Assembly: GCA_934597125.1 (NCBI GenBank)
Contig: CAKTQM010000017.1
Coordinates: forward strand, 1-34,342
DNA from: an uncultured Oscillospiraceae bacterium
GTDB taxonomy: Bacteria > Bacillota > Clostridia > Oscillospirales > Oscillospiraceae
DNA: 34,342 bases
Reading direction: 5' to 3'
Part shown: positions 1-34,342 of the stretch, one piece after another
How the letters are laid out: each line of letters opens with the position of its first letter
Numbering within the stretch: the stretch's first letter is position 1
Notes under the pieces: model-generated
Seen by the model: only the letters and a program-made list of their open reading frames with translations
Database searches by the model: none
Told to the model about the DNA's origin: nothing
Program-made: the position numbers and the translations under genes

Positions 1-74
1 GGGCGTAGCTCATCTGGTAGAGCGCGACCTTGCCAAGGTCGAGGTAGCGAGTTCGAGCCTCGTCGCCCGCTCCA
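1..74 (+). tRNA. tRNA-Gly (GCC), 5' end cut by window edge
   Basis: The D arm, an anticodon stem around TTGCCAA (anticodon GCC), the T arm with GTTCGAGCC, and an encoded CCA at 72-74 are all readable. The 3' acceptor strand CGCCCGC (64-70) needs 5' GCGGGCG, but the window starts at GGGCG, so two 5' bases are missing. The gene is followed directly by a hairpin terminator. Confidence 0.95.
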
Positions 75-81
75 AGTGAAT

Positions 82-129
82 GAACTCCGTTTTTCGAACA
101 TTTTTGTCGAAAAGCGGAGTTCTTCTTAT
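82..129 (+). terminator. Intrinsic terminator of tRNA-Gly
   Basis: A 16-bp stem pairs 82-97 with 107-122 (one G-T pair) around a 9-base loop. A T-rich tail follows. It lies 7 bases after the tRNA CCA end and probably ends that transcript. Confidence 0.75.
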
Positions 130-172
130 CTGAAAAGCCTTGACTTATTGTGTGGTCGGGTCTGAGAACCCT

Positions 173-256
173 ATGGCAAAAGAATATGAAATCGTAAAAG
201 ACGAAGCTGGTTTTTTCGTGAGCCGGAAGCACAAGAAGGGGAGGCAGCAGAAATGA
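173..256 (+). CDS. Possible 27-aa leader peptide
   Basis: This short frame runs from an ATG at 173 to a TGA at 254-256. It overlaps the ATG of the next gene (253) in an ATGA arrangement, as in translationally coupled pairs. The peptide is charged and ends in a Lys/Arg/Gln-rich tail. No strong ribosome binding site precedes it, and I do not recognise the sequence. It may be a coupled leader, a remnant, or chance. Confidence 0.3.
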   Translation: MAKEYEIVKDEAGFFVSRKHKKGRQQK

Positions 257-975
257 AGACGGCAGAAAATGAAAAGTTTATCCGATGGTGTATTCTTGGC
301 GCGATCGGAGGCATATTGATGGCTGCCGGTGATTGGCTGCTGGGGTGCATACCTCTTCAGGGTACAGACACCGGAATGTTCAACAGAGCCTATTATTTAT
401 CCGGCGCCTATGGATTGTGGAAACCCGTGCTGATTGTTGGGATGGGCGCGATCGGAGGTTTTCTTTATTACTTTATGGTAAAAGCACTGAATGCGGATAT
501 AGACACAAAGCACAAAAAAGCAAAGGCTGTCCATTATCTGTGCGGGATATTTACCATTTCGGTAGCTCTGGCGATCCATCTCTGGTCGACTACCTTGGCA
601 TGGTTTACCACATATCTGGGGCCGCATATCGGAGCAGAGGCCGCGGTCATAGCCGTTACTGCCTATCAGGATGATATGCTCATCGCAATTCTTCCGATGT
701 ATCTTCCGATGGTATTGGTTTTCGGGATCCATTTCGTCATGCTGCTTGCCGGCAAGACCCGTTATCCCCGGTGGATGCTTATTTTTCACCCGGTCACATG
801 GAATCTTCTGCTGGTAGTCATTCCGGATATTGCACAGGCTATGCAGGTACCCGCAGCCACATGGATGTCCGTCATGAGTCAGAGCAGCACGAATAGTTCC
901 ATCGTAATCTGGTGCATATCGGCTGCAATTTATGAAAACAAGCGCCTGTCAAAGAACCGGATACTTGCGGAATGA
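253..975 (+). CDS. Multi-pass membrane protein, unknown function
   Basis: The product is 240 aa with about six hydrophobic segments, roughly at residues 11-30, 57-76, 92-113, 140-164, 174-193 and 215-228. GGGAGG lies about 8 bases before the ATG, supporting this start. No catalytic motif is evident. The early Gly-Asp in the first membrane segment and the length fit the DUF6796-type membrane proteins of Clostridia, but I hold that family name loosely. It is lower in GC than most of the window (40% in the 60 bases 481-540) and is the first gene after tRNA-Gly, so it may be acquired DNA. The facing MATE gene ends 111 bp downstream. Confidence 0.75.
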   Translation: MKTAENEKFIRWCILGAIGGILMAAGDWLLGCIPLQGTDTGMFNRAYYLSGAYGLWKPVLIVGMGAIGGFLYYFMVKALNADIDTKHKKAKAVHYLCGIFTISVALAIHLWSTTLAWFTTYLGPHIGAEAAVIAVTAYQDDMLIAILPMYLPMVLVFGIHFVMLLAGKTRYPRWMLIFHPVTWNLLLVVIPDIAQAMQVPAATWMSVMSQSSTNSSIVIWCISAAIYENKRLSKNRILAE

Positions 976-1086
976 CAATCCGGTATCCTGAGAAGGCTTG
1001 TAGCCGAGCTAAATACCCCGGCGAAGTATAGCGGCTCAAATGTAATGTTTCCATTCAGAGCTTATCATAATGACGCCGTTTTTCAT

Positions 1087-2505
1087 TTAGTCTTTCTCTC
1101 TCAAAGTGCTTGCACTGGTATCGGAAAGCTCCCGGCAGGTCTGTCGAATGAAGAAAATCGCGATGATGAACGTCAGCAGATCAGCTGCCGGGAACGACCA
1201 CAAAAGACCATCCAGCCCGAAGAAAATTGGCAGGATAACCGGCAGCGACACGCCGAAAATGATCTCGCGGGTCATGGAGACGGCAGTGGAGGCAAAGGCC
1301 TTGCCCAGCGCCTGCAAGTAGATAAAGGTGCCTTTGTTCAAAGTCGCCAACGGCATCAGGCACAGGTAGGTGCGGAAGCATTTCACGGTAAAATCCGCAT
1401 AGTAGGCGCTCTCGTTGGCTGCACCGAACAGCATGGCGATTTGCAGCGGGAATCCCTCTACGATCACCAGCGCGGCAGCGCCGACAATAAACTCCGCCAG
1501 CAGCAGGCGGAAAAACAGCGCCTTGGCACGCTCCTTTTTCTTTGCGCCGATGTTATATCCAGCGATCGGGATACACCCGGCCGCCATACCAATGGCGATA
1601 GATATGGCAATCTGGAAGAACTTCATAACAATTCCCAGCACGGCGAGAGGGATCTGTGCATATTCCGGCTGCCCGAAAACGGGGTCTCTCGCACCGTATT
1701 TCATGCACATATTCTGCACCGCCGCCATCGAGACGACCAAAGAAATCTGCGCGAGAAAGCTGGTAAGACCCAACACGAGGAACTTCGGGATCAGCTTCCC
1801 ATCCAGCCGGAAGCTGCCCTTTTCCAACTTAACCACCTTCATATGCCGCAGATACCAGATGGAGAGTACTGCTGTGAGGATCTGGCCGATGACCGTAGCC
1901 ACCGCCGCGCCCATCATGCCCCAGTGGAAGCCATAAATGAAAACGGGGTCGAGAATCACATTGGCGATGGCGCCGGAGACCGTGGCGATCATGGCAAATT
2001 TCGGGCTGCCGTCGCTGCGGATCACCGGGTTCATGGCCTGCCCGAACATATAGAACGGAATGCCCAGTGTGATATAGAAGAAGTATTCCTTTGCAAACAC
2101 ATGAGTCTCCTCGTTGACCGTGCCGCCGAACAGGGTAAGAATCGGTTCGCTGAAGATCAGATAGACCGCTGTCAGCACGAGGCTGCTGATGACGCAGAGG
2201 ACAACGGCGTTGCCGACGGACTTGTGAGCATCCTCGCGGGCGTTGCGTCCCAGCGCGATACTCACAAACGCGCAGCAACCGTCGCCGATAAACACGGCAA
2301 TACCCAGTGCCACCACCGTCAGCGGAAATACAACAGTATTGGCCGCGTTGCCGTAAGAACCGAGGTAGCTGGCGTTGGCAATAAAAATCTGATCCACGAT
2401 GTTATAGAGCGCACCTACCAATAGCGAGATAATACAGGGGACAGCGTACCGCCCCATGAGCCTGCCGATACGCTCCGTCCCCAAAAACTGATTTCCGGTA
2501 TCCAT
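1087..2505 (-). CDS. MATE family efflux transporter (left copy)
   Basis: This 472-aa membrane protein belongs to the multidrug and toxin extrusion family: cation-coupled export of organic cations and drugs across the cytoplasmic membrane. It has about 12 hydrophobic helices in two related halves. Typical features are the N-terminal sequence ending in YAVPCIISLLVGALYNIVDQ, the first-half PVIRSDGSPKFAM segment and a second-half GYNIGAKKKERAK loop. The frame stays open upstream to 2670, but I chose the ATG at 2505 because AGGAAAGGTGA precedes it at good spacing and family homology begins there. A long structured leader and a near-consensus promoter precede it, so expression is probably controlled after initiation. 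It is divergent from the DUF2798 gene. Substrate unknown. Confidence 0.93.
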   Translation of the reverse strand: MDTGNQFLGTERIGRLMGRYAVPCIISLLVGALYNIVDQIFIANASYLGSYGNAANTVVFPLTVVALGIAVFIGDGCCAFVSIALGRNAREDAHKSVGNAVVLCVISSLVLTAVYLIFSEPILTLFGGTVNEETHVFAKEYFFYITLGIPFYMFGQAMNPVIRSDGSPKFAMIATVSGAIANVILDPVFIYGFHWGMMGAAVATVIGQILTAVLSIWYLRHMKVVKLEKGSFRLDGKLIPKFLVLGLTSFLAQISLVVSMAAVQNMCMKYGARDPVFGQPEYAQIPLAVLGIVMKFFQIAISIAIGMAAGCIPIAGYNIGAKKKERAKALFFRLLLAEFIVGAAALVIVEGFPLQIAMLFGAANESAYYADFTVKCFRTYLCLMPLATLNKGTFIYLQALGKAFASTAVSMTREIIFGVSLPVILPIFFGLDGLLWSFPAADLLTFIIAIFFIRQTCRELSDTSASTLREKD

Positions 2506-2666
2506 AAGAATCACCTTTCCTTTCAAAAATAAGAAATGCGCAAGTCCATCAAAATCTGGACTTACGCATTTCTGCCACACGATCTGTTTATGGAATTTTA
2601 CCCATTTCCGCAAAAAGACGTGCGGCGTTTCTGCAACCGGATTTACGCAGAAACGCCACACGCTGT
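2506..2666 (-). promoter_or_regulatory. Structured leader of MATE gene, candidate attenuator
   Basis: Between promoter and start codon the minus-strand transcript can form two hairpins. The first pairs 2647-2657 with 2624-2634 (11 bp, perfect). The second pairs 2557-2573 with 2532-2548 (16 bp plus one C/A mismatch) and is followed by TATTTTTG, like an intrinsic terminator, just before the ribosome binding site. The 5' arm of hairpin 1 (GGCGTTTCTGC) can also pair with GCAGAAATGC in the 5' arm of the terminator hairpin, giving an exclusive antiterminator. It matches no riboswitch class I know. It could instead be a dispersed palindromic repeat. Confidence 0.6.
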
Positions 2667-2672
2667 ACATCT

Positions 2673-2701
2673 ATTATAACGAATTCAGCTGAAAATTTCA
2701 A
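2673..2701 (-). promoter_or_regulatory. Sigma-A-type promoter of MATE gene
   Basis: On the minus strand, TTGAAA (2696-2701) and TATAAT (2673-2678) are separated by 17 bases. The predicted start is near 2666, at the edge of the structured leader. Confidence 0.8.
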
Positions 2702-2723
2702 ATGTTTTTTCTGTAAAAAACAC

Positions 2724-2753
2724 TTGAAATGGGGCGGATATTTCAGTTATAAT
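2724..2753 (+). promoter_or_regulatory. Sigma-A-type promoter of DUF2798 gene
   Basis: TTGAAA (2724-2729) and TATAAT (2748-2753) are separated by 18 bases, pointing rightward. Its -35 lies 22 bp from the leftward MATE -35, so the two transcription units form a divergent pair. Confidence 0.75.
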
Positions 2754-2814
2754 ACGCATCGTGCGCAGCAGTCCTATGCCTGCTGCCATAAACAAGCCCC
2801 ATATCGTGTATGAC

Positions 2815-2864
2815 AATAAATGTCACTCTGCCAATGTCGGACGGCGGAGGGGCATTTATTTTTT
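2815..2864 (+). terminator. Terminator-like hairpin in DUF2798 leader
   Basis: The outer stem AATAAATG (2815-2822) pairs with CATTTATT (2853-2860). The inner stem CTCTGCC (2826-2832) pairs with GGCGGAG (2843-2849). A T run follows (2859-2864). It lies about 60 bp after the promoter and 65 bp before the start codon, with no gene upstream on this strand. A separate hairpin (2765-2771 with 2780-2786) precedes it. This suggests premature termination control. Confidence 0.55.
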
Positions 2865-2928
2865 GCGGTAAGGGTAGGAAAACACGGCATGATCCAGATA
2901 AGAATATCACAAACATGAGGGCTTCCCT

Positions 2929-3444
2929 ATGCCAAAGACAAAATTTGAATCTGTTATTTTCACCGCTATTACCGCATGGCTCATGGTGTATATCATGACG
3001 CTCTATAATACGGTACTGGTTTCCGGTACCTTTATGAACGCAACGTTTCTGACCGCGTTAAAGGAAATGTGGCTGGAATTTGTCATCATTTTTCTGTGCG
3101 CCTATTTCATCTCCAGCCACCTTGCCAAGCATTTCGCTTTCCGTGTAGTGAAGCCCGGCGACCGTCCCATTTTCATGATTCTGGCTATTCAAATCTTCAC
3201 AGTCATCTCTCAGGTGGCGCCGGCCAGTATTCTTGGCGTCTGGCACGGTTACGGCTTCACCAGCCAGTTTGTTCCCAACTACCTGTCCGTCTACTGCCGA
3301 AATTTCATCCTGGCATTGCCCGTGCAGCTGCTTCTGGTGGGGCCCATCGCCAGAGCGCTGTTTCGCCTGATGTTCCGCCGTGTCAACGGGACGGAGGAAA
3401 AGAAGATCGAAAGAGAACTGCGGAAAGAGGGCTTTGCGAAATAA
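2929..3444 (+). CDS. DUF2798 family membrane protein
   Basis: The 171-aa protein has four hydrophobic segments in two similar halves, each with two helices (about residues 9-31 and 47-67, then 82-105 and 121-145). This is the tandem arrangement of DUF2798 proteins. The first half has a short FESVIFTAITAWLMVYIMT stretch and a Lys/Arg-rich tail lies in the cytoplasm. A GAGGG site 8 bases before the ATG supports the start. The molecular role of the family is not established. Divergence from a MATE transporter, each with a leader terminator, suggests shared induction by a toxic compound or ion; this is inference. Confidence 0.8.
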   Translation: MPKTKFESVIFTAITAWLMVYIMTLYNTVLVSGTFMNATFLTALKEMWLEFVIIFLCAYFISSHLAKHFAFRVVKPGDRPIFMILAIQIFTVISQVAPASILGVWHGYGFTSQFVPNYLSVYCRNFILALPVQLLLVGPIARALFRLMFRRVNGTEEKKIERELRKEGFAK

Positions 3445-3476
3445 GCGCCCGCCCATACCACGTCCGATCCAGTGTG

Positions 3477-3614
3477 TCATCCTGGAAACGCCGCGTCGCC
3501 GATTCTTTCCACCGAAGCCGGAATGACAATAGAAGCAAGCAAACTGCACCCGCTAAATGCGCTACGTCCGATTCCCTCTACCGAGTCCGGTATTATAACC
3601 GTGGCAAGCGAACG
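3477..3614 (-). pseudogene. Remnant of BspA-type leucine-rich repeat gene
   Basis: On the minus strand this stretch encodes two successive 23-residue repeats of the BspA/LRR_5 type: LATVIIPDSVEGIGRSAFSG, then LASIVIPASVERIGDAAFPG. The frame ends in TGA exactly where the repeat normally has a Cys codon (TGC). There is no signal peptide, start or further repeat on either side, so about 45 codons of a once much larger surface protein remain. It sits between the DUF2798 gene and the pilus locus, in line with DNA turnover here. Confidence 0.7.
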
Positions 3615-3634
3615 GCACTTCCAATCTGTACAGC

Positions 3635-3672
3635 AAACCCCATGCCGTCCCCTTTCGGGCGGCATGGGGTTT
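3635..3672. terminator. Palindromic terminator at end of pilus operon
   Basis: A perfect 13-bp stem pairs 3635-3647 with 3660-3672 around a 12-base loop, with A/T triplets at the base of the stem. It overlaps the stop codon of the last pilus gene (minus strand). Neither side has a long T run, so termination strength is uncertain. Confidence 0.55.
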
Positions 3673-4252
3673 ATCCCTGCCTGTTTTCTTCCGCCGCGCG
3701 GCACCGCACCGTCACGCGGTTCTGCCCGCCGTAGGTGCAGGTGAACAGCGTCAGCTCCCAGCCGCTGTCGGTCATCTCCGCCACGCTTTCCGGCGCCAGC
3801 GTCTCGATCCGCTCCACCGTGTAGCAGTGGAGCGCTCCCGCACCGTCGGTCAGATACACCGCGTCGCCCTGCCGCAGGCGGCTCAGGCCGCCGAAATGGG
3901 CGGCATAGTTGTGGGCGCCGATAACCAGCCCACCCTCCAGCGAACCGGCATAGCGGGCGGGAGCCGTCTTCAGCCCCTCCATATCCCGCTCCATCCGCAC
4001 CAGAAGCTCCACCCCGATGGCAGGCAGAGACAGAAAGCCGAGATACCGCTCGCCCTCCACCTGTATGCCGCCGTCGTCATCCGCTTCCTGACGGTCACTG
4101 ACGATGGTCTCCGCCATTCGGGTCAGCGTCCTCTGAGCCGCGGCTGCCGCGTTTTCCGCCTGTCTGCGGTTATGCAGTGCCAACAGCGCTGCGCTCAGGA
4201 TACACAGTACCCCCAGCGCCATGCAGACCCAGCCAAGTCTCCGCTTACGCAT
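3671..4252 (-). CDS. Second sortase of pilus locus
   Basis: This 193-aa protein has an N-terminal membrane anchor (about residues 7-26) and a sortase catalytic domain. Expected catalytic residues are His114 in GAHNYA, Cys172 in LFTCTY and an Arg at 179 or 183 in NRVTVR. It lacks the lid and the C-terminal membrane helix of the class C enzyme two genes upstream, so it is a different class (class D-like or housekeeping-like). Its probable role is to join LPXTG proteins, including the finished pilus, to the cell wall; this comes from the location. The gene overlaps the preceding pilin gene by 8 bases and ends the operon in a palindromic terminator. Confidence 0.85.
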   Translation of the reverse strand: MRKRRLGWVCMALGVLCILSAALLALHNRRQAENAAAAAQRTLTRMAETIVSDRQEADDDGGIQVEGERYLGFLSLPAIGVELLVRMERDMEGLKTAPARYAGSLEGGLVIGAHNYAAHFGGLSRLRQGDAVYLTDGAGALHCYTVERIETLAPESVAEMTDSGWELTLFTCTYGGQNRVTVRCRAAEENRQG

Positions 4253-5000
4253 GCGCTTTCCTCCGTGTCAGCCGCGTTCCCAGCGCCAGCAGCCCCATAC
4301 CCGTGACCGTCAGCACCGGCACAGGCCAGCGCAGCTGCCCCGTCTGGGGCAGGCGATTCTCCGGCGTCTCCGGCCGCTCCGGCTGTGGCATGTCAGGCGT
4401 CGGCCTGTCCGGTACGGAGGGCTTTTGCGCGCCGTCAAAGGCCACCTTGGGCTGCGCCACGGCGGCGCTGTTCCACGCCTCATCCTCCAGCGCAGGCACC
4501 GCCGCCAGAAAGGCGGTAAAGGTATACCTCCCCGCCGCCGTCTGCAGCGGGGAAAGCTCCACCAGATACAGCCCCGCCTCCAGAGACGAAAATGCCGCCG
4601 TGCCGCGGCTGTCGGTAACCTGCTCCGCCCGGGGAGGCAGCGAGTGCTGCTCTGCCCAGGCGCTCAGCTCCGTGGCCGCCGCCAGCCATTGTCCGCCGCT
4701 GTCCAGTCCTGTCAGCATCACGCCGCTGCCCATAAATTCCGCCGTCAGCGTATAGGCGGCGCGCTCGTCCACCGCGGCCACGCGGAAGATCCGCGCTGCC
4801 GCGCCGGACAGCGCCCTGTCCTCATACCGGCACTCCAGCCGCAGCGAACACACCGCCGCCGGATCCAGCAGCGGCGTGCCCCACGCCGTGCGCACCAGCG
4901 CCGCCGTCAGCAGCATCGCCAACACCAGCGTCAGTACGCTATTTCGTTGGAAAACTCCGTGTCTCATTCCAATATGCCTTCCGTACAAAAGCCGCGTCAT
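4245..5000 (-). CDS. Small LPXTG pilin, probable basal or minor subunit
   Basis: The 251-aa product has a hydrophobic signal segment (about residues 20-40), a single Ig-like region with SpaA-like strands (RGTAAFSSLEAGLYLVEL near 132-149), a Pro-rich stalk (about 184-216) and the sorting signal LPQTG at 217-221. A membrane segment and RRK tail follow. I start it at the ATG at 5000, whose ATGA overlaps the sortase C stop; the frame stays open upstream only as a shadow of that gene. Short length, Pro-rich tail and single domain resemble basal anchor pilins. The second sortase follows directly. No clear E-box is present, so I infer anchoring rather than polymerising function. Confidence 0.82.
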   Translation of the reverse strand: MTRLLYGRHIGMRHGVFQRNSVLTLVLAMLLTAALVRTAWGTPLLDPAAVCSLRLECRYEDRALSGAAARIFRVAAVDERAAYTLTAEFMGSGVMLTGLDSGGQWLAAATELSAWAEQHSLPPRAEQVTDSRGTAAFSSLEAGLYLVELSPLQTAAGRYTFTAFLAAVPALEDEAWNSAAVAQPKVAFDGAQKPSVPDRPTPDMPQPERPETPENRLPQTGQLRWPVPVLTVTGMGLLALGTRLTRRKAHA

Positions 5001-5833
5001 TCCCTGTCCTTCCGTTTCCGCGCCGCCGCGATGATGAGCACCGCCAGCATCGCGCCGCCTGCCGCCAGCGCAGCCTTGCCCCGCCAACCGAAGCTGTGGG
5101 CCATCTGCTGTACCGGCGTGATCACCGGCGTCTCCTCCGGCACATAGGGCACCCGATGCCCCCGCACCAGCAGCCGGTGGGTATTCACGCCGTAGGGCGT
5201 ACACGTCACCAGCGTTACATAGTCCGCTTCGTTCTCCGGCAGCAGATCCGCCACTTCCGTAGGCTCCACCACCGCAATGCGATCCACCTCATAGGCCAGC
5301 GTCTCATCCAGCACATGCAGGTAAAACCGGTCGCCGCCGACAAGCCGATCCAGATCGGTAAACAGCAGCGCCGTGGGCAGCCCCCGATGGCCGGAAAGCA
5401 CGCAGTGACTGCCCGCTCCTCCCACCGGCAGCGAGGTACCCGCCAGATGGCCGATGCCCCGCTGCAGGGCGTCCTCGCCGGTGCCGTGGTAAACGGGCAG
5501 GCGCACGCCGATCTTGGGAATCTCGATATACCCCATCACGCCGCTGCCGTCCGGATCCAGCAGCGACCAGTAGGGGTCGTCCTGCCCGATCCGGCCTTCA
5601 ATAAACGCATCGTGAAACGTGCTGTCCAGCCCCGCGTTATACTCCCGCGCCGCCTGCCACAGGGCGGAGTGATCCTCCTTCGTCAGCTGTGCCACCGTCT
5701 CCACGTAGGTGCCGATCATAGACTCCTGCCGCCGCTGGTTCCACAAATCGCTGAACGAGGGATACAGCAGCACGGCGAAGCCCACCAGAAACAGCAGCAC
5801 GGGTAAAACGACGCCTGTCAGTTTTTTCTTCAT
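4997..5833 (-). CDS. Class C pilus-polymerising sortase
   Basis: This 278-aa transpeptidase has membrane segments at both ends (about residues 7-24 and 252-270), as class C sortases do. The lid motif DDPYW is at 85-89. The catalytic residues are His149 (LSGHRG), Cys211 (LVTCTPYGVNTHR) and Arg220. It joins the LPXTG threonine of one pilin to a lysine of the next. I start it at the ATG at 5833, preceded by GGGAGG, rather than an upstream TTG at 5908 whose extra 25 residues are not sortase-like. A 13-bp hairpin separates it from the major pilin gene. The stop overlaps the next pilin start. Confidence 0.93.
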   Translation of the reverse strand: MKKKLTGVVLPVLLFLVGFAVLLYPSFSDLWNQRRQESMIGTYVETVAQLTKEDHSALWQAAREYNAGLDSTFHDAFIEGRIGQDDPYWSLLDPDGSGVMGYIEIPKIGVRLPVYHGTGEDALQRGIGHLAGTSLPVGGAGSHCVLSGHRGLPTALLFTDLDRLVGGDRFYLHVLDETLAYEVDRIAVVEPTEVADLLPENEADYVTLVTCTPYGVNTHRLLVRGHRVPYVPEETPVITPVQQMAHSFGWRGKAALAAGGAMLAVLIIAAARKRKDRE

Positions 5834-5861
5834 ACCGCGCCTCCCGCCGCCCTGCTTCCCT

Positions 5862-5891
5862 CCGGCGGGAGAGAAGCGTCTCTCCCGCCGG
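5862..5891 (-). promoter_or_regulatory. Intercistronic hairpin between pilin and sortase C genes
   Basis: A perfect 13-bp GC-rich stem pairs 5862-5874 with 5879-5891 around a 4-base loop. It lies in the 78-bp gap between the major pilin stop and the sortase C start. There is no T run after it. It may protect the upstream pilin message or partly stop transcription, giving much pilin and little sortase. Confidence 0.6.
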
Positions 5892-5911
5892 TCATTGTCC
5901 TGTGTCAAGTT

Positions 5912-7558
5912 TTAGCGTTCCTTGTTCTTGCGCCGCAGCACCAGAAAGGCCGCCGCCACCATGATGGCGATACCCGCCACGGTAAACGCCACCGTACCCA
6001 CACCGCCAGTGCTGGGCAGCACAGGGGTGGTGCTGTTTTTCAGTTTCACATGATATTCGAAAGCGTTCGGTTCACCAACGCCTCGGGTCAGAATCAACCC
6101 TGCATCTGTCTCCTCATTCACGGCCTCAAAGGTGCTTTGACCGCCGCCCACCAGATTGCCGGTGTGCTTATCCTCATCGGACACTTCCGACACCAGCGTC
6201 AGCTTAAACATGCCGGCAGGGGAAAAATAGCCGGTAGGAACAGTGGACTCCTCAAGGTACCACTCTCCGATACCCAGGCCACGAATCACAAAGTCCGCGG
6301 GGATCTCATCAACCACACCCTCATCTCCGGCCCTTGCCACACAGTAGTCACCGCTCGTCTCCAAAGCGACAAACTGCAGCGGCTGCTGCTTTTTCTCATC
6401 TTTATAGACCTTAAACTTCGCGCCGGTCAAAGGTGTATTGATATCCCCCGCCTTTTTCTCTAATCTCAGCGCATAATTGTACACCGTCGTCGTCTGCGGA
6501 TCGGTAGTCTGTGTCAGTGCGCTGGTGGCATCTGCAAAGGTCAGTGTGGCGGTATTGACCGCCTTGTGGGCAGTAAGCGCTGCAGGCGTTACCTCCGCCT
6601 CATAATACAGCCACACCTGTTTGGCTGTCTCTATCGGCATCAGCGCAGTATAGTTCAGCACAAAGTGCAGCGTACCATCTTCATCCGTCCCGGTAGGTTC
6701 CGCCACAGCCTCCTCGATCAGCGCATTCTCATTAGGTTCGGCGCCAGTAATTTCCTGCTCATATACCTTGGCAGAACCGTCCACATAAGACAGGCCCTTC
6801 ATCTTGTCATTTACCGTCAGCTTTAACGCACTGACAGAAGTATACTTGGGCAGGTCAATGCGGACATAGTATTTGGCGATCTCGCCCACGCCCACATCAG
6901 CGGTTTCTCCCCACTGCTCATCTCTCACGCACCACACCCGCTTGATCATACTGGGGCCATCCACGCTTTTTGCGTTGACCGCAATCTTGTTGTCCTCCCG
7001 CACCTCCTGGCCGGCGCCGCCGCCGGCATACACGATCAGTTTGCCGGCATTCACACGTACAAACACCGTAATGGGCTGATAGATCTTGTTGTTGACCGTG
7101 GTGGTCGTCGGCACGATCAGATAGTAGCCAGGCTCCAGCTCCACATCCGCAGAAGTTCCGTCTACTGTGACTTTTTTGTACTCCTTGTCCGGCAGAGAAT
7201 ACCCGCTGTCTGCTGTATTGCACCGGCCGACAAAGTCCTCGATCAACTTGGTCACATTGGCAGATTGACCAGCAAAATAACTGCCGATATCGCCCTGATA
7301 GTCAGCGCCCGCCTTTTCTTTCAGGAACTTCTCAAAATTCTCCTCATATTCATAGTTCGTATACTTGTCAATGTACTTCACCAACTGATACACCACCGCC
7401 GTGTCGCCGTTGTTCACGTCGTTGATGGTGATGGTGGCCGTTTCCATGTCCTCCGTCGTCGGGGCAGCCGCTTCCGTCGCCCAGGCGCTTGCCCCCAGGG
7501 ACAATGTCAGCACCAAAGCCAGTGCCAGCGCTGTCAATCGCTTCGTCAATTGTCTCAT
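5912..7558 (-). CDS. Major pilin (isopeptide-forming backbone subunit)
   Basis: The 548-aa precursor has a signal peptide (about residues 1-27, cleavage after AWA), an N-terminal pilin domain (about 40-180), a middle isopeptide-type domain (about 200-360) and a C-terminal SpaA/Cna-B domain (about 362-482). The latter has an E-box, WYLEESTVPTGY near 433-444. The sorting signal LPSTG is at 514-518, followed by a membrane helix and RRKNKER. Lysines near 188-206 are candidates for sortase linkage. AAAGGAG lies just before the ATG at 7558; the longer open frame upstream is not pilin-like. It lies between the tip adhesin and sortase C, as expected for the polymer-forming subunit. Confidence 0.93.
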   Translation of the reverse strand: MRQLTKRLTALALALVLTLSLGASAWATEAAAPTTEDMETATITINDVNNGDTAVVYQLVKYIDKYTNYEYEENFEKFLKEKAGADYQGDIGSYFAGQSANVTKLIEDFVGRCNTADSGYSLPDKEYKKVTVDGTSADVELEPGYYLIVPTTTTVNNKIYQPITVFVRVNAGKLIVYAGGGAGQEVREDNKIAVNAKSVDGPSMIKRVWCVRDEQWGETADVGVGEIAKYYVRIDLPKYTSVSALKLTVNDKMKGLSYVDGSAKVYEQEITGAEPNENALIEEAVAEPTGTDEDGTLHFVLNYTALMPIETAKQVWLYYEAEVTPAALTAHKAVNTATLTFADATSALTQTTDPQTTTVYNYALRLEKKAGDINTPLTGAKFKVYKDEKKQQPLQFVALETSGDYCVARAGDEGVVDEIPADFVIRGLGIGEWYLEESTVPTGYFSPAGMFKLTLVSEVSDEDKHTGNLVGGGQSTFEAVNEETDAGLILTRGVGEPNAFEYHVKLKNSTTPVLPSTGGVGTVAFTVAGIAIMVAAAFLVLRRKNKER

Positions 7559-7586
7559 ACGCTTCTCCTTTAATGAAAATATCTCT

Positions 7587-10500
7587 CTATTTTCCTCCGG
7601 CCGCCGGATGTCTACACTTTTGCCGCCACAGCAGCCACACGGCGGCGCACAGCAGAGCCATGCCCACCACGGCGGAGCCGCAAGCGCCCCACCCGCCGGT
7701 GGCGGGCAGATACGGCAGCGCCTCATCCGTCACCGTCAGCACATAGCTCCCGTCGCCGTACTCCGTCAGCCGCCATCCCGCGTCGGGATAAGGGGTCAAC
7801 TGGCTCAGCCGCCCGTTGCTGATCCGGAAGCGGAAGGTCTCCTCCCGCATCCGATAACCCTGGGGCGCGGTGGTCTCCCGCAGCTCGTAATCGCCGGAGG
7901 CCAGACCGGTTATCACCACCGTGCCGTCATCGCCCACAGTATGGGCGTTCTCCAGTTCCTCCCGCTCATCCTCCGGCACGTCGCCGGTACGCCGCAGCGT
8001 AAATACCGCACCTGTCAGCCGCGCGCCGCCCTCGCTGTACTTCTCCAGCGTCAGGGAGACACTGCTCTCGTTGATGATCTGATGTACGTCGCCGCCGGTG
8101 CCGCCCAGCAGGGTAATGTGTGCCTTTCCGGCGTGGATAGTCACGCGGTACACACTCTCATGCAGGGCAAATCCCCGCGGCGCGCCGGTCTCCTTCAAGT
8201 AGTACACACCGGCCACGCGGCCATCGAACCGCACAAAGCCGTCGTCGTTGGACGTCGCCGTGTCGACGGCGGAGTCCTCTGTGCAGGAGGGGTCGGTATA
8301 CAGGGTAAACACCGCGCCGGCCACCGGCGCGCCGCTGTCACTGACCTTGGCGAAGGCGATCACACCCGTCAGTACCTCGTTGTTCACCACCAGCAGCACG
8401 TGATCGGCATAGTGAATGGTGCCGTCGGCGGCCTCCCACATGGCGTCCAGACCGGTCTTTTGTGTGGCGCTCTCAGAATACAGCGGCTGATCATAGGTCA
8501 CCAGATAGTTGTCATAGCCGTCGTCGATGGCAGGATCATACGCCACGTCGCCGATCCGCAGCTCCCGCAGGCTGTACTGGGCCGCCTGTCCGTCCACAAA
8601 CAGCGGCAGATCCGTCCAGGTGTGCCGCCAGCCGTTCTCCTGGCTCAGCACCGCCTCATAGGCCTTTTCGTCATTGCCCTGGCCCACCATTTTCACGCCG
8701 TTGCGGTACAGCGCCACCGTCACCGGCTGCTTCTCCCGCTCATAGGCCGCGCCCCAGTTTTTGCGGGCTGTGACCTCTGTCAGCAGGCGGGACTCATTTT
8801 TCAGCGTCAGCATCTTCGTACCCAGACCCGACGCCCACTTCCCCGCGGCCGCGCCGTCCTCCTGCAGGGAGGTCACGGTGCCGCTGCCGTCCACGGTGAA
8901 GCGTATCCGCTCCGGCCCGTAGTAGCCGCTGGGGATCGTCTCCTCCAGCGTATAGCGCCGCCCATCCGCCGCCAGTTTCAGATAAAAGTACCCGTTGGGG
9001 CCGGATCTCACAATGTTGTCCGTCACCCGCTCGGTATACCCCTCCTCCTGTTCCGAGGTGGTATATTCATTGGTGCCCGGCTTTTTGTATATCACCAGCG
9101 CCGTCTCGCTCTCATGGCGCAGCCGGAAGGCCACATCCCGCAGTCCGTTGCCGGTGTTTCCGTCCAGCTTGGCCACCGTCAGCAGCCCCGCCTTCACATA
9201 GACGTTCTGCAGCGCCACCGTCTGCACGGCGTTGTCCGGCACATCGCTGGCATAGGAGGCCACCGTCACGTACACGCCCTCCCCGTCGGGGTCGTCCACC
9301 CAGCCGCCTGTCTGGGCGGCGGAGTTGGTGATGGCATAGCGGGCGGTGTAATTCACGCCCTCCGTTGGCTCGGCGCAATGCTCCTGTACATGATAGGTTT
9401 GCTCCTGCCGCCCCAGCAGCGTCCAGCTGTAGGTGTCGCTGTCCGGATCGTAGCTGGTGTAGCCGGTAAAGCCCTCCCGCGTCTCCTGTGCCGCCGGAAG
9501 CAGCGACAAATCATAATCCAGCGTCTCATCATTGCCGGCGGCGGACTGGTGCTTCACGCTGATGTAAAAGTCTCTGGCCTTCACCGCCGCGATGGCGTCC
9601 GCGTCTCCGGCAAAGGTCTTTTTCACCACCAGCCGGCCTTCTCGGGCCACCAGCACGCCATCAATATGAAAGCCGTCGCTCTCCTCATATTTCAGCACAT
9701 ACCAGCGGATGGTAAAGTGATCGCTGGTCAGATACCGCTTGTCGATCTCCATGCCGTCGATATTGATGGTATAGCCGCCATTTCGGATAACCTCAAAGAT
9801 TGCCTCATCGGACGGAAACGTTTCCAGTGACAAATTTTTATAGGGTGTGGTGGTCAGCTTCCGCAGCTCACTGTCTACCACATAGGCGGTGTCGCTGGCC
9901 TGAGGCGGCGCAATGACCAGCGCATCCTCCAGCTGCTCCGCTCCCCGCACGCGGCTGAAAGCCAGTGAATCGGTAAAATTGCTCTGAGGCTGCGAGGCAA
10001 AGCCGTTGGACATGTTGTCCGCGATCTCGCAGTTCAGGCTGACAAAGAAGTTCGCCGTCTCGATCTGTGTAGTGTTGTCGGCAAAGGGTGTCCACACCGC
10101 CGTCAGCGTGATCTCCTGTGTTACAGGATCCATGTACTGGCTCAGCTCATCCATAGCCATGCCCCTGCCGGGCTGCACCACAAGCGTTGTTTCGCCCACC
10201 CGCCATCCGGTAAACCGGTACACAAAGCGGCGGCTGTGGGCGTTGCTGCTGACCAGCTTCGTTGCGCTCCGGTCATTGTCCGGCGACAGGACGGTGTACC
10301 GCTGCTGCCCCTCCTCACAGGGATCATAATATGTCAGTCCACCCCGCACCGAGCCGTCTATGACAACGCTCTGCTCCGAGGCCTTCAACTGGCTGCTCAG
10401 ATCCACCAGCGACGCCGCCAGCCCCGCCTTATACACCACTACCGTCTGATTGCGGTAGGCGGAGAAGCAATAGGGGCGGTCAGCTGCGTCCACCGTATAG

Positions 10501-11582
10501 GTGACCGTCCGGGCCGCGGCGTTCTCCACGCCCGCCAGCGCCAGCACCTCGCCAGTCAGTGTATCCGTCACCACCCAGCGGAACGCATCGGTCAGGGGCA
10601 GTGTCACGGAGAAGGGTTGTCCGTTCAAAATGTACCGCGTCTCCGGCAGGTCATCGGTGATCACGCCGCTGTAATCCTCCGCACTGACGCTGTAAAAGTT
10701 GTTCTGCGCCAGCAGTGTGGTGTCGGCAAGCAGCTTGCTGCCGGTAAAATACGCGCTGTACCCCGGCAGATTGCAGGGTGTATAGTACACCGAATTCGAC
10801 GCGCGTCCAGGCTCGCCCAGCGGGATCCACCAGCCGTCCGTGTCATTCGCCACAGGGGCTGTGTCCGCCCAGATCCTCCCCCGCGTCTCCGCGCTGTCCA
10901 AATGGGGGAAGAACCGCTGGCCCTGATAGTCCTCCGCCCAAAATCCATAATCACCGTAGACCTCCGCTACCTCCGCCAGCGTCAGGTAATAGCGCTCTTT
11001 TCCAAACACTACGCTGGTTTTGCTGACAGCCTTCTGTTCTATCTGCGTCCACTGGCCGTCAACGACGGCATAGAAATACACCGTGGTAGCGGCGGCATAT
11101 CCCGCCGTGGCCGCGTACAGCTCCAGCGCTTCCGTCACCGCCTCCGCCAGGTCATAGGGCGTCTGCGCCCCTTCTTCGTCCAGCGTGTACCAGTCGTAGG
11201 CCACGGCCCATTCCGCCGCGCCCTCCTCATCGTCTGTCTCCGCCATGTCGTACAGCGCGGCTTCACCCAGCGCCTCCGCCACACTGCCGCCCGCGGAAAC
11301 GGCCAGTTCCAGCACCTCCCCACCATCGTCAGACGGCAGATGCAGCCGTACAGGATACGTCTCCCGCTCCTCCGCAGCAGGAGATTCCGCCGCGTCCGGC
11401 TCCAGCTCCGCCGCCCATACTGCCGGCTCCAGCGCCGTACCAAACAGGCTGAAAAAAACACCGATCAGAACGAGTATCGTAAGCCCCTGCCTACCCAGCC
11501 GTCCCGCCATAGGACGCAGCCTTTTCGTTCTTCCGGTGTGTTGATTCTGCGTTTTTGTATGTCTCGTGTCCGTCCGGTTCAT
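7587..11582 (-). CDS. Large LPXTG pilus tip adhesin
   Basis: The 1331-aa product starts with a long charged N-terminus before the signal helix (about residues 33-57). A large N-terminal region (about 75-640) has no domain I can name and probably binds the target. After it come repeated Cna-B/SpaA domains at about 650-795, 800-930, 935-1070, 1072-1172 and 1175-1285. Three clear E-boxes are visible: YTLEETIPSGY near 877, YLKETGAPRGF near 1128 and YELRETTAPQGY near 1232. LPATG is at 1292-1296, with a membrane helix and positive tail. GGGGAGAACG precedes the ATG. As the first and largest gene of the operon it fits the tip adhesin; its ligand is unknown. Confidence 0.9.
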   Translation of the reverse strand: MNRTDTRHTKTQNQHTGRTKRLRPMAGRLGRQGLTILVLIGVFFSLFGTALEPAVWAAELEPDAAESPAAEERETYPVRLHLPSDDGGEVLELAVSAGGSVAEALGEAALYDMAETDDEEGAAEWAVAYDWYTLDEEGAQTPYDLAEAVTEALELYAATAGYAAATTVYFYAVVDGQWTQIEQKAVSKTSVVFGKERYYLTLAEVAEVYGDYGFWAEDYQGQRFFPHLDSAETRGRIWADTAPVANDTDGWWIPLGEPGRASNSVYYTPCNLPGYSAYFTGSKLLADTTLLAQNNFYSVSAEDYSGVITDDLPETRYILNGQPFSVTLPLTDAFRWVVTDTLTGEVLALAGVENAAARTVTYTVDAADRPYCFSAYRNQTVVVYKAGLAASLVDLSSQLKASEQSVVIDGSVRGGLTYYDPCEEGQQRYTVLSPDNDRSATKLVSSNAHSRRFVYRFTGWRVGETTLVVQPGRGMAMDELSQYMDPVTQEITLTAVWTPFADNTTQIETANFFVSLNCEIADNMSNGFASQPQSNFTDSLAFSRVRGAEQLEDALVIAPPQASDTAYVVDSELRKLTTTPYKNLSLETFPSDEAIFEVIRNGGYTINIDGMEIDKRYLTSDHFTIRWYVLKYEESDGFHIDGVLVAREGRLVVKKTFAGDADAIAAVKARDFYISVKHQSAAGNDETLDYDLSLLPAAQETREGFTGYTSYDPDSDTYSWTLLGRQEQTYHVQEHCAEPTEGVNYTARYAITNSAAQTGGWVDDPDGEGVYVTVASYASDVPDNAVQTVALQNVYVKAGLLTVAKLDGNTGNGLRDVAFRLRHESETALVIYKKPGTNEYTTSEQEEGYTERVTDNIVRSGPNGYFYLKLAADGRRYTLEETIPSGYYGPERIRFTVDGSGTVTSLQEDGAAAGKWASGLGTKMLTLKNESRLLTEVTARKNWGAAYEREKQPVTVALYRNGVKMVGQGNDEKAYEAVLSQENGWRHTWTDLPLFVDGQAAQYSLRELRIGDVAYDPAIDDGYDNYLVTYDQPLYSESATQKTGLDAMWEAADGTIHYADHVLLVVNNEVLTGVIAFAKVSDSGAPVAGAVFTLYTDPSCTEDSAVDTATSNDDGFVRFDGRVAGVYYLKETGAPRGFALHESVYRVTIHAGKAHITLLGGTGGDVHQIINESSVSLTLEKYSEGGARLTGAVFTLRRTGDVPEDEREELENAHTVGDDGTVVITGLASGDYELRETTAPQGYRMREETFRFRISNGRLSQLTPYPDAGWRLTEYGDGSYVLTVTDEALPYLPATGGWGACGSAVVGMALLCAAVWLLWRQKCRHPAAGGK

Positions 11583-12015
11583 CGTTCTCCCCTTGGCCTC
11601 ATCAAAAGGCTCTCTGCTTCCCCTCTATGTCTCTCACGGGGATACTTCCATTTTCTTCCATAAATATAGTCATAAATATCATATTACACGAAGTGCCACA
11701 CAAGTTTTTCACAAACGCATATACAATATAGCATAAGTTACCACTTCAACTTATATTTGTCAATTGGTAAATATTCCCCAAATTATTTTCAGATTTTTTC
11801 ACTAATTTTACATTTTCCTTTTGATTGTTAAATTTTATCTTAACATTTTCTTTATACGCAACATTGTCAAGTTTTCCTCAATCTGTTCCGTCGCCCGTCC
11901 TCATTCGTTCTCATTATGCAAACAGCTGCCTACCCTCCCGCCAAACACGCAAACGCCTTGCGTCCGGCTCCCGCCTATGGTATGATAGCAGCATACCAGA
12001 AGGGAGGGATCGCCT
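11583..12015. other. AT-rich intergenic region upstream of pilus operon
   Basis: About 430 bp without a gene. The part from roughly 11650 to 11880 is very AT-rich against GC-rich flanks and must hold the leftward pilus promoter. Two minus-strand TTGACA hexamers are visible (11758-11763 and 11865-11870), but neither has a good -10 at 17 bp, so I make no firm call. Activator- or phase-controlled expression is possible. I see no invertible repeat pair. The right end holds the rightward metH operon promoter. Confidence 0.6.
11958..11986 (+). promoter_or_regulatory. Promoter of the metH operon
   Basis: TTGCGT (11958-11963) and TATGAT (11981-11986) are separated by 17 bases. The predicted start near 11993 leaves only about 22 bases of leader, so no S-box or cobalamin riboswitch fits in between, unlike many metH genes. 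Confidence 0.65.
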
Positions 12016-12654
12016 ATGACAGCCATATCCAACTACGAGATCATGCGTGACAACGCCGCTGCCGCTTTTCTGCGGTACGATCAGGCGGCCATGATCCGTA
12101 AATTTTCCCTGTCCCACGACAGCACCTATCTCTACCTGACCTTCGTGGATCGCCCCCATCGGGTAGACCGCGCCACCGGCGCCGTTACCTGGTCGGAGGA
12201 TGGCTTTCAAACGGCCTGTCCCGCCGACTATAACGCCGCCATGACCATCTATGACCTGCTGTGCGACTCCAAGCCCCTGTGCTGCCTGTCCCATCAGTGG
12301 GTCAGCGTGGCCAGCCTGTCCGCCATTCAGGGCGGCACTCTGGCTAAAAGCAGCGACCTCTTCCTCATCTCCGCCGCCAACTTCACCGGACAAGCCGCCG
12401 CGCTGGCGCGCGCCTGCCGCGCTCTGCACGGCACAGCGCTGGAAAAGGGCGATGTGGCCTATCAACTGTGGCTGTTTCCCTTCCTGCCGGTGATCCTGCG
12501 GTTCTGGGACGCGGATGAGGATTTCCCCGCCAGCCTGCAGGTGCTGCTGGATCAAAACACACTGGATTTCATCCACTATGAAACGCTGATGTTCGCCCTG
12601 TCCCACCTGATGCAGCGCCTGCGGCAGCTGGGCGGCGCGGACGCCGCGCTGTAA
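12016..12654 (+). CDS. DUF3786 family protein
   Basis: This 212-aa soluble protein matches the DUF3786 pattern: an N-terminal NYE(I/L)MRD segment, LYLTFVDRPHRVDRATGAV near 39-57, KGDVAYQLWLFPFLPVILRF near 143-162, and NTLDFIHYETLMFALSHLM near 180-198. The biochemical role is not established. Members often lie next to corrinoid methyltransferase and methionine synthase genes, and here it is the first gene of the metH operon, which suggests help with corrinoid protein reactivation or B12 handling. GGGAGGG precedes the ATG. It ends 13 bp before the next gene. Confidence 0.8.
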   Translation: MTAISNYEIMRDNAAAAFLRYDQAAMIRKFSLSHDSTYLYLTFVDRPHRVDRATGAVTWSEDGFQTACPADYNAAMTIYDLLCDSKPLCCLSHQWVSVASLSAIQGGTLAKSSDLFLISAANFTGQAAALARACRALHGTALEKGDVAYQLWLFPFLPVILRFWDADEDFPASLQVLLDQNTLDFIHYETLMFALSHLMQRLRQLGGADAAL

Positions 12655-12667
12655 AGGGGGCCGCGGT

Positions 12668-13345
12668 ATGTCCCGAACCCTCATATTGGAGACGCCCTCC
12701 GCCATCTCCGTAAAGCAGGCCGCCCGCTATCTGGGCGCTCATGGCGCGCCGGATGCCGCTACGGCGGCGCTGCTGCAGCGCTGCGCTCCGCCCCTGCTGC
12801 AAGCCGCCACGCCCCGCGCCGTCTGGCTGCTGTGCGGTACAGACGAATTGGACACCGCCGGTATTCTGCAGGGCGAGGACATCCGCCGCCACCTGACGGA
12901 CTGTCCGCAGGCCCTGCTGCTGGCGGTGACGCTGGGGCCCATGGCGGACGCCTGCATCCGCCGCGCCGCCGTGGGCGATGTGGCCGCCGGCGCGGCCACG
13001 GACGCTCTGGCCTCCGCGCTGGCGGAGCAGACAGCGGATCAGGCGGAGGCGCAGCTTCGCCAATGGGCCGCCGGACAAGGTCTTTTCCTCACCGGACGCT
13101 TTTCCCCCGGTTACGGCGACTGGCCCATCACCGTGCAGCCCCTGCTGGCGGCGGCGCTGGACACCCCGCGCCAGATCGGCCTGTATGTGACCGACAGCTA
13201 TTTAATGACACCCCGAAAAAGTATCACTGCTCTGCTGGGCGTCAGCCGCCATCCCGTCAGCGGACAGCTGGCGGGATGCGGCCACTGCGCCCTGCGCCAT
13301 CGATGCGATTATCGAAAGAGAGGGATCACCTGTGCAGATCAATGA
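12668..13345 (+). CDS. MetH reactivation (activation-domain) protein
   Basis: The 225-aa protein corresponds to the C-terminal activation domain of long MetH enzymes, encoded as its own gene. It holds the SAM-binding type motif RFSPGYGDWPI near 143-153 and YLMTPRKSITALLGV near 178-192. These regions support reductive methylation of oxidised cob(II)alamin with SAM. The C-terminus has a Cys cluster, CGHC...C...C near 204-221, common in clostridial stand-alone versions and possibly binding a metal or Fe-S centre. The stop overlaps the metH start by 14 bases, so the two are probably translated together. Confidence 0.88.
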   Translation: MSRTLILETPSAISVKQAARYLGAHGAPDAATAALLQRCAPPLLQAATPRAVWLLCGTDELDTAGILQGEDIRRHLTDCPQALLLAVTLGPMADACIRRAAVGDVAAGAATDALASALAEQTADQAEAQLRQWAAGQGLFLTGRFSPGYGDWPITVQPLLAAALDTPRQIGLYVTDSYLMTPRKSITALLGVSRHPVSGQLAGCGHCALRHRCDYRKRGITCADQ

Positions 13346-15761
13346 CCTTTTCACCCAACCCCATACCCTTCTGCTGGACGGCGGCATGGGCACCATGCTG
13401 CAGGCCGCCGGTCTCCAACTGGGCGCCCGTCCCGAGGAACTGAACATCACTGATCCGGACGCCATCACCCGTATCCACAGCCTGTACGCCGCGGCGGGCA
13501 GTCGCATCATCAACACCAACACCTTCGGCGCCTCCGCCCACAAGCTGGCCAAAAGCCCCTATACCGTGGAGCAGGTCATCGCCGCGGGCGTTGCCTGCTG
13601 CAAAAAGGCCTGCGCCCCCTACGGCGCCTTGACCGCCCTGGACATTGGCCCCTTAGGCGAGCTGCTGGAGCCCAACGGCACCCTGCCCTTTGAAACCGCC
13701 GTGGCGGAATATGCCCGCATCGTCCGTGCCGGCATGGCCGCCGGCGCGGATCTGGTGGTGGTGGAGACTTTTACCGACCTGTACGAGCTGAAGGCCGCCC
13801 TGCTGGCGGTCAAGGAGAACTGCGATCTTCCCGTGCTGGCCAGCATGAGCTTCGAGGCACGGGGCCGCACCTTTACCGGCTGCACGGTGGAGAGCTTTGC
13901 CGCCACCGCCCGCGGCCTTGGCGCCGACGCACTGGGCATCAACTGCTCTCTCGGCCCCCAGGAGATCTTCCCCATGGCAAAACGCCTGGCCGAAGCCCTG
14001 CCCGGCGACTTCCCCGTATTCGTCAAGCCCAACGCGGGCCTGCCCCGTGCCGACGGCAGCGGCTACGATATCACGCCGGAGCTGTTCGCCCGGCAGATGG
14101 CCCCCTACCGTGACCTGGGTCTCTTCGCCGCCGGCGGCTGCTGCGGCACCACACCGGATTTTATCCGCCTGCTGAATGATGTGTTCCGCGACTGCGTGCC
14201 CGGGCGTCCCGCCCATCCCATGCCCTCGGTGATCTGCTCTCCCGTGGCGTGCGTCACCATCGACGGTGTCACCGTGGTAGGGGAGCGCATCAACCCCACG
14301 GGGAAGAAGCGTTTCCAGCAGGCCTTGCTGCAAAACGACATGGATTACGTGCTGGAGCAGGCCGTCTCCCAGGCCGAGGCAGGCGCACAGCTTCTGGACG
14401 TCAACGTGGGCGCCCCCGAGGTCGACGAACCCGCCATGCTGGAGCAGGTGGTCAAAACCCTGCAAAGCGTAGTCAGCCAGCCCCTGCAATTGGACTCCAC
14501 CAACTTTGAAGCTCTGGAGCGTGCCCTGCGGGCCTACAACGGCAAGCCCATCGTCAACTCCGTCAACGGCGCGCCCGCCGTGCTGGAGCACGTTCTGCCC
14601 CTGTGCAAAAAGTACGGCGCGGCGGTCATCGGCCTGACGGTGGACGGCGCGGGCGTCCCTTCCGGCGCGGAGGAGCGGGTTGCCATCGCCCGCCACATCC
14701 GCGACGCGGCGCTGGACGCCGGCATCCCTCTGGAGGATATCTACATCGACTGTCTGGCCCTGACCGCCAGCGCCCAGCAGGAGGATGCCCTGTCCGCCGT
14801 AACGGCCCTGGAGCGCTGCAAAAAGGAGCTGGGCGTGCGCACTATTCTGGGGGTGTCCAACATCAGCTTCGGCCTGCCCTGCCGGGCCTATCTGAACACC
14901 ATTTTCCTGACGCTGGCTATTCACGCGGGACTGGATCTCGCCATCATGGATCCCGCCAGCCAGGAGATGATGGCCGCCATCTACGCCTACAACGTCCTGT
15001 CCGGCCGTGATAAACAGTGCGCCGCCTATGTAGAGCGCTACGCAGGCCGCGTCCCCACCTCCACCGCACTGGCAAAGATCATGCAAAGCGCCTCCACCGG
15101 CGGCGTGCCCTGCGGTGTCGGCGCCAACGCCGCCTACGCCCCTCTGATGAAAGCCGTGGAGCAGGGTCTCAAGGGCGAGGCCGCCTCCGCCGCCCGCGCC
15201 CTGCTGCGGGAGAGGGAACCCCTTGAGCTGGTGGATGACGCCCTGATCCCCGCGCTGGACGCGGTGGGCGCCAAATACGAAAACGGCACCCTGTTCCTTC
15301 CCCAGCTTCTGCAGGCCGCCAGTGCCGCACAAAGCGCCTTTGACGAGGCCAAGACCGCCATTGCCCAGCGGGGCGGCAGCGGCACCGGCAAGGGCCGCAT
15401 CGTTCTGGCTACCGTCCACGGCGATGTTCACGACATCGGCAAGAACATCGTCAAGGTCATTCTGGAAAACTACGGTTTTGAGATCATCGACCTGGGCCGC
15501 GATGTGCCGGTGGATGCGGTAGTCCGCGCCGTGCGGGACAGGGATGTTCACCTGGTGGGCCTCTCCGCCCTGATGACCACCACTCTGAAAAGCATGGAGG
15601 AGACCATTTCCGCCCTGCGGGCGGCGCACCTCCCCTGCAAAATCATGGCCGGCGGCGCGGTGCTGACGCCGGAATACGCCAAAAAGATCGGCGCGGACTA
15701 CTACGCCAAGGACGCCAAGCAAAGCGCCGACATCGCCAAAAGCTTTTTCAGCGTCGGCTGA
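13332..15761 (+). CDS. metH: Cobalamin-dependent methionine synthase, three-module form
   Basis: This 809-aa enzyme makes methionine from homocysteine and methyltetrahydrofolate. The homocysteine domain (about 1-285) has the zinc ligands Cys205 and Cys270-Cys271 (GGCCGTTPD). A pterin-binding domain (about 290-565) contains VGERINPTGKKRF. A cap (about 590-680) and B12-binding domain (about 685-809) follow, with D698-x-H700-x-x-G703 in DVHDIGKN, His700 being the lower cobalt ligand. The reactivation domain of the E. coli enzyme (1227 aa) is absent and supplied by the preceding gene. The start is GTG at 13332, after GAGAGGGA. A sensor kinase gene begins 24 bp downstream. Confidence 0.95.
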   Translation: MQINDLFTQPHTLLLDGGMGTMLQAAGLQLGARPEELNITDPDAITRIHSLYAAAGSRIINTNTFGASAHKLAKSPYTVEQVIAAGVACCKKACAPYGALTALDIGPLGELLEPNGTLPFETAVAEYARIVRAGMAAGADLVVVETFTDLYELKAALLAVKENCDLPVLASMSFEARGRTFTGCTVESFAATARGLGADALGINCSLGPQEIFPMAKRLAEALPGDFPVFVKPNAGLPRADGSGYDITPELFARQMAPYRDLGLFAAGGCCGTTPDFIRLLNDVFRDCVPGRPAHPMPSVICSPVACVTIDGVTVVGERINPTGKKRFQQALLQNDMDYVLEQAVSQAEAGAQLLDVNVGAPEVDEPAMLEQVVKTLQSVVSQPLQLDSTNFEALERALRAYNGKPIVNSVNGAPAVLEHVLPLCKKYGAAVIGLTVDGAGVPSGAEERVAIARHIRDAALDAGIPLEDIYIDCLALTASAQQEDALSAVTALERCKKELGVRTILGVSNISFGLPCRAYLNTIFLTLAIHAGLDLAIMDPASQEMMAAIYAYNVLSGRDKQCAAYVERYAGRVPTSTALAKIMQSASTGGVPCGVGANAAYAPLMKAVEQGLKGEAASAARALLREREPLELVDDALIPALDAVGAKYENGTLFLPQLLQAASAAQSAFDEAKTAIAQRGGSGTGKGRIVLATVHGDVHDIGKNIVKVILENYGFEIIDLGRDVPVDAVVRAVRDRDVHLVGLSALMTTTLKSMEETISALRAAHLPCKIMAGGAVLTPEYAKKIGADYYAKDAKQSADIAKSFFSVG

Positions 15762-15769
15762 CCTGTTTT

Positions 15770-15782
15770 AAGGAGGTGATCC
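15770..15782 (+). promoter_or_regulatory. Very strong ribosome binding site of kinase gene
   Basis: AAGGAGGTGATCC is a near full-length complement of the 16S rRNA 3' end and stands just before the ATG at 15786. Neighbouring genes use shorter versions. Such a site is unusual for a sensor kinase, normally a low-level protein. Confidence 0.75.
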
Positions 15783-15785
15783 CCC

Positions 15786-17089
15786 ATGCTTCGCATGGAG
15801 ATCGCGCTGTTTCTGATCCTGGCCTTTGTGGCCTGTATCTACTTTCCCGCCCGGCGGGAACGCACCCCTCTGCACCGCACTTTCTCCGCCCTGCTGATCA
15901 CCGTGCTGGTGCACCTGGTCTTTGACGGCGTCACCGTCTACACCGTCAACCGCCTGGATACGGTACCCCTGCACCTGAACAACGCCCTGCACCGTATTTT
16001 CATTGTCTCCATGGTAGTGGTGGTCTATCTCTTCTACCAGTACATCGCCATTCTGGTGGAGGAGGAGACCGGCAGTCCCCGCCGGCTGGATCTGGCGGCC
16101 CGCTGCTTCCTGCTGGCGGCCGCCGCCGCGGCGCTGGTACTGCCGGTGCAATACGCCGTCACGCCGGAGGGCAACTACTCCACCGGCATTCAGGCCAATG
16201 TCTGCTACGGCAGCGTCGCCTTTTACCTGCTGCTGTGCGCCGGATTACTGATCACCCACTGGCGGCGGATCGACCGGAAAAGCGCTTTGCCATCGGCGCG
16301 GCGCTGGTGATCGAGTGTACCGTCTCCATCCTGCAGGGTCTGCACCCCACCTGGCTCATCAGCGGCATGGGCATCACCCTCATGACCCTCTCCTTCTACC
16401 TGACGCTGGAAAACCCCGACATCCTCCGCAGCGAGCTAATCGAACAGAAAATGTCCATGCTCTATCTGAAAAGTCAGGTGAATCCCCACTTTCTCTATAA
16501 CACGTTGGACGCCATCCGCATTCAGGCCCAATTGGACGGCGACAAAAAGGTGGCGGATCTTCTCATGCGTCTGGTGGATTTCTTCCGCCGCAGTGTCAAG
16601 GTCAATCAATCCGCCGTTCCTCTGGAGGACGAGCTGGAACTGCTGGAGGCCTATCTTGACCTGATGTGCTACCGCTACCCCCAACTCCACTGCCGCTATG
16701 ACATTGACCCCGCCCTCTATGATGCTCTGGTGCCCAACTTCATTCTGCAGCCTCTGGTGGAAAACAGCCTTCTCCACGGCCTGAAAAATAAGGGCTACCG
16801 CGGTGCGGTGTCCATCGCCGCCCGCCCCCTGCCGGACGAACGCATGGAAATCACCATCCACGACACCGGCTCCGGCTTTGCCCCCGGCCAAAAGGCCCAG
16901 CTGGAGCAGCAGCTGCTCCATTACGCCCGCCAGTCCTTCCAATGGGAGGGCAACCGCATCGGCGTGCTGAACGTGCAAAAGCGCGTCAAGCTGCTGTGCG
17001 GCCGGGAATACGGTCTGTCCTACACCGAAAATGAAGACGGCGGCGTCACCGCCCACCTGCTGCTGCCCATCCGAAGGGAGGAAATATGA
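15786..17089 (+). pseudogene. LytS/YesM-type sensor histidine kinase, one-base frameshift
   Basis: Restoring one base gives a 434-aa kinase. The N-terminal part (frame open 15786-16310) has about five membrane helices. The second part, in another frame, adds two more helices, then the His_kinase motif YLKSQVNPHFLYNTLDAIR with the phospho-accepting His near residue 240. An HATPase domain follows with FILQPLVENSLLHGL and DTGSGF. The frame breaks in the A run at 16278-16281: one extra A rejoins them as IDRK-KRFAIG, and the repaired length is a multiple of three. The stop overlaps the regulator start (ATGA). It could be a consensus error, recent decay or frameshifted expression. Confidence 0.88.
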
Positions 17090-17828
17090 AACCGCTGCGC
17101 GTATTGCTGGTAGACGATGAAATCATGATCCGCGAGGGCTTCAAGCGCCTGTTTGACTGGCCCGCCCACGACTGCCAGGTGGTGGGCGAGGCCGCCGACG
17201 GCATGCAGGCCCTGTCCCAGATCGACACACTCCAGCCGGATATCGTCATTATGGATATCAACATTCCCATCATGAACGGCCTTAAGGTGATCCAGCTCAG
17301 CCGCATCAAGCATCCGGACACCGCCTTTGTCATCGTCTCCGGCTATGACGATTTCGCCTATTGCCGCGAGGCGCTGCGTCTGCAGATCACCGATTACCTC
17401 CTCAAGCCTGTCAACTATGAGGAGTTCGGCGCGTGCATCGACAATCTGAAGGTCGCCCTGTTCCAGCGCCGCACCGCCCGCCAGCCGGAACATCAGGCGG
17501 ATCGCCCCATCACCGGCCTGACCCGCTATCTCCAGACCCATCTACCGGAGGATATCAGCCTGAACCGTCTGGCGGAGGAGTTTCACCTCGGTGCCCCCTA
17601 TATCAGCCAGCTCTTCAAAAGCGAGATCGGCGTCAATTTCCTCACCTACCTTACCGGCATCCGCATGGAGCAAGCCCGCAAGCTGCTGCTGTCCACCTCG
17701 GCGCCCATTGCCGACGTGTCGGAGCAGTGCGGCTACAGCGACTATCGGGTGTTCACCAAGGCCTTCAAAAAGCCGAGGGCATCACCCCCTCCCAGTACCG
17801 CAGAGATTTTCTGGAAAACGAAACATGA
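17086..17828 (+). pseudogene. AraC-type response regulator (YesN-like), one-base frameshift
   Basis: The receiver domain (residues 1-120) has the acidic pair at 10-11, the phospho-acceptor Asp57 (IVIMDINIP) and Lys near 107 (YLLKPVNYEE). The C-terminal AraC-type double helix-turn-helix (about 147-247) starts with LPEDISLNRLAEEFHLGAPY. After FTKAFKK (17772) the reading frame goes wrong and runs on with unrelated residues to 17946. Adding one G restores AEGITPSQYRRDFLE and a stop at 17826-17828, for 247 aa. The site reads C AAA AAG, where a -1 slip would also restore the frame. It is the partner of the kinase before it; target genes unknown. Confidence 0.88.
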
Positions 17829-17836
17829 CCTCTCCT

Positions 17837-17866
17837 GCGTGCCGCTCTCCGCGGCACGCCTTTTTG
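17837..17866 (+). terminator. Terminator of metH/two-component operon
   Basis: GCGTGCCG (17837-17844) pairs with CGGCACGC (17852-17859), followed by CTTTTTG. It lies 8 bp after the repaired stop of the response regulator, which itself supports that shorter reading frame. Confidence 0.85.
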
Positions 17867-17907
17867 TTTCCCCTTCAATTTTGACACATTCGCCTGCAAA
17901 AGCCGCC

Positions 17908-17936
17908 TATCGAAAAAAAGCGCCGCAGTGTACAAT
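17908..17936 (+). promoter_or_regulatory. Weak promoter candidate for PspC operon
   Basis: TACAAT (17931-17936) is a fair -10 about 40 bp before the pspC start, but the sequence 17 bp upstream (TATCGA) matches -35 poorly. A perfect TTGACA at 17881-17886 lacks a -10 at normal spacing. This suggests a regulated or alternative promoter. Confidence 0.3.
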
Positions 17937-17977
17937 AGCACCATAATCAATTAAGTAACCAAAAAGGAGAATGTATT

Positions 17978-18181
17978 ATGAAAAAGAAATTGTACCGCTC
18001 CCCGGAAAACAAAGTTATTGCCGGTGTCTGCGGCGGTATCGCGGAGTATTTTGACATTGACCCCACTTTGGTGCGTCTGGCCTGGGTGCTGTTCTGCGTG
18101 CTGGGCGGCAGCGGCGTGCTGGCCTACCTCGTGGCCGCCCTCATCATCCCTGAGCGCCCCGCGGGAGAGCTGCAAGGATGA
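17978..18181 (+). CDS. Small PspC domain membrane protein
   Basis: This 67-aa protein is a single PspC domain. It has the typical N-terminus KKLYRSPENKVIAGVCGGIA, then YFDIDPTLVRLAWVLF, a short hydrophobic helix (about 40-58) and a PERP tail. PspC proteins sit in the membrane and take part in envelope stress responses in some bacteria. No PspA or regulator gene is next to it here. AAAAAGGAG precedes the ATG at good spacing. The stop overlaps the next start (ATGA), so it heads a four-gene operon. Confidence 0.92.
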   Translation: MKKKLYRSPENKVIAGVCGGIAEYFDIDPTLVRLAWVLFCVLGGSGVLAYLVAALIIPERPAGELQG

Positions 18182-18363
18182 GGCCCCTGCGTATTCTTGC
18201 CCTGGTGCTGTGCGTGATCTCCGCGGCGGCATTGCTTCTGTGCCTTTGCACCGATGGCGGCGACCACTGGCTCCTGCCGCTGGCCCTGGGCTGCGCCGTC
18301 GCCGCCAACCTGTCTGACCGCCGCGCCGAAAAACAAAGTCAAAGAGGAGAAAGTCATGAGTAA
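18178..18363 (+). CDS. Small two-helix membrane protein
   Basis: The 61-aa product has two hydrophobic segments (about residues 5-24 and 31-45) joined by an acidic turn, then a charged tail. I do not recognise the family. It is accepted as a gene because its ATG overlaps the pspC stop by the coupled ATGA pattern and its end overlaps the next start by 8 bases. It probably works with the neighbouring membrane proteins. Confidence 0.7.
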   Translation: MRPLRILALVLCVISAAALLLCLCTDGGDHWLLPLALGCAVAANLSDRRAEKQSQRGESHE

Positions 18364-18895
18364 AAGCCTGAACACCATTCAAAAGTGCGTCAACGTATTT
18401 CATATCCTTATCCGTGTAGGCGTCATCCTGTCCATCGTGGGCAGCGTCCTCGGTCTGGCGGCCACCATGCTGTGGATCCGCTGGAACACCGCGCCGGCGG
18501 ACGGTACCGCCGCAATGGATCAGTTCATGCAGCTGATCCGGCAGGGGGATTACTACCAGACGCTGGCCGCCCTGATCGCCGAAACCATCGCCTGCGCCTT
18601 TGCCGTGCTGCTTCTGTGGAACGCCCGCTGCTACCTCAGCCGTGAGCTGGCCGACGGTACCCCCTTCACCGATGGGGGCGCCACGCAGCTGCGCCGTCTG
18701 GGCGTGCTGATTATCGTGCTGCCCATCATCCGTATCGTCCTGCAGGCCATTCCCTATTCCGCCTTTGACCTGCCCTGTCCCGATGGTCTGGACAACGCCG
18801 GCAGCGTCATGCTGGGCGTGGTGCTGATCCTGGCGTCCGTGGTGTTCCGTTACGGCGCGGAACTTGCCGGCAGCCAGAGCAAGGAGCTGATGTAA
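18356..18895 (+). CDS. DUF2975-like membrane protein
   Basis: The 179-aa protein has four hydrophobic segments (about residues 18-42, 72-92, 116-133 and 148-165). Between helices two and three is the pattern ELADGTPFTDGGATQLRRLG, which resembles the DUF2975 signature of a G-x-P-F segment followed by a Leu-Arg-x-(Leu/Ile)-Gly helix. The function of the family is unknown. The start at 18356 follows AGAGGAGAAAGTC. It belongs to the PspC operon. Confidence 0.7.
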   Translation: MSKSLNTIQKCVNVFHILIRVGVILSIVGSVLGLAATMLWIRWNTAPADGTAAMDQFMQLIRQGDYYQTLAALIAETIACAFAVLLLWNARCYLSRELADGTPFTDGGATQLRRLGVLIIVLPIIRIVLQAIPYSAFDLPCPDGLDNAGSVMLGVVLILASVVFRYGAELAGSQSKELM

Positions 18896-18897
18896 CC

Positions 18898-19185
18898 ATG
18901 AAGGCATTCCTTCTCTCCGCCCTGCCCTGGGTGCTGGCCGGTCTGGCCGTGGCCATCCTCTGCGCCAACGGCAGCCGCAAAAAAGCCAACGATTCCCGCG
19001 AGGGCAAACGCATCGCCCTTGGCATGAGCCTGGGCCTGATGCTGGGCGTCGCTCTGGATGCCTGCGGCCTGTGGGAAAACCATAGTATCGGTCTGGCCCT
19101 TGGCCCCCTGTGGGGCATGGCTCTGGCCACCCTGCTTCCCGAAAAAGACCGCCCTACCCCCGACGAAACCGATCACAAATTGTAA
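18898..19185 (+). CDS. Small membrane protein, unknown function
   Basis: The 95-aa product has an N-terminal helix (about 4-23), a basic loop, then Gly- and Leu-rich hydrophobic stretches (about 38-58 and 64-80) and an acidic/polar tail. I know no named family, though it looks like small hypothetical proteins of Clostridia. It begins 2 bp after the previous stop and ends 44 bp before a strong terminator, so it is the last gene of the PspC operon. Confidence 0.75.
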   Translation: MKAFLLSALPWVLAGLAVAILCANGSRKKANDSREGKRIALGMSLGLMLGVALDACGLWENHSIGLALGPLWGMALATLLPEKDRPTPDETDHKL

Positions 19186-19228
19186 TATTGAAATCTTATT
19201 ATACGTTTTGTTGTCGAATCAACAACAA

Positions 19229-19264
19229 AAAAGGGAGCCGACCTCACAGCCGGCTCCCTTTTTC
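19229..19264 (+). terminator. Terminator of PspC operon
   Basis: GGGAGCCG (19233-19240) pairs with CGGCTCCC (19251-19258), flanked by an A run and a T run. It can work in either direction. Confidence 0.9.
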
Positions 19265-19315
19265 TATGCCCGCATCGGTTCGCTGCGATGAGCGCAAAAA
19301 GTACGGCGAAAATGC

Positions 19316-19398
19316 GTAGGGGAGGGGCTCTGCCCCTCCCTCGTTCTGTGATGGCACTCCCCCTGAAGCGGCGGGCGGGGTAGAACCCCGCCCCTACA
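19316..19398. repeat. Inverted pair of GC-rich palindromic repeats
   Basis: Unit 1 begins GTAGGGG and has a 9-bp stem (19320-19328 with 19332-19340). Unit 2, read on the other strand, also begins GTAGGGG and has an 8-bp stem (19373-19380 with 19386-19393). The two share the same design in opposite orientation about 30 bp apart, like the REP/BIME elements scattered in Oscillospiraceae genomes. They may also end the leftward zinc-ribbon transcript. Confidence 0.7.
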
Positions 19399-19406
19399 CA
19401 CCACCG

Positions 19407-19582
19407 TTAGCGGCGATCCCTGCCCCACAGCCATTTCGATCCTCTCCACAGCGGACGTCTCAGGGCGACCACCACACATTTCATCTCACCGCAGCCTTCG
19501 CACCGCTCCGGTTCTTTGGATAATTCCACCTCTCGTTCCGCTCGTTCATCCTGTTCCAGCATTGCAGGCAAAATTCTGCCAT
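19407..19582 (-). pseudogene. Small zinc-ribbon protein gene, one-base frameshift
   Basis: From an ATG at 19582, preceded by AGAGGTGG, the minus strand encodes MAEFCLQCWNRMNER. One added base near 19538-19539 continues it as EREVELSKEPERCEGCGEMK and on to a TAA at 19407, for 58 aa. The two CxxC pairs (Cys5/Cys8 and Cys28/Cys31) match small zinc-ribbon proteins common in gut Clostridia, whose function is unknown. The repaired length is a multiple of three, which supports the reading. The remaining 19186-19692 spacer holds only the terminator, repeats and operator described separately. Confidence 0.65.
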
Positions 19583-19604
19583 ACACCCACCTCTTTCCAA
19601 ATTT

Positions 19605-19627
19605 AGTATACTTATTTCAAGTATACT
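19605..19627. promoter_or_regulatory. Inverted repeat AGTATACTT-N5-AAGTATACT, candidate operator
   Basis: A perfect 9-bp inverted repeat (19605-19613 and 19619-19627) with a 5-base spacer lies between the divergent zinc-ribbon and ribbon-helix-helix genes. Each arm contains TATACT, a possible -10 in either direction. Ribbon-helix-helix proteins often bind such paired sites and repress themselves. Confidence 0.55.
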
Positions 19628-19692
19628 CAACTCATACTACCACAAAATCATCTTAAAATAAACTGAAAATAAGTCGACTTTTGAGGTACGTC

Positions 19693-19884
19693 ATGCGGAA
19701 CAAGAACAACAAGCACCTGGGATTGGAGATCGACCCCATTCTTCATTACAAATTGAAGTATATTGCCCAATACGAGGGGCGCTCCGCCAACGGGCAGATC
19801 GTCTATCTGCTGCGGCAGTGCATCCGCGACTTTGAGGCAAAGGAGGGGCCCATCCCCACACCTCTTGATGAACAAAAAGACTGA
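19693..19884 (+). CDS. Arc-type ribbon-helix-helix protein
   Basis: The 63-aa protein has an N-terminal strand (KHLGLEIDP, about residues 7-15) and two helices (about 16-28 and 32-47: HYKLKYIAQYEGRSANGQIV, then LLRQCIRDF). This is the Arc/MetJ ribbon-helix-helix arrangement for dimeric DNA binding by the strand. The start is the ATG at 19693, preceded by GAGGT. No toxin gene follows, since the next feature is a shared terminator, so it is a lone regulator and not an obvious antitoxin. The palindrome 66 bp upstream is its most likely site. Targets are unknown. Confidence 0.75.
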   Translation: MRNKNNKHLGLEIDPILHYKLKYIAQYEGRSANGQIVYLLRQCIRDFEAKEGPIPTPLDEQKD

Positions 19885-19907
19885 CGGTTTTCCCGTCAGT
19901 CTTTTTT
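19874..19907. terminator. Bidirectional terminator between RHH gene and aroE
   Basis: GACTGACGG (19879-19887) pairs with CCGTCAGTC (19893-19901), with an A run on the left and a T run on the right. The stem contains the stop codon of the ribbon-helix-helix gene and the T run meets the aroE stop, so it serves both converging genes. Confidence 0.92.
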
Positions 19908-20640
19908 ACTCCGTAAACAGCGCAAACGCCAGCTCCGCCTGGGCATGCAGCAGCGCCAGCCCGCCGATGACCGGCAGTCCCCGCTGCCGCGCCGCCGCCA
20001 GCAGCGCCGTCTCCCGGGGTTGATATACCAGATCGTATACCAACGCATGGCAGTCGTCCAAAAAAACGAAACCGTCAAACGCCTCCTGCCCCGTCATGCC
20101 CAGCGGCGTGGCATTCACCAGCACGTCACATTCCGCCGCCAGTCGCGGCAGCTCCCGCCACAGGCGGGCCGTCACGCCCCAGCCCTCCGTCTTCTCCGGA
20201 TGGCGGCAGCACACTGTCACGCGGCCCCCCGTGTTAACCACGGCGCGGCTCACCGCCGATGCCGCGCCGCCGCTGCCCAGCACCAGCACCCGCTTGTCCG
20301 CCGCCCCTCCTGGCAGCGTAGCCACAAAACCCGGGCCGTCCGTGTTGTAGCCGGTGGCCCGTCCCTGCCGCACCACCACGGTGTTCACTGCGCCCATGGC
20401 CGCCGCATCCTCCGCCACCGCGTCCAGCAGCGGCAGAATTGCCTGCTTGTGGGGCATGGTCACATTAAATCCGTCATAGGCGCCCGCACGGGCACGCTTC
20501 ACAAACTCCGCCAGCTCCTCCGGCCGGACTGTCACCGTCTCATAGACCCCCTCCATCCCCCGCTGCCGCAGCAGCGCGGTGTGGATGGCCGGCGACCGGC
20601 TGTGTGCCACCGGATCCCCAATCACGCATAGTCTGTACAT
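19906..20640 (-). CDS. aroE: Shikimate dehydrogenase
   Basis: This 244-aa enzyme reduces 3-dehydroshikimate to shikimate with NADPH. The substrate site is shown by HSRSPAIH near 13-20, the catalytic Lys65 in NVTMPHK, Asn86 and Asp101 (GYNTDGPGF). The nucleotide-binding loop GSGGAAS is at about 122-128. It is shorter than the usual roughly 270-290 aa but keeps all key sites. It is the last gene of the aromatic operon, starting 10 bp after aroQ behind an AAAGGAG site, and ends in a bidirectional terminator. Confidence 0.95.
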   Translation of the reverse strand: MYRLCVIGDPVAHSRSPAIHTALLRQRGMEGVYETVTVRPEELAEFVKRARAGAYDGFNVTMPHKQAILPLLDAVAEDAAAMGAVNTVVVRQGRATGYNTDGPGFVATLPGGAADKRVLVLGSGGAASAVSRAVVNTGGRVTVCCRHPEKTEGWGVTARLWRELPRLAAECDVLVNATPLGMTGQEAFDGFVFLDDCHALVYDLVYQPRETALLAAARQRGLPVIGGLALLHAQAELAFALFTE

Positions 20641-20650
20641 GATTTCTCCT

Positions 20651-21094
20651 TTACACAGATTGCCGTACCACGCTCTCCAGCAGATCTATCGCCCGCAGAT
20701 AGCCGTTAAAGCCCTGTCCGGAGATCATCTCCACACAGGCAGGCGCCGTCACCGATACCCGCCGCCACGGCTCACGGCTGGCGATGTCGGTAATGTGTAC
20801 CTCCACTGCCGGCACACTCACCGACCGCAGCGCATCGTGGATGGCGTAGCTGTAGTGGGCGTAAGCCCCCGGATTCATGACGATACCCTCCGTACCGTCC
20901 TCCCCCGCCTGCTGAATAGCGTCGATCAGCACCCCCTCGTGATTAGACTGCACAAAACGGGCCTGATGCCCGCGGGACTGGGCGTAGTCCGCCGCCAGAC
21001 GGCACAGCTCGGCATAGGTGCCCCGTCCGTACAGCTCCGGCTCCCGCTGCCCCAACAGATTCAGATTGGGGCCATTCACGATCAATAGCTTCAT
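20651..21094 (-). CDS. aroQ: Type II 3-dehydroquinate dehydratase
   Basis: The 147-aa enzyme dehydrates 3-dehydroquinate to 3-dehydroshikimate. It is the type II (dodecameric) form, seen from the N-terminus LLIVNGPNLNLLGQREPELYG with catalytic Tyr22, NPGAYAHYS with Asn74 and His80, and VEVHITDI with His100. The start ATG at 21094 overlaps the shikimate kinase stop (ATGA); the longer open frame before it is only the shadow of that gene. The aroQ name here means the dehydratase, not the unrelated chorismate mutase type also called AroQ. Confidence 0.95.
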   Translation of the reverse strand: MKLLIVNGPNLNLLGQREPELYGRGTYAELCRLAADYAQSRGHQARFVQSNHEGVLIDAIQQAGEDGTEGIVMNPGAYAHYSYAIHDALRSVSVPAVEVHITDIASREPWRRVSVTAPACVEMISGQGFNGYLRAIDLLESVVRQSV

Positions 21095-21582
21095 CCGTTC
21101 CTCCAAAGCCCGGCGATCTCCGCCGCCAGTTCCTCCGCCGTGCCGCCGCTTACCACGGCGTCGGCACATTCCTCATACCAGCCCCGCCGCTCCTGCGCCA
21201 GCTGCATCAGAGTATACCGCTTCAGCAGCGGGCGCTCCCGATTTTCCACACAGGCGGCAATATCGCGGATATTTCGATCCAAAAACACCACCATGCCGCT
21301 GCTTTTCAGCAGCTTTCTGTTTTCCTCCGCCACCACGGCGCCGCCGCCGGTGGCGATCACACACTCCCCGCCGCCGCACAGCCGCCGCAGAATACGGCTC
21401 TCCGCCGCGCGGAAATCCTCCTCACCCCGCTGGGCAAAGAGAGCGGGGATAGTCATGTCTTCCTCCCTCTCGATCTCCGTGTCACAGTCAAAGAAGGGCA
21501 AACCCAGCCGTCGGGCCGCCAGCCGGCCCACGGTGGTCTTGCCGCTGCCGGGCAGACCAATCAGGATCAGGCGGCGGCTCAT
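21091..21582 (-). CDS. aroK: Shikimate kinase
   Basis: This 163-aa kinase phosphorylates shikimate at the 3-hydroxyl. The P-loop GLPGSGKTT is at residues 9-17. Asp34 in FDCDTEIE and Arg58 in EEDFRAAE are the expected shikimate contacts, and ATGGGAVV (77-84) is the typical central motif. A lid Arg lies in NRERPLLKR. The length is normal. Both ends overlap the neighbouring genes by four bases, so translation is coupled to the chorismate synthase-mutase upstream. Confidence 0.95.
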   Translation of the reverse strand: MSRRLILIGLPGSGKTTVGRLAARRLGLPFFDCDTEIEREEDMTIPALFAQRGEEDFRAAESRILRRLCGGGECVIATGGGAVVAEENRKLLKSSGMVVFLDRNIRDIAACVENRERPLLKRYTLMQLAQERRGWYEECADAVVSGGTAEELAAEIAGLWRNG

Positions 21583-22787
21583 TCCTCCACCTCACGGGTC
21601 TGGGCCATGATAGTCTGGAACACCGCCTCAATGGCGGCGCGGTATTCCGGCGCCATGTCGCCGCGGCTTCGCAGCACCTCCCATTCCCGCGTTTTATCCC
21701 GTATTTCGGCCCCCATTTCGGCCTTTAATGTACCAATTTTGCCCCCTATTTGCAGGCGTTTTACCAATAAGTCGACAATTTCACCATCAATTTTATCTAT
21801 TTCGCTTCGATATCCCTCCAGATTTTCCTCCGGCGCCTCCTGCCACAGCTGGCACACCGCCAGCGCCACAGCCGCCTCCACAATAGGCGCGGCCCGCAGG
21901 GCGATGCAGCTGTCATGCCGTCCGGCAGCGGACAGCGTCACATTTTCCATCCGCGCCAGATCCACCGTTTCCTGCGCTTTGCCGATGGTGGGCGTGGGTT
22001 TGAAGGTCACTGTAAGCGTCACCGGCATACCGTTGGTAATGCCGCCGTTGATGCCGCCGTTGTGGTTGCTCTCCGTCCACACCGTTTTGCCGTCAGTCCG
22101 CAGCGGATCGTTGGCCTGGCTGCCCCGCAGAGCGGCAAAGCTCTCCCCTGCACCGAAGCCCACCGCCTTCACGCCCGGGATGGCGAACACATGGCGCGCA
22201 ATCTCGCTTTCCACTGCGTCGTACCAGTCCGGCCCGCCCAGTCCGGCGGCAAGGCCGCTGACGGTGCAGACGATCTGTCCGCCCACACTGTCGCCCTCCG
22301 CCTTTGCCGCGGCGGCGCGGCGGCGCAGAGCCTCCTCATCCACCACGTGGGCCGATACCGTGATACCCTGACAGGCCAGCGCCGTTTTGGCAATGCTTCC
22401 CGCCGCCGTCAGCGGCGCGGTCAGCCGTCCGGAGAAGTGTCCGCCGCCCCGATAGTCCTGAAAGCCCTTCGCCTTTACATGGGCGGTATAATCCGCGTGC
22501 CCGGGCCGCGCCACTGTCCGCAGCGCTTCATAATCCTGCGGCCGCGCGTCCTGATTGTCAATCACCATCACCAGCGGCATGCCGGTGGTATAGCCCTGCC
22601 ACACACCAGAGAGAAAACGCACCTGATCCCCCTCCTGTCGGGCGGTGGACAGTCCGCCGCCGCTGCGGCGGCGCAGCAGATCCCGCTCCATTTGCAGCGC
22701 GTCCACCGGAAGGCCCGCCGGAACATGCCGCAGCAGTATCCCCACCACCGGCCCGTGGGATTCGCCAAACAGCGTATAATCCATCAT
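21579..22787 (-). CDS. aroC: Chorismate synthase fused to chorismate mutase
   Basis: The first about 320 residues are chorismate synthase, which turns EPSP into chorismate using reduced FMN. It has FGESHGP at 7-13, RRRSGGGLSTARQEGD, GGGHFSGRLTAPLTAAG and the late RHDSCIALRAAPIVEA. Residues about 324-402 form an all-helical AroQ-class chorismate mutase, converting chorismate to prephenate. The active-site pattern is complete: Arg of YRSEIDKID, Arg of VKRLQ, Lys of GTLK, Asp/Arg/Glu of RDKTREWE and Gln of FQTIM. The start at 22787 follows AGCGGAGG. The DNA at 21721-21780 is 40% GC, against 73% at 22261-22320, so the mutase part looks foreign. The stop overlaps aroK. Confidence 0.93.
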   Translation of the reverse strand: MMDYTLFGESHGPVVGILLRHVPAGLPVDALQMERDLLRRRSGGGLSTARQEGDQVRFLSGVWQGYTTGMPLVMVIDNQDARPQDYEALRTVARPGHADYTAHVKAKGFQDYRGGGHFSGRLTAPLTAAGSIAKTALACQGITVSAHVVDEEALRRRAAAAKAEGDSVGGQIVCTVSGLAAGLGGPDWYDAVESEIARHVFAIPGVKAVGFGAGESFAALRGSQANDPLRTDGKTVWTESNHNGGINGGITNGMPVTLTVTFKPTPTIGKAQETVDLARMENVTLSAAGRHDSCIALRAAPIVEAAVALAVCQLWQEAPEENLEGYRSEIDKIDGEIVDLLVKRLQIGGKIGTLKAEMGAEIRDKTREWEVLRSRGDMAPEYRAAIEAVFQTIMAQTREVEE

Positions 22788-22791
22788 GTGG

Positions 22792-23928
22792 TCATCCTCC
22801 GCTTTTCTCCAGTTTCTCCACTTTTCCGCCCAGCGCGGCGTAATCCCGCCAGAAATCCTCATAGGATTTTGCCACGCAGCCGCCGCCCCGCAGCGTCACC
22901 GGACGGCAGCAGAACAGCGCGGCGCAGGCGCACAGCATGGCGATGCGATGGTCGCCGAAGGCGTCCACCGTCACACCGCCCTCCAGCGGCCTGCCGCCGG
23001 TGATGATCAGCCCCTCCGGCAGCTCCGTCGCCTGCACCCCGAGGGCGGACAGCACGGCGGCCACGGTATGCAGCCGGTCGCTCTCCTTGCGGCGCAGAAA
23101 TCCTCCGCCGGTGAACCGCGTGGTCTGGGGCGTCATAGCCGCCAGCAGCGCCAGCACCGGCAGCAGATCCGGCATTTGAGACACGTCCACCGTCTCCGGC
23201 AGATGCGTTAAATACCCCATGATGGCCCGATCCGCCTGACAGCTTTCCGCCGGCAGGCCCGCCACGGTAAGGCCGCCCCCCTGCAGGGCATTGACCGCCA
23301 ACCACCAGCTTCCCGCCGACCAGTCCCCCTCTATGGGGGTATCATCCGGCCGGAAGCGCTGAGGCGCGGGGATGGCCCAGCCATCTTCCACCACCTGAGC
23401 ATCCACACCGTGACGGCGCAGCACCTGCCGCGTCATCTCCACATACCCGCCGGACACCAGTGGCGTGGTCAGCTCGATCCGGGACGGCGCCGCCAACAGG
23501 GGCAGCGCCATCAGCAGCCCGCTGATGGTCTGGGAGGTTTCGTCCCCCCGCAGGGCGTACCGCCCCGCCGTCAGCGGCGCGGCGGCGCGATAGCCGCCGC
23601 CCTCCCGCACCACGGGATAGGGAGCGGACAACGGCCGCTCCATCAGACGGGGCGTGCCGGTAAAGTACACGTTCATACGTCCCAGCGCCATAGCCAGCGG
23701 CAGCAGAAATCGCAGCGTGGCACCGGAGGCGCCGCAGTCGATGGTTCCGCCGCCCTGCTCCATGACCCGCAGCCCCGTCAGCGTGGCATTTACATCCTCG
23801 CCCCGCAGGGTCTCCGGCAGGGACTGCCCCGCCAAGAAGCGGCAGATCAGCTCACGGTGTCGCACGCTCTTGCTCTCCGGCGCCGTCACTGTGCCCGCCA
23901 AACGGGCGGGATACAGCCGCCGGATCAC
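22792..23928 (-). CDS. aroA: EPSP synthase (3-phosphoshikimate 1-carboxyvinyltransferase)
   Basis: This 378-aa enzyme joins phosphoenolpyruvate to shikimate-3-phosphate. It has the N-terminal PESKSVRHRELI (binding Lys, Ser and Arg), CGASGATLRFLLPLA in place of the common GNAGT loop, RPLSAPY, GDETSQTISGLLMALPLL, FLRRKESDRL and the late FGDHRIAM. It is shorter than the usual roughly 420-440 aa but holds both halves of the fold. The start is GTG at 23928 overlapping the aroB stop (GTGA). The loop differs from the E. coli type, so it may be a class with altered inhibitor response; that is only a guess from sequence. Confidence 0.94.
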   Translation of the reverse strand: MIRRLYPARLAGTVTAPESKSVRHRELICRFLAGQSLPETLRGEDVNATLTGLRVMEQGGGTIDCGASGATLRFLLPLAMALGRMNVYFTGTPRLMERPLSAPYPVVREGGGYRAAAPLTAGRYALRGDETSQTISGLLMALPLLAAPSRIELTTPLVSGGYVEMTRQVLRRHGVDAQVVEDGWAIPAPQRFRPDDTPIEGDWSAGSWWLAVNALQGGGLTVAGLPAESCQADRAIMGYLTHLPETVDVSQMPDLLPVLALLAAMTPQTTRFTGGGFLRRKESDRLHTVAAVLSALGVQATELPEGLIITGGRPLEGGVTVDAFGDHRIAMLCACAALFCCRPVTLRGGGCVAKSYEDFWRDYAALGGKVEKLEKSGG

Positions 23929-24959
23929 GTCAAACCCTCCAGCAGCGCCGCAAGGGACACGTCCTCCACATAGGCGTCTCCCACACGGCGCAGCAGAATC
24001 GTGTGAAGGGCATTTCCTTCACGCTTCTTGTCCTGTCTTATATATTCCGCCAGCGCCTGCGTATCGCAGGGCAGCGCGGCACTCAACCGCCACCGCGCCA
24101 GCAACGCCAGCAGCCTGTCATAGGCAGCTTGTATCGCATCGCCCCGCCGCAGCTGCCAGCGCAGTATGGCTGCCATGCCTGCGGCCACCGCCTCGCCATG
24201 GGTCATGGCGTAGCCCGACGCCGCCTCGCAGGCGTGCCCGATGGTATGTCCAAAATTCAGCAGCCGCCGCACGCCGGTGTCCCGCTCATCCGCGGCCACC
24301 AGCGCCGCCTTGACCGTCAGGCAGCGGGCGATCACCGTCCCCCAGTCCGGCGCTTCCTCCTCCAGCAGCGCCAGCAGCGCGGCATCGCGGATCATGCCGT
24401 ATTTGATGACCTCCGCCACACCGCAGCGCAGCTGCCGCGGCGGCAGATCAACAAGGCAGTCCGGATCGACCAGCACCATGCGGGGCTGGTAAAAGGCACC
24501 CAGCAGGTTCTTGCCCTCCGGCAGATCCACCGCCGTTTTGCCGCCCACGGCGCTGTCCACCTGGGCCAGCAGCGTGGTGGGGATCTGCACCAGCGGCAGC
24601 CCCCGCTGATAGCAGGCGGCGGCAAAGCCCGCCAGATCACCGGCGACGCCGCCGCCCAGTGCCAGCACGCCATCACCGCGGTCAAAGCTCCGCTGAGCCA
24701 ATTCGCGGCACAGCCCCAGCCATGTCTCCGGTGTCTTGTGAGCCTCGCCGGCGGCAAAGGGCAGCAGCTCTCCGGAAAGGCCTGCCGACGCAAGGCTCTC
24801 CATCACCAGACCGCCATACAGCGCCGCCACGGTTTCATCGGCGATCACCGCCCAGCGGCGGATATTCAGCGGCGCAAGATACATCCCCGCCTGGTGCAGC
24901 GCACCGGACTGGATATGTACCGGATAGCTGCAGCGCGGCAGCGAAACAGTCAGCGTCAT
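23925..24959 (-). CDS. aroB: 3-Dehydroquinate synthase
   Basis: This 344-aa NAD- and metal-dependent enzyme cyclises DAHP to 3-dehydroquinate. Characteristic stretches are DRGDGVLALGGGVAGDLAGF, IPTTLLAQVDSAVGGKTAVD, GKNLLGAFYQPRMVLVD, GVAEVIKYGMI and the metal-binding LNFGHTIGHACE with His. It starts at the ATG at 24959 behind AAAGGAGGAG; a TTG further upstream merely overlaps that site. It is the first aromatic gene of the operon, 38 bp after the lysozyme gene. No DAHP synthase gene is in the window, so the entry step is encoded elsewhere. Confidence 0.95.
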   Translation of the reverse strand: MTLTVSLPRCSYPVHIQSGALHQAGMYLAPLNIRRWAVIADETVAALYGGLVMESLASAGLSGELLPFAAGEAHKTPETWLGLCRELAQRSFDRGDGVLALGGGVAGDLAGFAAACYQRGLPLVQIPTTLLAQVDSAVGGKTAVDLPEGKNLLGAFYQPRMVLVDPDCLVDLPPRQLRCGVAEVIKYGMIRDAALLALLEEEAPDWGTVIARCLTVKAALVAADERDTGVRRLLNFGHTIGHACEAASGYAMTHGEAVAAGMAAILRWQLRRGDAIQAAYDRLLALLARWRLSAALPCDTQALAEYIRQDKKREGNALHTILLRRVGDAYVEDVSLAALLEGLT

Positions 24960-24997
24960 GGCGGCTCCTCCTTTCAAAGCGGTGATCCCGTATTCTC

Positions 24998-25894
24998 TCA
25001 GTCTGCCTTCCGGACGAACAGCAGGTTTTCATCCACCTGGATATCCAGACCGTTCACCTGTCCCTCGGCCGTATACTGCCACATGTCAAAGCGGTAATAG
25101 AAATCCGGATAGCTGTTGTAATCCGCCACCCACAGGGAATACTCCGCCAAGCGGCTCAGGTCATAGTGATAGTACCCCTGCTGGCGGTTGATGTATACCC
25201 CCGCCTGATACCCCGCCTGCTGAATGGTCTGACAGAAGGCTACGGCGCTGTCGGTCAGGTGTGTGTAGTCATAGCCGTTGGTGCGGGAGTCCTCCGCCGT
25301 CACCGGCTCCCAGTCGAAATAGACCGGCAGCTCCAGCGTCCGGCCCTGCAGCTGCTCCAGCACGTATTGGGCCTCTTCGCGGCCCTCCTCCGCCGTCAGC
25401 GCCTGTGAAAAGAAATACACCCCCGCGTCGATGCCGGCATCATGGGCGCCGGTCAGGTGGCTGTCAAATCGCTCGTCCGGCTGCAATACGCCCTTACCGT
25501 AGCCTCGAAAGCCCAGGCGGATAATGGCAAATTCCACGCCGTCCGCCGCCGCCTGCTTCCAGTCCACGTTCTTCTGGAACACCGACAGGTCAATGCCCCG
25601 CCGGACGGCGTATTCCGTCCCCAGATAGTAGGGCCGCTGCTCCGGCTCGATAAACTGCCATGGACGCAGGGCGCTGACGGCAAAATTCTCATGGGGCGTC
25701 AGCCACACCATGTTGGCCCCGTCGTTGATATAGACCTGCCCCGCGTGGGGATCCGGCTCCGCCTTCTCCTCCGCCCGCAGCAGCGAGCGCAGCACCAGCG
25801 CCAGTACCACCACCAGCGCCGCCGCCATGCCGACGCACAGCAGCAGCGCCAACGGGGTTCTTCTGCGCTTTCTTCGTCTGGTAATGGTCTCCAT
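24998..25894 (-). CDS. Membrane-anchored GH25 lysozyme-like hydrolase
   Basis: The 298-aa protein has a basic N-terminus and one membrane helix (about residues 13-38), then a glycoside hydrolase family 25 domain (about 97-296), which cuts peptidoglycan between MurNAc and GlcNAc. The conserved acidic residues are visible: Asp102 in RGIDLSVFQ, then Asp194 and Glu196 in VYFDWEP. AIIRLGFRGYGKG and the C-terminal MWQYTAEGQVNGLDIQVDEN also fit. It is outside the membrane. The start at 25894 follows GAGGAA and lies next to the stop of the reductase gene. Its position before the aro genes is unexplained; cell-wall turnover is likely. Confidence 0.9.
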   Translation of the reverse strand: METITRRRKRRRTPLALLLCVGMAAALVVVLALVLRSLLRAEEKAEPDPHAGQVYINDGANMVWLTPHENFAVSALRPWQFIEPEQRPYYLGTEYAVRRGIDLSVFQKNVDWKQAAADGVEFAIIRLGFRGYGKGVLQPDERFDSHLTGAHDAGIDAGVYFFSQALTAEEGREEAQYVLEQLQGRTLELPVYFDWEPVTAEDSRTNGYDYTHLTDSAVAFCQTIQQAGYQAGVYINRQQGYYHYDLSRLAEYSLWVADYNSYPDFYYRFDMWQYTAEGQVNGLDIQVDENLLFVRKAD

Positions 25895-25895
25895 A

Positions 25896-26489
25896 CTATG
25901 CTTCCTCACTGAGCTTTTCCATGATCTGCCCGGCAAACGCACGGGTGCGGGCAGCCTTTTCCTCGTCCATAAACGCGGTTTTGTATCCAAGATGCCGCTC
26001 CCCATGCAGGCCCAGCCAGCGAAGATGGGCGTGTTTGCAGGTGCGGCGCAAAGCCTCCTCCCACAGATCCACGCCCTTCTCCACCCGATAGCCGCAGGTG
26101 GTGAGGGCCGCCACCGCCTTGCCCGCCCACAGGGAGGGGCCCTTTTCGTCGCCGTAGTATTTGCACATGGCGTAGATGCAGCGATCCAGCGCCGCCTTCA
26201 TGGGGGCGGTACAGCTCCACAGATAGATGGGACTGGCCAACAGCAGCAGGTCGCAGGAGAGGATATCGTCAAAAATGGCGGTCATGTCGTCGTCAATGAC
26301 GCAGTTGGGGCCGCTCCAGTCCCACTGGCAGCCGCGGCACGCCATGCAGGGGCTGATGGCCTCGTCATACAGGGAATGTACCGCCGCGGTGTTCCCCGCC
26401 TGATACCATACCGCCAGAAATTCCGTCAACAGGGCGCGGGTGTTGCTCTCGCTCCCCCGTGGGGAGGCAAAAAGGACGCAGCATTTCAT
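25896..26489 (-). CDS. Flavodoxin-fold NAD(P)H-dependent oxidoreductase
   Basis: The 197-aa protein begins with the FMN phosphate loop of this family, FASPRGSESNTRAL near 7-20. It then has a Cys-rich PCMACRGCQWDWSGPNC segment (about 47-63) and ASPIYLWSCTAPMKAALDR (about 85-103). The middle cysteines resemble those of iron-sulfur flavoproteins, though spacing does not prove a cluster. Such proteins carry electrons or reduce quinones and other small molecules. It ends 1 bp before the lysozyme start and begins 15 bp after the methyltransferase stop, so it is co-transcribed. Substrate unknown. Confidence 0.85.
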   Translation of the reverse strand: MKCCVLFASPRGSESNTRALLTEFLAVWYQAGNTAAVHSLYDEAISPCMACRGCQWDWSGPNCVIDDDMTAIFDDILSCDLLLLASPIYLWSCTAPMKAALDRCIYAMCKYYGDEKGPSLWAGKAVAALTTCGYRVEKGVDLWEEALRRTCKHAHLRWLGLHGERHLGYKTAFMDEEKAARTRAFAGQIMEKLSEEA

Positions 26490-26504
26490 GGGCGTTCTCC
26501 TCTC

Positions 26505-27329
26505 TCACAGTCGTTCAAAGATATGGATATCAAATGCGGCGGTGATAGTCAGGCTGTCCAGCGCCGCCAGACGGTCTTTACCCTCACGGGGCGTCTTCCA
26601 GCAATAGGGCGTCATGCCGAACAGCGCCTGAATATCCGCTTGACAGGGCAGGGTGATGGTGTCCCGTACATGGACGATGTCTGTATATCGAAAGCCCTCA
26701 TAGGGCGTTTCCTTCGTCTCGTTGCGGTAGGGATGGTCATAGAGCACCTGCTTCATCTCCCACAGGTGCTCCGCCGCCGGCACCACGTAGAGAAAGTGGC
26801 CTTTCGGCTTCAGCACCCGCCGGAACTCCTCCGCCGACAGGGGCGAAAAGCAGTCCAGCAGCAGATCCACTGTTTCATCGCCCAGCGGCAGGTGATAGGC
26901 GCTGGCCACGGCGATCTCCGCCTGCTTTGCCCGTTTTGCGGCGCGGCGGGCCATGTCCTTGGAGATGTCGATGCCCGCTCCGCGCGGCGGCTTTCCGGCA
27001 GCGGCCAGAGTGTCACAAACGGCGGCGGTGTAGTACCCCTCGCCGCAGCCCACATCCAGCAGCGTCGGATCCTCCGGCGCGTAGCGGACGGCCAGCTCGC
27101 ACAGCGCCGCCTGCAGAAAGCTATAGTAGCCCTTGGCCAGAAAGGCGCTCCGGGCGGCGGTCATGGCCTTGTCGTCGCCAGGGGCTTTCGAGTGCCGCTG
27201 ATTCACCGGCAGCAGATAGGTATAGCCCTCTTTGGCGATATCGAAGCTGTGGCCGTTGGGACAGCGATACGTTTTTTCCTCCCGCGTCAGGGGCGCGCCG
27301 CACACGGTGCAGCGGAAGAGACTTTTCAT
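26505..27329 (-). CDS. RlmA-like 23S rRNA guanine-N1 methyltransferase
   Basis: The 274-aa protein has an N-terminal zinc finger (Cys7, Cys10, Cys23, His27 in CTVCGAP...RCPNGHSFD) and GYTYLLPVNQRHSKAPGDDK, hallmarks of RlmA-type enzymes that methylate G745 or G748 in hairpin 35 of 23S rRNA. The SAM-binding motif LLDVGCGEGYYT follows near 89-100, with GAGIDISKDM. The start at 27329 overlaps the MATE stop (ATGA). In some bacteria this methylation affects sensitivity to macrolides; whether this protein acts on 745 or 748 cannot be told from sequence alone. The neighbouring drug transporter may be related in purpose. Confidence 0.88.
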   Translation of the reverse strand: MKSLFRCTVCGAPLTREEKTYRCPNGHSFDIAKEGYTYLLPVNQRHSKAPGDDKAMTAARSAFLAKGYYSFLQAALCELAVRYAPEDPTLLDVGCGEGYYTAAVCDTLAAAGKPPRGAGIDISKDMARRAAKRAKQAEIAVASAYHLPLGDETVDLLLDCFSPLSAEEFRRVLKPKGHFLYVVPAAEHLWEMKQVLYDHPYRNETKETPYEGFRYTDIVHVRDTITLPCQADIQALFGMTPYCWKTPREGKDRLAALDSLTITAAFDIHIFERL

Positions 27330-28720
27330 AACGTCTCCCCCTCCGGCCGCGTTACATCGTGGATCCACTTGCCCTTTCGGATCCGCCATGCGCACAGGGG
27401 CACCTTCAGCAGCGATTCCGCCTGAATGGCGGCGGCCACCCACCAGCAGGAACTGTGCAGCACCAGGGCAAACAGCGCCGTCAGCGGCAGAGCCGCCAGC
27501 CACTGGGGGCCGATGTCCAGCGCGGCGGAGCAGAACACATCGCCGCCCGCCCGCAGCACGCCGGTGACGGCGGTGATGGAATAGGCATGCAGCGGGATGG
27601 ACGCAAATCCCGTCACCGCCAGCGCCGTGGCGATACGGGCCGGTTCGTCAAAGAGGCTGAACAGCGGGAAGATCACCGGCTGGAACAGCAGCGGCACCAG
27701 CGCCAGTGAGAACACCATCAGCACCACGCCCACCAGAATGGTGACCCACAGCAGGGTACGGCTCAGCTTCATCACCTCGTCATGGCGCTGCCCCTCGCCG
27801 ATGGCCTTGCCCACCAGCACAGCGGTGGCGCTGCCCAGGCCGAAGCACACCACCAGGAACAGCCGGTTCAGATTGCCCATGACGGCATTGGCCGCCAGAT
27901 ACTCCACAGAGTTGACCGTATAGCCCAGGATCACCGTCAGCATACTGTTGCCCAGTCCCCAGAGAATCTCGTTGCACAGCACGGGAGAGGAGTATTTGAT
28001 AAACCGGCGGCACATCTCCCACCCCGGACGGAAGAAGGCTTTCAGGTTCAGCGGAATGGTCTTGCTGCGCAGGGCGCAGAACAGGCACACCGCGAACTCC
28101 GCCACACGGCTCAGCAGCGTGGCCACGGCGGCGCCCTCCACGCCCAGCATGGGGAAACCCAGTTTTCCGAAGATCAGCAGATAGTTCATGCCGGTATTGA
28201 TGACTGTGGACATGCCGAACAGCTTCATGCCGAAAGCGGAGTTCTCCACGCTGCGCTGGGCGCTGACGTAGATGGACGAGAGCATGTTGAACACATAGGA
28301 AAAGCCGATAATGCGCAGATACGGCGCGCCCAGCACCGACAGCTGATGTTTATTGCTCAAAAGATCCATGATCTCCACCGGCCACAGGTAGAAAGCCGCC
28401 CCCAACACCAGAGCGATGCCTGTCCCCAGATAGGCGGCCACGCCCATGGCGCGGCTGATATTCTCCATGTCCTTTTTGCCCCAGTACTGGCTGATAAGGA
28501 TGCCCACACCGGACTGAACGCCAAACACAATGGAGATCAGCAGAAATACCGGCACATTGGCGGTGTTCACGGCGGCCATGGCCTCGTTGCCCAGCCGGCT
28601 GACCATGAAAATGTCGATAAGCCCCAGGGAAAAGGTGATGAGATTTTGCAGCGCGATGGGCGCCGCCAGATAAAAGAGCCGCCTGTAAAAAGCTGCGGGT
28701 CGTTTCAGTTCTTGGATCAT
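27326..28720 (-). CDS. MATE family efflux transporter (right copy)
   Basis: The 464-aa protein has about 12 hydrophobic helices in two halves, starting with LFYLAAPIALQNLITFSLGL and the family segment DIFMVSRLGNEAMAAVNTAN. The first half also has GVGILISQYWGKKDMENI. It exports organic compounds by an ion gradient across the membrane. It differs clearly from the copy at 1087-2505, so this is not a recent duplication. GAGGTAAGAA precedes the ATG. It begins 8 bp after the cysteine desulfurase stop and overlaps the methyltransferase gene. Substrate unknown. Confidence 0.93.
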   Translation of the reverse strand: MIQELKRPAAFYRRLFYLAAPIALQNLITFSLGLIDIFMVSRLGNEAMAAVNTANVPVFLLISIVFGVQSGVGILISQYWGKKDMENISRAMGVAAYLGTGIALVLGAAFYLWPVEIMDLLSNKHQLSVLGAPYLRIIGFSYVFNMLSSIYVSAQRSVENSAFGMKLFGMSTVINTGMNYLLIFGKLGFPMLGVEGAAVATLLSRVAEFAVCLFCALRSKTIPLNLKAFFRPGWEMCRRFIKYSSPVLCNEILWGLGNSMLTVILGYTVNSVEYLAANAVMGNLNRLFLVVCFGLGSATAVLVGKAIGEGQRHDEVMKLSRTLLWVTILVGVVLMVFSLALVPLLFQPVIFPLFSLFDEPARIATALAVTGFASIPLHAYSITAVTGVLRAGGDVFCSAALDIGPQWLAALPLTALFALVLHSSCWWVAAAIQAESLLKVPLCAWRIRKGKWIHDVTRPEGETL

Positions 28721-28728
28721 TTCTTACC

Positions 28729-29865
28729 TCATAGCATGGGAAAACGAGTATTCTTATGCTGCAAAAGCGCTTCATACAGCGCGTCGATATCGGTAAAGGT
28801 GGTCTCCGGCCCGAAGCTGACGCGCAGCACACCGCTGGCGGTACGCTTGTCCAGCCCCAGCGCCGTTACCACATGGCTCAGCTTGCCCCGATGACAGGCG
28901 CTTCCTGCCGACAGGCAGATGCCCTGACTCCCCAGATCGGTGACAACATTGGCGCTGGGATAGCCCACCAGCGACACCATCAGGATATGGGGCGCCTCCC
29001 CCCGGCCAACGGCCGCCACGCCGTCGATGGAAAGGAGTTTCTCTTTACAGTAGGTCTTGACCGCCGCCATGTGGGCCAGCTTGTCCGTCAGGCCGTCCGC
29101 GCGCAGCTCCGCCGCTCTGGCAAAGCCCGCGATCTGAGCGGTGGCCTCGGTGCCGGAGCGGGTGCCCTCCTCCTGTCCGCCGCCGTGGAGCAGCGGGCGG
29201 ATATTCCGGACGTTGGGCCCCACGTACAGGGCGCCGATACCCTTGGGCCCGCCGATCTTATGGGCGGAAAGGCTCATCATGTCCACCCCCAGCGCATGGG
29301 GATCGCAGGGTACCTTCATAAAACCCTGCACCGCGTCGGTGTGCAGCAGGGCGCGGCTATCCCGCGCCTTCAAAAGTCTGCTGATCTCCCCCACAGGGAA
29401 CACGCAGCCGGTCTCGTTGTTCACCAGCATGACGCTGACCACCGCCGTGTCCTCCCGCAGGGCTTCCCCCACCTGCTCCGCCGTGATATGGCCGGTCTTG
29501 TCGGGCTTGAGGTACGTCACCTCATATCCCTCCTGCTGCTCCAGCGCGCGGCAGGTCTCCAGCACGGCGCTGTGCTCCACGGTGGTGGTGATGATATGTC
29601 TGCCCACGCGGCGGTTCTGCCACAGCACCGCCCGAATGGCCCAGTTGTCGCTCTCCGTGCCGCAGGAGGTAAAATGCAGCTCCCCGGGCTGGCAGCCCAC
29701 CACGCCGGCGATAACAGCGCGGCAGCCCTCCACCAGCTTCTTTGCCTCCTGTCCCATCGGGTATTGGGAGGAGGGATTGCCGAACTGCTGTGTCAGCACA
29801 CGGTACATCTCGTCAGCTACAGGGCGGGGTATGGGGGTGGTGGCGGCGTGATCCAGATAAATCAT
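28729..29865 (-). CDS. Cysteine desulfurase (NifS/IscS family)
   Basis: The 378-aa PLP enzyme takes sulfur from cysteine for Fe-S clusters or tRNA thiolation. It starts with the typical MIYLDHAATTPIPRPV. The sequence also shows CGTESDNWAI, TTVEHSA with the PLP-stacking His, VMLVNNETG, HTDAVQ, the PLP lysine Lys203 in SLSAHKIGGPKGIGALYV, and the catalytic loop SAGSACHRG with Cys324. No IscU or MnmA gene follows. The neighbouring, divergent mtaB product needs Fe-S clusters and sulfur, so the pairing may be functional. It is the first gene of the eleven-gene operon. Confidence 0.95.
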   Translation of the reverse strand: MIYLDHAATTPIPRPVADEMYRVLTQQFGNPSSQYPMGQEAKKLVEGCRAVIAGVVGCQPGELHFTSCGTESDNWAIRAVLWQNRRVGRHIITTTVEHSAVLETCRALEQQEGYEVTYLKPDKTGHITAEQVGEALREDTAVVSVMLVNNETGCVFPVGEISRLLKARDSRALLHTDAVQGFMKVPCDPHALGVDMMSLSAHKIGGPKGIGALYVGPNVRNIRPLLHGGGQEEGTRSGTEATAQIAGFARAAELRADGLTDKLAHMAAVKTYCKEKLLSIDGVAAVGRGEAPHILMVSLVGYPSANVVTDLGSQGICLSAGSACHRGKLSHVVTALGLDKRTASGVLRVSFGPETTFTDIDALYEALLQHKNTRFPML

Positions 29866-29890
29866 AGCGGTTTCCTCTCTATTTTCAGCA

Positions 29891-29912
29891 GTCGGGTCTT
29901 GTCATACCCGAC
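29891..29912. promoter_or_regulatory. Palindrome over mtaB -35 region
   Basis: GTCGGGT (29891-29897) and ACCCGAC (29906-29912) form a perfect 7-bp inverted repeat with an 8-base centre that contains the mtaB -35 hexamer. It could be a repressor site, or a hairpin in the leader of the divergent desulfurase transcript. Confidence 0.45.
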
Positions 29913-29927
29913 AGAATCCAGTATAAT
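29899..29927 (+). promoter_or_regulatory. Promoter of mtaB operon
   Basis: TTGTCA (29899-29904) and TATAAT (29922-29927) are separated by 17 bases. The expected start is near 29934, about 64 bases before the mtaB start codon. Confidence 0.75.
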
Positions 29928-29967
29928 GAGATATTATTTTGACAGTTTTTCAGTGCTGTAATTTTTA

Positions 29968-29996
29968 ATTATACTGTATCAAAAAGGAAAGTGCAA
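29968..29996 (-). promoter_or_regulatory. Promoter of desulfurase-to-aroE operon
   Basis: On the minus strand, TTGCAC (29991-29996) and TATAAT (29968-29973) are separated by 17 bases. The -35 overlaps the mtaB ribosome binding region. No other good promoter is evident before the ten following genes. Confidence 0.7.
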
Positions 29997-29997
29997 G

Positions 29998-31281
29998 ATG
30001 CGCGTTGCGATTTACACCCTTGGCTGCAAGGTGAACCAATACGAGACCCAGGCCATGGAGCAGGAGCTGCTGCGCCGGGGCCATACGCTGGTGCCCTTCG
30101 AGTCGGCGGCGGACGCCTACATCGTCAATACCTGTTCCGTCACCGCCGTCAGCGATAAAAAGTCCCGCCAGATGATCCGCCGCTGCCGCAAGCTGAACGA
30201 AAACGCCGTGGTGGCCGCCTGCGGCTGCTACGTCCAGACCCATCCTGACGAGGCGGCCACGCTGGCGCTTGACCTGATCGCCGGCACCGGCGACCGCATG
30301 GCGTTTTTAGACCTGCTGGAACAGGCCGCCCGCGAAAAGGAGCCGGTGATGCTGCTGGACAACGCCCTGCACCGCCGCCAGTTCGAGGTGCTGCCCGCCG
30401 GCGGCATGAAGGAGCGCACCCGTGCCATGCTGAAGGTGGAGGACGGCTGCGTCAACTTCTGCACTTACTGCATCATCCCCTATGCACGGGGGCCTGTGCG
30501 CTCCCTGCCGCTGGAGACGGCGGCGGCCCAGACGCGGCAGCTGCGTGCCGAGGGCTATCGTGAGCTGGTGCTGACAGGCATTGAGATCTCCAGCTGGGGT
30601 CATGACCTGAAAAACGGCAGCAGCCTGATCGACCTGCTGGAGGCCGTCAGCACCGCGGCAGGCGATATGCGCCTGCGGCTGGGCAGTCTGGAGCCCCGCA
30701 CCATCACCGAGGATTTCTGCCGTCGGGCGGCGAGACTGCCCAATCTGTGCCCCCATTTTCATCTGTCCCTGCAATCCGGCTGTGACGCAACGTTAAAGCG
30801 TATGAACCGCCGGTATGATACCGCCCGTTTCTATGAGTCCGTAACGCTGCTGCGGCGGTATTTCGACCATGTGGCCGTCACCACCGATCTCATCACCGGC
30901 TTTCCCGGCGAAACGGAGGAGGAATTCGCCCAGACGCTGGCGTTTATCGAAAAGTGCGGCTTCGCCGCTATGCACATCTTTCCCTACTCCATCCGCCCCG
31001 GCACCAAGGCGGCGGCCATGCCCCAGCTGACGGCGGCGGTGAAGGAGGAACGGGCCGCCCGTGCGGCCCAGGTGGCTCATGGGATGCGGCAGGCGTATCT
31101 GGCAGGCTGCGTCGGCAAAACCTATCCCGTGCTGTTCGAGCAGGAAAAGGACGGTCTGTATACCGGCCACACCCCCAACTACGCCGAGGTGGCGGTGCAG
31201 GGCCGTGACCTTCACAATCAGGTGCGGGAGGTGCGTATCACAGCATGCCGTGGAGAGACCTTATTGGGAGAACTGATATGA
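29998..31281 (+). CDS. mtaB: tRNA t6A37 methylthiotransferase (MtaB type)
   Basis: The 427-aa radical SAM enzyme adds a methylthio group to t6A at position 37 of tRNAs that read ANN codons. The N-terminal domain binds one 4Fe-4S cluster with Cys10 (TLGCKVNQ), Cys46 (VNTCSVT) and Cys77 (GCYVQ). The radical SAM motif CVNFCTYC has Cys151, Cys155 and Cys158. Other marks are HFHLSLQSGCD and TTDLITGFPGETEEEF, and a C-terminal TRAM-like region (about 370-427). TLGCKVNQYE distinguishes MtaB from MiaB. A GGAAA-type site lies before the ATG. The stop overlaps the next gene. Confidence 0.93.
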   Translation: MRVAIYTLGCKVNQYETQAMEQELLRRGHTLVPFESAADAYIVNTCSVTAVSDKKSRQMIRRCRKLNENAVVAACGCYVQTHPDEAATLALDLIAGTGDRMAFLDLLEQAAREKEPVMLLDNALHRRQFEVLPAGGMKERTRAMLKVEDGCVNFCTYCIIPYARGPVRSLPLETAAAQTRQLRAEGYRELVLTGIEISSWGHDLKNGSSLIDLLEAVSTAAGDMRLRLGSLEPRTITEDFCRRAARLPNLCPHFHLSLQSGCDATLKRMNRRYDTARFYESVTLLRRYFDHVAVTTDLITGFPGETEEEFAQTLAFIEKCGFAAMHIFPYSIRPGTKAAAMPQLTAAVKEERAARAAQVAHGMRQAYLAGCVGKTYPVLFEQEKDGLYTGHTPNYAEVAVQGRDLHNQVREVRITACRGETLLGELI

Positions 31282-31862
31282 AAGAACACATCCATCACTT
31301 TTTTGCCTACATCGCCCGCATGCGGTTCATCAACCGCTGGGCCCTGATGCGCAACAGCTACACCGAGAATATTCAGGAGCACAGCCACATGACCGCCGTG
31401 CTGGCCCATGCTCTGGCGGTGATCCGCAACCAGTTCTTTGACGGCCGCGTGGACGAGGGGCAGGTGACGGTAGCCGCCCTGTATCATGACGCCGGTGAGA
31501 TATTGACCGGTGACATGCCCACCCCCATCAAGTACTATAATCCCGCCATCCGCGAGGCGTACCGTCAGGTAGAGCGGGTGGCGGAGGAAAAGCTGCTGGG
31601 CATGCTGCCCGACGAGCTGCGCCCCACCTACAGCGCCGCCCTGTCCCCCGCCGCGCCGGAGATCCAGCAGCTGGTAAAGGCCGCCGACAAGCTCAGCGCC
31701 TATATCAAGTGTCTGGAAGAGCTGAAATCCGGCAACACCGAATTCAAGCAGGCCGCCCAGCAGACCCGCTACGCGCTGGACGACATGGAGCTGCCGGAGC
31801 TGGATTACTTTTTAGAGCACTTCCTGCCGTCGTTCAAGCTGACGCTGGATGAACTCGAATAG
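31278..31862 (+). CDS. HD-domain 5'-deoxynucleotidase, YfbR-like
   Basis: The 194-aa phosphohydrolase has the metal-binding HD pattern: His35 (QEHSHM), His70-Asp71 (LYHDAGE), and a later Asp near 137 in AADKLSAY. The family segment LTGDMPTPIKYYNP at about 76-89 and the early RW pair near 20-21 match YfbR, which removes phosphate from deoxynucleoside 5'-monophosphates. Length is typical. The start at 31278 overlaps the mtaB stop (ATGA) and follows GGGAG. The two functions have no obvious link beyond shared transcription. Confidence 0.9.
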   Translation: MKEHIHHFFAYIARMRFINRWALMRNSYTENIQEHSHMTAVLAHALAVIRNQFFDGRVDEGQVTVAALYHDAGEILTGDMPTPIKYYNPAIREAYRQVERVAEEKLLGMLPDELRPTYSAALSPAAPEIQQLVKAADKLSAYIKCLEELKSGNTEFKQAAQQTRYALDDMELPELDYFLEHFLPSFKLTLDELE

Positions 31863-31895
31863 CTGGCATTGCAGATTCTTGTAATTTGCACCGCA

Positions 31896-32051
31896 TCAAA
31901 GGCCCCCTTGTGTAAAGTGGGCTGCCGAGCAAATGCGAGGCTGGGGGATTGTTCATCATTTGGAAGGCTGCGTATGACGGACTCTTTCTGCTGACAATCC
32001 CTCCGTCAACGCTTCGCGTTGCCACCTCCCTTTACACAAGGGAGGCTTTGA
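31896..32051. mobile_element. MITE-like palindromic element
   Basis: This roughly 155-bp element has imperfect terminal inverted repeats of about 22 bp, both containing CCCTTGTGTAAAG on opposite strands. Inside lies a second inverted pair (GGGGATTGTT near 31943 and GACAATCCC near 31993). It encodes nothing. Similar ends are familiar from non-autonomous elements in Faecalibacterium-like genomes. I see no certain target duplication. It fills nearly the whole gap before the ACT gene, whose ribosome binding site follows directly, so it may have changed or supplied that promoter. Confidence 0.75.
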
Positions 32052-32080
32052 AAGAACTTACACCAAAGGAGTGAAGCAAT

Positions 32081-32350
32081 ATGAAAGCAATCGTAACTGT
32101 CGTAGGCAAGGATCAGGTGGGCATTATCGCCGGTGTGTGCAACACGCTGGCGGACTGCCGGATCAATGTGCTGGACATCAGCCAGACCATTATGGAGGGC
32201 TACTTCACCATGATGATGGTGGTGGATCTGGCGGCATGTGAAACGCCCTTTGACCAACTGCGCACCATCCTCAAGGATTATGGCGAGGCGCGGGGCCTGT
32301 CCATCCGCATCCAGCGGGAGGACATCTTTGACGCCATGCACAAGCTGTAA
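32081..32350 (+). CDS. ACT domain protein, UPF0237 family
   Basis: The 89-aa protein is a single ACT domain with the family start [20 protein letters not shown] and [11 protein letters not shown], which form the ligand-binding strand-helix turn. ACT domains bind amino acids or related small molecules and regulate enzymes. UPF0237 proteins are nearly always encoded next to UPF0210 proteins, as here, 14 bp upstream. AAAGGAGTG precedes the ATG. The ligand is unknown. Confidence 0.93.
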
Positions 32351-32364
32351 GCGGAGGCGGAAGC

Positions 32365-33723
32365 ATGCTGAATCTGCAAAATATTTTTGACACCATCGAC
32401 ATGATCGACAAGCAGCATCTGGACATCCGCACCATCACCATGGGCATCTCCCTGCTGGACTGCATCAGCGAGGATCCCCAGCGCTGCTGTGACAAAATTT
32501 ACGACAAGATCTGCCGCCGGGCGGAAAAGCTGGTGCAGACGGGACGGGATATCGAAAGCGAATTCGGCATCCCCATCGTCAACAAGCGCATCTCCGTTAC
32601 CCCCATGGCGCTGGTGGCGGGCAGTTGCGATACGGAAGACTACGTTCCCTTCGCCCTGACGCTGGATCGGGCGGGCAAGGCCTGCGGCGTGGACTTTCTG
32701 GGCGGCTACTCCGCCCTGGTGCAAAAAGGCTTCACCAAGGGCGATGAACTGCTGCTGCGCTCCATCCCCCAGGCGCTGGCTCAGACCGATCTGGTGTGCT
32801 CCAGCGTCAACGTGGGCAGCACCAAGGCTGGCATCAACATGGACGCTGTAGCCCGCATGGGCCTCATCATCAAGGAGACCGCCCATCTGACGAAGGACAG
32901 GGACGGTCTGGGCTGCGCCAAGCTGGTGGTATTCTGCAACGCGGTGGAGGATAATCCCTTCATGGCCGGCGCCTTCCACGGCGTGGGCGAGGCGGACAGT
33001 GTCATCAACGTGGGCGTCTCCGGCCCCGGCGTGGTGTACCACGCTCTGCAGAAGTGCAAGGGCGCGCCCTTTGATGTGGTGGCGGAGACCATTAAAAAGA
33101 CCGCCTTCCAGATTACCCGCATGGGCCAGATGGTGGCTGCCGAGGCATCCCGCCGTCTGGACACCCCCTTCGGCATCGTGGATCTGTCTCTGGCCCCCAC
33201 CCCCGCTATCGGCGACAGCGTGGCCCGTATTCTGGAGGAGATGGGCCTTGCCGTCTGCGGCACCCACGGCACCACCGCGGCTCTGGCGCTGCTGAACGAC
33301 GCCGTGAAGAAGGGCGGCGTCATGGCCAGCAGCCATGTGGGCGGTCTGTCCGGTGCCTTCATCCCCGTATCTGAGGATGAGGGCATGATCGCCGCCGCCC
33401 AGCAGGGCGCTCTAACCATCGACAAACTGGAGGCCATGACATGTGTCTGCTCTGTGGGGCTGGACATGATCGCCGTCCCCGGCGACACCAGCGCCGAAAC
33501 GATCTCCGCCATTATTGCCGATGAGGCGGCGGTGGGCATGGTCAACAGCAAGACCACCGCCGTCCGCATCATCCCCGTGGAAGGCAAAGCCGTGGGCGAT
33601 GTGGTGGAAATGGGCGGCTTGCTGGGCAGCGCTCCGCTGATGCCGGTACACACCGATTCCAGCGCCGATTTCATCGCCCGAGGCGGCCGCATCCCCGCCC
33701 CGCTGCAAAGCCTGAAAAATTGA
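32365..33723 (+). CDS. UPF0210 (DUF711, PFL-like) family protein
   Basis: This 452-aa protein matches UPF0210 over its full length. The N-terminus has [14 protein letters not shown], the centre has [32 protein letters not shown] and [14 protein letters not shown], and the C-terminus has a Gly- and Ala-rich region ending near [13 protein letters not shown]. The fold is related to pyruvate formate-lyase, so databases call it PFL family, but I do not see a glycyl-radical motif, and the reaction is unknown. The ACT gene before it probably encodes its regulatory partner. GGAGGCGGAAGC precedes the ATG. Confidence 0.93.
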
Positions 33724-33733
33724 GGAGCCGCCC

Positions 33734-34222
33734 ATGATCCGACATGCTACCGAAGCCGATCTGCCCCGCATCCTGGCTATCTACGATCTGGCGCGCCAGT
33801 TCATGCGCCAATGCGGCAATATGACCCAATGGGTCAACGGCTATCCCTCCGAGCCCCTGCTGCGGCAGGATATCGCCCACGGCCACCTGTACGTGATGGA
33901 GGACGGGTGCAGCGTCTATGCGGCCTTTGCCTTCATCATCGGTGACGACCCCACCTATGCCGAGATCGACGGCGCGTGGCAGGACACCGTCACACCCTAC
34001 GGCACCATCCACCGCATTGGCAGCGACGGTACCTACTGCGGCGTGCTGGGCGAGTGTGTCGCCTGGTCGCGTCAGCGCATCCCCCACCTACGGATCGACA
34101 CCCACGCCGATAACCGTGTCATGCGCCGCGCCATCGCCCAACAGGGCTTCGCCTACTGCGGCGTCATCCATGTAGCCGACGGCACACCCCGTGTGGCGTA
34201 TGAGCTGGTGCGCGGAACGTAA
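33734..34222 (+). CDS. GNAT family N-acetyltransferase
   Basis: The 162-aa protein begins IRHATEADLPRILAIYDLAR, a common GNAT start, and has a middle strand (YVMEDGCSVYAAFAFII) and a C-terminal RIDTHADNRVMRRAIAQQGF, where Asn and the following helix shape the acetyl-CoA site. GNAT enzymes move an acetyl group to amines on small molecules or proteins; the substrate here is unknown. The gene starts 10 bp after the UPF0210 stop behind GAGGAG. The following terminator ends the operon. Confidence 0.88.
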   Translation: MIRHATEADLPRILAIYDLARQFMRQCGNMTQWVNGYPSEPLLRQDIAHGHLYVMEDGCSVYAAFAFIIGDDPTYAEIDGAWQDTVTPYGTIHRIGSDGTYCGVLGECVAWSRQRIPHLRIDTHADNRVMRRAIAQQGFAYCGVIHVADGTPRVAYELVRGT

Positions 34223-34238
34223 CGCTCTTTTGAATATG

Positions 34239-34270
34239 AAAAAACACCACCCATTGGGTGGTGTTTTTTT
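34239..34270. terminator. Bidirectional terminator between GNAT gene and tRNA-Lys
   Basis: CACCACCC (34245-34252) pairs with GGGTGGTG (34256-34263), with an A run before and seven Ts after. It ends the GNAT transcript and, on the other strand, the tRNA-Lys transcript. Confidence 0.92.
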
Positions 34271-34342
34271 GGTGCCCCGTCGGGGATTCGAACCCCGGAC
34301 ACCCTGCTTAAAAGGCAGGTGCTCTACCGACTGAGCTAACGG
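34270..34342 (-). tRNA. tRNA-Lys (TTT), 5' end cut by window edge
   Basis: On the minus strand the anticodon loop reads CTTTTAA (anticodon TTT), flanked by CCTGC/GCAGG stems. D and T arms are standard and CCA is encoded at 34272-34270. The 3' acceptor strand ACGGGGC requires 5' GCCCCGT, and only CCGT is present, so three 5' bases lie beyond the window. Confidence 0.95.

What the first reader, a model, noticed from the sequence alone, without database searches (positions are those of the whole stretch)
21579..22787. Chorismate synthase and chorismate mutase in one polypeptide
The C-terminal about 79 residues of the chorismate synthase form a complete AroQ-class chorismate mutase, with all the expected active-site residues. 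Mutase fusions to DAHP synthase, prephenate dehydratase or dehydrogenase are well known; fusion to chorismate synthase joins the last common step to the first branch step and could channel chorismate to phenylalanine and tyrosine.
Basis: partly seen in the sequence, partly recalled or inferred. Interest (0 to 1): 0.8.

Follow-up and report, generated by a model that had tools for sequence, protein, structure and literature searches.

The report
Chorismate synthase–mutase fusion lacking known partners
In a group of Clostridia one gene appears to join the enzyme that makes chorismate to the enzyme that starts the route to phenylalanine and tyrosine, yet related genomes seem to lack the known enzymes that would use its product, so something unrecognised may do so.

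Summary
The fusion is real. On the minus strand, 21579-22787 encodes one 402-residue protein: a full chorismate synthase (CS) followed by a full AroQ-type chorismate mutase (CM), in an aroB-aroA-aroC::CM-aroK-aroD(II)-aroE gene order. The window and 8 species genomes form one clade of CS-CM fusions (SH-aLRT 98.6). Unfused relatives mostly have aroC followed by a CM-prephenate dehydratase-ACT gene (pheA), so the fusion looks like the CM end of pheA left behind and joined to aroC. The sister genome G041 has a free CM there and no dehydratase, suggesting the dehydratase went first. The 8 also lack TrpE/PabB/MenF-type enzymes and MqnA, so the fused CM is the only chorismate consumer found. Yet DAHP synthase (7 of 8) and the aro genes persist, and six catalytic CM residues are invariant in 53 of 53 aligned fusions. 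Best reading: an active bifunctional enzyme that ends the recognised pathway at prephenate, whose consumer is unidentified. Activity is untested.

The parts
21579..22787 (-). aroC::CM fusion gene, 402 aa, chorismate synthase plus chorismate mutase
   Evidence: open frame; PF01264 and PF01817; close homologues of about 401-404 aa start at the same place
21834..22787 (-). chorismate synthase domain, residues 1-318
   Evidence: PF01264, TIGR00033 over cut-off; Foldseek matches to solved chorismate synthases
21582..21812 (-). AroQ-type chorismate mutase domain, residues 326-402
   Evidence: PF01817 1-80/80; three helices 323-358, 365-378, 380-401, block pLDDT 79-89 over 321-340 and 94-97 after 340; Foldseek 1ybz TMt 0.89 (E 3.1e-3), 1ecm TMt 0.78 (E 3.4e-2)
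21091..21582 (-). aroK, shikimate kinase; its ATG overlaps the TGA stop of the fusion (ATGA)
   Evidence: PF01202; sequence
20651..21169 (-). type II 3-dehydroquinate dehydratase (ORF; true start probably further in)
   Evidence: PF01220 from residue 27
19906..20640 (-). aroE, shikimate dehydrogenase
   Evidence: PF08501, TIGR00507
22792..23928 (-). aroA, EPSP synthase
   Evidence: PF00275
23925..24977 (-). aroB, 3-dehydroquinate synthase
   Evidence: PF01761, TIGR01357

Best explanation
The gene encodes a bifunctional enzyme: the N-terminal domain makes chorismate from EPSP and the C-terminal AroQ domain turns it into prephenate. It arose inside the aro operon. The ancestor had aroC followed by pheA (CM-dehydratase-ACT); the dehydratase and ACT parts were lost, the CM remained as a free gene (as in sister genome G041), and it was then joined in frame to aroC once, before the clade diversified. 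Shown: the fusion, one fused clade on the CS tree, its place in the gene order, conservation of six catalytic CM residues, and no hit for the known prephenate and chorismate consumers searched in 8 relatives. Inferred: both domains are active, and prephenate is used by an enzyme not homologous to PDT or TyrA, or turns slowly and spontaneously into phenylpyruvate that is transaminated to phenylalanine.
For: Domains and fold. Residues R11, R28, K39, D48, R51, E52 (E. coli numbers, recalled) are invariant in 53 of 53 aligned fusions; 13 of 81 CM columns are invariant, so all six falling there by chance is P about 5e-6, while the CM domain averages 53% pairwise identity against 72% for CS. Gene order: window and 8 fused genomes have aroB-aroA-aroC::CM-aroK-aroD-aroE; 7 of 8 unfused comparison genomes carry PDT-ACT downstream of aroC. 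CM lies within 700 bp downstream of aroC in 53 of 62 unfused loci in which a CM was found (of 85 unfused loci). The 9 fused CS domains form one clade, SH-aLRT 98.6, and G041 joins them at 99 (quick method). G041 has a free 89-aa CM, PF01817 59.6 bits. PF00425: 0 of 8 fused. PF02621: 0 of 8. DAHP synthase: 7 of 8. Spontaneous prephenate dehydration as a possible cause of slow E. coli delta-pheA growth: PMC11535334 (passages).
Against: No activity data. Position 84 varies (S 28, T 22, A 2, M 1) and 88 is Q 29 / E 24; from recall, Glu at 88 favours acidic pH, so the window's enzyme might be weak at neutral pH. A product with no identified consumer is odd. Completeness of these genomes is not reported (shown as '-'); G310 lacks a DAHP synthase hit. 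G041 is one genome and lacks a DAHP synthase hit too, so the order 'loss, then fusion' rests on it alone; it also has a hexapeptide-repeat gene between aroC and CM. The CM-domain tree does not confirm one origin: two Mailhella CMs fall among the fused ones on a long branch, so the fused label needs two changes.
Confidence: 0.6

Rival explanations
1. One reading: the fusion channels chorismate to prephenate for ordinary phenylalanine and tyrosine synthesis by prephenate dehydratase and TyrA.
For: The fused activities are consecutive and the domains look complete.
Against: 0 of 8 fused genomes have PF00800 and 0 of 8 have PF02153 over cut-off, including G131 with a 2.55 Mb contig. 11 of 12 distinct unfused genomes have both (the PDT match of G007 is partial); all 14 control genomes ring in these calls.
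Confidence: 0.07
2. The CM domain is no longer used as an enzyme but as a ligand-sensing or oligomerisation module that regulates or stabilises chorismate synthase, as CM domains regulate some DAHP synthases.
For: No downstream enzyme found; positions 84 and 88 drift. CM domains acting as regulators are known for DAHP synthase (recalled; a Geobacillus DAH7PS-CM structure with prephenate, 5j6f, is among the fold matches).
Against: Six charged catalytic residues stay invariant in 53 of 53 aligned fusions while the rest diverges; G041 keeps a free CM with these residues and no fusion partner.
Confidence: 0.15
3. A decaying pathway: the bacteria take Phe and Tyr (and Trp) from their surroundings, and the aro genes with the CM are a remnant on the way out.
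For: PDT, TyrA and PF00425 enzymes are all without a hit over cut-off in 8 of 8 fused genomes.
Against: aroB, aroA, aroC::CM, aroK, aroD and aroE are found in 8 of 8 fused genomes' loci (aroE cut by a contig end in G318, CM of G131) and DAHP synthase in 7 of 8, across fusions down to 57% identical to the window. A relic would not be expected to keep its catalytic residues.
Confidence: 0.15
4. Assembly or sequencing artefact joining two genes.
For: None specific to the fusion; two metagenome proteins with aroK sequence appended look like deletion or frameshift.
Against: 116 of 120 listed homologues carry both domains; 8 separate genomes show the fusion without a stop.
Confidence: 0.01

Closest known systems
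PheA P-protein (CM-prephenate dehydratase-ACT)
   Same: AroQ CM at the same place in the gene order; probable source of the domain
   Different: Here no dehydratase or ACT part; CM is C-terminal to chorismate synthase
AroQ-TyrA T-protein and other AroQ fusions (PMC1173090, passages read)
   Same: AroQ CM fused to another aromatic-pathway enzyme; that paper links such fusions to neighbouring genes
   Different: Here the partner is the enzyme upstream of CM, not the one that uses prephenate
DAHP synthase-CM fusions (e.g. Geobacillus 5j6f, B. subtilis 5gmu)
   Same: AroQ domain on a common-pathway enzyme
   Different: From recall, there CM sits on the first pathway enzyme, usually N-terminal, and is regulatory; here it is C-terminal on the last
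Monofunctional chorismate synthase AroC
   Same: PF01264, matches solved CS structures
   Different: Carries an extra CM domain; no solved chain matched both halves

Membership tests
AroQ-class chorismate mutase (PF01817) | Full-length profile match over cut-off | tested here: met
   65.2 bits, cut-off 27, 1-80/80
AroQ-class chorismate mutase (PF01817) | Eight E. coli active-site residues (recalled) | tested here: inconclusive
   6 of 8 identical; S84 to Thr397, Q88 to Glu401
AroQ-class chorismate mutase (PF01817) | Three-helix fold | tested here: met
   helices 323-358, 365-378, 380-401 in a predicted model; AroQ chains in the Foldseek list at probability 1.00 though E above 0.001
AroQ-class chorismate mutase (PF01817) | Intertwined dimer and mutase activity | not testable with these tools
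   monomer model only
Named NCBIfam CM subfamilies | Score over a subfamily cut-off | tested here: not met
   best TIGR01808 48.2 against 52.15
Chorismate synthase (PF01264) | Profile and equivalog match over cut-off | tested here: met
   339.8 bits; TIGR00033 316.5 against 212.2
Chorismate synthase (PF01264) | EPSP-to-chorismate activity with reduced FMN | not testable with these tools
   needs assay
P-protein (CM-PDT) | PDT domain PF00800 | tested here: not met
   absent from the protein and from 8 of 8 fused genomes

The most novel reading that the evidence does not exclude
In this clade the recognised shikimate pathway ends at prephenate, made by a CS-CM fusion, and a prephenate-consuming enzyme or route unrelated to prephenate dehydratase, TyrA and PheC remains to be found in these Clostridia.
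Probability: 0.4. Interest if true: 0.8.

Novelty: new variant of a known kind. Interest (0 to 1): 0.62.

Why it matters
Fusions of chorismate mutase to other aromatic-pathway enzymes are well known, but I found no report of one with chorismate synthase (searches, open-access PMC papers only). More important, the clade keeps the steps to prephenate while showing no hit for the users of chorismate and prephenate that I searched. That is a specific, testable gap in aromatic amino acid metabolism, relevant to predicting which amino acids such bacteria need.

Tried and rejected
PheC-type cyclohexadienyl dehydratase (a binding-protein fold, recalled): PF00497 was searched in 4 of the 8 fused genomes (G001, G002, G131, G310), 18 matches. 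Of the 15 loci examined (L199-L201 were left out there), 14 have an ABC permease beside the match and the fifteenth (L198) is a sensor kinase with two binding-protein stretches, so no orphan candidate was seen. This argues from neighbourhood only, and the other four genomes were not searched.

Menaquinone by futalosine (MqnA): no hit in 8 of 8 fused (4 of 14 control genomes ring). UbiC and chorismatases were not searched.

A divergent TyrA in G131: the sub-cut-off PF02153 hit is glycerol-3-phosphate dehydrogenase.

Clues from DAHP synthase neighbourhoods in seven fused genomes: no obvious aromatic partner, judged by eye from ORF starts, not by family scan; one neighbour in G001 is a 3-hydroxyacyl-CoA dehydrogenase. 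In G307 the gene lies on the same contig as the operon, some kilobases downstream. Among the 8 fused operon loci no non-aro ORF was shared by more than two (the mechanical ORF choice can miss genes). No T-box or other riboswitch reached threshold in the window, the fused operon loci or the DAHP synthase loci (only tRNAs), nor in the unfused loci (one ribosomal-protein leader).

Further independent CS-CM fusions: not seen on the CS tree, but other phyla were not searched for them. One search sampled 300 genomes of one family group and its match list is cut off.

Internal promoter in the AT-rich part: none by consensus scan. Unusual synonymous conservation between window and G001: none.

A second genus-level search returned the same 32 genomes as and added nothing.

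Full report
What is there. The gene lies on the minus strand; the plus-strand frame at these coordinates is broken by stops. The start at 22787 is preferred over a 25-residue upstream extension because close homologues of about 401-404 aa begin at the same place. Pfam gives PF01264 and a full PF01817 match. NCBIfam places the first part as chorismate synthase over cut-off, and the second as CM without passing any named CM subfamily. An AlphaFold model from 53 sequences (mean pLDDT 72.8; parts of the CS domain are poor, with 79 residues under 50) shows the CM as three helices, block pLDDT 79-89 over residues 321-340 and 94-97 after that. Foldseek lists chorismate synthases first (28 matches at E up to 0.001), then AroQ mutases (1ybz, 5go2, 2d8d, 1ecm) at E 0.003-0.05 with probability 1.00. 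The PDB search by sequence found chains for each half and none matching both.

Active site. Using the E. coli PheA CM sequence and numbering from memory, the window has the R11, R28, K39, D48, R51 and E52 equivalents (Arg327, Arg344, Lys355, Asp364, Arg367, Glu368), Thr397 for S84 and Glu401 for Q88. In 53 aligned fusions the six charged residues are invariant; position 84 is S 28, T 22, A 2, M 1 and position 88 is Q 29, E 24. These 53 are the window protein and 52 of the 116 two-domain homologues, chosen for spread; proteins without a CM match were not included, so the count says nothing about CM loss. The CM part diverges faster than the CS part (mean pairwise identity 53% against 72%), so the retained residues point to selection on ligand binding or catalysis.

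Distribution. In one search, 116 of the 120 homologues listed carry both domains (the four others are 322-333 aa and were not examined). With the G131 protein as query, 118 of 120 listed carry both. Among the best 80 genome-contig loci, 3 are fused (L001-L003), from records titled uncultured Clostridia bacterium (two) and Candidatus Cacconaster stercorequi (one). In a sample of 300 genomes of one family group, 267 had a match and three uninterrupted fusions headed the list, which is cut off. A group of 32 genomes gave eight: G001, G002, G003, G043, G131, G307, G310, G318.

Origin. In the unfused comparison genomes the order is aroB-aroA-aroC-[CM-PDT-ACT]-aroK-aroD-aroE, with exceptions: in G210 the last three genes are rearranged; in G156 about 530 bp lie between aroC and CM; in G041 aroB was not seen and PDT-ACT is absent. 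In the 9 fused loci it is aroB-aroA-aroC::CM-aroK-aroD-aroE (BLAST showed the CM in 8 of the 9; in G131 the profile and Pfam showed it). A CM was found in 62 of 85 unfused loci (each locus is a limited stretch); in 53 of the 62 it starts within 700 bp downstream of aroC, and in 15 (14 distinct sequences) it is in the same frame behind exactly one stop. On a tree of 94 CS domains the 9 fusions form one clade (SH-aLRT 98.6, quick method, midpoint root) with G041 joining them at 99. G041 has a free CM gene of 89 aa with the six charged residues intact, behind a hexapeptide-repeat gene, and no PDT or TyrA hit. The simplest history is loss of the dehydratase, a free CM, then fusion. The CM tree, with few columns and long branches, neither confirms nor excludes this: two Mailhella CMs fall among the fused ones.

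What uses the product. PF00800: 0 of 8 fused, 7 of 8 unfused in the same call, plus 4 of 4 further unfused genomes (the G007 match covers half the profile). PF02153 over cut-off: 0 of 8 fused, 7 of 8 unfused, plus 4 of 4. The exception both times is G041. PF00425 (TrpE, PabB, MenF and kin): 0 of 8 fused, 0 in G041, 0 in unfused G206, 1 each in G212 and G156; 14 of 14 controls ring. So loss of PF00425 enzymes is not confined to the fused clade. PF02621: 0 of 8 fused. CM is single in G001-G003 by PF01817; in the other five the P0001 search gave one place each. DAHP synthase: 7 of 8 fused, no hit in G310 or G041. G131's main contig is 2,553,728 bases in a genome listed as 2.6 Mb, so incompleteness does not easily explain its absences; for the other genomes it may contribute. 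Thus the recognised route runs to prephenate and stops. A PheC-like enzyme was not seen in the four genomes examined.

Interpretation. I think it most likely that both activities are real and that prephenate is consumed by something these families do not recognise, or dehydrates spontaneously. PMC11535334 (passages read) reports that an E. coli delta-pheA control grew over extended time and names spontaneous dehydration, favoured at low pH, as a possible cause. A regulatory or structural role for the CM and a decaying pathway are the serious rivals.

Literature. Searches over open-access PMC papers gave no report of a CS-CM fusion in their listings; two searches found no paper at all. I read passages of PMC1173090 (AroQ and AroF fusions to TyrA; 12 of 22 and 12 of 14 places shown), PMC7311316, PMC5897657, PMC11535334 and PMC11334427 (nothing relevant). 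Absence there is weak evidence: subscription journals are mostly not held, gene names differ between authors, and the two-domain architecture is already visible in precomputed Pfam domains.

Noticed in passing
window 21711-21824 (-), start of the CM domain: The first 38 CM codons are strikingly AT-rich (GC3 0.37 against 0.77 in the CS part and 0.74 in the rest of CM), also in G001 (0.37) but not in the other seven fused genomes (0.53-0.79). Unexplained.
   Followed up: partly
proteins P0124 and P0128 (metagenomic): P0124 runs from CS through a shortened CM into shikimate kinase; P0128 looks like aroK read in another frame after the CM. Probably deletion or frameshift near the ATGA overlap.
   Followed up: partly
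window 3671-11582: Two sortase-domain proteins beside LPXTG and SpaA/Cna_B-type surface proteins: a pilus-like cluster.
   Followed up: no
window 13332-15761: MetH-like protein with homocysteine, pterin and B12 domains and no other Pfam match (E up to 1e-5) in the 809-aa ORF; also downstream of aroE in G001.
   Followed up: no
L166 10057-10974 (G001): An EamA-family transporter sits between aroD and aroE in G001 only, among the 17 loci compared.
   Followed up: partly
window 1-71 and 34270-34342: tRNA genes lie at both ends of the window, the right one tRNA-Lys.
   Followed up: no
G206 (unfused): Has PDT and TyrA but no PF00425 hit, so lack of TrpE/PabB-type enzymes is not confined to the fused clade.
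   Followed up: no
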